The notes under the pieces are model-generated. The model ran no database searches, had not been told where the DNA came from, and was given only the letters and a program-made list of their open reading frames with translations. 64,000 nucleotides of DNA from Chamaelirium japonicum. Lineage: Eukaryota; Streptophyta; Magnoliopsida; Liliales; Melanthiaceae. The position numbers were made by a program, and so were the translations under genes. Shown here piece after piece: positions 1-64,000 of this stretch. How positions within the stretch are numbered: position 1 is the stretch's first letter; each line of letters begins with the position of its first letter. The DNA is taken from the NCBI GenBank assembly GCA_947650365.1, contig OX393557.1:1550001-1614000 (forward strand), given 5' to 3'.

Positions 1-1445
1 CTGCCTCCCGTGCATGAATCAAAATTTGAATCAAAGGCACAATCTCCAGCGTACGTTCCACTTCCAGAATGGCAAGGAATAACCACCTCCCGTGAAATCT
101 GCCGAATGGAAGGCATACCTAGTTCAACTCTTGTACCACCGCCGGAGCTTTGCCCCGTCAACATCATGCACCCTCGCCTAATTTGTAGAAGTTCAGGCAT
201 CCTGATTCACCTCTGCTACCCTCCCTGGGACCCTCGAAGGTTGAAGATTCATCGGTCGGAACCTCGTAGGTTCCGGATAGGCGGCCACTGGAGGTCTGAA
301 GCCAGAGGGTATGACAAGTTCGACCGACTGCGACTGGCCGCCCAGACCATGATCCAGAGGAGGGAGGGAACCCAGTGGGGGAGGTGGAAAGAGAGTGTTG
401 TCACCCAGCACTTGGGTGGTCAAGCGCACCCTGAAAACCCAGCAGCAATGAAAGAATTGGATCGAGGGGGACACCAAAACCGGCTCATAGCAGATGAGGG
501 TGGCTTGGCAGAAACGGTAATGAGAGATCGATGGATAAACATTGAAGCATTGTCTGACTTGACCATACCACTTAGCAACTCTGTGATAGAATCCTCGCCC
601 CAAGCATCGAAGGGCAGACCAAAGATCGAGACTCTCACTACTGTCCTCCTCCTCCTCGCTATTACCCCACCCATTTCGTCCCACAGCTGAAAGGAGACCG
701 AGATGACCCCCAATTCCCTCATACCTCAACCGATCTTGATCTCTACGAACTGTTGGAACGGGAACTCGACCAGGAATTTCCTATTTTTGATCTCCTGCGT
801 CGGCCAATTCCAAGAACCTTGACATGCCCGACGAAGGGGCTTGGAAAGATTAACCATAGAGATCAAGCACCGAAACACCTGACATATCCTGGATCTGGAA
901 AGGGCCTCCATCATCTCCCCTAGTCGAGCGTCATCTCGCAGGGAGAAGGACGTGCCGAGTGCTGAGGACATTATCGAACCCGAAGAACCTGGCGAACGAG
1001 CCATCCCATAGCGGTGCGAGGTGTGCCCCACTTTACCGCAGGTGAAGCAGACCAAGGAATTCCGGCAACCTGCTACAACGTGGTTCCTCTCTCCGCACCT
1101 ATGGCACCTCCTCCTGGATCCCTCGCAACCGCCACTAGGAGGATTCTTCACCGGAGGAGCCCGCTGCACCGCCGCTTGCTTCGGAGTCGGGGTCCTCACT
1201 TTGTCGGCGAAGGATTTTGGGGGATTAGAATGGGGCAAAGGGTTTGGAAGGGGGTGGTTGGCATCCCCAAGACGCCTATCTCGGGTACGATGCCCCCTAG
1301 GGCCCCCTGTCGATCCTCCCCCCTCTCTGCTCCCCCCTCGAGATCCTCCGATTCCTCGAGGACCCTCTCCTCGAGATCGCTCCATCTCTCCCCTCACCCA
1401 CAAGGTGTCATGGTTGCTGGTGGAGGTTTTATCATTTGCAACCAT
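1..1445 (-). pseudogene. Decayed LINE-type ORF1 / zinc-knuckle gag-like gene
   Basis: Read on the minus strand, the first open stretch (1445 down to 726) has a basic, proline/glycine-rich N-terminus, a SFADKV motif of the kind found in plant LINE ORF1 proteins, and two CCHC knuckles near 960-1065. The first knuckle is complete (CHRC..H....C); the second has lost its last cysteine, which reads as Tyr. Further on, near 560-650, another frame reads VRVSIFGLPFDAW, which resembles the DUF4283-type core of plant LINE ORF1 or gag-like proteins. A third frame (about 190-450) continues with a proline-rich region. At least two frameshifts and several stops break the gene. No reverse transcriptase is visible, so the rest of the element may lie left of the window or be lost. 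Family assignment is inference from motif order. Confidence 0.5.
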
Positions 1446-2467
1446 CTTGGTCCAATTCTTCTTGCATGGTGCTTCCCTTCATTTACTTCCTTAGTCCCAA
1501 TTGCGAGGGAGTTAGCATTGCTCCAAGGAGTTCAAACAGTTATTATTCACTATTCACACCATCCTGTCTAGATTAAAGGTAATTCTTTAATGGTAATTCG
1601 AAGACTTTCAGCTCACTCACCCGACCCTCTGATATGTTGATAAGGGAATGTCAACCACTCCTAAGGTGTCTCCCTATTTTCGGTGATCATACATTTTCAG
1701 GAAAACTAATGGAGCAGCTGATTGGTTGGAACAGTATGGTCGTCTACAGTCTAGGATTTAGCTTTTCTAGCATGAACATTCCCCTCCAATCCAGACTATG
1801 ATCGTTCAAGATGCTATTTTGGTCTATTACCTCCTAACAGTCTTTGATCCGGGTTGAACAATCTTTGTTGTAGTGTTCTGTCTTTTGTTCTTTGTAATGT
1901 ATGTCCTTTATTTTTTTTTTTTTTTAAAAAAAACTCTATATTAATTCTCTATTAAAAATGCTATAAAAAAATGTTTGGTTGAAGAGCATTGTGTAGTCCA
2001 GATGGGGATAGCAGCAATGGCGGTTTTGGATTCTCCCAATGTGCAATGATTTCGTAGAGCTAAATTCCACGGAGGTAAGTTTTACGGTTACCAAGGCGAC
2101 AAACAAACCGGCCGTGGATTAGAGCTTAAAAGAGAATCTTTCTAATCTAATGACCAAAAGGTTAGTAGAGATGTAATTAAGGGGAGGAGGAGAGGAGGCA
2201 CGGTATGGGTATCCCATCAAAGTCATGATTTAATTAAGAATAAAGTTTTTATTTATTTTTTTAGGCTTTTTTTCCTGAGGTGGAGGGCAGAGAATATCGC
2301 TTTATTCCGTTGATCGGGTTTTTTTTTCGGTTCTCGATGTGCACGCGCAAATAAAGTTGGATTTGCATTTTTTAAATAAAATAAAAAACACTTTATTCTT
2401 TCAAAACTATGTTTGACTCTGACTAAGGAATGTAAGAGGTTTACAACTGTTCACATACCATTATTAC
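1446..2467. other. AT-rich intergenic, no gene seen
   Basis: I see no coding sequence. There are poly-T/poly-A runs near 1909-1932 and scattered A/T tracts. A stretch near 2040-2200 is more complex, but I do not recognise it. Confidence 0.5.
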
Positions 2468-2737
2468 TTTTTTTTTTTTTTTTGGTATATTGTGGGGCCT
2501 AGTTAGACCCAAGAGTCATCACACATGCGCACATGAGAAGGACAAACTTGGTCCAACAGAAAGTCACCACACGATCGAGAAGGACATATCGAGTAGGAGA
2601 AGGGGTCCATCTGCCCCCAAGGAAGTCGCCACACTAGCAAGCGGGAGCACCACACCGAGTAGAAATTAAACAGGTGTCGAACCCAGATTAGGGCTCACTA
2701 GGAGCGGTACAACTACCAACAACCGCCATCAATTCGA
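2468..2737 (-). mobile_element. tRNA-derived SINE
   Basis: On the minus strand the segment starts with a tRNA-like head and ends in an A-tail, seen on plus as 16 T at 2468-2483. A polymerase III B-box match, GGTTCGACAC, lies at 2683-2674. An A-box-like TGGCGGTTGTTGG lies at 2728-2716. The 45-nt spacing between box starts matches a tRNA gene. The remaining ~190 bp is the tRNA-unrelated body. I found no clean target-site duplication; a weak GTTCAC match flanks the copy. Pol III promoter architecture plus A-tail is the SINE hallmark. Confidence 0.65.
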
Positions 2738-2810
2738 GTTGAGTGTCGTTCACCTATCACGCTGGAGGGGAGGTATAATCGTTTATATGGAGTTTAGTTG
2801 GAAGTAGAAA

Positions 2811-2942
2811 TAGGGGTGGACATGGGTTGGGTTTCGGGTCTCATTTTATATGATGTCGGATCGGACATTCGGGTCGGGCCTACTAAAATATATGTATATG
2901 ATGTATTTGCTAGGCCACAAGCATAGTCCATATCCACCCCTA
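2811..2942. mobile_element. Small hAT-like MITE, 132 bp
   Basis: The ends are 15-bp terminal inverted repeats differing at one position: TAGGGGTGGACATGG at the left, and the complement of TAGGGGTGGATATGG at the right. It has no coding capacity. The flanking 8-mers do not match convincingly, so the superfamily assignment rests on the TIR sequence type, which is common among plant hAT-type MITEs. Confidence 0.6.
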
Positions 2943-3173
2943 TTTAAAAGAGCAATAATTAATTTTGTTTTTTGAATTTGTAACTTTTTATAATGCATGT
3001 CATCAATATATATCGATATATGAATCACAGAATCAGGGATCTGAGTTTGCATGGATATATGCAGGCTACCATTGTATTGACATTGTGTGTGTGTAGGGAG
3101 TACTGCAGCCATGAGTGCTGAAAATTTTCCCCTATGTAAGTAGGAATGGCAACGGTGTGGTTTCGGTGCAGTT

Positions 3174-4304
3174 TGTTGGAAATCTAATCGTTCTAAACTA
3201 GCAAATTTAGGATTTAATCAAATTCAAAATTGATTAGCAAATGTTATTTTCGTAAACAAGGACAAGTCACAAATTTCTTTTAGAAATTGTTTGCCAAGGC
3301 AGAGCAGGTTCTATGGAACCGCCATTCACCTTGCCGAACTTTTCTAAAAGGGAGAAATAATCTATCTAAAATATATCTAATTATTTAGATTTCTCTATTA
3401 GATGCAAGTCGATTATTTTAGATCTAATATTAGGGCAAAAGAAGAGTTAGAAACTCTGGCCTGTGGTCGAAGCGTGCTAGGCACTGTCCCAAGAATCTTA
3501 TTACCCCCCTCGTGCGGGTCTCGTGGCAATGGTTCTCGGAGATACGACAACCCCGGTAAGGCGACCTCCTTCTCGTCGGCACGACTTCAAGAAGGCTTTG
3601 CGAACCTCGTGAACTTTCAGGAACCCAGCGACTCGATGACGATCTTCTCGAAGCGGGGAGGCAGCACCGCAGCAGAGCTTTGGTCCGAGAGAGGGAGTCT
3701 CTTCGGAGCAAAGGGGCAGCACCCAGCACAACGACACGAGAGAATGAAAGAGGGAGAGGCAGTAGGCAGGGAGAAATTCTGATATTCGGACTGTACCTTC
3801 TCTATGGCTGCACTGGGCATTATATAGGCCTCGGGCAGTTAATAGAGGGCTGAAAGAGGGGAGCGGTTAATGGGCTGCGATTAAGCCTATTAACCTCGCA
3901 CGTTACAGCTCGCAGAGAGCAGTCTCGTAACGGCTAGCATGCAGCAACGGGTCGCATGCAGAACGGCTAGTAGCCAAAAAGGAATTTAGTAAATATGGAG
4001 GACTTAAAAGCAAAAAACAAAAAGAGGGCAGGTGCGGACCAGCCCATTTCGGAGGTGCTATCGTGTCCGGGTCCGCGGGCACACACACACGCACCGCCCA
4101 GCCCATGCCCATGCCCAAGCCCAAGCCCGGCCCGGCTCGGCTCGGCTCGGCACGCACGCGCGCGCGTGCGTGAGCTAGTGGAGCCCCTCCTCTAGTGTGA
4201 TGACTAGTGGGAGGAAGTGGGCAAACCCTTATATATTGGTAGGGGATTTCTCCCCTTACCGATATGGGACTAAAATTATGTGGTTTTAACACACACACCC
4301 AACA
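3174..4304 (-). repeat. Copia-1 3' LTR
   Basis: This is a 1131-bp LTR with TGTTGG...CCAACA ends. It contains a GC-rich stretch (about 4070-4170) of short CCCAAGC/GGCTCGG and CGCG repeats that varies in length among the four LTRs of this family in the window. The TATA position carries ATAT(A)ATGC in this copy instead of TATATAAGG. Confidence 0.95.
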
Positions 4305-4320
4305 ATCCCCCACATGTGTT
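4305..4320 (-). other. Copia-1 polypurine tract
   Basis: On minus, the sequence abutting the 3' LTR reads CATGTGGGGGAT. This G-rich tract is the expected primer for plus-strand DNA synthesis and fixes the element's orientation. Confidence 0.75.
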
Positions 4321-4862
4321 TAAAACCACTAAATATTAAATAATTAAAAACTTCAAAATATAAAGTAAAAAGACTTTGCTGGATTCCTTATACTACGCAG
4401 TAGGTGTAGGTACCTTCCGATTTGAACCTCCACTTAGTACAGTTGTATATATCTGTAAGGACTTGGTGGACTACGCCTTGAACCAGCCTCATTTATCGGG
4501 TTTCTACAAGTAGTACACGTAGTGCAATTTTCGATGGTTCCAAGCGGGTTGCGCTATTAATGGCCTTGCGCAGATATCTTTTCTTGTATGTTTCTAGGGA
4601 GCAGCCCTGGTCCCAGAGTTGCGGCCTCACAACGACATACATATAGGTAAGTCCTAATAGGGGTGTGAGTAAGGCGACACCCTGCCTCATGGGTCTTGGA
4701 CTTATTAAGAGTTTTACACTCATCCTACCCCTTGCTTTTAATAAGCACTGACGTCATAGGGATGGAAGCATTATTCAGTGCTCCTCATTTTCAATCACTA
4801 CTACAGTTTGTTTCTACCCATTGAACCTCTGTGAGGTTGGGTTCCCACTGCGGTGATTTTTC

Positions 4863-7800
4863 TTATGGGCTTAATCCCATCCCCCTCGACGATTCTAAGA
4901 CCACTGTCCTAGAGAGGCCGTTAGTTAGATGATCCGTCAAATTCTTTTCGGATCTAACAAAGTCTAGGGCAATTATTTGATTTTTCATCTTATATCTGAG
5001 AGATCTATGTCTCACTTTCAGATGTCGATTTATTTTCACATCAGTATTTTCTTGATTACATTTATCAATAGCTGATCGACAATCATAATGGATAGATATA
5101 GCCGGTAAAGGCTTTTCTATCAATGGGATCTCATATAGCTGATCTCGAAGCCATTCTGCTTCTATGCTAGTGGTATCTAGCGCTATCATTTCTGATTCCA
5201 TAGTACTCCTAGCTATAACGGTTTGTTTGGTGGATTTCCAAGATATGGCTCCACCTCCTAGTAGGAATACATATCCGGTTGTGGACTTAATATCTATTGA
5301 GTCACTAATCCAGTTAGCATCAGAGTATCCCTCTAATACAGCTGGATATCCACTATAGTGGAGACCGTATGATATGGTTCCCTTAAGGTATCTAAAAACT
5401 CTTTCTAATGCATTCCAATGGGACAAATTCGGGTTAGACGTATAACGACTAAGTCTATTTACCGCATAAGCGATATCGGGTCGAGTATAGTTTGCTAGAA
5501 AACCTAGCGATCCTATGATTTGAGCATACTCGCTCTGTAGTCTAGGAAGTCCAATGTTATTTGTCAGATGGGTATTTGGATCATATGGTGTGGATACCGG
5601 TTGGCAATCGGGGTCATAAAATTTCCTAAGGATTTTCTCGACATAGTGGGATTGGGATAACACTAAACCATTTTCCTTCCTAATGATCTTAGTGTTTAAA
5701 ATAACGTCGGCTTGTCCTAGATCTTTCATGTCAAAGTTTTGGAACAAAAAGTGTTTGATATCATTTATGATTTGTATATTTGAACCGAATATTAGAATAT
5801 CGTCAACATACAGACATAAGATGACAACATTATTACCATCTACTTTATGGTATACACATTCATCCGTTGTGTTGATATCAAATCCATAGGATAATATAAC
5901 TTCATCGAATTTCATGTGCCATTGTTTTGGAGCTTGTTTAAGTCCATAGAGGGATCGAATTAACTTACACACCTTTTCCTCTTGTCCAGGTGCAGTAAAT
6001 CCCTCGGGTTGGTCCATGTATATTTCCTCATTAAGGTCGCCATTCAAGAAAGCAGTCTTAATATCCATTTGATGTATGACTAGCTTATAGATTGAAGCTA
6101 AGACGATGAGGATCCTAATCGTGGTTATCCTAGCGATAGGTGAGTAGACATCAAAGTAGTCTACCCCAGGTTTTTGGGTAAAGCCCTTGGCTACAAGTCG
6201 TGCCTTAAATTTATCTATGGTACCGTCGGGTCTAAGCTTCTTCTTAAACATCCATTTACATCCTATGGTTTTACAACCAGGAGGTAAATTGGTGAGTTCC
6301 CAGGTATAGTTTTGAAGTATAGATTGGATCTCGTTATCTATGGCTTCTTTCCAAAAAAGTGAGTCTATGGACTTCATTGCATCTGTATAGGTGGAGGGAG
6401 AGTTCTCCACCATAAGTGCATAGAAGTCATCAAAGACTTTCTCTACACGGGCACGTTTACTCCTTCTAGGTTCGGTTTGGGTTACCGGTTCAGTCTGGTC
6501 TTCAGGTTCTAATTGGACTTCAGGTTCGATCTGAGTCACTTGATTAGAACTGGAGGCCTGGTTATTGGTATTAATCCTAGTGTTTATCCTAGTCTTATAA
6601 GGAAAGATGTTTTCGAAGTATGAGGCATCTCTTGCTTCGATTATGGTGTTATTGGCTATTTCGCTTATTTCAGAGTTAAACACTAAAAAACGATTAGCGT
6701 TACTGTCTAAAGCGTAGCCAATAAAGATGGCATCTACAGTCTTAGGTCCTATCTTCTTCCTTTTGTTATCGGGGATTTTTACCTTAGCTAGGCACCCCCA
6801 CACTTTTAAATATTCTAAGTTAGGTTTTCTATATTTCCATACTTCGTATGGGGTCAAGTCATTGTGTTTGAAAGGAATGCGGTTAAGGATAAAACAGGCC
6901 GTCATTAGGGCTTCCCCCCATAAGTTCTCTGGCGCTCCAGAGCTTAGTAATATGGAATTGACCATGTTCATTAGGGTCCTGTTTTTCCTCTCCGCTACAC
7001 CGTTGGATTGGGGAGTGTAAGGAGCTATGACTTCATGGAGTATTCCATAGTCATCACAGTATTCACTTAACTCATTTGAGGTGTACTCCCCTCCTCGGTC
7101 TGACCTAAGGATCTTAATGGTTTCGTCTAATTGGTTTTCAACCAGAGCTCTGTAAATTTCAAATTTACTGAGTACTTCATCCTTAGTTTTAATAAGGTAT
7201 AGATGACAATATTTTGAAGCGTCATCTATGAACGTTACAAAATATCTATTGCCACCTCTCGAGGTTTTTCTAGAATCACAGACATCGCTGTGAATTAATT
7301 CAAGTATTTGGGAGTCTCGATCGATGGTTTTAAAGGATTTTTTAGGTTGTTTGGCTTCTACGCATATCTCGCATTTATCGAGATTCCTAGTATCGGATTT
7401 AGGAATGATGTTTAGGGTCATGAGTTCCTTAATAGAATTATAATTTACATGACCTAGCCTTTGGTGCCAAGTGACCGAAGACTCAACATTCAGAATTGTG
7501 GACGAAGGATTATAAACATTCAATTTAAACAAACCATCACAAAGAAATCCTTTTCCAATAAAATTCATTCCCTTGGTGATTATAACCTTATTAGACTCAA
7601 ATACAAGCTTATAGCCCTGTTGGACTAATAAGGACCCACTAATTAAATTCCTCCTAATCTCCGAAACGTGGTGGACTCCGCGCAGGGTTAAGGTCTTCTC
7701 CGACGTCAGCTTCAGGTCGATCCGTCCTATCCCTAGCACACGAGCCTCAGCATTGTTCCCCATGCTTACAGCTCCTCCACCTGAGACCTGAAAGCGGTCC

Positions 7801-7904
7801 CAAAAGAGCCAGCTCCAGAGGTCACCATGTTGACTTGGGAGCCGGGTGGCATTTGACCATTCCTTCTTGGATTTGGAGGTGGTGCTGTCTTCTTGTAGAA
7901 GCAT
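4863..7904 (-). pseudogene. Copia-1 pol (integrase-RT-RNase H), protease lost
   Basis: This is a long open frame of 1013 codons. The first ~38 residues are out of the native frame; the native reading begins at [11 protein letters not shown]. In order it shows a GAG-pre-integrase zinc region (HQRLGHVN...KCEICVEAK), an integrase core with Asp in HSDVC, Asp in SDRGGEY and Glu in VAERKNRT, a Copia RT ([27 protein letters not shown], and catalytic YVDD at 5810-5799), and RNase H ([24 protein letters not shown]). It ends near 4863 before the polypurine tract. It cannot be translated as a gag-pol polyprotein: gag has a stop, and a 115-bp deletion at 7784-7791 removed the protease DTGA motif and shifted frame. 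The integrase-RT-RNase H frame itself is intact, which is unusual for a dead copy. Confidence 0.9.
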
Positions 7905-8779
7905 TGGTTGGCCATGTGATTGGTCCGACCGCAGACATAGCAGCAGCGCACTCCTTCCTTCTTTTGGTCCTTGGGATGGTTTGGGTTATGGTTGCTATGG
8001 TAAGGCTTCTTGGTATATGGCTTAGGCTTAGGGTGGAAGGGTTTCTTCTGGAACTTGTGTCTAGGTTTTTAGAATGGCTTAGACGGTTGACCCTCTATGT
8101 TGTTGACCTTGGGTTTGGATTCAGAGGATCCCTTTTTCCTGAGCCTATGTTGCTCCTCAATTCTAATAGAGTTTAGAACTTGAGTTAGGGTTAGGTCACC
8201 TTGGGTATGACTTAGGTGCTTAGAGAACTCAGACCAAGAAGTAGGTAGTTTATCTATAAGGCAGGCTATTAGGAAGGTTTCATCAAGGGTGGAACCATTA
8301 GTCTTCAGATGTTGGACTAGGTTCTCAAACTCATGAATTTGATCATTCATGGGTTTGGAGTCAACCATTTTGAAGTTCTTGAAGTCAGACACTTTGAAGC
8401 GTTTTACTCCAGTATCATCTAGGCCATACTTACGCTCTAGGGTATCCCATAGGTCCTTAGGGTTTTGAATGGTATTGTAGATATCATATAGTCTATCAGA
8501 TAAGGCCCCTAGGATCCTATGAAGGCCATGGTAGTTGATTTCTTCTGGGGTCCTAGTGGGAATACCAGAAGTTGGTTCGGATTCAGGTTGGAAAGTGGAG
8601 GCTCGGGTACGGCGAGTTTGACTAGACCCATTGGATACTCCTGGTGCAGTTTCACCTATGGCTGACAGTAACCCAAGTGTGGTTAGCCAGAATCGCATCT
8701 GGTTTTGCCACCTCTTGAAGTTAGACCCGTCAAACTTCTCGGGTTTGGCACTAAGGGTTTCACGGTTTGGTGAGGCCAT
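7766..8779 (-). pseudogene. Copia-1 gag (UBN2-type) with zinc knuckle
   Basis: The conserved start is the ATG at 8779 (MASPNRETLSAKPEKF), shared with Copia-2. An upstream in-frame ATG at 8833 is unique to this copy and probably spurious. The N-terminal capsid-like region contains FDGSNFKRWQNQM and a central LWDTLERKYG block typical of plant Copia gag. A CCHC knuckle ([14 protein letters not shown]) follows near 7940. A TAA at 8069-8071 interrupts the frame where Copia-2 has CAA. Past the knuckle, at 7784-7791, the protease segment is deleted. The protein would form the virus-like particle in the cytoplasm; this copy cannot make the full chain. Confidence 0.85.
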
Positions 8780-8936
8780 TTTGGACCAAAGTAAGGAGTT
8801 GAAATCTGAGGATTTAAAAATAACTTTTGTCAAATTTAAAGCACACTTAGATAGATTCGACTTTTAGAAGTCCAAATGAAACTTCCAAATCCTAACGGCC
8901 AGATGGGCTCCAAGTAGGAGGTGGAGCACTAGGCTC

Positions 8937-8948
8937 GCTCAAATACCA
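8937..8948 (-). other. Internal initiator-Met PBS-like motif
   Basis: Minus reads TGGTATTTGAGC, two mismatches from the usual plant Copia primer-binding site TGGTATCAGAGC. It lies 268 bp inside the 5' LTR instead of abutting it. The same motif is at 55169-55180 in Copia-2. The sequence directly abutting the LTR is not iMet-like. Function is uncertain. Confidence 0.35.
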
Positions 8949-9215
8949 AGCTATCTTGGGCAATTTAATGCCGGTTTGACAAGCCTTTCTAGACACCGTA
9001 GGCAGTGGAATATTCCAATGACGACTTTTAGTCTTTTCTATAATCTATGCTTCTAATTTACTTTTGTAGAAAATAGTTTTGTAACTAGTAGCAACTAATA
9101 GGTAGCACAGAATAACGCCTAATAGATGATCACGTAGGCTAACAGATGATTAGTGTGCACGTTACAAAGAAAATAACTTATGAACGATTAAATTATAACG
9201 ATAAGATTCTTGGAT

Positions 9216-10316
9216 TGTTGGAAATCTAATCGTTCTAAACTAGCAAATTTAGGATTTAATCAAATTCAAAATTGATTAGCAAATGTTATTTTCGCAAACA
9301 AGGACAAGTCACAAATTTCTTTTAGAAATTGTTTGCCAAGGCAGAGCGGGTTCTATGGAACCGTCATTCACCTTGCCGAACTTTTCTAAAAGGGAGAAAT
9401 AATCTATCAAAAATATATCTAATTATTTAGATTTCTCTATTAGATGTAAGTCGATTATTTTAGATCTAATATTAGGACAAAAGAAGAGTTAGAAACTCTG
9501 GCCTGTGGTCGAAGCGTGCTAGGCACTGTCCCAAGAATCTTATTGCCCCCCTCGTGCAGGTCTCGTGGCAATGGTTCTCGGAGATACAACAACCCCGGTC
9601 AGGCGACCTCCTTCTCGTCGGCACGACTTCAAAAAGGCTTTGCGAACCTCGTGAACTTTTAGGAACCCAGCGACTCGATGACGATCTTCTCGAAGCGGAG
9701 AGGCAGCACCGCAGCAGAGCTTTGGTCCGAGAGAGGGAGTCTCTTCGGAGCAAAGGGGCAGCACCACAGCACCACGACACGAGAGAATGAAAGAGGGAGA
9801 GGCAGTAGACAGGGAGGAATTCTGATATTCGGACTGTACCTTCTCTATGGCTGCACTGGGCCTTATATAGGCCTCGGGCAGTTAATAGAGGGCTGAAAGA
9901 GGGGAGCGGTTAATGGGCTGCGATTAAGCCCATTAACCTCGCACGTTACAGCTCGCAGAGAGCAGTCTCGTAACGGCTAGCATGCAGCAACGGGTCGCAT
10001 GCAGAACGGCTAGTAGCCAAAAAGGAATTTAGTAAATGTGGAGGACTTAAAAGCAAAAAACAAAAAGAGGGCAGGTGCGGACCAGCCCATTTCGGAGGTG
10101 CTATCGTGTCCGGGTCCGCGGGCGCACACACACACGCGCCGCCCAGCCCAAGCCCGGCCCGGCACGCACGCGCGCGCGTGTGTGAGCTAGTGGAGCCCCT
10201 CCTCTAGTGTGATGATTAGTGGGAGGAAGTGGGCAAACCCTTATATGTTGGTAGGGGATTTCTCCCCTTACCGATATGGGACTAAAATTGTGTGGTTTTA
10301 ACACACACACCCAACA
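9216..10316 (-). repeat. Copia-1 5' LTR
   Basis: This 1101-bp LTR lies upstream of gag on the minus strand and has TGTTGG/CCAACA ends. It carries the presumed promoter. Its GC-rich variable block is shorter than in the left LTR. Confidence 0.95.
9863..9869 (-). promoter_or_regulatory. TATA box in Copia-1 5' LTR
   Basis: The minus strand reads CTATATAAGG about 450 nt into the LTR and upstream of gag. This is a good plant TATA consensus at a plausible U3/R border, and it is conserved in Copia-2 at 56100-56106. Promoter activity is inference. Confidence 0.5.
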
Positions 10317-10548
10317 CAGTTCTGGGTAGCACCGAAATCGCACCGCACCATACGGTATGGTGTGTTTCGGTATACTATGGGTTATCATTATAATGGTTTA
10401 AACGGTTAAAGCCGAAATCGCATCACTACACCGAAACCGAAAGCCAAAACCGCACTGCGATGGTTTTATATTTTCGTAAACAAAAACAGCATCATGTGGT
10501 ACGGTTTACTGTGATTTTCTATTTTAAATCGTACCACTGCCATCCCTA

Positions 10549-12045
10549 AATGTGGGGTTGCCACAAAACCGACTTTTAAAAGAGGACGACCCACAAAAGT
10601 TATGATTAAAGGTCAGGGAGAGTAAAGATTAGGGTACAGCTAGCCAAAAGATGTCGGTGAAGAAGCCCAATAAAGATGAGACAAGAGCTACACGCAATTA
10701 AAATTCTCTCTTTTTTTTTGAACTCCCGCACTATATATAGATAGATAGATAGATAGATATAGTAGTGTGGATTGATTAGCCAACACGAGTGATGCCTCTA
10801 CGCCCGTATTAACCCCCCACCTCCATCAATCACATAAAGCCCCCCAATCTTTGAAATGCTTTACCAAAGCAAACAAACTTGTTGGCTATGGATCGATGTG
10901 GCTACCTAGCTAGCTTGGCCTCTCTCTCCTTTGTTGCCATGACATGCATGAGAGGGAAAGGAGCTAGCTAGTCAATTGCAAGGCCTTTATAGATCAGGAA
11001 CATAAAATATCTGGAGCTAGGTTGGATCCCACCGCCTCTTCTCCACATGTTGCAGCCTAAAAGCTACTTTGAGAGAAAGAGACTGACGACAATATTATAG
11101 AGATGATCGATCTCTCTATAGCATGATAAGATCTTTCAGGAATTGACCGTTTTCAAGTTAGACCCGACTGGGGTTTTCAAGCAAATGTTATTTGCACCCA
11201 CATATAAAACTACTAACACCATCTCTATCTCTAGCCCATACTCAAATCGTTTTTACCCCGATTCGAGTCCGAGTAAACAAAGGGGAAAGGGAGACTTTCG
11301 GTTATTTATATTAATCGGGTCGGTATGAAATAAAGGGAGACTAGCTCCAATCTTTCACCAAATCAAGGGAGACTCAAATCCTTTACTCAGATTTTAAAGG
11401 TACGGTTATATTCAAATGTTTTTATTTACCAAACCGCCACTCAACACCCCTATTTCTTATAGGCATATTTACCCATATGCCACTCAATGCCCCTATTTAC
11501 GTAGAATTGAGCCTGCTAGTGTAGCGCTCTGTATCAAATCATGCTTTTACTTAAAATTTTACTTAAATATGAGTATAAATTTGAGTCGTGGTTGGAGATG
11601 TTTTAAGTGCCCCCATTACTTGGTGCACCAAGCCTAAGATTAAAAATTACTATGTGCACCCCATAGATGAGTGCACTCCCACACCCCGCTTCCCACTCAC
11701 TTTTCGGATCATCAGAGCCATGCAGATCATCGTCGCTGTCAGTATCTCCAACTCCCTGCAAACTATCACGCCCCAGAAATCTAAAAACCGATATATGGGG
11801 TGTGAGGTGAAAAAGAAGAACGATTTGGGTTTGGTCAATCAACTACACCAATTAGGGTTTTCACATGGCTTCCTCTTCTCTCTCACACATGGAAAAGAAG
11901 GAGGAGGGAGAAACAAGATGAAATCTTTTTAATTTGATTTTATGGAAACGGTTCATTAAAAAGTAGCGAAACGGAGTTATCACAGAAATGAAGCTTCTCA
12001 CGCATAACTCAACCTTCAAGAGGGCCCTCCTCTCAGTATATGTGT
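10549..12045. other. Intergenic, no gene seen
   Basis: There is no convincing coding sequence. It contains the ATAG microsatellite at 10737-10759 and short palindromic GAGCTAGCTAG stretches near 10895-10975. Unrecognised repetitive text with GGGAGACT motifs lies near 11280-11370. Confidence 0.45.
10737..10759. repeat. (ATAG)n microsatellite
   Basis: About six tandem ATAG units, with a preceding (TA) stretch. Confidence 0.9.
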
Positions 12046-12053
12046 GGCACCTC

Positions 12054-13196
12054 CAGGGGCGTAGCTAGGAATTTACTTTGAGCTGGGCTGGACCTAAGGT
12101 GTGGGGGGTTAAGGGGAGCATGCATGTTTGTGCTGAAGTCGCTTGGGGGTTACAGAGGGGAGGTAGCACCCCCAACTTTGTTCAGGGGCTAAGCCCCAGA
12201 CTCAATTATTTGAATTCTTCATAGTTCGAATTTTGGGATAAATCACTTAAATTTTTTTGGTCGGGTGGCACTAACCGAGCTCAGTAGTGGCTGGGCTCCG
12301 ATCCCACCATTATCATAAAGCATCCATTCATGGAGTAGCAAATTCATTCATATATCATAGCAACAATATAATCAAGAAGCAACAGGATCAAGATAATATA
12401 ATAGCAGATTCATTCACATATCAAACAACCAAATATAAAATTATAGCTTTCATACAAAAAAAAAACACACACAAAATTAGAGCATATGTTCTATTTCTTT
12501 GTTGGTCAAGGGTAAAATGCACCATAAGATTGGAATTGGATCCTCCGATCAAAGTGGTGTTAGACTTTTTGGGATCATCCCTTCTCGGCTTCTCTTAAAA
12601 GCCTTTAAAAGAAGCAAAATTAAAAATAAAAAAAAGATTTATAATTAATACTGGATTTATAATCCCAACTAATTAATCTCATATTTATAATTCATAATAT
12701 TAGCCCATAAACCCAACTAATTAATCCCAGATTTATAATCTTTAGCTTTCAAGGAAAAGAAAGATGGGTTACCTCCGATTTTGAAACCACAACTAGTCAC
12801 TCACGAATTTCTACATGGAGCTCACAACCTACTTTTCTAGGTTTTGGTTAGCAGATGCGGATCCCTACATCAAGAATGCATCAGAGAGTTCGAAGGCGAT
12901 TAAGTGAAGCTTAGCCCCTTTCGGCTTTTTCTAATCGGACCATAATCATGACGACATCGGCAAGGAAGAGGCAATCGCAGAGAATTACACTCAGTAGAGA
13001 ACTGGGATCGTGCTTGTTGCTCGAGATCTAATCGAGCTCAAATCATCAGCTTTTTTATATTCCCACTAGTCGCAACTTGGCTGGGCTGGGCCAGAGGGCT
13101 GTGGGTTTTGGCTGGGGCGGGACGCAACTCTTGAGAGACTTTTCAAATCTCAGCCGAACTGCAGCCCAGCTGAGCCCACTAATAGATCCGCCCATG
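12054..13196. mobile_element. hAT-like non-autonomous DNA transposon
   Basis: The left end is CAGGGGCGTAGCTAG. The right end is the complement of CATGGGCGGATCTATTAG, giving imperfect terminal inverted repeats of a common plant type. The flanking 8-bp direct repeats are GGCACCTC (12046-12053) and GGCACCTT (13197-13204), matching at 7 of 8 positions, which fits hAT. Subterminal CTGGGCTGG/CCAGCCCAG motifs recur at both ends. I see no transposase; the interior is AT-rich, with a short uncharacterised open stretch near 12287-12598 that I do not call as a gene. Confidence 0.7.
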
Positions 13197-13204
13197 GGCA
13201 CCTT

Positions 13205-15407
13205 AGTGCCCCCATATACTGACAAGGTTCGTTCGAAGTGAGTATGACGCTCAAACCTCCGACGGCGAGCTAAATGACTTTACACATCCTGGGCACTCAA
13301 GCTTATCTAGGTAAAGGCAAAGATATCCATATCTATATGGTTTGATCGATTGAAAAAATTATGTTTCTTATAGTGATCTATCCTATGTTTGGAGCCTTGA
13401 GGAGTGGCCTACCCAAAGGGGATTTACAACTGGATCATTGCAATATTACTACAACTATCAAAGCATAACTAAAGAGCTAGCATTATTATTTCTCAAACAA
13501 AAACACTAATATCAAATGGGGCCCGGGAAGCTAAACTCGAGTTCACTATTCAAATGGTGAACTCGAATAGAGAAGCTACCACGTGTCCTGAGAAAGTGTT
13601 CAATAGTCTTTTATATTTTGCTTTATGTTTTTTCAGTATTCAACCCTCTTAAATGCATATCCCCTCTTACTTGCAAATCTATCGTACTAGTCCTAAGCTA
13701 AAGAGAACCAAAATATATTGTACCTTCTTGAGCTCCTACTGATACTCTGAACTCTGCTATGGACCTAAAACTAGACCTACTCATGGAAAAGAGTAGCCCC
13801 CAAAAGAAGAATTATGATATTAGCCAATTTAATGGCTAGTGACATTCTAGAAGCCTTTAATAATATGAAACAACAAATCTTAATGAATTAAAATATATTT
13901 ATTAGTTCTAGTATGGTTAATGTTTGCAGAAAGATAACATACGTCTACAAGTAGTCTATGTTCTCATGCAATTCCTACTGTCACTAGGTTGTCTAACATA
14001 AAGTCTATTCAATATTCCACAATGTTAATGAACAATTAAATAAGACGCCCATCTTAATGTCATTAGGTTATCATGATCTACAATTCCATAGTCCAACATC
14101 AATATTTCATAGTTCTTAAGTAATTAAATAAAATATCTATCCTAATTTGAACCCCAGATTTTTTTTTCATCTTGCCCCCGGTCGGACATTACCATAGGGT
14201 CTTTTATTTCAATGTAAAGAGTCAACTCTCTTGTCGTGCATCCACCACCACCATGCACAAAATACCTAGATGATCATTAGGGGTTTTCCGTCTTTCACGT
14301 ATGGTGGAGCTCTACCGCCTAAATTGCTTTACTATGGGGACTTCAACTATCCCAGGACGGGATTGTTAGGCCAATTTCTACTTAAGGGCAACTCCAATTG
14401 GCTTTATCACAACACTTGCCTATGACCCCTAACTTACTTATCCTCGGCTGTGTACGTAGGGTGGTTCACGGGACTTGCATGCATGAGCTCCCTACCCTCT
14501 AACTAGGTAGATTATCCATTAACCATTTATACATATATATCCTAAAGTTGCAAAAAGAGTTCATTCGATAATTACTGGTTTCCAACAGTTTACCCCTACT
14601 TCCGCACCACTCTATCAACCCACAATAATACTATGTATTGCTCTTAAAGCGATTCGGCCCGCACTCTTTGAAAACCAGTGTACTAGGATTGCCACACTCC
14701 CTTTAGGAGGGTGGGCCCTAATAATTATTATTTATTAATTTAGTTTATAGAAAAGCCTAATTAAGGTATCCAAGCAATCAATAATAATAATTTCCATTAT
14801 TAAATTTTTTAGGCATGCATCGCCGGACTCACGACTTCGCATGCAAGGCAGGGTCCACTTGACCACATGCGATGAACCCGACGGGATCCACATACAGTGT
14901 CATGGACACTAACCATTAGTTATTCTCATTTCCCACTATTAAAGACCACATAAATATAGATGTCACCAGATCGACGGTCGCACAAACTCCTGCTACTGCT
15001 CCTGATTTGCCTTTGCTGGATCGTCTTGGTCGCGAACTGGCAAGTTACACAAATCCATATCATGGGTCTGTCGATTTAGGCAAAAGCATTTATGATGAGG
15101 GTTCATGTCAAGTTCGGTGTTAGATTCGCCAATTAACCAAGAGGCCCTCGGCATATGTGCGGGTATGAGTCGATATACACAATTATAACCTAAAGAGCCT
15201 CTCGAGCCTAGACACGGATTGGCAATGACTATCATGCATTGTCTGGTCGGATCTTCGAATTGGTTGAGTTAATTGTCTAGGCACCATCAGATTTCGGTCC
15301 ATTAGCATGCAAAATGACACATTTTATGTTACCCGTCTTTTATAGTCAGCATAACCGATGCTAAGGGTCCTATTATGGTCCAATTATACTAACCCGACTA
15401 GGTGACC
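13205..15407. other. Intergenic, unassigned repetitive-looking DNA
   Basis: I found no reliable coding sequence. The style of 13900-14900 (CCGCC, gcccccgg and AT-rich alternation) resembles untranslated parts of old LTR elements, but I cannot prove it. At 15340-15370 a GCATAACCGATGCTAAG stretch resembles subterminal repeats of CACTA elements; the match is too short to call. Confidence 0.3.
13537..13566. repeat. 30-bp perfect-stem inverted repeat
   Basis: Arms TCGAGTTCAC and GTGAACTCGA (10 bp, perfect) surround a 10-nt loop. A CACGTG G-box core follows at about 13580. No gene is adjacent. Confidence 0.7.
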
Positions 15408-15412
15408 GATAT

Positions 15413-16240
15413 TGTAGGGGAAAATCTTCGTGCCGACCCGAAGACTTCGCCGCACCAGTCAATTGAGGTTCGAGTCGAAGATAGTTGTTCGATCTGTTGA
15501 TTGGAGTTGCTGCTGTCGATATGCAAACGGAGAGATGTAATCGAAGAGTGGACACGAGATGTGATCTCGGAGTTCAGCCGAAGCCTACGTCTCCGTGCTA
15601 TAGGGAGCAACCCGAATTCACTAACTCTTTTCTCGAAGTGATCTCGACAGACCGAGTATCACTGAAGCCTCTCTGATCTCTTCAAAGACAAGAAGAAGAA
15701 GATCGAGGAGAGGTGAAGGATAGGAAGCTAGAAAATTCCAAAGCTCTGGTTTTTGAAAATCAGATCTCAGAACTGGAAATCCGATCATTTACATTTGAGG
15801 GGTCTGCTATTGATAAAAAAATTCTGGAGTAGATGGCGGTTTCTGGTTGCTTCTGGAAGAAACTCCAGGCAGGGCTGGTGGGTCCCGTGGATGTCTCCTG
15901 GGTATTCCACAGGCAGGGCCGGTGGGTCCCGCTGTAGATTTCGGGGGCCCACCAGGCAGGGCCGGTGGGTCCCGCTATAGTCTTCGGGGGCCCACCAGGC
16001 AGGGCCGGTGGGTCCCGCTGTAGTCTTCGGGGGCCCACCAGGCAGGGCCGGTGGGTCCCGCTGTAATCTTCGAGGGCCCACCAGGCAGGGCCGGTGGGTC
16101 CCGCTGTTGTCTTCGGGGACCCACCAGGTAGGGCCGGTGGGTCCCGCTGTTGTCTTTGGGGGCCCACCAGGCAAGGCCGGTGGGTCCCGCGGTAATCTTT
16201 GGGGGCCCACCAGGCAGGGCCGGTGGGTCCCGCGGTAATT
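15413..16240 (-). repeat. Gypsy 3' LTR (inner end truncated)
   Basis: It is collinear with the right LTR until the minisatellite, then passes directly into the 118-bp array. The last ~35 bp present in the right LTR (28147-28184) and the polypurine tract are missing here, so the inner boundary is deleted or rearranged. Confidence 0.8.
15867..16240. repeat. 43-bp minisatellite in 3' LTR, ~9 units
   Basis: Units recur every 43 bp (AGGCAGGGCCGG at 15911, 15954, 15997, 16040, 16083, 16126, 16169 and 16212). Each holds GGGCCCACC...GGTGGGTCCC inverted arms. The spacer alternates between CTGTAGTCTTCGG, CTGTTGTCTTCGG and CGGTAATCTTTGG types. Confidence 0.95.
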
Positions 16241-17340
16241 TGACCGATCGGTTGAATTTGACCGATCGAGGTTTATGGGATCGGGCAAAAGGCCAAGTCT
16301 GACCGATCGGTTGAATTTGACCGATCGATTGAATTTGACCGATCGACCAAGTCTGACCGATCGGTTAAGTTCAACCGGTCGAGGTTCATGGGATCGGGCA
16401 AAAGGCCAAGTTTTTTGCCCGATCCAGTAGAAAATCGACCGATCGGTTGAATTTGACCGATCGGTCAAGTCTGACCGATCGGTTAATTTCAACCGATCGA
16501 GGTTGGTGGGATCGGGCAAAAGGCTAAGTTTTTTGCCCGATCCAGTAGAAAATTGACCGATCGGTTGAATTTGGACCAATCTGTCAAGCCTGAATGATCG
16601 GTTAAGTTCAACCGGTCGAGGTTGGTGGGATCGGATAAAAGGCCAAGTTTTTTGCCCGATCCAGTAGAAAATCGATCGATCGGTTGAATTTGACCGATCG
16701 GTCAAGTCTGACCGATCGGTTAAGTTCAACCGATCGAGGTTGATGGGATCGGGTAAAAGGCCAAGTTTTTTGCCCGATCCAGTAGAAAATCGACCGATCG
16801 GTTGAATTTTAACCGATCGGTCAAGTCTGACCGATCAGTTAAGTTCAACCGATCGAGGTTGGTGGGATCGGGCAAAAGGTCAAGTTTTTTGCCCGATCCA
16901 GTAGAAAATCGACCGATCGGTTGAATTTGATCGATCGGTCAAGTCTGACAGATCGGTTAAGTTCAACCGGTCGAGGTTGGTCGGATCGGGCAAAAGGCCA
17001 AGTTTTTTGCCCGATCCAGTAGAAAATCGACCGATCGGTTGAATTTGACCGATCGGTTAAGTCTGACCAATCGATTAATTTCAACCGGTCGATGTTGGTG
17101 GGATCGGGCAAAAGGCCAAGTTTTTTGCCCGATCTAGTAGAAAATCGACCGATCGGTTGAATTTGACCGATCGGTCAAGTCTGACCGATCGGTTAATTTC
17201 AACCGGTCGAGGTTGATGGGATCGGGCAAAAGGCCAAGTTTTTTGCCCGATCCAGTAGAAAATCGACCGATCGGTTGAATTTGACCGATCGATCAAGTCT
17301 GACCGATCGATTAAGTTCAACCGATCGGTTAAGTTTTGAA
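16238..17340. repeat. 118-bp tandem array with hairpins and CCGATCGG palindromes
   Basis: About eight units repeat every 118-119 bp; the marker TTTTTTGCCC falls at 16411, 16529, 16648, 16766, 16885, 17003, 17121 and 17239. A partial unit starts the array. Each unit contains several CCGATCGG palindromes and one hairpin with 13-bp arms (GGATCGGGCAAAA / TTTTGCCCGATCC) and a 9-nt loop. The array lies between the pol-antisense gene and the 3' LTR, that is in the 3' untranslated part of the sense transcript. Tandem arrays in this place are known from Tat/Ogre-type elements. Confidence 0.95.
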
Positions 17341-17679
17341 CCTGTCGAGCTGATACGGCAGAAGAGCCTATTTTCTGCACGATCTTTTGGTAAATTACCC
17401 GATCGTCTGCCTGTCGATCGGGTAAAGTCTTCGGGCGGCGATCGAGTTTGATTTTTATGCTTGAATCTGTGGTCCGTCTAGATCGGTGAGTCTTTTGAAC
17501 CGGCGGTTCGGTTGGACCGGCGGTCTGCTTGGACCAGCGGTTCAACGCTTCGTCTGGTCCCGACGGTTCGCCTGGTTTTGCGCTTGCTACGGATTGATGC
17601 CACGTGTTCTTGCAAAAACACAAGATTTGACTTGGTGACGGCACGTGTCTTCTCGATCTGCGCGCTAGTTTCCTCTGGG

Positions 17680-17686
17680 TATATAT
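17680..17686 (+). promoter_or_regulatory. TATA box of the antisense gene
   Basis: GTATATATGC lies about 105 bp upstream of the ATG at 17791. The segment between is pyrimidine-rich, as expected for a plant 5' leader. It is on the strand opposite to gag-pol. Confidence 0.5.
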
Positions 17687-17790
17687 GCTCTCTCCGGATA
17701 CATTTTTGCCTCGCGCTTCTAGAATTTTTTCAAACTCCAGAACCTTTTGCTCTCGAATTTCTGTTCTTTGCAATCTCTCGATCGGTTGAA

Positions 17791-19738
17791 ATGGCTTCTT
17801 CCGGTAGCTTGAAGAAGATCAACATCGTGCCCTTGAAGAGGAAGGGGAAGGAGAGGGCTGAAGTGTCGCCCGTGCAGCAGAAAGGCAGGGGAAAAGGCAA
17901 GGCTGAACTTGGCATTCTTGGCAAGAGGCATCAGGGGGTGGGGTTTGCCTCTGCACCATCAAGGCCAGAGCAAATCCCCAAGGCGAGCTTCGTGTTGGGC
18001 CCTCTGATGTCGCTGATAGAGGAGCCTGCTTATGAGTATAATATTGGTGGAAAGCTCACAGACGTGAAGAGGGCAAAGTGGCACACACTGCTTGCTTGCT
18101 TCATAGAGGGGAAGGTTTGTCCATCTCTTCCTGGAGTTCAGTCCACCTTTGGCATCGACAAGCGGACGGTCTTCACAAATTTTGCCAGCAAGGAGCAAGT
18201 AATGGGGACTGTGGTCACCATAGGCCAGCTGAATTGCGGACTGTGTCTTCCACTGCTACCCTTCGTTGCGCGGTTGCTGAATACCTCAGGTCTTTGCCCC
18301 GGGCAGATCTCTGGGAATGCTTGGAGGATCATCTACGCCTTCTGCCACGTAGAATCTGATTTCCAGGAGGAGCTTAGGGCCTGCTACTCCAGTATCCCCG
18401 AGGGTGAGGAAGCAAGGATCGAATTGGGATACTTCTTCTATCACTACAAATGGGCATCGAGGAAAGATAGCCCGTTCTTCAACTTGACAGGTGTCTCTGC
18501 CCTGCGCCCGATCGTCGACACCGTCGCTTCCGACAAACTCTACACCAACTGGCCGATCTCGGTTTTCGATGCATGGACTCCTCTTTCGGTGCCTGAGACC
18601 CCTAGGAATCCGGTACACAGAGAGGTCAAAATGTACTGCACGGGAGGAGCCTTTGCTTGGATGTCCGATCGGGTTGGGGCCCTGGACAATTTGTTCTTGG
18701 AGTTGACGTGCGGCACCCGATCATGGAAGCAGTTTTCGAACTGCTCGGTCCGTCACGGCAATGCCAATCTGCTCCACCAACTGCGAGTTTGTTACGAGGA
18801 TAACGAGGTCTTGTACTCCGATTATGAGGAGGATCCTCAATCGGGCAAGATCATCAGAAGAGTCCGGGCCGAGAAGAAGGCCTATGGAGCAAGGCATCAT
18901 CTACCAACTGAGGAGAGGCTCGTGATCAATCGCAGGGGCCAGGTGAAGAAGAGGAAAGTCTTTATCGAGGAGAAAGAAGAAGAGAAGGAGAAAGATGAAG
19001 AAGAAGAAGAAGAAGAAGAAGAAGAAGATGAAAATGAAGATGGAGGTGATGACGACGATGACGATGGGAATGACGATGGTGACGACGATGATGACGGAGG
19101 AAACAGGGGTGACGGTGGAGGTGAGGAGGTCCCTCCCACCCCTACTAGAGGTGATGAAGCAAAAGGGGGTGGTGAGGAAGAAATTCCTCCCACCCCCACT
19201 GGTGGCGATGAAGGAGAAGGGGGTGGTGAGGAAGAAATTCCTCCCACCCCCACTGGTGGACAAGAGGATTCATCACCCATCCCCATCGATGAGGCTAGGG
19301 CCCGTCAAATGGAAGCTGTGATGGACACCGTGGGTGATGTCCAGAAGGTACAGCCCACGTACCACTTTGAGGAGTTGAAGCGTCCGACTTGTATCCGGAT
19401 CAGGTTCTCGGGGAGTGATGGGGTTGCAAGCAACCCCACGCCCCTCGACCAAATATCTCCGAGCATCCTTCGCCTCGAGGGTGCTTCGACGAGTGGTGGG
19501 ATGGAGGTTGAGCAACCTACCCCCACCACTCGTCGATCAGCTACGTAAGTGGCTGAGGAGACGGCCGCACTGATGGCCAGGCTCGAGCAGCCTGGCAGAC
19601 AACAAGAAGAAGGGGAGATCACTCCTCCATGAGGTGTTCCTTCTCCAATTCACCTAGAGAGAGGAAGCCGAGTGGATGCGGGGACTCCCCAATCTCCGCT
19701 AGAGATAACCCCCCTCAAGGAGAGGTCGACCCCCAGGG
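17791..19738 (+). pseudogene. Gypsy antisense gene, exon 1 (putative gypsy-type transposon protein)
   Basis: This plus-strand gene lies inside the minus-strand Gypsy element. The start is ATGG at 17791 (MASSGSLKK) with a good context; an earlier in-frame ATG at 17512 lies upstream of the TATA box. Residues 1-50 are basic and lysine-rich. Residues ~60-350 form a globular region (PLLPFVARLLNTSGLCP, NAWRIIYAFCHVE) resembling plant 'putative gypsy type transposon' proteins (PF04195-like; inference). An acidic E/D tract follows at 18967-19110, then three 19-residue EEEIPPTPTGG-type repeats. The frame is interrupted by TAA at 19546 and TGA at 19630 but stays coherent to a donor at 19738|GTAAGA. With exons 2-3 it totals 2607 nt, an exact multiple of three. 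The role in the element is unknown. Confidence 0.75.
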
Positions 19739-19875
19739 GTAAGAGCTCCGAACGGGGAAAGGGTAAAGCCCTCGAGTTGATGCCACAAGTACTCCCTTGC
19801 TGACCTCCCTCCTTGATTGCATTGCCTTCGAAGTTTGAAATATCCTAACTCTTTGAACTTTTGTGTCGATTGCAG

Positions 19876-20610
19876 ATGCTCCTGCTGGCACGGCTCAGTT
19901 TTTGAAGGACTTGGGTGAGGTTGACATCAACCACCCAACTCCTGTCATCCGGAAGCTTTGCAATCTTCCAGATGCTATGCTCGAAGAGGCCTACAATAGG
20001 CTTGAAGTAGTGGTAAGTGCATCAGCTTGACTTCATTTTTTGATTTGTATATTCATAAATGTTTCTAACTCTTTTTGTTTGTTTCCAGAATTCAGCTGTT
20101 CTGAAGTTCGCTACAAGGCTCTTCAAGAGGGTCGGAGAGCGGAAGGCTTCATCTGAAGTTTCTCGCTTGACGGCTGAACTTGAAGCTGCCAACGAAGAGA
20201 ATGCAAAGCTGAGGGAAGTTTTATCTTCCAAGAAGGAGTCTTTGAAGGCCAAGATCGAGGCTCTTCGCAAGGAGAAGCTTGAGAGCAAGGGCTGGCATGA
20301 TGGTTATGTTGCTCGAGGCCACGAGCTCGAAGAATTGAAGAATCGATTCTTCAGAATAGAGACTCTGGCTCACGACCGATCTGTAAAGCTGACGGAATTG
20401 AAGAGCCAGCTTGCTGCTAGGGATGCTGCTCTTACTGCTAAGGCTGCCAAGGAAGAAACTTTAACGAAGGAGCTTGAGGAGACTCGTGCTGAATGCGAAA
20501 TTTTTAGGACGTCGGCTGAGAAGGCAGTAGAAGCCCTTAGGGCTCATGCTAGTGGTGTCCAATCTTCAAAGGCATCCGCGGCGGGCAAGGCTCGTGGTGG
20601 ATCCGAATGA
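19876..20610 (+). pseudogene. Gypsy antisense gene, exons 2 and 3 (coiled-coil C-terminus)
   Basis: Exon 2 is 19876-20012, after a TTGCAG acceptor and ending at a GTAAGT donor. Exon 3 is 20089-20610, after a TTTCCAG acceptor. Introns are 137 and 76 bp, and phases fit (one base carried from exon 1; phase 0 between exons 2 and 3). Exon 2 encodes LKDLGEVDINHPTP. Exon 3 encodes a long charged heptad-like stretch (SRLTAELEAANEENAKLREV and onward) predicted as coiled coil, ending ARGGSE. These two exons have no stops. Plausible roles are oligomerisation or RNA/chromatin binding; none is shown. Confidence 0.7.
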
Positions 20611-20729
20611 GAGAGGTCACGCGCACCAAGTGTGGCAAAGCCCTGATGTATTCTACTTCTTCTTTGTTGTTGTCTTTGTAAGCATTTCTTATATAGAAGG
20701 CTCACTCCTATAACCAGAAACTTTTTGAT

Positions 20730-20735
20730 AATAAA
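20730..20735 (+). terminator. Poly(A) signal of the antisense gene
   Basis: AATAAA lies 120 bp after the TGA at 20608-20610, within a T-rich 3' region, on the antisense gene's strand. Confidence 0.5.
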
Positions 20736-20828
20736 GATATCTCTTTGGTGCTCGAAACTGCATGTCTCTTGTATTGATTATCTTTGAATGTTGTATTCTG
20801 GATGGTGTTGGAATGTTCGAATATATAA

Positions 20829-21150
20829 ACACTTGAATGTAAGGGGTCGAGCCGTAACTCGATCACCCAAACTTGTTGAGTAACTTGAAAATTGAAGATT
20901 GTGTTGTAGCACAACTTGAAATCGTTAACATTTGAATGTGAGGGGTTGAGTCGCAACTCAAGCATCCAAACCTGTTAGACGATATTGAAATTGAAGATCA
21001 TTAACATTTGTAAGTAAGGGGTAGTGTCGCAACACAAGCTCCCAAACATTTTAAATTGACCTAGTGACTTGAAGGTTGTTTTGTATCATAACCCGAAACC
21101 GTTTAACATCTGTCTGTAAGGGGTTGAGTCGCAACTCAAGCACCCAAACT
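20829..21150. repeat. Four hairpin repeats with compensatory changes
   Basis: A ~100-bp motif (AATGTAAGGGGTTGAGTCGC and following) occurs four times with AAGGGG or its variant at 20841, 20940, 21016 and 21118. Each has a short hairpin: TCGAG/CTCGA at 20847-20862, TTGAG/CTCAA at 20946-20961 and 21124-21139, TAGTG/CACAA at 21022-21037. It lies between the converging 3' ends of the antisense gene and of pol. Confidence 0.85.
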
Positions 21151-21278
21151 TGTTAAACGACCATGTAATTTGAATGCAGATAATTTTGAACTTGAATGTA
21201 GATAACTTGGAACTTATTCATAGCTTGAGTTGACAAGAGAACTTTTGAAAATGATCTTTATTCATCATGGAATTTACA

Positions 21279-22688
21279 TCATGGATAGTACATTTTGAGA
21301 TATCTAGCATTCCAAACTCGTGGTAGTCTGTCTCCTTCTGGCGAAATCAGCCGGTAAGACCCTTTGCCTCCTACTGATTCGACGATATAGGGTCCTTCCC
21401 AGTTGGGAGCTAGTTTTCCACTGCTATGCTCCTTCGTGTTGTAGAAGACTGCTCTGAGGACCAGGCTGCTAATTGGGAACTGTCGTTTGTTGACCTTTTG
21501 ATCGTAGGCTCGTTTGATCTTCTGTTGGTACTTGGCCACACGAAGGGATGCTTGGTCTCGTAGTTCTTCAGAGAAATCTAGATCATTGACTCAAAGCTCC
21601 TCATTAATGCCTTCTTCAACTGCCCTGGTCTTCAAGGTACTTGATATGTTTTCTATAGGGAGCACTACTTTGGACCCATAGGTTAGGCAGAAGGGTGAGA
21701 ACCTAGTTGATCTTCTCGGAGTTGTTCGATAGCCCCATAAAACTTATGGTAGGACTTGTTCCCACAATCCTTTCTTGTCATTGAGTTTCTTCTTGAGTAT
21801 ACCCAAAATAGCTCTGTTTGAGGCTTCAGCTTGGCCATTGCATTGAGGGTACCTTGGAGTTGAGGAGAAAAGCTTGATTCTGTTGTTCAGGCAGAACTCC
21901 CGAAACTTGTCAGAGTCGAATTGGGCTCCATTGTCAGCAACTAAGACTTATGGCGTGCCAAACCTCGAGAAAATGTTATGCCTGATGAACTTGATGACTT
22001 CGTCGTCAGTCTCTCGAAAGAGTGGCACTGCTTCAACCCACTTGGTGAAGTAATCTGTAGCCAGCAACAGATACTTCTTCTTGCTTGGAGTTGGTGGGAA
22101 GGGACCTAAGAAGTCCAACCCCCATTGATGGAAAGGCCAAGGGCTCGTCAGCTGATGGAGCTTATCTGTTGGGAGATGGATAGCCCGAGCATGTCTTTGG
22201 TAAGGCTCGCATCTTTGAATCACTTGGTGAGCGTCTCTTGCCATTGTGGGCCAGTAGTAACCTTGTAACTTTGTCTTGGCTTCAAGTGATCTCCCTCCCG
22301 AGTGATTCCCGTAGGCTTCGGAGTGGATGTCAACCAGAATTGCCTTTGCTTGCTCAGGGCCAATGCATTTGAGCATCATCCCATTATGAGACTTGAAATA
22401 TAGATCTTCACCTTGAAGGTTATAGCACATAAGCTTTCTTTGTAGTCTTCGGGCTTGATTTGGATCTTCGGGCACCTTGCCATGTTTGAAGAAGTCGAAT
22501 ATTGGCTGTCTCCAATCATCGAGCTCATTTGTGGTGGTAAGGTTCAAGGCTAATTGTTCTCCACCCCCAGATCTTTCTGTAACGGCGACGATCTGTTGCT
22601 CGGGGGTGGTCTTTGGCGATTCTTGATAATCGATTTGTATTTGTCTTCCTCCGAGCGAATCTCCAAGAACCGAGGCAGTGTTGGCCAA
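21279..22688 (-). pseudogene. Gypsy integrase region
   Basis: Minus strand. A zinc region (NHSGGRS, GYYWPTMARDA, RCEPYQRHA) has lost one of its two cysteines, now Tyr. The integrase core follows with Asp in QWGLDFLGPF, Asp in VADNGAQF and the acidic partner in GQAEASNR. The C-terminal part reads LAPNWEGPYIVESVGGKGSY, the usual Gypsy integrase tail, ending LKMYYP at 21279. In-frame stops lie at 21948-21950 (TAA), near 21740 (TAA) and near 21590 (TGA). The product would insert cDNA into chromosomes; this copy cannot. Confidence 0.88.
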
Positions 22689-22760
22689 GGCATCTGCTTC
22701 TCGATTTTATACCCCTGGGATTTGAATGAACTCAATGTTAGTAAAATGTTACTGAAGGCG

Positions 22761-23384
22761 TCACACTAGGGCCAAGAAGTTCTGTATCCTTCCTTCTCGC
22801 GCAGTATACTCCCTGTTGATCTGCCTCACAATCAGCTGAGAGTCGCTGTAGACGATGAGTTGATCCACCCCCAGGGATTTAGCAATTTCAAGTCCAGAGA
22901 GGAGTGATTCGTACTCGGCTTCATTGTTGGTGGCATTGAATCCAAGGAGAACGGCCTTATGAAGTTGATCAAGTTCGGGGGATACCAAGACTATCCCAAT
23001 TCCTGAACCGATCGTGCTTGAAGCTCCATCGGTGTAAAGCTTCCATTGAACTGGTATAGTGGTAGGAGCCTTGAGACTTGGATCGATCTTTGTAGTCGTA
23101 TTGGATGGAAGTTCGTCTTCGTCTTCAAGGCGCATGTCGACATCATCCTCCCAAGTTATGGGGTCTTTAACTGGAAAGTCGGCTAGAAAATTAGCAATTG
23201 CTTGCCCCTTGATTGAAGTGCGAGATTCGAATTGGATCCCCAGAGCACTCATCTCGATTACCCATTTGGTCATTCGACCAGCTCGACCCGCCTTGTCGAT
23301 GATATCTTTGAGTGGATGTTCTGAGATGACTGTGATCTGATGGGAAACAAAATAAGGTTGGAGACGACGTGATGTAGTGAGCAA
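22761..23384 (-). pseudogene. Gypsy RNase H, second (plant Tat-type) domain
   Basis: The stretch holds the end of the RT-linked RNase H region (ISEHPLKDII, GRMTKWVIEMS) and then a second RNase H domain: WKLYTDGASS, NNEAEYESLLSGL and VYSDSQLIVRQI carry the D-E-D catalytic residues. An additional RNase H after the RT-linked one is a known Tat-group feature. TGA at 22761 and two TAA near 22700-22750 separate it from integrase in the same frame. Confidence 0.85.
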
Positions 23385-23570
23385 GGCCAGTATGACCTTC
23401 TCCGTTTTTGAGTAGCGAGTCTCAGCAGGGAGAAGTGTATGGCTACTGTAGTAGACCGGATGTTTGACGCCTCCTCTTTTGCTGACTAGAACCGTACTGA
23501 TTGCTTGATCGGTGATGGCGAGATAGAGCCAGAGATCTTCTTTTGGAAGTGGAGCTGTTAGGATGGGAGC

Positions 23571-24692
23571 TCACACGAGATATCTCTTGACGTCTTGAAA
23601 GGCTTGTTCGCAAGTTGGACTCCAGCCAGACGTATCCGCCTTTCGTAGCTTGTCAAAGAGCGGCTTGCACTTGTCAGAAGATTTCGAGATGAACCGATTG
23701 AGGGCAGCAAGTCTTCCAGTGAGGCGTTGCACTTCCTTTCGATTGGTTGGTGACGGTATGTCGAGGATTGCTCGAATTTGATCAGGATTGGCTTCGATGC
23801 CCCTCCTGGTCACAAGGTGGCCTAGGAATTTGCCCGATTGAACTCCGAAAGCGCATTTGGCTGGATTGAGCTTCATACGATATTTTTGTAGGACTTGAAA
23901 GGTTTCCGCCAGATCGGATAAATGGCTCTTTCGGGTAGAGCTCTTGGTAAGGAGATCGTCGACGTAGACTTTGACGTTGCGCCCGATCTGGTCTTCGAAC
24001 ATCTTCGTGACTAGCCGTTGATAGGTAGACCCAGCATTTTTGAGGCCGAAAGGCATTATGTTGTAGCAATAGAGACCTCGGCTAGTCACAAAGCAAGTCT
24101 TCTCTTGATCGTCCGGATGAAGAGGAATCTGATTGTACCCAGAGTATCCATCCATGAAAGATAATAGCTCGTGGCCAGCAGTGGCGTCGACGAGCCTATC
24201 TATCCTTGGCATGGGGAATAGATCTTTGGGACAAGCCTTGTTGAGGTTGGTGAAGTTGATGCACACTCTGACCTTCCCGTTCTTCTTTGGGACAGCAACT
24301 ATATTGGAGATCCAAGTAGGGTACTCTACTTCACGGATGAAGCCTGCTGCGAGTAGCTTACTGATCTCTTCTTGAACTGCAACTTGTAGTTCTGGTCGGA
24401 TTGTGCGTGGCTTTTGCTTAACAGGTTTCACTTCTCCTTTGATTGTGAGCCGATGGCAGGCGTCATCTGGATTGATCCCAAGCATATCTTCGAAGCACCA
24501 AGCGAAGATGTCGATATTGGATTGGAGGAAGGATACCATGTCTCGCGCTTCTGCGTCACTGAGACCGGTACCGATGAACGTTTCTTGAGTGAGATCTCCA
24601 CTGCCGATATTGATTGGAATGATTTCTTCGATTGAAGGTGAAGCCTCCCACTCGATTGGTGGAGGCTCGGTCAGCGAGATCTCTTTTGGTTG
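23571..24692 (-). pseudogene. Gypsy reverse transcriptase
   Basis: The RT domain is almost complete and in one frame: PRTIRPELQVAVQEEI, VAVPKKNGKVRVCI, ELLSFMDGYSGYNQ, FGLKNAGSTYQRLV, then YVDD at 23966-23955, and KFLGHLVTRRGIE. A TAG at 24693-24695 precedes it and a TGA at 23571-23573 follows. The usual YVDDMLVKS reads YVDDLLTKS. It would copy element RNA into cDNA in particles. Confidence 0.9.
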
Positions 24693-25515
24693 CTATTTGG
24701 AAGAAGGGCCAGCTTCATCTCGTGGTTGCTTTGGAGGAGCAATATTTATCTTACGATCTGTCTTTGCCGCAGCCGCTTCGCAAGATCGTCCGGCCTGTTG
24801 ATCTCCTCGGATGCACACAATGCCCTCTCCTATTGCAAATTTGAGGAGTTGATGGTAGAAGGAGGAGATGGCATTGATTTGATATAGAAATGGCCGACCA
24901 AGGATGACGTTGTAGTTGGACGTTCCCTCGACGATTGCGAACCTTACCAAGACTCGAGTCTCTCGGATAAGGTAGAGGGTGAATCTTGATTCACCCATTA
25001 TGATGCTTTGCTCACCATTGAAGCCCGTGATCACCGTTGGGACGACGTCAAGGCTTGAATATTTATGTCCCAGACGTTTGAAGCAGTTCCGTGTCGATGA
25101 GGATTCGATTGACGGTGCTTCCGTCGATGAGGAGCTTCAAGACCAGGGGGTCTCGATGTGGAGTATGGACTCCTTGAAGATCAGTGTCATTGAAAACGAT
25201 GGAGGGCCAAACCAAACCCTTGATAGGCTTCTCGATCCAGGTATCCTTCTTGTTCGCCGTAGAGCGAATGTGGAAGATGCGTCGAACTTGCCGATCAACT
25301 TCCTTCCCAGTCAGCGCTTGGTTGTGCAATATCCCGTGAATGCCAAACGCATTGGCATTCACAGTGATAGGTGATCGGTTGGAGGAGATTTGATGGACCC
25401 AGCAAGCTTCTTTCCCCTTTGCAGAGGTTCGGCGTTGATCTTGTCCGCCCTTGACGAACTCTTGAAGGTGGCCTTCATCAGTAGGTCTTCGAGATGAAAT
25501 CTCAACCGATAGCAC
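24693..25515 (-). pseudogene. Gypsy protease, broken at its active site
   Basis: The upstream part (25515-25063) reads PLVLKLLIDGSTVNRILIDT. The frame is lost exactly after LIDT, where family members have Gly-Ser-Ser. The downstream half continues in another frame (25034-24693) with VILGRPFLYQINA and VCIRGDQQA, both typical of plant Gypsy aspartic proteases. A small deletion at about 25085 removed part of the active-site loop. Another frameshift near 25490 separates this part from gag. Confidence 0.8.
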
Positions 25516-27131
25516 CGATCGGTGGAATGGCCGTGACTTCGGTGGAAGTCGTAATAGACCGTTTTGTCAGCCGTGACTTTAGTGTCAGGCTGAAGCGGAT
25601 TAGGTCTCCTGAGGAATTCCTCATGTTGAATGTGGTCGAGGATTTGCTCGATCGATAGATTCCACTTGGTGAAAGTGGTCTTTGATGGAGATCGACGTCC
25701 GCCGTTTCTTGATCGCTTGTGAGTAGGGGGAACTACTGCCTCAGCGTTGTGAGTTTTGGCAGCATACTTCGGAGCTTCCCTCTCGGCGGGTCACCTCTTC
25801 GTCTCTCGCCCTTTTCGGGCAACTTGATCGTCTTCAACTTTAATTTCTCTCTGGATTCGATCAAACATTGAACCCAGAGAAGGAGGAGGATTGCGAATGA
25901 AGTCGTTGTAGATATGCAGGTGGAAGCGGAGTGCATTCTGGAAAGCCAACATGATAGCTTCATCATCCAAATGCCTCCCCGAGAGGGTAGCGTGCTCGTT
26001 GCGGAATCTCCTTGTGAAGCTTCGAAGACTCTCATCAGCGCCCATCCTCAGTCGATAGAGGGAGTTGAGTTTCTTCTCAGGCTTCAAGTTCAGCTGGTAG
26101 TGCTGCACGAAGTGATTGGCCAAGACATCGAACTGGGTGATGGATCCAGATCAGAGGTTATGGTACCAATCGAGGGATGGCTCATCGAGGCTCCCGGCGA
26201 AGGTGCGACAGAGCACGTTGTTTTCTTCTTCGTGCGACGTCAGAGCTTGCTTGAAGGCGAGAATATGGAGAGTTGGATCTCCCTTGATGCAATTAAATCT
26301 GGGGAGAGTGCGAGTTCTCCATCCCCTTGGAAATGTCGACTCGAACAGGCTCCGATGGAGAGGTCCGGCGGAGGAGTATCCCTCCCTACGACCATGCCAT
26401 CGACCTGGATGCAGGTCAAGAGGTAAGATCGCAAGGTCTTGCTCGGGCATTTGAGTGTTTGCCGGTTGGAGTCGGTGACGAAGGTCCGATTCGATTCCCC
26501 GTTGAAGCGGAATGGACGGAGAAACTCTACTCTTTGAAGGAGCCCCTTTTATCTGGTGTTTCCTTGGTATGTCGGGCTTTGAAGTTGTCCTCCTGTCACA
26601 GTTGCGACCGGAAGAGGATTGGGAGGATTCATCGTTGATGCGATCCCAAACACTCTGCTTCCACGGGGTAGCAGAGGGAGTTGGGTCACGATGAATCCTC
26701 TCGAGGGCAGCAGTGCCCATTGATCTCCGTGGCTCGGAGTGAATCGATTGTCGTGGTAGATCGACCCTTTCGTTAGTCGAGGGGATAGGAAGAGCAATCC
26801 CAGCCTCGGAGGCTACCTTCTTGAGGGCATCCCTCTCAGCGGTGAGGGCGGCGTTCTGCTTGGCTAGTTGTAGTAATTGAAAATCAACCGCCAATATTTG
26901 GTATGTGGATAGCGGGTCTTCAACAGGAGTAGGGGCAGTTAGCCCTGTTGATTGTCGAGGGGGTTGAGGGATCGGTCGATCAACCGATCTCCCGCTACCT
27001 GAACGAGCACCCATATCGGGGACAGCAAGGGGCTGTCCAAAGTTGAGCCTTTGACTCATTGAACGAGTCTCAGGACGAGCTTGATGTGTGTTACTTCCTT
27101 CTGGTTGACCCTGATGCTTCGTCCTCGCCAT
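25516..27131 (-). pseudogene. Gypsy gag
   Basis: The ATG at 27131 (MARTKHQGQPEG) lies just inside the 5' LTR. The N-terminal third is low-complexity with an ALTAERDAL heptad stretch. The retrotransposon-gag core spans about 26330-25850 (FKQALTSHEEENNVLCRTFA, LDWYHNL, YRLRMGADESLRSFTRRF). Stops lie at 26151-26153 and 25791-25793 (both TGA). The C-terminal YYDFHRSHGHSTDRC region is where a zinc-like motif normally sits. It would be the capsid protein; this copy is non-functional. Confidence 0.85.
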
Positions 27132-27266
27132 TTAGAGAGCGAAGGGTGCAACGAGAGTGCCGACGTCCTAATGGTTGTCTGCTCAACCGAAGGGGCTAGG
27201 AAGTCTGATCGGTTGTCTGCTCAACCGATCTGACTTGTTGTAGGGCGAACTTGGCTTCTCGTTATA

Positions 27267-27283
27267 TCCCACAGACGGTGCCA
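27267..27283 (-). other. Gypsy primer-binding site
   Basis: Minus reads TGGCACCGTCTGTGGGA three nucleotides inside the 5' LTR. It resembles the TGGCGCCGTCTGTGGGA type seen in plant Gypsy elements. I do not assign the tRNA. Confidence 0.5.
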
Positions 27284-27286
27284 ACC

Positions 27287-28184
27287 TGTGGGGGAAAATC
27301 TTCGTGCCGACCCGAAGACTTCGCCGCACCAGTCAATTGAGGTTCGAGTCGAAGATAGTTGTTCGATCTGTTGATTGGAGTTGTTGCTGTCGATATACAA
27401 ACGGAGAGATGTAATCGAAGAGTTGACGCGAGATGTAATCTCGGAGTTCAGCCGAAGCCTACGTCTCCGTGCTATAGGGAGCAACTCGAATTCACTAACT
27501 CTTTTCTCGAAGTGATCTCGATAGACCGAGTATCACTGAAGCCTCTCCGATCTCTTCAAAGACAAGAAGAAGAAGATCGAGGAGAGGTGAAGGATAGGAA
27601 GCTAGAAAATTCCAGAGCTCTGGTTTTTGAAAATCAGATCTCAGAACTGGAAATCCGATCATTTACATTTGAGGGGTCTGCTATTTATAGAAAATTTTTG
27701 AAGTAGATGGCGGTTTCTGGTTGCTTCTGGAAGAAACTCCAGGCAGGGCTGGTGGGTCCCGTGGCTATCTCCTGGGGATTCCACAGGCAGGGCCGGTGCG
27801 TCCCGCTATAGTCTTCGGGGGCCCACCAGGCAGGGCTGGTGGGTCCTGCTGTAGTCTTCGGGGGCCCACCAGGCAGGGCCGGTGGGTCCCGTTGTTGTCT
27901 TCGGGGGCCCATCAGGCAGGGCCGGTGGGTCCTGCTGTTGTCTTCGGGGGCCCACCAGGCTGGGTCGGTGGGTCCCGCTGTTGTCTTCGAGGGCCCACCA
28001 GGCAGGGCCGGTGGATCCCGCGGTTGTCTTTGGGGGCCCACTAGGCAGGGCCGGTGGGTCTCGCAGTAATCTTTGGGGGCCACCAGGCAGGGCCGGTGGG
28101 TCCCGCGGTAATCTTTGGGGGCCCACCAGGCGGGGCCGGTGGGTCCCGTTGTTTGCAGACTTCTTACCAAAATTTGCACCCACA
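27287..28184 (-). repeat. Gypsy 5' LTR
   Basis: An 898-bp LTR with TGTGGG...CCCACA ends. Its outer ~450 bp match the left LTR with a few percent difference. The minisatellite block differs in unit number and order. Confidence 0.92.
27741..28160. repeat. 43-bp minisatellite in 5' LTR, ~10 units
   Basis: Same unit as in the left LTR, with AGGC starts at 27741, 27785, 27828, 27871, 27914, 27957, 28000, 28043, 28085 and 28128. One unit is 42 bp. Confidence 0.95.
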
Positions 28185-28189
28185 GATAC

Positions 28190-28692
28190 GTCCTACTACA
28201 AGCATACTTTCATGCTTTAAAGAGTCTTCAGTACCACGACCAAAGTAAGGGTAAGTCGGCTACGATCGAGCCCAAGCAAGGGTAAGTCGGCTACAATCGA
28301 GCACCACAAGTTTCAAGGGACGCGACACATCACAGGAGTGGATCAAGCACCGAGGTTAGAAACAACTATCTACTTGAGGGTTGTCAGCACCAAGTCTGAA
28401 AGATAGGGTAGAGGTCCACTATGGTTGGGCGGCACTTGGCCGACAACTGTTCGATCGTCGAGCCTCAAGCTGACGACAATATCACACGAAGGGGCGCTAC
28501 TACGATGAATCGTAGTCTAGCATCGGTGGTTGGGTGGTTGGTATGTAACAGGCTACCTCGTTGTCGGCCAAAAGCCAACAACCACCACGGTAAGGAGAGG
28601 AACTATGCGGGTCGATGCGACTGGCGATTGGGTGTGGGGTGATGCTTGGCCAAGTATGGTCAAAGCCACTTACTGCCTGACCACCTATAGTC
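28190..28692. other. Intergenic between two LTR elements
   Basis: No gene seen. A direct repeat AAGGGTAAGTCGGCTAC(G/A)ATCGAGC occurs twice at about 28247-28301. The text is repetitive in style but unassigned. Confidence 0.4.
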
Positions 28693-28697
28693 AAGCT

Positions 28698-30632
28698 TGA
28701 GAATTAAAGCTAATGTATAGCTACCAAAGTTTGGCTAGCTAAACTCCGTGCATTAAGAGACAAACTAGTCGAAGCTAGTTGGCGTGCCTTACAAAGGGTA
28801 GATGCAAGCACGGGTTTTAGATTGCACAATATAGAATAGCAAAAGTTAAGCAAACAATGATCACGAGATATAATGCGAAAGAGAGCACAAGTTATTTATA
28901 GATGGAAACCCTTAACATGGATGAAAACTACCCTCCGGTTAAAGCCGGGCCTAGACCCTTCACACAAAAGGGTCTAGCTTCCCTTAGAAGATCCAAACAA
29001 GGTTACAAGCAAACTAAGACATGACTACACAGAGATTACCCCTTAGCCCCCTAGGTCCGTGACCCACGCTTTCGGTGAAGTAGAAACAATACTCTCACTT
29101 CATAGGTATTGAACTGATATGACTCTTGCACCTCCGTAGTCATTCCTCTTCTCCGCTTGTCCTTCTCCCTAAAGAGGCCTCCCAAAGCAAGCGGCGTCGC
29201 TAAGGGTCCTTGACGTGAATGGCGTCATGGAGCGCTCTCACAAGAGCCTTATACACGGCGGTGGGAACACACTAACTGTGTGCAAAATGAAATAGGGAGA
29301 AACAAAATGGAAAATAAAAGAAACACTTGAACTTAAGAAGTAACCTAAGGTAGAGGGTGACCTAGATCTCTTTCAAGACCTTCGATACATGCCTATAATC
29401 TTAGTATACCTAAGAGATTCAAGTTACAAAAACCCCCAAATAATATATCAAGATCTAAGTATTGGATGACACCTTAGATCCTTCACTAAACCTTAACCTC
29501 TCTTACTTGTATGATCACAAGGAGTTGGAAGACTCTCAAGTGACCATGCAAGTAGTAAGTCCAACCTTCATAGTATTTGAACTTGGATAGAAGGTTGAAA
29601 AGAGTAGGAGAAGGAAAAGAAGAGAGGTGATGGAGTTCAAGGAAGAACTCACTAAACCTTAAAAATCTCTTGTAATTCTTCTCCTAAACCAAAAGACTCA
29701 TTAGTATCTGAAGGGTGTAGGGGTGGGCCTTTTATAACCCAAGGGAACCCTTAGGTGGATAGTTAAGAGCAAGGGAGAGACCCTTATCAACAAGGGTCTG
29801 TCTTAGCCATATCGACTTGGAAGTCATGCGCACAACCAACACGTATAATAAGTAGATTGGTTAAGCCTACTGACTTAACCTTTCCAGTATGTCCTAGACC
29901 CAGTCGTGCACATGACCTTTTAACATGTCGTCATGTTATAGGACCGTCCCATGTGGGGGACTAAGGTAAACATAAAATGGGGTGTGGCCGGCTAGGATCG
30001 TGTGCACGACTTGTATAAGTCGTGTGCACGACTTTGGCCAGTCAAAACACCAGTTCGAGCTCAAGAAGAGATTAAGTAAAAGTAGTGTGCACGACTGTGG
30101 AGTCGTGCGCACAACTTTAGTTTCCTAGAGGACCTTATGTCCACCTCTAGACTAAGCCCTAGTCGTGCGCACGACTAGCCTACTATACACATATTAAGTG
30201 TAGGGAAATGGCCCTTGTTCTGAACGGGGTAAAGTAAAAAAGTCTAACATACCCATATTGTCATTTCTGGTTAAAAATAGATGCACATACATCTTTAATA
30301 TTTTAAACAAAAATGAACATGCATGCGAGAACTAAAACGATAAAAAAGATCAAACAGAACTAAGTAAAATTATGTGTTTAGCTAGTCATGCACCCAAACT
30401 CTAATTACCTGAGTAAAGTCTTTTTCCAAAGAATTTAGAAATGTGCCTTCCATGCCTAAGTATGATGGAAGAGGATTATAGTAGTGGTTTTGACAGCAAC
30501 GGTACTTCTTTATTGTAACATAGCCAAACCTAACTCTACCCTCCCGACTTTAGCTCACAGCTATTCACTACACCGATAAAGTAGGTTTGTTTAAGTCACT
30601 AAAAACTAATGGTAACATAAGGAGACCTAACA
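28698..30632 (-). repeat. TR-GAG 3' LTR
   Basis: 1935 bp. Contains several AGTCGTGCGCACGACT-type palindromes between 29880 and 30175. Confidence 0.9.
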
Positions 30633-30646
30633 ATCTCCCTCTTCAA
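30633..30646 (-). other. TR-GAG polypurine tract
   Basis: Minus reads GAAGAGGGAGAT directly before the LTR start TGTTAGG. Confidence 0.65.
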
Positions 30647-31952
30647 ATTTGTCATAGTTTTTAGTGACAAAAATAAATACCTCATTACACAAACCACTAC
30701 AGAGGATCTTCCTATACATCCAATTCTACTAAGCTTGGCCCCTGAGTGTCTTGTGTAAACCTAGACTCTAATCAGAGAAAGTTAAAAAGAGAACTTGCAA
30801 ATTCTGAAAGAATTTAAACACATAGGTTAAATCCATTTTTATTCCTACAAAACCGATGTCAGTCTAAAAGAACATATGTGATATCATCTATACGATAAAT
30901 AAGCAATTTAAGCATAGGAAAGGTGATACCATATGTTTAATATTTTAAGAAGGAGACTGACAAGTTCTCTTATTAGGTCTAGTAAAAAAGGTAAACTCCC
31001 CCTAAGGGGATAGCTACAGTTTTATGAACCGAGGTTCATAAAGAACAGTCTTATGAATCAAAGTCCATAAGAAATTTATGGAATGAATTCTACCAGTCTT
31101 ATAAACCGAATTTTATAAGGAATTTGAGGAATGAATCCACAAGACTTGTGGAATCTATATGGATTTCACAAGGATTTTCTCCCCCTTTTTGTCATAAAAG
31201 TTATAACAAAAGGAAGAAGGAGAATGTGCTTCTCAAGTGAGAGCACGAAAAATATCTCCTTAAAGATAGATCTGTTCAAACACGGAGAAAACCCTAGCAG
31301 ATGTATGCAACGTGCATAGTAGGGTGCTAGTAAAAACTCCCCCTACAATATAGCTTGAGGTAGGACACCTCCCAACCTCCCATTGAGGATGTCTCCCTGA
31401 TGAGGAGAGCACTGCTCAAAAACACTCCCTTAAGCACAAATCTTAAGGTAGGTCACCACCACATATGTCATAAACATATGCTAACTAGTTGCATATATAT
31501 TTACAATATACGGGCTCACTAAGAGATATGGATAAAAAACATCGGTGACCCAACTGACAGAAACACACAAAGACAGTGTGAGAGAGGGGAGGGGTGTGGA
31601 CTTACGGAGTTCATACTAAGCATGCATGACAAATATAACAGGCAAAACACATACTAGTGTGGATTTGAGACTATAAGATCAATAATTATAGGTAGACTAC
31701 TAAGTAACGAGCATATACCTTTTAAGAGAATCAGACTGCAGTTCTAACAATCTCAGAGATATATATAGATATACATATCACAACTCAGAAGTGATAAAAC
31801 AAGTCTCATGCAAATGCTTCATAGGGTGGTACAAGTTATATGCATCATAGCCACTAATAAAACAAACAAAAAATATACAAATACAAAAAGACAGCATATC
31901 AGTGTGCTGTCAACTATAAAACGATCTGAGCCAGATGCTCATGGTCCACTGC
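30647..31952. other. TR-GAG untranslated internal region
   Basis: No coding sequence is recognised between the second ORF and the polypurine tract. There are short near-repeats around CTTATGAACCGA and TTTATAAGGAA (31020-31130). Confidence 0.5.
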
Positions 31953-32778
31953 TCACTCCTCGGAGTCGGAGTCGGAGTCAGAGTCCTGCTGTCTGGGCAT
32001 CAAAACGGTGGTGAGTGCCCTCAGCCTCCTACCTTGCCTACTTTGCCTCCGCTCCAACCTCTGCTCTAGCCTCTCGAGTATCTCGTGTTGGGTGAGCTGC
32101 TCGTCGTAGAAGTGCTCGAGGTCCGCCTGGTATGACTAGTGAGTCTCCTGCTGATAGGCCCACATCTGGGCCATCTGTGCAGAGAAAACCTCAAGAGTCA
32201 GGGGACCTCCTGGCTGTGGAGCTGCAGCGGTCCCTTCCTCATTCATCTCCTCCTCCTACTCCTCCTCATCCTCGTCTGCCACATCCTCATCCTCGTCATC
32301 ATCATTGTCCTCGACCTTGTCCTCCTTGTCAGAAATAAGGTCAACACTCACCCTCCTGGCCCGACAGACCCTCAGAAGAGACTCAGCCCCTTTGGGCTGC
32401 ATAGGGCTGGTAATCTCAAGGCCTGGGGGGAAAAGGGACCTACAAGTACTGAAGAATCCTAGTGATAAGTCTAGGGAACAGAAGAACAAGGCCCCGATGA
32501 TCGTTATGAGAGTTGTAAGTGAGGTACATACAGTAGGCGATGAAATCACAGATATAGAAAGAAGTGGCTCGCCTGTCGAACTCGTAGAGAATCTGGGCTG
32601 TCTTCCAGAGGTCAACATCCTTGCTCCCCTTGGCAGGATGCAAGTTGTACTGGACAAACTTACGAAAAATTCTATAAAGAGGAGTAAGGATAGTATTCGG
32701 AAAGCTAGAGTGGTACCTACTAGCACGACCATTCTGAATGAAACGAGAGTGACCAGGGCCGGTGACTGTATGTAGCAA
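31953..32778 (-). pseudogene. TR-GAG second ORF (putative plant transposon protein)
   Basis: Minus strand. The first part (32778-32440) reads MLHTVTGPGHSRFIQNGRAS and later ICDFIAYCMYLTYNSHNDHRG, FPRLITRIL. It resembles the 'putative plant transposon protein' domain (PF20167-like; inference). After TAG at 32440 and a one-base shift, the chain continues FPPGLEITSPMQPKGAESLL, then an acidic DEDE-rich stretch (32330-32240), then a Gln/Arg-rich helix, ending in a run of DS repeats and EE at 31953. Two further stops interrupt it (near 32252 and 32136). The architecture (globular, acidic, coiled-coil-like) parallels the antisense gene of the Gypsy element, though I see no clear sequence match. Confidence 0.6.
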
Positions 32779-32798
32779 AAGGGGCTACATATCTCTCG

Positions 32799-33215
32799 TT
32801 AACACAACAGGGGGAAGGAGCAGAGGATGGGCTTGGCATCCTTTATGGAGGTCGTTCCTTCATGGGCGACCGAGATGATATGCCAGGCCTCTTTCGAAGT
32901 TTGGGCGAAAAATATTCGTCGAAATTCACTCTCATTTACATTGGAATAAATGGCACCAAGGCCACACTGATTGGCAGTGCAAAGGATTTTATTGTGGTCA
33001 TCCCACAAGTCAAAGGGATTGAGGCTCATCTTTATCTCAACACCCTCCATCACCGAAAGGATCGGTGGAGCCCAACCATCCCTAACACAAATATACACTT
33101 CTTCGCTCATACCGGCAATAAATGCTTGGAATTTGCACTTCCAATGTGCATAGTTTGTGCCATCCAACAAGAGAGGCTTGTTAATAGAACTTCCTTCTCT
33201 TCGTGAAGTCATCAC
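32799..33215 (-). pseudogene. TR-GAG gag fragment
   Basis: The ATG at 33215 begins MMTSRREGSSINKPLLLDGT, followed by NYAHWKCKFQAFI, WDDHNKILCTANQCGLGAIY and TSKEAWHIISVAHEGT. This is the N-terminal capsid-like region of plant Copia gag (DUF4219/UBN2 type). The reading fails after about 125 residues, with no zinc knuckle, so the gag is truncated. It lies ~240 nt after the PBS, the normal gag position. Confidence 0.75.
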
Positions 33216-33443
33216 GTCAAGGAAGTGTTAAAAACAAATCATTAGGTTGCTCAAAAAAAAAAGAGCACAAAAGATAAACAAGTCCTAAAAAAATAGACCA
33301 CAACAAACAAAGCAAAGGGCCCTAAAGAGGGTCCTACTAGCATACACCAAAACTTGTGAACAAATACACGTGATTACATATGAAAGATAGATAATCTAAA
33401 ACGGATTCTACTCCAGGAGTGTTAGCTCCAACAAGAGAGACCC

Positions 33444-33455
33444 GCTCTGATACCA
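33444..33455 (-). other. TR-GAG primer-binding site (tRNA-iMet)
   Basis: Minus reads TGGTATCAGAGC two nucleotides inside the 5' LTR, an exact match to the usual plant initiator-Met PBS. Confidence 0.9.
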
Positions 33456-33457
33456 AA

Positions 33458-35419
33458 TGAAAATTAAAGCTAATGTATAGGTACCAAAGTTTGGCTAGCT
33501 AAACTCTGTGCATTAAGAGACCAACTAGTCAAAACTAGTTGACGTGCCCCACAACGGGCAGATGCAAGCACGGGCTTTAAATTGCACAATCTATAGAATA
33601 ATGGAAGTTAAGCAAACAATGATCACGAGATATAACGCAAAAGAGCTCACAAATTATTTATAGATGAAAACCCTTAACATGGATAAAAACTACCCTCCGA
33701 TTGAAACAGGGCCTAAACCCTTCACACAGAGGGGTGTAGCTTTCCTTAGAAGATCTAGACAAGGTTACATGCAAACTAAGACGTGGCTACACAAAGGTTA
33801 CCCCTTAGCCCCCTAGGTCCGCGACTCGTGCCTTCAGTGAAGTAGAGACGACGCTCTCACTTCATAGATGCTTAACTGAGCTGACTCTTGCACCTCCGTA
33901 GTTGTTCCTCTTCTCCGCTTATCCTTCTCCCCAAAGAGGACTCCCAAAGCGAGCGGCTCGCTAAAGGTGCTCGATGTGAATGACGTCACGGAGCGCTCTC
34001 GCAAGAGCCTTCCACAGGCGGTGGAAACACACTTAGTATGTGCAAAGTAAAATAGGGAGAAACAAAATAGAAAAGAAAAAAAAAACTTGAACCTAAGAAT
34101 TAACCTAAGGTAGAGGGTGACCTAGATCTCTTTCAAGAACTTCGATACATGCCTCTAAGACTAGTATACCTTTGAGCTTCAAGCTACAAAAACCCCCAAA
34201 GAATATATCAAGATCTAAGTGTTGGATGACACCTTAGATCCTTCATTAAACCTTGACCTCTTTACTTGTATGATCATAAGGAGTTGGAAGACTCTCAAGT
34301 GACCATGCAAGTAGTGAGTCCAACCTTCATAGTATTTGGACTTGGATAGAAGGTTGAATAGAGGAGGAGAAGGAAAATAAGAGAGGTTATGGAGTTCAAG
34401 GGAGAACTCACTAAACCTTAAAAACCTCTTCTAATTCTTCTCATAAACCAAAAGACTCATTAGTAGCTGAAGGGAATAGGGGTGGGCTATTTATAGCCCA
34501 AGGAGCCCATATGTGGATAGCTAAGACCAAGAGAGAGACCTTATCATCGAGGGTCTATCTCAGCCATGTCATGCGCATGACCAACACGTGTAACAAGTGG
34601 ATTGGTTAAGCCTACCGACTTAACCTTTTCAATATGTTCTAGACCCAGTCATGCGCACGGCTTTAAAATTGTGCACACGATTTTTTAACGTGTCGTCGTG
34701 TTATAGGACCATGCCATATGGGGCTTAGGTGGACATCAAATAGTGTGTGGTCGACTAGGATTGTGCGCACGACTTATATAAGTCGTGTGCATGACTTTGG
34801 CCAGTCACCACACCAGTTCGAGCTCAATGAGAGACTAAATAAAAGTAGTGCACACAACTGTGGAGTCGTGCGTACAAATTTAGTTTCCCAGAGAGGACCT
34901 TATATCCACCTCTAGACTAAGCCACAGTCGTGCGCACAACTTTAGAAAGTCGTGTGCACGACAAGCCTACTATACATACACTAAGTGTAGGACAAAAACC
35001 CTTGTTCCGAACGAGGTAAAATGAAAAAGTCAAATATACCCATATTGTCAATTTTAGTCAAAAATAGATGCCCATACATCTTTAATATTTTAAACAGAAA
35101 TGAACAAGCATACGAGAACTAAAACGATAAAACAGATCGAACGGAACTAAGTGAAAGTGTGTGTTTAGCTAGTCATGCACCTAAAACCTAATTATCCGAG
35201 CAAAGTCTTTTTCCAAAGAATTTAGAAATATACCTTCAATGCCTAAGCATGATGGAAGAGGGTGATAGTAGTGGTTTTGACTACAACGATACTTCTTTAT
35301 CGTAACATAGCCAAACCTAACTCAACCCTTCTGACTTTAGCTCACAGTTACTCACTACATCGGTAAAGTAGGTTTGTTTAAGTCGCTAAAAACTAATTGC
35401 AATATAAAGAGACCTAATA
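33458..35419 (-). repeat. TR-GAG 5' LTR
   Basis: 1962 bp. The outer terminus is mutated (CCTAATA where the left LTR has CCTAACA). Confidence 0.9.
34768..34787. promoter_or_regulatory. TATA box centred in a 20-bp perfect palindrome
   Basis: CACGACTTATATAAGTCGTG is self-complementary, so the TATA element reads equally on both strands. It lies among GTCGTGCGCACGAC-type palindromes (34660-34965). The left LTR has the same site with one change at 30005-30024. Promoter use is inference. Confidence 0.55.
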
Positions 35420-35424
35420 AAGCT

Positions 35425-36138
35425 GTTGGCAGCCATCATAGCATGAGCATAAGGAAAAAGGGGGTGGTCGGTGGGGGCTTGGCCTGGCTGGGTCGAGCTT
35501 CGCCAGCTGCACAGTCGCGAATCATATGGCCAATGTCCATGGCCGCCTCGAAAGGAAACCATGGGGGGTTAGGCTGGTCGGATCACATAAAAGAGAAAGA
35601 CAGAGGGAAGGGGGGGGGGGGGCAGATCTGAAGGGGGGGCAGACCTGGACGGCGGGGGTCGTCGACTGCATTTCCTCCCTCAAAGCTCTGGCGTCGGCTC
35701 CATCTGCTGTATGCAGGCCACTAGGGGAGAGAGAGATCGATGGGAGAAAGATAGGAGGGGGGAGGGAGAGATCGAGAGATGTGAATGGGTTGGGTCTAGG
35801 GCATTATTTTATAGGGGAAAGGGGCGGCGACTGAAGGGGCTGAGAGGGGATTAAAAGAGATAGAGATAGAGATGACGGCGAGAGGGGATCTGGGGGAAAG
35901 AATGGGAAAGAGAAAGAAGAGATCGGGATTGAGAAAAGAGAGAGAGAGGGGAATAGATTGAGATGGGGGTTTAGGCTGGGTACATCCTATTGAAATCAGA
36001 CGGTTGTGGTTCATTTTTAACACAAGGAGATAAAGAGAGGAATGTTGAATGGTAGAGGGTTAGGCTAATGGGGTTATGTTGGATTGTCAAAAGGATTTCA
36101 AGGGAGAAGAGATCCGATTTAAGATCAGAAGACTGTGC
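35425..36138. other. Purine-rich intergenic with G-run
   Basis: No gene seen. A run of 13 G lies at 35610-35622. A GA-rich stretch at 35730-35960 has many GGGAGAG/GAGATCGA motifs. It could be leader or LTR sequence of an unrecognised element. Confidence 0.4.
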
Positions 36139-38422
36139 TGTTGGAAATTATTCCATTACAGTGGCCCGCAGCGAAAGCAAAGGTTAGGTCCGAAGACCGT
36201 AGGTGGTGTGTGTTACACATCAAAACTTTCATCGAAAACCCTATATATGCGTGCATGAATCTAGCATGGCAACTACACGAACCCCTAAATTCGATCTAGC
36301 GAAAAGAACAATCTAGCATGCATGCATGTTCTATCTCTACACTAGATCTACATGATAGAGATCATACCTCCGTGCGGATTCTTTCAACACGACAAATTTT
36401 TTTCTTTGTCGATGGAGACGGGCTCGGATCTGCTCGATATAACTTTGGTACAATAGCCATAACTTTCGCTCCCGAACTCCGATTAGGCGGAAATTTGGAC
36501 TGAAGGTAGATGACTTTAATACGCAACTTTTACATCTAGTTTGAGGTCATTTGGAGTTCTATAATTCTCACAATCATAGAAATATCTTTGATATTTTACG
36601 TAAAATCTAGATAGTAAGAAATTACAGGAAGCGCCCTCTAGTTCATCCGATCTCAAACAATGCACGACACCTTGTTGATGGATCTCTGAGTGCCTCCATC
36701 CAATGAGCCTTACCCGTCTACAAACACCATACGAGAAAGATAACACGAGGAGCGAGGTCGCAAGCGAGGGAAGGAGACGAGAGAAAAAGGAGAGGAGAAG
36801 AGAGAGGGGCGGCTAGGGTTTGCCTTAGGGCTGGCCTCCTCTTTCCTTCATACCTTTTAAGTGGCTGGCCTCCATAGGGATTAGAATCCCTACAAGTTAG
36901 GGCCAGTCCCTTCATTATTTCTCCTTAATTCTCCCATAGCTAGCTTTTAGGAGTGGTTTTGACCTAGTCAAAACTGCCCCCTATTATCCCTATGGTCGGC
37001 TCCTATGTGGGAGCTTGCATACTCCTACAAGCTAGGGGGCCGGCCTTGACTTGGTCTCCCTATACCTAGGGCCGGTCCCATCTAGAGTATAGTGGCGCAT
37101 GGTTTAACCAAAATACCCCTATGTCACTAGTTGGCTGTCCCTCGTGTACGAGACCTTGCAAGACACACATAAGTGAAGTGCACTAGTGATTTCACTATTT
37201 ACTGAGGCACCCATAAGATGCCCCAAGTAAAGTCAACTAGTTAACTCGCAATATGTCCTGGTGCATCACACCCATGTGGAAGAGTCCACTTATGGCAACG
37301 GATAACCACATGCATCTTTGTACTAATCTAGGGTTTCCTCTTAGTACATACACATAGTCAAGCACCTACCATGCACTAGTGGAAAGAACACAAGAAGCAT
37401 ATGTTTTGTCTCATCGCTTCATTTAACTGCGTCCAGTGTTTCAAGGGGACGGTTCAAGGATCGTACATTATGTGGATAAGATGGAACCTTCAAGGACCAA
37501 GGTTCATAACTTTCAATTTGGACTCGATCGACACACTACCCGAGTATACCATCGATCCTCCGAGTCCGAGTTAACCTGCGTAGCCACCTAGAGTGCGACG
37601 CAGGCTACACTCCATATCTCCCGGACTTACTATGTTCTCTCGCATATCCCTACTTTTCGCTTAGTATGGTAAACCCGTTGTTCCTCCACTTGGTACCATG
37701 ATGCAATTCGAGTGGTGGAGAATACCGTCAGACTCGAGTGCTTATATGACTCGGTTCCTTCCAGATTGACCACATACGTCGTACCTCTGATTACTCTACC
37801 GAGTGATCGGATTTGATCAACAGTCCAACTGATGACCACCTGGCCAGGGTTTAATAAGATGTAAGTCAAACCAATAAACGCACCTCCTGTTAGAGGTGTG
37901 GATGACCTGAGGAGTGACACGCTGATGCGATGCCAACCAGGTAATCCAGTACACCATGGTTTTGGGTCACGTAACTAGACCCTCATACATTGGTGCACCA
38001 AAGCACCACACAATTGGTTAGCCCACCAGACATGGTTCCTCAGGATTTAGGATTGTTTTACCCTAAGCAGAAACATGTCTTAGTGTACCGGTGTCTGCTC
38101 ACCAATCTATACACTGTGTTGGTTTTGTTTGACCACAAACACTGTGCCTGGTAATGACCACGATGGAGATACTCACGCTCTGTCATCCCAACAGCTTATC
38201 CAGATATAACAACCAACTCTAGTTAGAGCTACGAATATATTTAGGTTACATGGGACAAGTCCATTAAGTCTCCCACTCAAGGGGATTACCATATAGCCAT
38301 GACTCTCTGTTCTGTAATCAAAACATGTACTAAGGTATATACCAAGTTGCAATCCTAAGTTATTAACCATATACAGCTAAACTAAAGATTTTTATGAGTT
38401 GTAGATCTTACCAATTCCAACA
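36139..38422 (-). repeat. Old Copia 3' LTR
   Basis: 2284 bp. It shares with the right LTR two short open stretches on minus (38370-38173 and 37920-37630). Confidence 0.9.
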
Positions 38423-38436
38423 ATCTCCCACTAGGT
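38423..38436 (-). other. Old Copia polypurine tract
   Basis: Minus reads CTAGTGGGAGAT directly before the LTR start TGTTGG. Confidence 0.65.
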
Positions 38437-38859
38437 CTAACGAGAAAAAATAGTATTGAGCTCTATAGCTTCTACATGTTGCCCAAAAGCCTTTGTAAGA
38501 ATTCCCTAAAGGAATTGGAAACATTATCTACAGATGCTACTTGAGTACCACTACTTGCATTTACTCCTAAAACTGTCAGATTAAGTGGAGTTTGTACTTG
38601 ATGAGTTTTACTTTACGGTGGTCCCTAGGCTCCTTGGGCCTTGTTTATCGCTCTTCTGTTGCAACAACAAACAACTGAGCCTCTGGTATGCGTCCCATGT
38701 TCTCCAAGAACATCCTAAGCTATACCACCTATAATACTAGCTCGCACACAACAACGTGCTCAGTCTTTGTGGTGGAGTCTGTGGTGCACTCTTACTTCAC
38801 ACTCTACCAATTATCGCTTCTAATCCTAAGGTAAAAACAATCCCTAAATAGATTCTCTG

Positions 38860-39560
38860 GAACACATATCTAACATAAAAGTCAGACATTGTGCGTCCAA
38901 TTGATATCATGACCTATGAAGTGTAAGCTAACTCGCAATCCTTGTTTGATAAGGAATTCAGAGTTACCCTTTACATTGGTCCAGCGATCTGGACCCGGGT
39001 TCGATTGAAACTGACCCATCATTTCTATTGCGCAATAGATATCTAGTCTCGTATATCGAGTCTGGCTAGTCTTAACTTCATGCATAGCCTATGATAGTAA
39101 GAGAACCTTGCTCTAGTGATCTCGAGTTACGTTGATTCCCAGAACATAACTCGCCTCACGAGGATCTTTCATATCGAATTATAATGACTACAAACATTTA
39201 CCGTAAATAATATTTCTACATCATTTTCAATCAGTAGAATATCGTTAACATAAAATACTAAATAAACCCTTATAGCACTATCATCTTTCTTGTACCTACT
39301 TGGTTTATCCTCATTCTAACCAAATCCGTGTTAGCAGATTCCCTGCTCAAAATAGATATCCCAATTCCTGGATGCTTGCATTAGGTCATGAATAGACCTT
39401 TGTAACTTGAACTCCAAATCTTCCTGACCTATTAACACAAAACCTGGGGCTGCATCATACACATGTCCTTTTCCAAAGTCCTATTGGGGATAACTGTCTT
39501 GACATCAATCTACCATATCTTCTAACTGTAATGGACTGTGATGGATTAAGATTATCCGAA
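38860..39560 (-). pseudogene. Old Copia RT/RNase H remnants
   Basis: On minus, scattered frames give Copia RT text: PGFVLIGQEDLEFKLQRSIH near 39460-39370, FYVNDILLIENDV near 39270-39225 (the YVDD motif, with Asn for Asp), and KTSQTRYTRLDIYCAIEMMG then FQSNPGPDRW (39075-38960), where the family has its conserved post-RT segment. Frameshifts and stops occur every few dozen codons. There is no coding potential. Confidence 0.7.
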
Positions 39561-39950
39561 ATAAATTAAGACATAGCTACCGATGAGAATGTTTCGATAT
39601 AATCAATCACCTCTTCCTTGGCAACTAATCTAGCTACTTAAGTCTTAATCGAGTCCTCTTCTTATACACCCCCTATATCTAGAAGGGTGATAGTGTAATA
39701 AGAGTCAAGACTATTCCAAGGGACATTGTGCAAGCTTGTCTCTATGGTCTTTTACCAGTCAGAGCTATCGAAAAGCTCCTACTACTTCGTCGTAGCTCTA
39801 GGGATTATCCTCCTGAAACTCTGAATCAACTATCCATAGTATATTTCAGGAGCTCTGATAGTTCTACAACGATGAGGCCATAGTAGTATAAAGTGAATCG
39901 TTTCTACAGTATCTGGTATACTAGTTTCTATATCATCTACTCCCACTATG

Positions 39951-40900
39951 CTTTTGGATATGCACTCTCTACTGGTACCCAGTAGATCACCCAAAACTAT
40001 CTTACTAGTAAACTTATGGTCTATAATATAATCCTAATCTGGGTAGATGGTATTCGTAGAAATGATTACCTTCAAACCTCAAGATCATAGAATAGTCCAT
40101 CTTATGCCTCCATAGGATAACCTATAAACAGATATACCTGGGACTTTATATCCATCTCATCCCTCTTGTCCTTCAGCATAAGTATAGGACATCCCCATAT
40201 CTCGAGACACTATAGTATCAGCTTTTGCTTATACCATAGCTCTTTATAGGTTTGAGTCATTGATTTAAATAAGAGATAGTTCCAGATATAAGCTATTATT
40301 TTAAGGTACGAATCCACCAGAAGGTGAGTGGTACACTTGGCAATATTTACCATACTACAGACCATATTAAACAGGGTCCAATTCCTTCTCTTGGAGATTT
40401 TTATTCTGATGTGTTATCCTTGAAGCTTTTGGATATGCACTCTCTACTAGTACCTAGTAGATCACCCAAAACTACCTTACCAGTAAACTTATGGTTTATA
40501 ATATAATTCTGATCTAGGTAGATGGTATTCGTAGAAATGATTACCTTCAAACCTTAAGATTATATAATAGTCCACCTTATGCCTCTAGAGGGTAACCTAT
40601 AAACAGATATACTTGGGACTTCATCTCCATCTTATTCTTCTTATCTTTCAGCATAAGTGCAGGACATCCCTATATTTCAAGACACTGTATTATCTGTTTT
40701 TGCTTATACCATAACTCTCTATAGATTTGAGGCACTGATTTAGATGAGAGATAGTTCCAGATATATATTATTGTTTTAAGGTACGAATCCACCAGAAGGT
40801 GAATGGTACACTTGACAATATTCACCATACTACATACCATATTAAATATGGTCCAATTCCTTCTCTTGGAGATTTTATTCTAGCGTGTTATTCTTGAAGC
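39951..40900. repeat. 475-bp tandem duplication inside the old Copia
   Basis: 39951-40425 and 40426-40900 are two head-to-tail copies (both begin CTTTTGGATATGCACTCTCT; both end near CTTGAAGC). They differ by perhaps 10 percent, so the duplication is itself old. It covers decayed pol sequence upstream of the RT traces. Confidence 0.9.
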
Positions 40901-41779
40901 ATTTAACTATGAGATAATCTCATGCTCCTTCAGGACCTTATGGATCCCATCCAATAGGTACTCATTCCTTCGATTAAATTGAAGAGCCTTCTATCGTCTA
41001 GATATTCTTGGAATAATCGACGTCAGAATCAACTAACACCAATACCTTAGTGGCCCTTTTAGTTACTCTACTTCCAAATAACACTCATATATCAGAAGGA
41101 TCTCCGAAGAATCTGTGAACGAAAACTCGACCTTTTGTTACATCTGGATTTTTCCGAGGCAAAATATTTAAGTCAGAAGGATCATAAATAGGTTAGATTC
41201 TCCAAAGGATTTAGATGAATTTAAATCAGATGCTGTAGCTGTCATAAAATCTATTTCCGAATTAGGATTAAATACAAAAGGATAGTTCTGAACTATTCCA
41301 ATAGTAATGAAGATATCCATTCAGTTTGAGAGACACACCAACAGTGCCATCTAAAACTAAAAACTTTATTTAGCAAGAATGAAACATAACTAAATCTCTA
41401 AAGATCAAGATCCTTGTTTCGAAAAAACTAAGATAATCACATCTAACAGCTTCCGTAGCGACTTATGGCATAAGTATCTATGTTAGGATTACTTCACCAT
41501 AAAGTAACTTCTTCTTTCCTTGAATCTCTATAGACACAAAGTCAATGTTTCAAGAAGTAGAAGAACTGCTACTAGATAGTGACTTAACCCCTAATACCTT
41601 GAGGCCATACTTAATCTTCCAGTACCCCCTATTTACTCGCTACAGCGGAAATACTTCTATCCTTGACGTCACCAGACTTAGGAATCTACACCAGTTTCTG
41701 CACTGATATAGGTTTGGTTTCTGCTAAGTTTCTCCCTTAGGCTCTTCTAGAGAAGACCTAGGTTAAGAACTAAATACAT

Positions 41780-42030
41780 TGCCTTTAATCTTGAACCCAT
41801 CCTTTGTCTCCAAGAAAGCTCATTAGAAGTTCTGCGTTTGTCATCTCTAGCTAGTAAAAGTTAAAGTGTCTGACAACGCCTTTGAAGGTTCCAGACAAGG
41901 ATGCAAGACATATGTCTTCCACCACCTCGTCATCTGGCACCATATCTTTGGAGTCTAGTTCAATCTGGAACTCATGTATGTGTTCCCGAATAAGCTTACC
42001 CTCAGACATCTCAGTACCAATGAGTATTTT
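41780..42030 (-). pseudogene. Old Copia gag remnant
   Basis: Minus reads REHIHEFQIELDSKDMVPDD, then VVEDICLASLSGTFKGVVRH, a UBN2-type gag segment, followed by a stop. It is in the expected 5' half of the element. Confidence 0.5.
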
Positions 42031-44123
42031 GATGGAAAAACGATGAGTCTACTGAATTTTCCATCCAGACAACTAATGCAAGTAAAATTTTATTTCATAA
42101 AACGTAGCTTATGACCGACTTGCTTCTAAGGAGTTGTCTGCATGTCTGCTATGACACAGTACTTCCACATCTCCTTAGACTCTTGCTAGTCATCATATGC
42201 TCTAGTTAGTACCCAAGTGACATCTGGACCCGTTAGGTCTGGTACAGGGATTTGAGATTGAAAGCTAATGTACGTTTACAACCCTAAGCATAAGCTCAGA
42301 TAGCGCTTCCGCTCTAAGTAGTTAGAGACCCGATAACTAGTTCTCTTATGGGAAAGTGGACTGGGGAACTATATGGTTGAATGAAAGAATACATAAAACA
42401 AATTTTATAGATTTTGAAAATAATCTAATTATATCCAAATGCCATCCTATCCTCATAGCGAAGACACCTCTATGGATTAATTAACCATGTATGCAAGATC
42501 TCATAATCGGATACACCTGCCCTAGGGGGGCGTTATGCAGCATCATCCGCTCATACTGGTCCTTCCTTGACCTAATCCAAATCTGCCAACTAAGGGCTTT
42601 GATGGACCATGGTTATTTTTTGGCCAGTGCCACGTGATCCCCATGCGAAACACCGGAAGTCTCACGTGCACTTCGGATGCTTACCCACAAGCCTAGGTAA
42701 TTATGACACGAAAGTTCATACGGCCCCCACTAGGTTAGGATAAAAAGTTCTTCCCTCCTTACCATTTAACCGCCATATCCCGAAGAAAACCGCTAAGCTA
42801 TTCGGCATGGTATGACATAACCCCTATCCTAGGGGATGTTGAGTTACGCCTTCCTACCCGAACACAAAGTGATTGGCTGTGGAGGCCAGGGGATCTCTTA
42901 GAGTCCTCTCTTGCATCCTTTATTAGAGTTGAGGGTTATTTTAATACAAGTATGAGTGTAAACTAAGGTCACGATAACCTATACACTAAACCTTGGTCAT
43001 ACCGCGCTCCCATTAGCGATTCAAGCCTTTCGCATAGCATTAATTAATCTTGAAATATCATAGTCTCTGCTTCAAGTGGATTTCTCTACTCATGGGTCAC
43101 AATACATATCCCAGGAATATTGATACTTCGCAAACCTAACTATCACGCTAATACCCTAGAGCATAGCCTAAAGTCAAACAAACAGGAAAGGACTTCTACT
43201 ACTATAGCGCCTTACTTATAAATTCGACAATTGATGTCATAGTAGAATTTCATCTCATTCTAGATTTCGATACTGCCCAAATAAGCACACCCGACTAATC
43301 GGGTGTTGACCTAATGGTGGCATAACTAAATATGAGGAATTCACGCTATTATCAAAGATCAATTAAATAATAGATATTATTAGTAGAATCTTATCATAAT
43401 AAGGTCTCTTAGACCCAAGGGAAAAAAGATATCCCTCTAAAACACTGATAATCTAATTATCGCATCGAGATTCTCTACAGAAATATAAAGAACTGCAGAA
43501 AGAAATAACCACATAATTGAATCAAGTTCAAGGTTATGACCCCTGAACCTGATTAGTACAGCGCATGATATTTGTCTCCTTCACTGGGTTTCTCGATCCG
43601 ATATAAGCCTCTGTATACGATCTTCTGATGCTCTTGCCCTTTGCCGTCATCGTGTACGCTTCACTGGATTACCATCATCCTCTAAGGTTTTGCTTGTTCT
43701 ACTGGTAATGAATCTCTGCGATAAGTCCTCATCTTCAATCTGTAACCAAAAAAGATCTATTATGCTTCGAGAAAGTGCTCGCTCATACACATTTTCCTAG
43801 AAAAAAAAGAAAAACAAGCCTAGCAAAAAGCCTGGGAATTAAGGGTGGTCAACCTCCACCTCTTGCCCAACTACGGCTCTAAAACATATCCACATAGAAA
43901 GCAAAACATATCCAGTCACATTCGCTAGCACGGGGTCCGACTCTTGGTAGCAAGCAATCACATATCCAAATAATTCAAAGCGGCGCCCTACAAGAACAAT
44001 TGATAGAACACACAATATATATTATATGCATGATTTACTCGTAGAACCCAGATAACGATACATACTAATCATGCCCGTGCATGATGGTTTCATGAAAAAT
44101 ATAAAACGTACACTACTAGCATA
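42031..44123. other. Old Copia 5' internal region, non-coding now
   Basis: No readable coding sequence lies between the PBS and the gag remnant. The unusual length suggests an untranslated leader plus decayed gag. Confidence 0.4.
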
Positions 44124-44135
44124 GCTCTGATGCCA
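44124..44135 (-). other. Old Copia primer-binding site
   Basis: Minus reads TGGCATCAGAGC, one mismatch from the tRNA-iMet PBS, two nucleotides inside the 5' LTR. Confidence 0.85.
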
Positions 44136-44137
44136 AT

Positions 44138-46406
44138 TGTTGGAAATAATTCTATGACAGAGGCTCGTAGTAGAAATAAAGGTTAGATCCGAAGACCGTA
44201 GGTGGTGTGCGTTACACATCAAAACTTTCATCGAAACTTTACACATGTGTGTATAAATCTAGCATGGCAACTACACAATCCCCTAACGTCAATCTAGCAA
44301 AGATAACAATTTAACATTCATGCATGTTCTATCTCTACACTAGATCTATATGATAGAGATCATACCTCCATGTGGATTCTTTCACCGCGATAAATTTCTT
44401 CTTTGTCGATAGAGAAGGGATCGGATCTGCTCGATATAGCTTCGGTGCAACGGCCATAACATTCGCTCCCGAACTCCGATTAGGCTAAAATTTGCACTAC
44501 AAGTAGATGACTTCGAAACATAACTTTCGCATATGGTTTGACGTCGTTTAGAGTTATGTAGATCTTGCTATCGCATAAATATCACTGATCTTCTATGCAA
44601 AATTTGAACAACAAGAGATTATGGGAAGCGCCTTCTAGTTCACCCGATCTCGCACGATGCACAACACCTTATCGATAAATCTCTGAGTGCCTTCATCTGA
44701 TGAACCTTGTCTATCTACGAAATACCACGCCAAAAAGACGACGCGAGGAGCGAGGTCGCAAGCGAGGGAGGGAAACGAGAGAGAGATGAGAGGAGAAAAG
44801 AAAGAGGTGGCTAGGGTTTGCCTTAAGGCCGACCTCCTATCTTTTTCATACCTTTTAAGTAGCCGGCCCCCATAGGGATTAGAATCCTTACAAGCTAGGG
44901 CCAGTCCCTCCTTTATCTCCCCTTAATTCTCCCCTTGCTAGCTTTTAGGAGTGGTTTTGACCTAGTCAAAACCGCCCCCTATTATCCCTATGGCCGGCAC
45001 TTATGTGGGAGCTTGTATACTCCTACAAGCTAGGGGGTAGGCCCTGACTTGGTCTCCCTGCACCTAGGGCTGGCCCCATCTAGTGCATAGTGGTGCATGG
45101 TTTGACCAGAACGCCTCTATGTCACTAGTTGGTCGTTCCTCGTGTACGAGACCTTGCACAACACATATAAGTGAAGTGCACTAGTGATTTTACTATTCAC
45201 TAAGGCACCTGTAGGGTGCCCTTAGTAAAGTCAACTAGTTAACTCACAACATGTCCCAATGCATCGCACTCATATGACAGAGTCCACTTATGGAAAAGGA
45301 TAACCACATGCATCTATGTACTAACCTAGGGTTTCCCCTTAGTACACACATGTAGTCATGTACCTACTGTGCACTAGTGCGAAGTACACACGTACCATAG
45401 GGTTTGTCTCATCGCTTCCTTTAACTACATCTTGTGTTTCAAGGAGATAGTTCAAGGAGTGTACATTATGTGGATAAGGTGGAACCTTCACGGACCAGGG
45501 TTCATGGGTTCCAATTTGGACTCGATTGATACATTACCCGAGTGTACCATCGACCCCTTTGAGTTTGAATTTACATGCATAGCCACCTAGAGTGCTACAC
45601 AGGCTACATTCCAATTCCCCAAGATTTGCTATGTTCTCTCACATACCCCTACTCTCTGCTTAGTATGGTAAACCCGCTATCCCTTCACTTGGTGCCATGA
45701 TGCAACTCGAGCGGTGGAGAATACCGTCAGACTTGAGTGCTCATATGATTTGGTTCCTTCCAGGTTGACCACGTACGTCGTACCTCCGATTACTATACCG
45801 AGTAACCGGATCCGATCAACAGTCCAACTGATGACCACTTGGCCAGGGTTTAATATGACATAAGTCAAACCAGAAAATGTACCTCCCGTTAGGGGTGTGG
45901 ATGACCTACAAGAGTGGCACGCTGATGCAAGGCTAGCCGGGTAACCCATTATATCATGGTTTTGGGTCACGTAACTGGACCCTCAAACATTAGTGCGCCA
46001 AAGTACCACACAACTGGTTAGCCCACCAGACATGATTCCTTAAGGTTTAGGACCATTTTACCCGGCTTAATGCACTGGTGTCTGCTCACCAATCTATGCA
46101 CTGTGTTGGTTCCATTCGGTCACAGACACTGTGCCTGGTAATGACCGTGATGAAGACACCCACGCTCTGTTATCCAACAGCTTATCCTGATAAGGCAACC
46201 AACCATAATCAGAGCTACGAACATATTTAGGTTATTTGAGACCAATCCATTGAGTCTCCCACTCAAATGGATTACGATGTAGCCATTGCTCTCTGTTCTG
46301 TAATCATAACACGTACTAAGGTACGTACCAAGATACAATCCTAAGTTATCAACCATACATAGCTAAACTAGGTTTTTACCAGTTGTAGAACTCACCAATT
46401 CCAACA
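44138..46406 (-). repeat. Old Copia 5' LTR
   Basis: 2269 bp, same ends as the left LTR. Confidence 0.9.
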
Positions 46407-47458
46407 CATCCTTAGTTCCCATACAAGGAAAGAGATTATCATTGATATGGGAGGGGATTTGAGGGTTAGTGATCAGATCGTCATAGATACTATCAGATAA
46501 AAGAGATTTACAGGTTGGGGATTGATCCAATCCCGATCAAACGGTTGGGGATCTATGGGGCTGCACATAGGGGTTCTTATCTCATAATAACTACCTTGTG
46601 TGATCCGAAATCGAACCGACGTCGCACCATGATACTCCGGAACATGGACCTCATCGGGTCAGATCGACTCACTAATATTACAATTACATTAATTTATTAA
46701 AGTAACTCTTATTATTGTGCACTGCTACACACGTGCACACATAACCACAACAACAACCAACATAGTTCATGTCACGTTGCGACCCGGACCCAGGACCCAT
46801 GGTCCGGTCCAATTCAAGTTCAAACATATAGCATCCATCACCATATTTGAAGCAAAAATTATTCATTTGTTCTACCATCGGTAATAATAATTTTTTATAA
46901 AAAAAAAATCACAGGGGTGCCCTTAGCCAAAGAGAGAATATAGAAGTACCGGTTATTCCATAGTTGTTGACATCACAGGTCACCTCCCATTTTGTGGGTG
47001 CAGTTTTTCAGAGTAAATCCTCTCATGAGATGTGTTGTTTTCTTCATCGGAAGTGATAATGTGGACTACTCTTCCTACTCTGCTTTTTTCAAGGTTCAGA
47101 TCAAGATAAGAATGAAGCGATGGGGGCTTGGGATCTGTAGAGTATATTTTGGCTCTGTGGAGTTTGGGATTTCTGCAAGCTACCTAAATATTGAGCGAGG
47201 GGAGAAGGAAGGCTTGAGGCTCCTAGAATGGATGCCCTCATGTGATTCTTCCTATTATAAGTAGTGAATTCTTAGAGAGAGGAAGAGACTAAGAGGCAGA
47301 ATAATATAGGGAATGTTGTGATCTCTTTCATTCAATGGATGTTCTTTTCTTGTAGAGTTTACAAATGATCAACCAACAACCAACCCTTGTCATAGTACCC
47401 CTTCCATTCCTTTTATAGTAAGTGCTAAAGGAGGAGGGGGAATGTTCTAGCAAAGAAG
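46407..47458. other. Intergenic, no gene seen
   Basis: There is no convincing coding sequence. A purine-rich segment at 46430-46560 resembles in style the DNA left of the old Copia at 35900-36120. An A-run lies at 46897-46907. Confidence 0.4.
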
Positions 47459-47705
47459 TTGTCCCCCCAAATGGGGCGGTGCAAGCTCATCCTATCTCTC
47501 CTAGGTAGTTGTCCCTCCCACAAGGGATGGTGGAAGCTCGACACTCTCTTCTGGTTAGCTATCCCCCCACATGGGGCGGTATAAGCTCAATTTATCTCTT
47601 CTAAGCAACTGTTACTCACACATGGGGCAGTGCAAGATCGACTTATCTCTTCTAGATAGATGTCCCCCCACATGGGACGGCGCAAGCTCGACCTGTATTA
47701 CGGGG
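47459..47705. repeat. ~50-bp minisatellite, five units
   Basis: The unit GTTGTCCCCCCACATGGGGC plus GGTGCAAGCTC and CTATCTCTTCTA recurs with GCAAGCTC-type marks at 47481, 47532, 47581, 47632 and 47682. Each unit can fold through CCCC...GGGG. Confidence 0.85.
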
Positions 47706-47929
47706 GCAGTTGTCCCTTTTGAGTTGATTCTAGAGCGGTCATATTCAGAAGCTTCTAGGCATGCTTCCTCTCCCGGAGTTGTAGCTGCTTCCTGTAGCCT
47801 TTGACTTTGTAGCCAGGTTTAGGGTTGAAGGGTGTTCGAGGGAGGCTATCTCTTTGAGGGATGCCCTTCATTCCCGACACCTTCATTTGCTCAGCATGAG
47901 GATGCCCCAAACAAGGATAAGGCAGGGTC

Positions 47930-48375
47930 TCAAGGGTTCCTGCTCTGCCCCCTTCCCCCCCTCCCCCCCCCCCCTCTTTTGTATCTTCTCTTCGAGAGCA
48001 TTGGCTTCAATGCTAGTGAGGGGGTGAATATTTTATGCATCCAGACTTTCTTTTCTTCTCCTCCCACCTCCTCCTTCTTCCTACTCCATCCTTCTTTCCA
48101 TCGAAACCCTAGCCTATCGCCCTTCATTTTCCTTACAACTCCTCTTTTCTCCTCATCCTCCTTCCTCCTCCTCCTTCTTCCAAATCAAAACCCTAACCCA
48201 CTACCCTTCCTCTTCCTCCTCCCTCCTTTCTCCTCTTTCCTCCCCCTTCCCTGCTGAAACCCTAGCCTAGTTGAGAAGAAAAAGGAGGAAGGAGGAGAAA
48301 GAGGCTGGAAGAAGAGAAAGGACGATAGAGGAGAAGGGAGGAGGAGAAAGGAGGGAGGAGGAGCTGGCAGTGGTG
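47930..48375. repeat. Polypyrimidine tract facing a polypurine tract
   Basis: Plus is almost pure C/T from about 47945 to 48255 with CCTCCTCCTTCTTCC motifs and AAACCCTA interruptions. It then becomes almost pure A/G from 48270 to 48365 (GGAGGAGAAAG motifs). The two halves are roughly complementary. Confidence 0.8.
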
Positions 48376-48575
48376 ACGGACTGCACAAGCTCTGGTGACG
48401 ATGGTGGGCTGCACAAGCTCCAGCAGCAGGGATTTTCAAAGTGATAGATCATGGTGAATGATGTGGATCATAAATTTGAAAAAAGCGACCTTGAATTTAG
48501 CGACAGAACACTTAGAATCTTTCTAAAAGTACTATCTATCCAATTTTTTATCTATGTACACGAGCCCACGCGCAC

Positions 48576-48593
48576 AGAGAGAGAGAGAGAGAG
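48576..48593. repeat. (GA)n microsatellite
   Basis: Nine GA units. Confidence 0.9.
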
Positions 48594-49285
48594 TAGGATT
48601 CCCTATGAATTAGAGGCACACATACCAAGGTTTGTAGTTTAGGTTTCGCTTTCGCTTTTGGTCCTCCCACCAAGTATCGGTTTCAGAGTTTTGGATCAGA
48701 GTTTCGATAGTTTCGATTTTATTTTTAAAAAATTAAAATAAATACAAAATATTAAATTTAATTTTTAATAATTACACTTGATACCTACTTCATATTGGTC
48801 TTGTTATCAAAAGAGTAGGGCTTTTGTTTTAACTTGACTTTTTATCAAAAAACTGGAAAACCATGATTCTGAATTTTGATCATATTTGGAGACAAAAAGA
48901 GTTTGTGAAAGAAATTTTTAATAGATTCAAAATATTTTATCCTTTGGGTTTGTAAGTTGATCTTATACTTCTAGTTTTCTATGATTTTTTCCAGTTTAAA
49001 ATACTTGAGGTTTTTGTTCCACCAAACTTTCTTTTTTAGAAAAAATTGTAGTTCGATTTTATATTGGAACTGAAAAATTACATTTTGATTTCTTAGGATT
49101 TTGATTTTTTGATATTTTTATTAAATCCAAACGGGAGGTATTTATTTATTTTCATAAAATAACTTTAAGTAAAAAGAGAACATAAAGATCATTTACTTAA
49201 ATATTTGTTATGTAAATGGTTGTCAAACTGTCTTGCTGAAAAACACCCTATCTTGAATTCAATGCCGTTTTTTCTGAGTGCAGGT
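48594..49285. other. AT-rich intergenic
   Basis: A/T-rich, no gene or recognised element. GTTTCGATT-type motifs lie near 48640-48720. Confidence 0.45.
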
Positions 49286-50421
49286 TGTTGGAAATCTAAT
49301 CCTTCTAAACTAGCAAATTTAGGATTTAATCAAATTATTTAATATTAAAATTGATTAGCAAATGTTAATTTCGCAAACAAGGAGAAGTCACAAATTTCTT
49401 TTAGAAATTGTTTGCCAAGGCAGAGCGGGTTCTATGGAACCGTCATTCACCTTGCCGAACTTTTCTAAAAGGGAGATACAAGCTATCTAAAATATATCTA
49501 ATTATTTAGATTTCTCTATTAGATGCAAGTCGATTATTTTAGATCTAATATTAGTACAAAAGAAGAGTTAGAAACTCTGGCCTGTGGTCGAAGCGTGCTA
49601 GGCACTGTCCTAAGAATCTTATTGCCCCCCTCGTGCGGGTCTCGTGGCAATTGTTCTCGGAGATACGGCGACCCCGGTCAGGCGACCTCCTTCTCGTCGG
49701 CACGACTCCAAGAAGGTTTTGCGAACCTCGTAGACTTTCAGGAACCCAGCGACTCGATGACGACCTTCTCGAGTCGGGGAGGCAGCACTACATCAGAACC
49801 TTGATCCGAGAGATGGAGTCTCTTCGGAGCAAAGGGGCAGCACAACAGCACCACGACGAGAGAATGAAAGAGAGAGAGGCAGTAAGCAGGGAGGAATTCC
49901 GATTTTCGGACTGTACCAATCCCATGGCTACACCGGGCCTTATATAGGCCTCGGGCTGTTAATGGGAGGCTGAAAGAGGGGAGCGGTTAATGGGCTGCGA
50001 TTAAGCCCATTAACCTCGCACGTTACAGCTCGCAGCGAGCCTGTACGTAACGGCTAGCATGCAGCGCTTCTCGCGTAACGGCTAGTGTCCCAAATGGTAA
50101 ATAATAAATAGTGGAGGACTTAAAAGCAAAAAGCAAAAATAGGGCAGGTGCGGACCAGCCCATTTCGGAGGTGCTATCGTGTCCGGGTCCGTGGGCGCGC
50201 ACACACGCGCCGCCCATGCCCAAGCCCAAGCCCGGCCCGGCTCGGCTCGGCACGGCACGCACGCGCGCGCGTGGGTGAGCTAGTGGAGCCCTTCCTCTAG
50301 TGTGATGACTATTGGGGGGAAGTGGGCAAATCCTTATATGTTGGTAGGGGATTTCTCCCCTTATCGATATGGGACTAAAAACCCATTGTGTTGTGTGGTT
50401 TTACAACACACACATCCAACA
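49286..50421 (-). repeat. Copia-2 3' LTR
   Basis: 1136 bp, with a full-length GC-rich block. Confidence 0.95.
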
Positions 50422-50979
50422 ATCCCCCACATGTGTTTAAAACCACTAAATATTAAATAATTAAAAAATTCAAAATGTAAAGTAAAAAGACTTTGCTGGA
50501 TTCCTTATACTACGCAGTAGGTGTAGGTACCTTCCGGTTTGAACCTCCACTTAGTACAGTTGTATACATCCGTGAGGACTTGGTGGACTACGCCTTGAAC
50601 CAGCCTCATTTATCGTGTTTCTACAAGTAGTACACGTAGTACAGTTTTCGATGGTTCTAAGCGGGTTGCGCTATTAATGGCCTTGCACAGATATCTTTTC
50701 TTGTATGTTTCTAGGGAGCAGCCCTGGTCCCAGAGTTGCGGCCTCACAACGACATACATATAGGTAAGTCCTAATAGGGGTGTGAGCAAGGCGACACCCC
50801 GCCTCATGGGTCTTGGACTTATTAAGAGTTTTACACTCATCCTACCCCTTGCTTTTAATAAGCACTGATGTCATAGGGACGAGAGCATTATTCAGTGCTC
50901 CTTATTTTCAATCACTACTACAGTTTGTTTCTACCCATTGAACCTCCGTGAGGTTGGGTTCCCACTGCGGTGATTTTTC

Positions 50980-53900
50980 TTATGGGCTTAATCCCATCCC
51001 CCTCGACGATTCTAAGACCACTGTCCTAGATAGGCCCTTAGTTAGATGATCCGCCAAATTCTTTTCGGATCTAACAAAGTCTAGGGCAATTATTTGATTT
51101 TTCATCTTATATCTGAGAGATCTATGTCTCACTTTCAGATGTCGATTTATTTTCACGTCAGCATTTTCTTGATTACATTTATCAATAGCTGATCGACAAT
51201 CACAATGGATAGATATAGCCGGTAAAGGCTTTTCTATCAATGGGATCTCATATAGGAGATCTCGAAGCCATTCTGCTTCTGTGCTAGTGGTATCTAGCGC
51301 TATCATTTCTGATTCCATGGTACTCCTAGCTATAACGGTTTGTTTGGTGGATTTCCAAGATATGGCTCCACCTCCTAGTAGGAATACATATCCGGTTGTG
51401 GACTTAATAACTATTGAGTCACTAATCCAGTTAGCATCAGAGTATCCCTCTAATACAGCTGGATATCCACTATAGTGGAGACCGTATAATATGGTTCCCT
51501 TAAGGTATCTAAAAACTCTTTCTAACGCATTCCAATGGGACAAATTTGGGTTAGACGTATAACGACTAAGTCTATTTACCGCGTAAGCGATATCGGGTCG
51601 AGTATAGTTTGCTAGAAAACCTAGCGATCCTATGATTTGAGCATACTCGCTCTATAGTCTAGGAAGTCCAGTATTCTTTATTAGATGGGTATTTGGATCA
51701 TATGGTGTGGATACCGGTTGGCAATCGGGGTCGTAAAATTTCCTAAGGATTTTCTCGACATAGTGAGATTGGGATAACACTAAACCATTGTCCTTCCTAA
51801 TGATCTTAGTGTTCAAAATAACGTCGGCTTATCCTAAATCTTTCATGTCAAAGTTTTGGGACAAAAAATGTTTGATATCATTTATGATTTGTATGTTTGA
51901 ACCGAATATCAGAATATCGTCAACATACAAACATAAGATGACAACATTATTACCATCTACTTTATGGTATACACATTCATCCGTTGTGTTGATATCAAAT
52001 CCATAGGATAAGATAACTTCATCGAATTTCATGTGCCATTGTTTTGGGGCTTGTTTAAGTCCATAGAGGGATTGAATTAACTTACACACCTTTCCCTCTT
52101 GTCCAGGTGCAGTAAATCCCTCGGGTTGGTCCATGTATATTTCCTCATTAAGATCGCCATTCAAGAAAGCAGTCTTAACATCCATTTGATGTATGACTAG
52201 CTTATAGATTGAAGCTAAGGCGATGAGGATCCTAATCGTGGTTATCCTAGCGACAGGTGAGTAGACATCAAAGTAGTCTACCCCTGGTTTTTGGGTAAAG
52301 CCTTTGGCTACAAGTCGTGCCTTAAATTTATCTATGGTACCGTCGGGTCTAAGCTTTTTCTTAAACACCCATTTACATCCTATGGTTTTACAACCAGGAG
52401 GTAAATTGGTGAGTTCCCAGGTATGGTTTTGAAGTATGGATTGGATCTCGTTATCTATGGCTTCTTTCCAAAAAGGTGAGTCTATGGACTTCATTGCATC
52501 TGTATAGGTGGAGGGTGAGTTCTCCACCATAAGTGCATAGAAGTCATCAAAGACTTTCTCTACACGGGCACGTTTACTCCTCCTAGGTTTGGTTTGGGTT
52601 ACCGATTCAGTCTGGTCTTCAGGTTCTAATTGGACTTCAGGTTCGATCTGAGTCATCTGATTAGAACTGGAGGCCTGGTTATTGGTATTAATCCTAGTGT
52701 TGATCCTAGTCTTATAAGGAAAGATGTTTTCGAAGTATGAGGCATCTCTTGCTTCGATTATGGTGTTATTGGCTATTTCGCTTATTTCAGAGTTAAACAC
52801 TAAAAAACGATTAGCATTACTTTCTGAAGCGTAGCCAATAAAGATGGCATCTACAGTCTTAGGTCCTATCTTTTTTCTTTTGTTATCGGGGATTTTTACC
52901 TTAGCTAGGCACCCCCACACTTTTAGGTATTCTAAGTTAGGTTTTCTATGTTTCCATACTTCGTATGGGGTCAAGTCATTATGTTTAAAGGGAATACGGT
53001 TAAGGATAAAACAAGCCGTCATTAGGGCTTCCCCCCACAAGTTCTCTGGCACTCCAGAGCTTAGTAACATGGAATTGACCATGTTCATTAGGGTTCTGTT
53101 TTTCCTCTCCGCTACACCGTTGGATTGGGGAGTGTAAGGAGCTGTGACTTCATGGAGTATTCCATAGTCATCACAGTACTCACTTAACTCATTTGAGGTG
53201 TACTCCCCTCCTCGGTCAGACCTAAGGATCTTGATGGTTTCGTCTAATTGGTTTTCAACTAGAGCTCTGTAAATTTTAAATTTACTAAGTACTTCATCCT
53301 TAGTTTTAATAAGGTATAGGTGGCAATATTTTGAAGCGTCATCTATGAACGTTACAAAATATCTATTGCCACCTCTCGAGGTTCTCCCAGAATCACAGAC
53401 ATCGCTGTGAATTAATTCAAGTATTTAGGAGTCTCGATCGATGGTTTTAAAGGATTTCTTAGGTAGTTTGGCTTCTACGCATATCTCGCACTTGTCGAGA
53501 TTCCTAGTATCGGATTTAGGAATAATGTTTAAGATCATGAGTTTCTTAATAGAATTATAATTTACATGACTTAGTCTTTGGTGCCAAGTGACCGAAGACT
53601 CAATATTCAGAATTGTAGATGAAGGATTAAAGACATTTAATTTAAATAAGCCATCACAAAGAAATCCTTTTCCAATAAAATTTATTCCTTTAGTTATTAC
53701 AACTTTATTGGACTCAAATACAAGCTTATAGCCCTGTTGGACTAATAAGGACCCACTAATTAAATTCCTCTTAATCTCCGGAACGTGGTGGACTCCGCGC
53801 AGGGTTAGGGTCTTCTCCGATGTCAGCTTCAGGTCGATCCGTCCTATCCCTAGCACATGAGCCTCAGCATTGTTCCCCATGCTTACAGCTCCTCCACCTG

Positions 53901-55011
53901 AGACCTGATAGGTGGAAAACAAAGATTGATCAGAGCAAACATGAATGTTAGCTCCTGTGTCAATCCACCAATCAAATGCTTGAAAGGTCATGTTAACTTC
54001 AGGGGTGAAGAGAACAGACCTGAAAGCGGTCCCAGAAGAGCCAGCTCCAGAGGTCACCATGTTGACTTTGGAGCCGGGTGGCGTTGGACCATTTCTTCTT
54101 GGATTTGGAGGTGGTGCTGTCTTCTTGTAGAAGCATTGGTTGGCCATGTGATTGGTCCGACCGCAGACGTAGCAGCAACGCACTCCTTCCTTCTTTTGGT
54201 CCTTGGGATGGTTTGGGTTCTGGTTACTATAGTATGGCTTCTTGGTATATGGCTTAGGCTTAGGGTGGAAGGGTTTCTTCTGGAACGTATGTCTAGGTTT
54301 TTGGAATGGCTTAGACGGTTGACTCTCTATGTTGTTGACCTTGGGTTTGGATTCAAGGGATCCCTTTTCCCTGAGCCTATGTTGCTCCTCAATTCTAATA
54401 GAGTTTAGAACTTGAGTTAGGGTTAGGTCACCTTGGGTATGACTTAGGTGCTTAGAGAACTCAGACCAAGAAGCAGGTAGTTTATCTATAAGGCAGGCTA
54501 TTTGGAAGGTTTCATCAAGGGTGGAACCATTAGTCTTCAGATGTTGGACTAGGTTCTCAAACTCATGAATCTGATCATTCATGGGTTTGGAGTCAACCAT
54601 TTTGAAGCTGTTGAAGTCAGACGCTTTGAAGCGTTTTACTCCAGCATCATCTAGGCCATATTTACGCTCTAGGGTATCCCATAGGTCCTTAGGGTTTTGA
54701 ATGGTATAATAGATATTGTATAATCTATCAGATAAGGCCCCTAGGATCCTATGAAGACCATGGTAGTTGATTTCTTCTGGGGTCCTAGTGGGAATGCCAG
54801 AAGTGGATTCAGGTTCAGGTTGTGAAGTGGAGGCTCGGGTGCGACGAGTTTGGCTAGACCCGTTGGATACTCCTGGTGCGGTTTCACCTATGGCTGACAA
54901 TAACCCAAGTGTGGTTAGCCAGAATCGCATCTGGTTTTGCCACCTCTTGAAGTTAGACCCGTCAAACTTCTCGGGTTTAGCACTAAGGGTTTCACGGTTT
55001 GGTGAGGCCAT
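50980..55011 (-). pseudogene. Copia-2 gag-pol polyprotein with three stops
   Basis: From ATG 55011 (MASPNRETL) to the stop at 50980 is one frame of 1344 codons. Order: gag with FDGSNFKRWQNQM; CCHC knuckle [14 protein letters not shown]; aspartic protease with WWIDTGANIH (intact here); GAG-pre-integrase; integrase with D-D-E residues as in Copia-1; RT with YVDD at 51927-51916; RNase H with YSDANW and a SEKNLADHL tail. Stops are TAA 53425-53427 (end of the pre-integrase region), TAA 51829-51831 (after the RT core) and TAG 51652-51654. Copia-1 has Gln at each position. The protein would make particle, protease, integrase and RT; this copy cannot express beyond the first stop. Confidence 0.92.
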
Positions 55012-55168
55012 TTCGGACCAAAATTAAGAGTTGAAATCTGTGGATTGAAAAACAAGTTTTGTCAATTTTAAAGTACACCTAGATAGATTCGACTTTTAGA
55101 AGTCCAAATGAAACTTCCAAATCCTAACGGCCAGATGGGCTCCAGGTAGGAGGTGGAGCACTAGGCTC

Positions 55169-55180
55169 GCTCAAATACCA
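55169..55180 (-). other. Internal PBS-like motif of Copia-2
   Basis: Same TGGTATTTGAGC as in Copia-1, 265 bp inside the 5' LTR. Confidence 0.35.
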
Positions 55181-55445
55181 AGCTACCTTGGGCAATTTAA
55201 TGCCGGTTTGACAAGCCTTTCTAGACACCGTAGGCAGTGGAATATTTCAATGACGAGTTTTTAGTCTTTTCTATAATCTATGCTTCTAATTTACTTTTGT
55301 AGAAAATAGTTTTGTAACTAGTAGCAACTAATAGTTAGCACGAAATAAAGACTAATAGATGATCACGTAGGCTAATAGATGATTAGTGAGCACGTTGCAA
55401 AGAAAATAACTTATGAACGATTAAATTACAATAAGATTCTTGGAT

Positions 55446-56377
55446 TGTTGGAAATCTAATCGTTCTAAACTAGCAAATTTAGGATTTAATCAAATTATTT
55501 AATATTAAAATTGATTAGCAAATGTTAATTTCGCAAACAAGGAGAAGTCACAAATTTCTTTTAGAAATTGTTTGCTAAGGCAGAGCGGGTTCTATGGAAC
55601 CGTCATTCACCTTGCCGAACTTTTCTAAAAGGGAGATACAAGCTATCTAAAATATATCTAATTATTTAGATTTCTCTATTAGATGCAAGTCGATTATTTT
55701 AGATCTAATATTAGTACAAAAGAAGAGTTAGAAACTCTGGCCTGTGGTCGAAGCGTGCTAGGCACTGTCCCAAGAATCTTATTGCCCCCCTCGTGCGGGT
55801 CTCGTGGCAATTGTTCTCGGAGATACGGCGACCCCGGTCAGGCGACCTCCTTCTCGTCGGCACGACTCCAAGAAGGTTTTGCGAACCTCGTAGACTTTCA
55901 GGAACCCAGCGACTCGATGACGACCTTCTCGAGTCGGGGAGGCAGCACTGCAGCAGAACCTTGATCCGAGAGATGGAGTCTCTTCGGAGCAAAGGGGCAG
56001 CACAACAGCACCACGACGAGAGAATGAAAGAGAGAGAGGCAGTAAGCAGGGAGGAATTCCGATTTTCGGACTGTACCAATCCCATGGCTACACCGGGCCT
56101 TATATAGGCCTCGGGCTGGTAAATAATAAATAGTGGAGGACTTAAAAGCAAAAATAGGGCAGGTGCGGACCAGCCCATTTCGGAGGTGCTATCGTGCCCG
56201 GCCCGGCTCGGCACGCACGCGCGCGCGTGTGTGAGCTAGTGGAGCCCTTCCTCTAGTGTGATGACTATTGGGGGGAAGTGGGCAAATCCTTATATGTTGG
56301 TAGGGGATTTCTCCCCTTACCGATATGGGACTAAAAACCCATTGTGTTGTGTGGTTTTACAACACACACATCCAACA
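55446..56377 (-). repeat. Copia-2 5' LTR with three deletions
   Basis: 932 bp against 1136 bp for the partner. One ~150-bp segment following TCGGGCTG, one short AAAGCA unit and one GC-rich ~50-bp segment are missing. Confidence 0.95.
56100..56106 (-). promoter_or_regulatory. TATA box in Copia-2 5' LTR
   Basis: CTATATAAGG on minus, the same as in Copia-1. The large LTR deletion lies a few bases to the right of it, upstream on the transcribed strand. Confidence 0.5.
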
Positions 56378-56382
56378 CAGGT

Positions 56383-57744
56383 TTCGAAACCCGAAACCTG
56401 GATGGTTTTAGAACTGGTTGCGGCCAATACTCAAAACCTTGCACTATACAACCTTGTTGCCCAACATGGTGGGTTGAAGCTTGATGATCGCCTTGGAGTC
56501 AGGTTAGGCCGGGAGCACGTGTCAATTGGTGGGCTATGGTTGCCTTCATTTCTTGCATGTCAAGTGTTGTGTTGAGGGTACGTTACACACTCTTGTAATG
56601 CTACACCTGCTGAGCTAGCGGTCTGGGGGCTAGGAACGTCCCTATCCATCGTGAGCAGCCATTAGATGGAGGACGAATCCTGGCTCTGATATCACTAGAT
56701 GCGGACGGAAGCTTCATAAACAAGGAGTGAAGAAGCTTCTATGTCTTTAGCATGAACAAAACTTGGAATCTATCTACTAAGGTAAGGTAGTCTTGGAATC
56801 CACCAAGAAATTTACAGTATAAGAAGAAAGAAACAAGAAGAAAATGTTTTGATTCAAGGAAAATCCAGACTACAATTCGATCTACAAGCATTGGCGGCCG
56901 GCCTCTTATCGGATCGGGTTAATGGCTGGTAACATAAAAATAAAATAAAATCCTTGTTTCAAAGGAAGAATCATGATGGTCAGCGTTTTTGTACGTTGTC
57001 GAGGCCATTGGACGTACTGCCACAAATAAGGGTCGTTGCTACAACTTCTGAAGAGGCAAAGGATTAATTACGAGCATCCAATTGTTATCTTAGAAGAACG
57101 TACATATTGGAGATCCAGAGCGGCCTCATGTTGAAGATCCTACAGTTGGAGTCCAAGCTTGATTTTTCGATGGCTCAACGAGAAAACTCGCATGTCCGGG
57201 AATTCGAATTAAAGATCCCATCACAGAGGTTGCTCTAACGCCATATCGCATGAGTCAGACTACGAAACTTGGTATAGTATACTCTTAATTTGTTACTCCT
57301 TTATCCAAGCGAGGGTTCATCAGATGAGTCAGCAGAGACCTTCTGTCCATGCTATAATGTCTCTGTTGACGGATAGTCCCGCATCAATGAGGGAGGCACC
57401 CATGCCATCACCCGCTTCATATATCATCTGTGGACCTCCTCTTACAACCCGGGTTTTGGGATGTGAGGGTATCTAACATGATATTAGAACTGGGTTCACC
57501 ATCTCTTGCTCCAGATACTCCCTGCCGATCATGCATTGCAACGCGTGCTCAGCGTGAGGGGTGGTGTTGACAGATGGTCCCACATCGGTGAGGGAGGCAC
57601 CCATCACCCACTTCATATACCCTTTGTGGACCTCTATTTACATCCTAGGAGTTCACACATGCATGCCCTTTGGAGGTAGACTGAATCTTGATCATATCAG
57701 TGGCATCCACAGCAAGAAGAGTATTCAACTTGGTTACACTACCA
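56383..57744. other. Intergenic with old LTR-element scraps
   Basis: Minus at 56695-56682 reads GTGATATCAGAGCC, a PBS-like relic. Two imperfect copies of TCCC(A/G)CATC(G/A)(G/A)TGAGGGAGGC lie near 57376 and 57566, a sequence often found in plant LTRs. No gene seen. Confidence 0.35.
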
Positions 57745-58000
57745 TAGGGCCGGCTCAACCATAAGGCAATTAAGGCAGTCGCCTAAGGCCCCCTATGAAA
57801 GAAAGCCCCCCAAAACATGAAGGCACCTAAATAACCAAAGGCTTCATATGAAAAGAAGGCCCCGATGTAGCAAAATAAAAACCTAAGACTACATATAGGA
57901 TAAAATCTCCATGCTACTTGAAAATTTAGTTTTATTTATTACTATTTTAATATCAAGAAAGTGGCCTTAGGCCTCAACTTGTATCGAGCCGGGCCTGCTG
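57745..58000. mobile_element. MITE with AGGGCCGGCTC inverted ends
   Basis: The left end TAGGGCCGGCTCAA and the complement of the right end CAGGCCCGGCTCGA form imperfect TIRs. Subterminal GCCTAAGGCC occurs at both ends. ACTACCA flanks both sides (57738-57744 and 58001-58007), a plausible target duplication. Length ~256 bp, non-coding. Confidence 0.6.
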
Positions 58001-58007
58001 ACTACCA

Positions 58008-59476
58008 TTTATACTTTTTTTGAGAACCACAATTGTGCTTCCCGATACCTCGTCATCATCTGGTTGATCCTAACCACTAGATCTCCTGTAGTCCTAACCG
58101 CTAGCTAGATCTCCTGTAGAGGAGATCGAGTACAATATTATGCAATAAAGTTGAAGATTAGTGTTTTTTAAGAGTGGAGGGGACTGACATAGGGCAGTTG
58201 CACACAGATAATCCCAATCCCAGCCATTGAAAATCAATCGGTAGCCACGGATCCAGATCCGGCGGCTACAAATCAAGACTTCAACACCATCAGGCTTCAC
58301 CTTTGAAATGAGAAGATATCACTTTCCTTTATAGCCGAGCAATCCGTGGCAGTCCATGAAAGACCAATCTGCAACCAATGACCAATATCCCATGGCCAGC
58401 AATAAAAACACCGACACCACCAAGATTCATCCTAAGGATTTTATTTCGTTTTTAATTTTCATTTATGTAACCATATATTCATTCAAGCCTATAGAAGGCC
58501 GGCCACCAATGCTTGCAGTTTGGATAGTCCTTGAATCGCATCATGCATTTCCTTGTTGTTTCTTCTTCTTGTCTTGTTCTTGGTGGATTCGAAGACTAGC
58601 TTGGTGGATTCATCCACCAAGGTTTGTTCGTGACAAAGACATACAAGCTTCTTCACCCCTTCCTCACGATTGATTATTCCGCTCGTATCAGATGATCTAA
58701 CCTGTACGTACAATGCTAGGCGTATTAAGAAAGCAAATGTCGAAAGACAAAAGTTCACTCGCCATGCCAATCTAGAGCAACGTCGTTTGTGATGAATAAC
58801 GAATTTGTTGATGAGACTATCTGAAGGGTCCTTTTCACTATTGAGCGTCCATTTACTGGGGAGTTCGAAGAAGTAGACAGCTTTATAAAAGAAAAAGGAT
58901 TGGAACAACAAACCTTCAACCATTGGAATGCGACCAAACAAATTAGCTTAGATAGACTTGGAAGAAAAAGCAGGAAAAGACGGAGAAAAAGCAAGAGTTG
59001 ATTCTGTCGATAGAAAGATGGAATGAGATAATCCTCTACTTTTGAAAGTCGCTGCGCAAAAGATCTGCATGACAGGAAATCCATACAGTAATAGCACCTA
59101 CTTGGGCAATCCAACAATTGTGCTCTTTGAATAAAAACAAATTAGTTTAGGTTGCATGAGACTAAGATTAGTAGACATGGTTAGTTTTTTTTTTTTCTTC
59201 TAAGTTGTCGGCCCAACAACCAGTCATCCACTATCTGGATTACATAACATAGTCTACTTCCAAAGGCAAAATGGATCAGAAGGTAAAATTGACGATGAGA
59301 AATTTAAATCAGATAAAATAAATCTACATAAAAGAAGAAACATAATTGAACAAGCTAATGCCAGTCTTCCTTCTCCAAATTCTAAGATGTTAATAAATTC
59401 AAGATACTATTGAATATAAAAGGAAAATAGGAAGACTCTGTATCAGCTCCATGCTTTACTTTGTCTCCTAGAGATC

Positions 59477-59524
<48 letters not shown>

Positions 59525-59685
59525 ACAAAGGAAGCATCACTGATAATGAAAAGTACAGGTTATCAATGTGAGCACTTAAATTTAAAACAGAAAATAACTA
59601 GGAAATAAGAGCCGTTTCCCCCGTTAAATGAGGCAATTGCCTTTCCCACAATTCCAATATTCATCAGAGCATGCGAGCGCACGTC
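58008..59685. other. Intergenic downstream of the F-box gene
   Basis: I do not recognise a gene. Open stretches on minus between 58489 and 59117 encode lysine/arginine-rich and Leu/Phe-rich text with no known motif. A short duplication CTAGATCTCCTGTAG occurs near 58077 and 58112. Confidence 0.3.
59481..59522. repeat. (GA)21 microsatellite
   Basis: An uninterrupted GA run about 160 bp beyond the stop codon of the F-box gene, possibly in its 3' UTR. Confidence 0.95.
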
Positions 59686-60981
59686 TCAGCAGCCCATTAT
59701 TGCACAATTGTAAACAAAAGCACCAGCTCGTTCCCTGACAGAGAGCACATCCCAATCTGCTCCAGCAATATTTCCCTCCTCCGGGCACCAAGAGTGCAAC
59801 ACAATGACTTCACCTCGAGCCCCTCTTTGGCCGCCAACCACAAGTAACTTGTCACCACATGCCTTGAATGCAAGTCCCCACCCATTGTAAGAGTTGGCTC
59901 TAACAGGCAACGGCCTGATGACGTTCCAACTATTGTTTGCCTTATCGTACTTCTTCACCTCATTTGTTGACTGATCTGCAGCATAAAGCTGATTATTTAC
60001 AACTGCAACTAGAGGGGGAGACTGAGTAGCTACATTACCACGAGGGTACATATTTCTGATCCTCCTCCATGTCCTTGTTCCAAGGTTGAACACCTCACCA
60101 CAAGTTAGAGAATCTGTATGGCTCGACATCCCCCCTATAACATAAAACATTCCATCCATAAAAAAGCCCGAACACATTTTGCGCGGCAACTTCATATCCG
60201 GTAAAGTTTCCCAGGTGCCCGACTCCGAATTGTACAACTCAGCACATTTTAGAACATGACCATTCTTGTCGCTTCCTCCAGCGACAATAGCAATCTCTCC
60301 AGAGCTGCTGGACCCAAACAGACAACGTGGCAAGTTCATCAACGGGCATCTCACCCAATCACGCCTGACTAAGCTATACATCCAGATGGCAAAACCTGTT
60401 AATTCCCGACCAAAAACGAGAAGCTGAGTCCCCACAGCAAGAGACTCCTTGTCGGCACAGGAAAAGCACTCATCACATGGCATCCTTGGCAGCCTCATCC
60501 ATCTCTGTCGGATAGGGTCGAATGCTTCCCAAGGCATCAAACTACATGCTAAATACACCCAGTGCTCAATCATACCAAGTTTCCTCCTCAATTTGTACAG
60601 ATATCCACTGGTGATCAATAAGTTGAACTTTTTATTCAGACAAGCAAGCGAAGGATAGTCAGATCTACTTGTCCAGGCCAGACAATCTAGTGTGGTATCA
60701 TCATTTAGGCTGGGAATGAGGCACTCACTTGATTTTTGGCCATTGTAATCGCTTCCAGATCGTGTCTTAACCCCAGTCTTCTTCTCCTCCTCCAATCCTG
60801 TATGATATAGATTACGCTTATAATACAAATCTTTCTCTAAAATATTTCTTCTCAACTCTTTTAACAACTTCCCACATTCAGCCAATAGCACGTACGCCAA
60901 TATATATTTCTGAAAAGAACCACGGTCCTGCTGAAATGATCTGGAGAGTTGTGAAAGTGCACATCCTTGAGCACTGACCAT
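59686..60981 (-). CDS. F-box/kelch-repeat protein, SKIP11-like
   Basis: This is the only intact host gene seen. It would act as the substrate receptor of an SCF (Skp1-Cullin-F-box) ubiquitin ligase. A divergent F-box region ([20 protein letters not shown] and [13 protein letters not shown]) is followed by [21 protein letters not shown], a signature of plant SKIP11/At1g74510-type proteins. Kelch units follow: [51 protein letters not shown] and [14 protein letters not shown]. It ends [10 protein letters not shown], also typical. The frame is open from 61146, but I choose ATG 60981 ([23 protein letters not shown]) because it aligns with the family N-terminus and gives 431 residues, a usual length. 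No introns interrupt the CDS, as in relatives. The F-box core is less conserved than in relatives. Confidence 0.88.
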
Positions 60982-61425
60982 GGTTTCCAACTTGCTATTT
61001 TGCATCTCCATCTCTCCCCGTGGCTTCTCGAATGAACTCAGAACCATCAGGGGCTTCGCAATCGCACACGCACTGCTCAAGAGAGATGTAAACGGAAAAA
61101 AAAAAGTTGCTGAGAATGAAGAAACATTGTCATCTATCCAAATCACTCAAATTTCCCATCAACTGAAAAAATCATTCTACAGGCTTCAAAGCATCACTAG
61201 AAAAGAGAGAAACATATCGATTGCTAGCGACATGCATAAAGGAGAAAAATAGTCAAGAATTGGCATCAATCTAATAGGAGGAAAATAACCAAGTCATTAT
61301 CTATCATAACCAAATAGAAGAAGAAAAAAACAGTATCTAATGTGGACAAAGGAAGCGACCAGATAACCATTACCATCAAGCCTTGTGATGCAGATGCAGG
61401 ACACAAAAGGATGAACCTTCAAATC
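60982..61425 (-). promoter_or_regulatory. 5' UTR / upstream region of the F-box gene
   Basis: A strong splice acceptor (TTTTTTCAG on minus, AG at 61164-61163) suggests a 5' UTR intron. A possible donor GTAATG lies near 61373-61368. A short upstream ORF starts after the acceptor (ATGGGAAATTTG). Only ~445 bp separate the ATG from the Copia LTR at 61426-61564. Confidence 0.4.
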
Positions 61426-61564
61426 TGTTAGAAGATGACGGCTAGAGTTTGGAGAGAATGGAATAGCTCTTTATTAGGGGACTAAGCCCAATATTTAAGT
61501 ACAGTATTACATAACGAATCCGACCCAACTATACATAAAACCCGACCCCTCATGTACATTAACA
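61426..61564 (-). repeat. Short Copia 3' LTR, 139 bp
   Basis: On minus it begins TGTTAATGTACATGAGGGG and ends CTTCTAACA. A minus AATAAA lies at about 61475-61470. It sits on the same strand as, and upstream of, the F-box gene. Confidence 0.8.
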
Positions 61565-61576
61565 CTCCCCCTCAAA
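61565..61576 (-). other. Short Copia polypurine tract
   Basis: TTTGAGGGGGAG on minus abuts the LTR. Confidence 0.8.
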
Positions 61577-61843
61577 CCCACGATGGATCATATACCGAGA
61601 GTTTGCTGATAAGATACCGGAAGCGAGCAATTGTCAGGGGCTTCATGAGGAAGTTAGTAGTCTACTCTATCGAGTGAATGAATGGCAAGAAAATAGTGTG
61701 GGCGAGAACCTCCTGATGAACATAGTGACAGTCAACCTCAATATGTTTCGTTCAATCATGAAAGACCGGATTGATAGCAATTTAAATAGCACTCCGGTTG
61801 TCATAAAAGAAATGAGTGGGCTCGGAGATCACTACTCCCAAGT

Positions 61844-63886
61844 CTAGAAGGAGGCGACAAAGCTAGACAATCTTTGCAGTGGTGGAAGCCATAGCCCTGT
61901 ATTCGGCTTCCGTGCTAGAGCGAGCAACTGACTCTTGTTTCTTACTACGCCAAGAAATGAGGGAGTCACCAAGGAACACAGTACCCAGTGGTAGAACGGC
62001 GAGTAACATCTCATGCCCAGCCTACATCGGAGTAGGCACGCAGCACTAGTAGAGAGGTGGAAGGAAGAAGCAACGAATAGGTGATGGTGCCAGTAGATAG
62101 TGGATGATCCAAAGGACCACTGCGTAGTGAATAAAACGAGGAGCCTGAACAAACTGACTGACAATACCTACAGCATGGGCAATGTCTGGCCTAGTCATAG
62201 CGAGATAGAATAGCATCCCAACCAATCTTTGGTATCTGGAAACGTAATGGAAAGGCTCACCATCTGTAGAAAGGAGCTTCAAGTTGAGCTCCATTGGTGT
62301 GTCAGCAGTGCGAGAGTCAGTGATAGCAGCATCGGTAAGGATGTCAGAAATGTAGTTCTGCTAGGAGATCAACAGTCCACAAGCTGACCGGGTAATATCA
62401 AGATCAAGAAAGCAGCGAAGAGGGTCCAGATCCTTTATCTCGAACTAACTCTGGAAGTGATGCTAAAGGGATGCTATGGTGGAACTGTCGTCCCCAGTGA
62501 TGATCATATCATCCACATACAGAAGTAGAACAGCAAGATCCTAACTGGAGGAATGGGTGAACAGGGCAAAGTCAGAGTGTCGCTCTACTAACCCAGCGGT
62601 TAGAACTGCACTGCGAAATCGCTTAAACCAGGCACAAGGGGTCTGCTTGAGCCCATAGATTGCCTGATGCAGACGATGCAGGAGCTATGTACACCTCCTC
62701 TGAGAGGTCACCATAAAGAAAGACATTTGTCACGTCCATCTGATGGAGAGGCCACCCTCGAGCAGCTGCCACAACTATGAGGGTGCGAACGATGGTCATC
62801 CGAGCAACTGGAGCAAACATCTCTTCATAGTCAATTCCATACTTCTGAGAGAAGCCACGAGTAACAAGACGAGTCTTGTGCCACTCAATAGAACCATCAG
62901 GTCGAGTCTTGACCTTAAAGATCCATTTGCAGTTGACAGGCACCACGCTTAAGGGACAAGTAATCAAATCCCAAGTCTAAGTCCACTAAAAGGCCTCAAG
63001 TTCTGCTGTTATGGCATGTCGCCATTATGGATGCAAAACTGCCTCCCGGTACGACTTGGGCTCCCGGTGGGTGTTGAGATCAGTAAGAAAGACCTGGTAT
63101 GACGAAGAGGAGGCAGAATATCCATAGGTGTCAAAAAAGGCAAAGGTAAAAGTAGAGTAGCCAGACCTGTCAGGAGAGTAGTCATATCTGTCAGGAAGAT
63201 GATGTTCGCACACAGGGTAGCACCGAACAGGGGCAGGATCCGCGACCGGAGAGGAGGGAGCAACTGCAGGCGAAGGAGTACCAGTGAAGGTAGTCTCGAT
63301 AGGGTAACTATGGAGGTACAAACGTAGACACACATGTAGGTGGTGGTGGTTGAGGTGGGGGAAATGGAGGAGGCATGGTAGGTGGAGATAGAGGAGACCA
63401 GGGAGGTGAAGGTGGTGAAAGAGGTGGTGGAATAGACAAAGGGGAGGACCTAGTAGGGGAAGACGGAGAAAATAATGGGAGGGAAATGAACGGTGGGGGT
63501 GAAGAATGAGATAGAAGCGGTGGTGAAAGAACATGTGATTCAGTGAAGAAGAACAAGACATTCTTAACAAAAGAGATATGGCGGGAGACACGAATCCAAC
63601 GAGCCAAGAGATTGTAGCATCGATAACCTTTGTGATCCCGACTGTGACCCAAGTGAACACACTTGACAAACCTGGTAGAAAGTTTGCTATACTCATGAGA
63701 AGGTACGAGGACGAAACACGTACACCCAAAGGTACGAAAAAGATAGTAGTCAGGTAGACTGGAGTAGAGACGTTCGGACGGAGTAGCGCCAGATAAAGCA
63801 GAGGACGAAGTAATGTTAATGAGGTGAACATTAGTTATAACAGCTTCAGCCCAGTAAGAGTGAGGAACCGAAGCAGAGAGAAGCAA
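61844..63886 (-). pseudogene. Short Copia pol (integrase to RNase H), broken
   Basis: Integrase C-terminal part at 63886-63308 (ASVPHSYWAEAVITNVHLIN, FGCTCFVLVPSHEYSKLSTR, then a Pro/Ser-rich spacer). RT from 62967 (VNCKWIFKVKTRPDGSIEWH, GIDYEEMFAPVARMTIVRTL, HQMDVTNVFLYGDL), with YVDDMII near 62520-62500 in another frame. Next come YQRLVGMLFYLAMTRPDIAH near 62240-62180 and RNase H text [12 protein letters not shown] near 61920-61885. The frame changes several times, so it is non-functional. Confidence 0.85.
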
Positions 63887-64000
63887 AACTTGTGCTGTCT
63901 CAAGAACATGACAATGCTTGCGTTCGGCGACTCTGTTCTGCTCATGGGTGTGGGGATAGGACTACTGGTGAAGAGTGCCGTGAGATTGTAGGATCTCATG

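Follow-up and report, generated by a model that had tools for sequence, protein, structure and literature searches.

Antisense reading frames are already known in Tat/Retand retrotransposons, and their role is a stated open question. In the accessible text of the survey by Vicient 2025 (PMC11963269), 97% of Retand clusters have an antisense TRP28 ORF, the Smc-like ones are counted separately and the tandem arrays are highly variable; the word intron is absent from that text and splicing appears only among its references. The parts available of Neumann 2019 (PMC6317226) place Transposase_28 in 23% of Retand elements and mention a sense intron in Ogre, while the corresponding portion of PMC10606437 has PF04195 in circular DNA and leaves introns unmentioned. 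For Grande, antisense transcription and a nuclear product are described in the accessible sections of the review by Vicient and Casacuberta 2020 (PMC7264820), which also wishes for a search for antisense spliced transcripts. Searches of the open-access literature turned up no description of antisense introns, and none of a conserved hairpin array, for Retand elements.

The locus described here lies in a window of 64 kb (the whole stretch of DNA that was analysed) of a 1.52-Gb genome, from which all family copies also come. Like the Retand TRP28 ORFs, it has a PF04195 antisense frame between pol and the 3' LTR with tandem arrays in the same region, and coiled-coil or Smc-like antisense ORFs nearby also occur in that survey (PMC11963269, accessible text). 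It differs from the elements as presented there in that a single three-exon gene would join ORFs treated as separate, and in that the hairpin core of its array is conserved between subfamilies of one genome, whereas the arrays there are highly variable. Maize Grande gene23, as told in the part of PMC7264820 at hand, likewise lies antisense, has a promoter of its own and gives a nuclear product. Ogre, another Tat-clade element, likewise uses host splicing, but its intron is on the gag-pol strand and is spliced in a subset of transcripts (PMC6317226, in part), whereas here two introns are predicted on the opposite strand. What is new is therefore not the antisense frame but its three-exon structure with introns, which is well supported by the comparison of copies.

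The host element

The window element is a minus-strand Retand-type (Tat) Gypsy retrotransposon extending from ca. 15413 to 28112 or beyond, with the following landmarks.

15413..16239, minus strand: 3' LTR (the low-coordinate LTR), containing a 43-bp minisatellite and aligning with 27287-28112
21948..22688, minus strand: integrase (part; PF17921, 5.1e-8; PF00665, 2.2e-5)
22761..23384, minus strand: RNase H region (PF13456, 8.9e-11; PF00075, 1.7e-6)
23571..24539, minus strand: reverse transcriptase (RT; PF00078, 7.4e-30)
26151..27131, minus strand: long frame at the gag position
27287..28112, minus strand: 5' LTR, portion aligning with the 3' LTR in the LTR-LTR alignment

An antisense ORF with Transposase_28 is located between pol and the 3' LTR, according to both profile and RT strand checks, and the region from pol to the 3' LTR measures ca. 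5.7 kb (21948 down to 16239), to be compared with 2.9-6.6 kb for Retand elements in the accessible part of PMC11963269. The first-pass annotation, which had assigned the frame to the Tat/Retand kind of antisense ORF and had placed it on the plus strand from an ATG at 17791 within a minus-strand gag-pol element, was correct on both points, RT, RNase H and integrase all being encoded on the minus strand. An additional RNase H (aRH) was looked for between RNase H and integrase; PF13456 and PF00075 both match the same stretch, 22761-23384, between RT and integrase. The frame at the gag position has no match in Pfam, and an Rfam scan of 15300-28400 returned none either.

The two LTRs agree at 94.7% over 827 positions and at 97% over a 300-nt part. 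The minisatellite occurs in both, at 15865-16237 (8.7 copies) and 27739-28152 (9.6 copies). When 16230-16250 is compared with 28139-28330, the tandem array described below is seen to follow the minisatellite of the 3' LTR without a gap; the other LTR runs on into different sequence, and for this reason the edge of the 3' LTR seems to have been lost in the window copy. The copy of the element also looks dead, because the RT frame is interrupted by stops (24695, 23573, 22763, 22751, 22709 and 21950) that fall between or beside the domains of the pol region (21948-25034). Between the end of the antisense gene and pol, a 68-nt repeat occurs four times, at intervals, at 20826-21170 (66-84% similarity among the copies); it comes with small inverted repeats such as TTGAGTCGCAACTCAA, and additional copies are present at several other loci.

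Structure of the antisense gene

A search for copies gave at least 40 places (41 matches; 40 scored of 2069 first-look candidates), including the window, with which the 39 others were aligned; counts at a site refer to the copies having letters there. This comparison indicates that the minus-strand element very probably contains a plus-strand gene of three exons, as follows.

17680..17685, plus strand: antisense-gene TATA box (TATATA), kept in 30 of 33 copies
17791..19788, plus strand: exon 1 as drawn from the copy comparison, with a basic start, the Transposase_28 core, a KKRKV-like patch, an acidic tract and PPTPTGG repeats
18211..18363, plus strand: stretch matching the PF04195 Transposase_28 profile, residues 141-191
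19545..19550, plus strand: GTAAGT, donor-like, a near-private mutation (GT in 2 of 31 rows with letters, the window and L009)
19739..19744, plus strand: GTAAGA, donor-like (GT in 36 of 36 copies; absent in L054)
19789..19875, plus strand: intron 1 in its most likely form (donor GT and acceptor AG each in 36 of 37 copies)
19876..20012, plus strand: exon 2 (shared variants by codon position 8, 5 and 17)
20013..20088, plus strand: intron 2 (donor GT in 37 of 37 copies, acceptor AG in 34 of 37)
20089..20646, plus strand: exon 3, with the coiled coil and the family stop at 20644-20646 (34 of 34 copies)
20730..20735, plus strand: AATAAA poly(A) signal, in 29 of 34 copies

The start ATG at 17791 is present in 33 of 33 copies, and the TATA box and poly(A) signal proposed by the first-pass annotation are both kept in most copies. 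A branch-point-like CTRAY occurs near the end of intron 1 in 34 of 37 copies and near the end of intron 2 in 31 of 37. Its A lies 27 nt before the end of intron 1 in 32 copies, and 20 nt before that of intron 2 in 27. The claim of three exons with two GT-AG introns is thus upheld for the family, and splicing of the three exons into one protein is well supported, as judged from the aligned copies. The end at 20610 given in that annotation is replaced by the family stop, which is found in every copy having the site.

The 3' end of exon 1 most likely falls at 19788 since the stretch 19739-19788 shows coding constraint: its equivalent is 51 nt long in 34 copies and encodes one peptide with few changes, six of the seven shared variants being at third positions. 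As the main donor, 19739 is less likely than 19789 given these 51 coding-constrained nucleotides and the occurrence of a member, L054, that is devoid of the 19739 site. The GT at 19739 would then be either a donor-like piece of coding sequence or an alternative donor that keeps the frame, and it is possible that both donors are used. The most conspicuous donor-like motif, GTAAGT at 19545, was rejected: it is out of phase with the acceptor at 19876, and among 31 rows its GT is restricted to the window and L009, which points to a near-private mutation rather than to a family donor.

A search of the genome with PF04195 gave at least 137 places over the cut-off of 26.2 bits among 150 scored of 5979 candidates, the best of the places listed reaching 34.9 bits; a control search matched 0 of 14 control genomes. 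Eight diverged members were picked from these places for long open frames and for spread, a choice that favours intact copies. Where it could be aligned, their exon 1 matches that of the window at 64-74%; exons 2 and 3 come after it in the expected order in all eight, with single splice sites lost in three. Read by eye, the 19789-type donor, the 19739-type donor and the first acceptor are each retained in seven of the eight, and donor 2 and acceptor 2 in all eight. L054 has a second tandem copy of the exon 2-3 part. RT was detected at the expected distance in 8 of 10 elements (two only partial), in all eight on the strand opposite the gene, and was not found within the fetched 3 kb in the other two. 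The comparison with PF04195 that the first-pass annotation had called for gives a match in 14 of 14 aligned members, with a best E of 1.9e-7; for the window itself it amounts to 21.1 bits (E 3.7e-4), which is below the curated cut-off of 26.2.

In the window, the gene is a pseudogene. With the splice sites of the family, in-frame stops are found at 19546 and 19630 in exon 1 and at 20608 in exon 3, and the stretch before donor 19789 differs in length by one base from that of 34 other copies, a difference in 19739-19788 that is common to the window and its sister copy L009. The intact open spliced gene first proposed for the window is therefore discarded. Its spliced length was said to be a multiple of three, and this is arithmetically so with donor 19739 and the end then assigned (1948+137+522=2607 nt), but that frame holds the stops at 19546 and 19630. 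When 168 GT/AG pairs were tried for intron 1 of the window, 33 left the frame open, none of them using donor 19545, 19739 or 19789. Across the head of exon 1, 13 copies are open among 47 loci searched. Upstream, the exon 3 frame of the window stays open as far as an ATG at 20059, which falls within intron 2.

The protein encoded by intact relatives would be of ca. 900 residues and would comprise a basic start, the Transposase_28 core, a KKRKV-like patch, an acidic tract with PPTPTGG repeats and a coiled coil. These features had been read from the window alone in the first-pass annotation and are indeed present: 42 D/E are found in the 78 residues 393-470, the strongest hydrophobic period of exon 3 is exactly 3.5 (reached by none of 2000 shuffles), and its residues 18-150 are without proline. 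In the alignment, clusters of basic residues are conserved close to the start and at residues 386-388; they resemble nuclear localisation signals. Comparison with solved structures gave three matches for the exon 1 head, none of them a credible relative (the best, at E 0.053, being an antibody chain), and no match for exon 3 at E 0.01; among viral contigs, 80 pattern matches were obtained, none of which is a relative.

Selection on the antisense protein

Variants were divided into shared ones, with the second allele in at least four copies and mostly arisen during element replication, and private ones, found in one copy and mostly post-insertion; codon-position counts were computed with exon 1 ending at 19738. 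In the head of exon 1, shared variants number 65, 50 and 218 at codon positions 1, 2 and 3 (218 of 333 at the third) against 73, 74 and 49 for private variants (49 of 196 at the third). The same distribution of shared variants was observed for the acidic part (21, 18 and 48), the tail of exon 1 (33, 31 and 69) and exon 3 (41, 27 and 108), with a modest bias in the short exon 2 (8, 5 and 17; p 0.02), while private variants display a third-position excess in no exon. No such bias is seen for shared variants of the introns (13, 10, 14 and 7, 4, 2) or of the flanks (18, 21, 26 and 18, 17, 19). In all three exons the bias sits in the phase required by the splice model and, when the gene is scanned in steps of 100 nt, the third-position phase is ahead in every step of 17850-19749 and 20050-20649. 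Among indels found in at least three copies, 14 in the exons are multiples of three and 6 are not (2 in the exon 1 head and 4 in the acidic tract), compared with 1 and 7 in the introns; once exon indels of every frequency are counted, the split is 55 to 50, which is what a set made up mostly of decayed copies should give.

In the exon 1 head, compared over 91 pairs from 14 open copies, median pairwise dN/dS is 0.150, 0.115 and 0.112 at dS of 0.3-0.5, 0.5-0.8 and 0.8-3, respectively, and 0.51 at dS below 0.15 (2 pairs). For exon 3, where 31 open copies yield 465 pairs and 462 of these fall in the bins, the medians are 0.214, 0.174 and 0.167 in the same bins and 0.53 below dS 0.15. With the same method, dN/dS for the RT of seven elements is 0.05-0.17 where dS exceeds 0.15, and 0.34 in the one closer pair. 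Picking open copies lowers dN/dS somewhat, an effect of which the shared-variant test is free. Neutral evolution of the frame, which the first-pass annotation had named as an outcome that would speak against its reading, is thus not what is seen, dN/dS being ca. 0.11-0.17 between distant copies. Taken at the codon level, these patterns indicate that the antisense protein is under strong constraint, somewhat weaker than that on RT, and that the gene is kept by purifying selection in the relatives of the window copy, with the codon constraint switching at the introns.

A hairpin array next to the promoter

The DNA between the 3' LTR edge and a point ca. 350 bp before the TATA box is occupied by a tandem array.

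16241..17327, unstranded: tandem array made of a 118-bp unit repeated 9.2 times, the units being long hairpins with CCGATCGG palindromes (repeat and fold analysis)

Its CCGATCGG palindromes are often 18 bp apart. In the upstream DNA of the family copies (500-638 bases), at least three CGATCG are present in 31 of 32, L045 having none. Arrays occur in all eight diverged members, with 8-23 CCGATCGG each, and TATATA precedes the gene in seven of these. CCGNNCGG is found 16-32 times per array in nine of nine arrays, against shuffled means below 1, while neither CCGNCGG nor CCGNNNCGG occurs in any of the nine. The exact 16-base palindrome TTGACCGATCGGTCAA is found at 21,216 places in the genome versus none for the reversed control.

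One unit from each of 11 loci (the window and L072-L081), out of 73 units, aligns over 119 columns; the fold obtained has one stem of 33 bp and further, smaller ones. Pairing holds for 95.7% of 484 cells, a percentage raised by the derivation of the structure from the same alignment. Changes on both sides affect 8 of 44 pairs, compared with 3.6 in shuffles (none of 500 reaching 8) and 0-2 in slid controls. Fold z values range from -8.5 to -10.5 for three units, one of them tested on both strands, and in 70 of 73 units the more stable fold is that of the plus strand, on which the antisense gene lies; the units share ancestry, however, and are not independent. At L080 and L081, units of 159 and 172 bp with the same palindrome adjoin 118-bp units, so that unit length shifts while the palindrome stays; neither the gene nor pol was matched within the 3.0 and 2.8 kb fetched at these two loci.

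By these comparisons, the array is a series of predicted hairpins with compensatory changes, the core of which is conserved across subfamilies of one genome. It may act as DNA, or as RNA, or be only a mutational product. One explanation of the array, considered unlikely, is that it serves as an enhancer for host WRKY factors, TTGACCGATCGGTCAA being made of two inverted W-box-like TTGACC motifs. TTGAC[CT] on either strand does occur 15-59 times per array against shuffle means of 1.0-1.9 in nine of nine arrays, but this enrichment follows from the repeated stem itself, and the compensatory changes link neighbouring palindromes as in a hairpin.

Proposed mechanism and alternative explanations

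Taken together, the window most probably contains, in decayed form, a genuine second gene belonging to a Retand-type retrotransposon; in working relatives this gene would be spliced. In these relatives, the antisense gene would be transcribed from its own TATA promoter near 17680, on the strand opposite gag-pol, and the host would splice two short introns to give one protein. On gag-pol-sense RNA the same introns would read CT-AC and escape splicing; they would survive each round of replication because reverse transcription copies the gag-pol-sense RNA. Patterns of spliced retrocopies gave three matches for the exon 2-3 junction (five in the reversed control), none gene-related, and three for the exon 1-2 junction (none in the control), all of them unspliced copies; this failure to find spliced retrocopies agrees, weakly, with opposite-strand replication. 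Points against this explanation are that the window copy is broken, that 6 of 20 exon indels found in at least three copies are not multiples of three, that the bias of exon 2 taken alone is modest and that exon 1 has two candidate donors.

Transcription, splicing, nuclear location and self-association of the antisense product are inferred from sequence features. A tentative assignment, which we hold with less than even confidence, is that of an accessory protein of the nucleus that would associate with itself, bind nucleic acid and either control the nucleic acid of its own element or assist in assembling it, possibly by way of the hairpin/palindrome array next to the promoter of the gene. 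More speculatively, and on balance improbable in this precise form, the coiled-coil Transposase_28 protein would bind the array and so control its own promoter and the fate of element RNA or DNA. In HTLV-1, HBZ is spliced and its product has a coiled coil. The circuit proposed here would be HBZ-like and would have arisen independently in plants, its introns persisting by opposite-strand replication. HBZ is likewise the antisense gene of a retroelement with a nuclear product (PMC11963269, accessible text), but it is driven from the 3' LTR (PMC7264820, in part) whereas the TATA box here is inside the element, and the likeness does not come from sequence comparison.

That the antisense RNA rather than a protein matters, by pairing with gag-pol RNA to form dsRNA and siRNA that tune the element, was put forward in the accessible part of the 2020 review (PMC7264820), and the hairpin array could also feed siRNA; this has a small probability as the whole explanation, since protein-level selection in three exons would be left unexplained, although both could hold.

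Slightly less probable still are two or more separate unspliced antisense ORFs, one with Transposase_28 and one encoding a Smc-like coiled coil, in line with the separate Smc and TRP28 antisense ORFs of Vicient 2025 (PMC11963269, accessible text) and with the exon 3 frame of the window extending back to ATG 20059. This sits poorly with exon 2, which is too short to stand alone yet is coding-biased, with a constraint that stops at the splice sites, with the conserved branch points and GT/AG, and with the constrained coding phase of exon 1 up to 19788. Finally, a chance frame devoid of function, to which the broken window copy would lend itself, has next to no probability and is refuted for the family by the third-position share of shared as opposed to private variants in the exon 1 head (218/333 versus 49/196) and by a dN/dS near 0.11.

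Significance

The preferred reading, a spliced antisense gene kept in working relatives, joins in a three-exon model ORFs that have been counted separately and names the junctions to be sought in RNA data. The hairpin array becomes a concrete candidate target for the antisense protein. If the proposed circuit is true, Retand elements would contain both a self-contained antisense regulator with introns and the target of that regulator.
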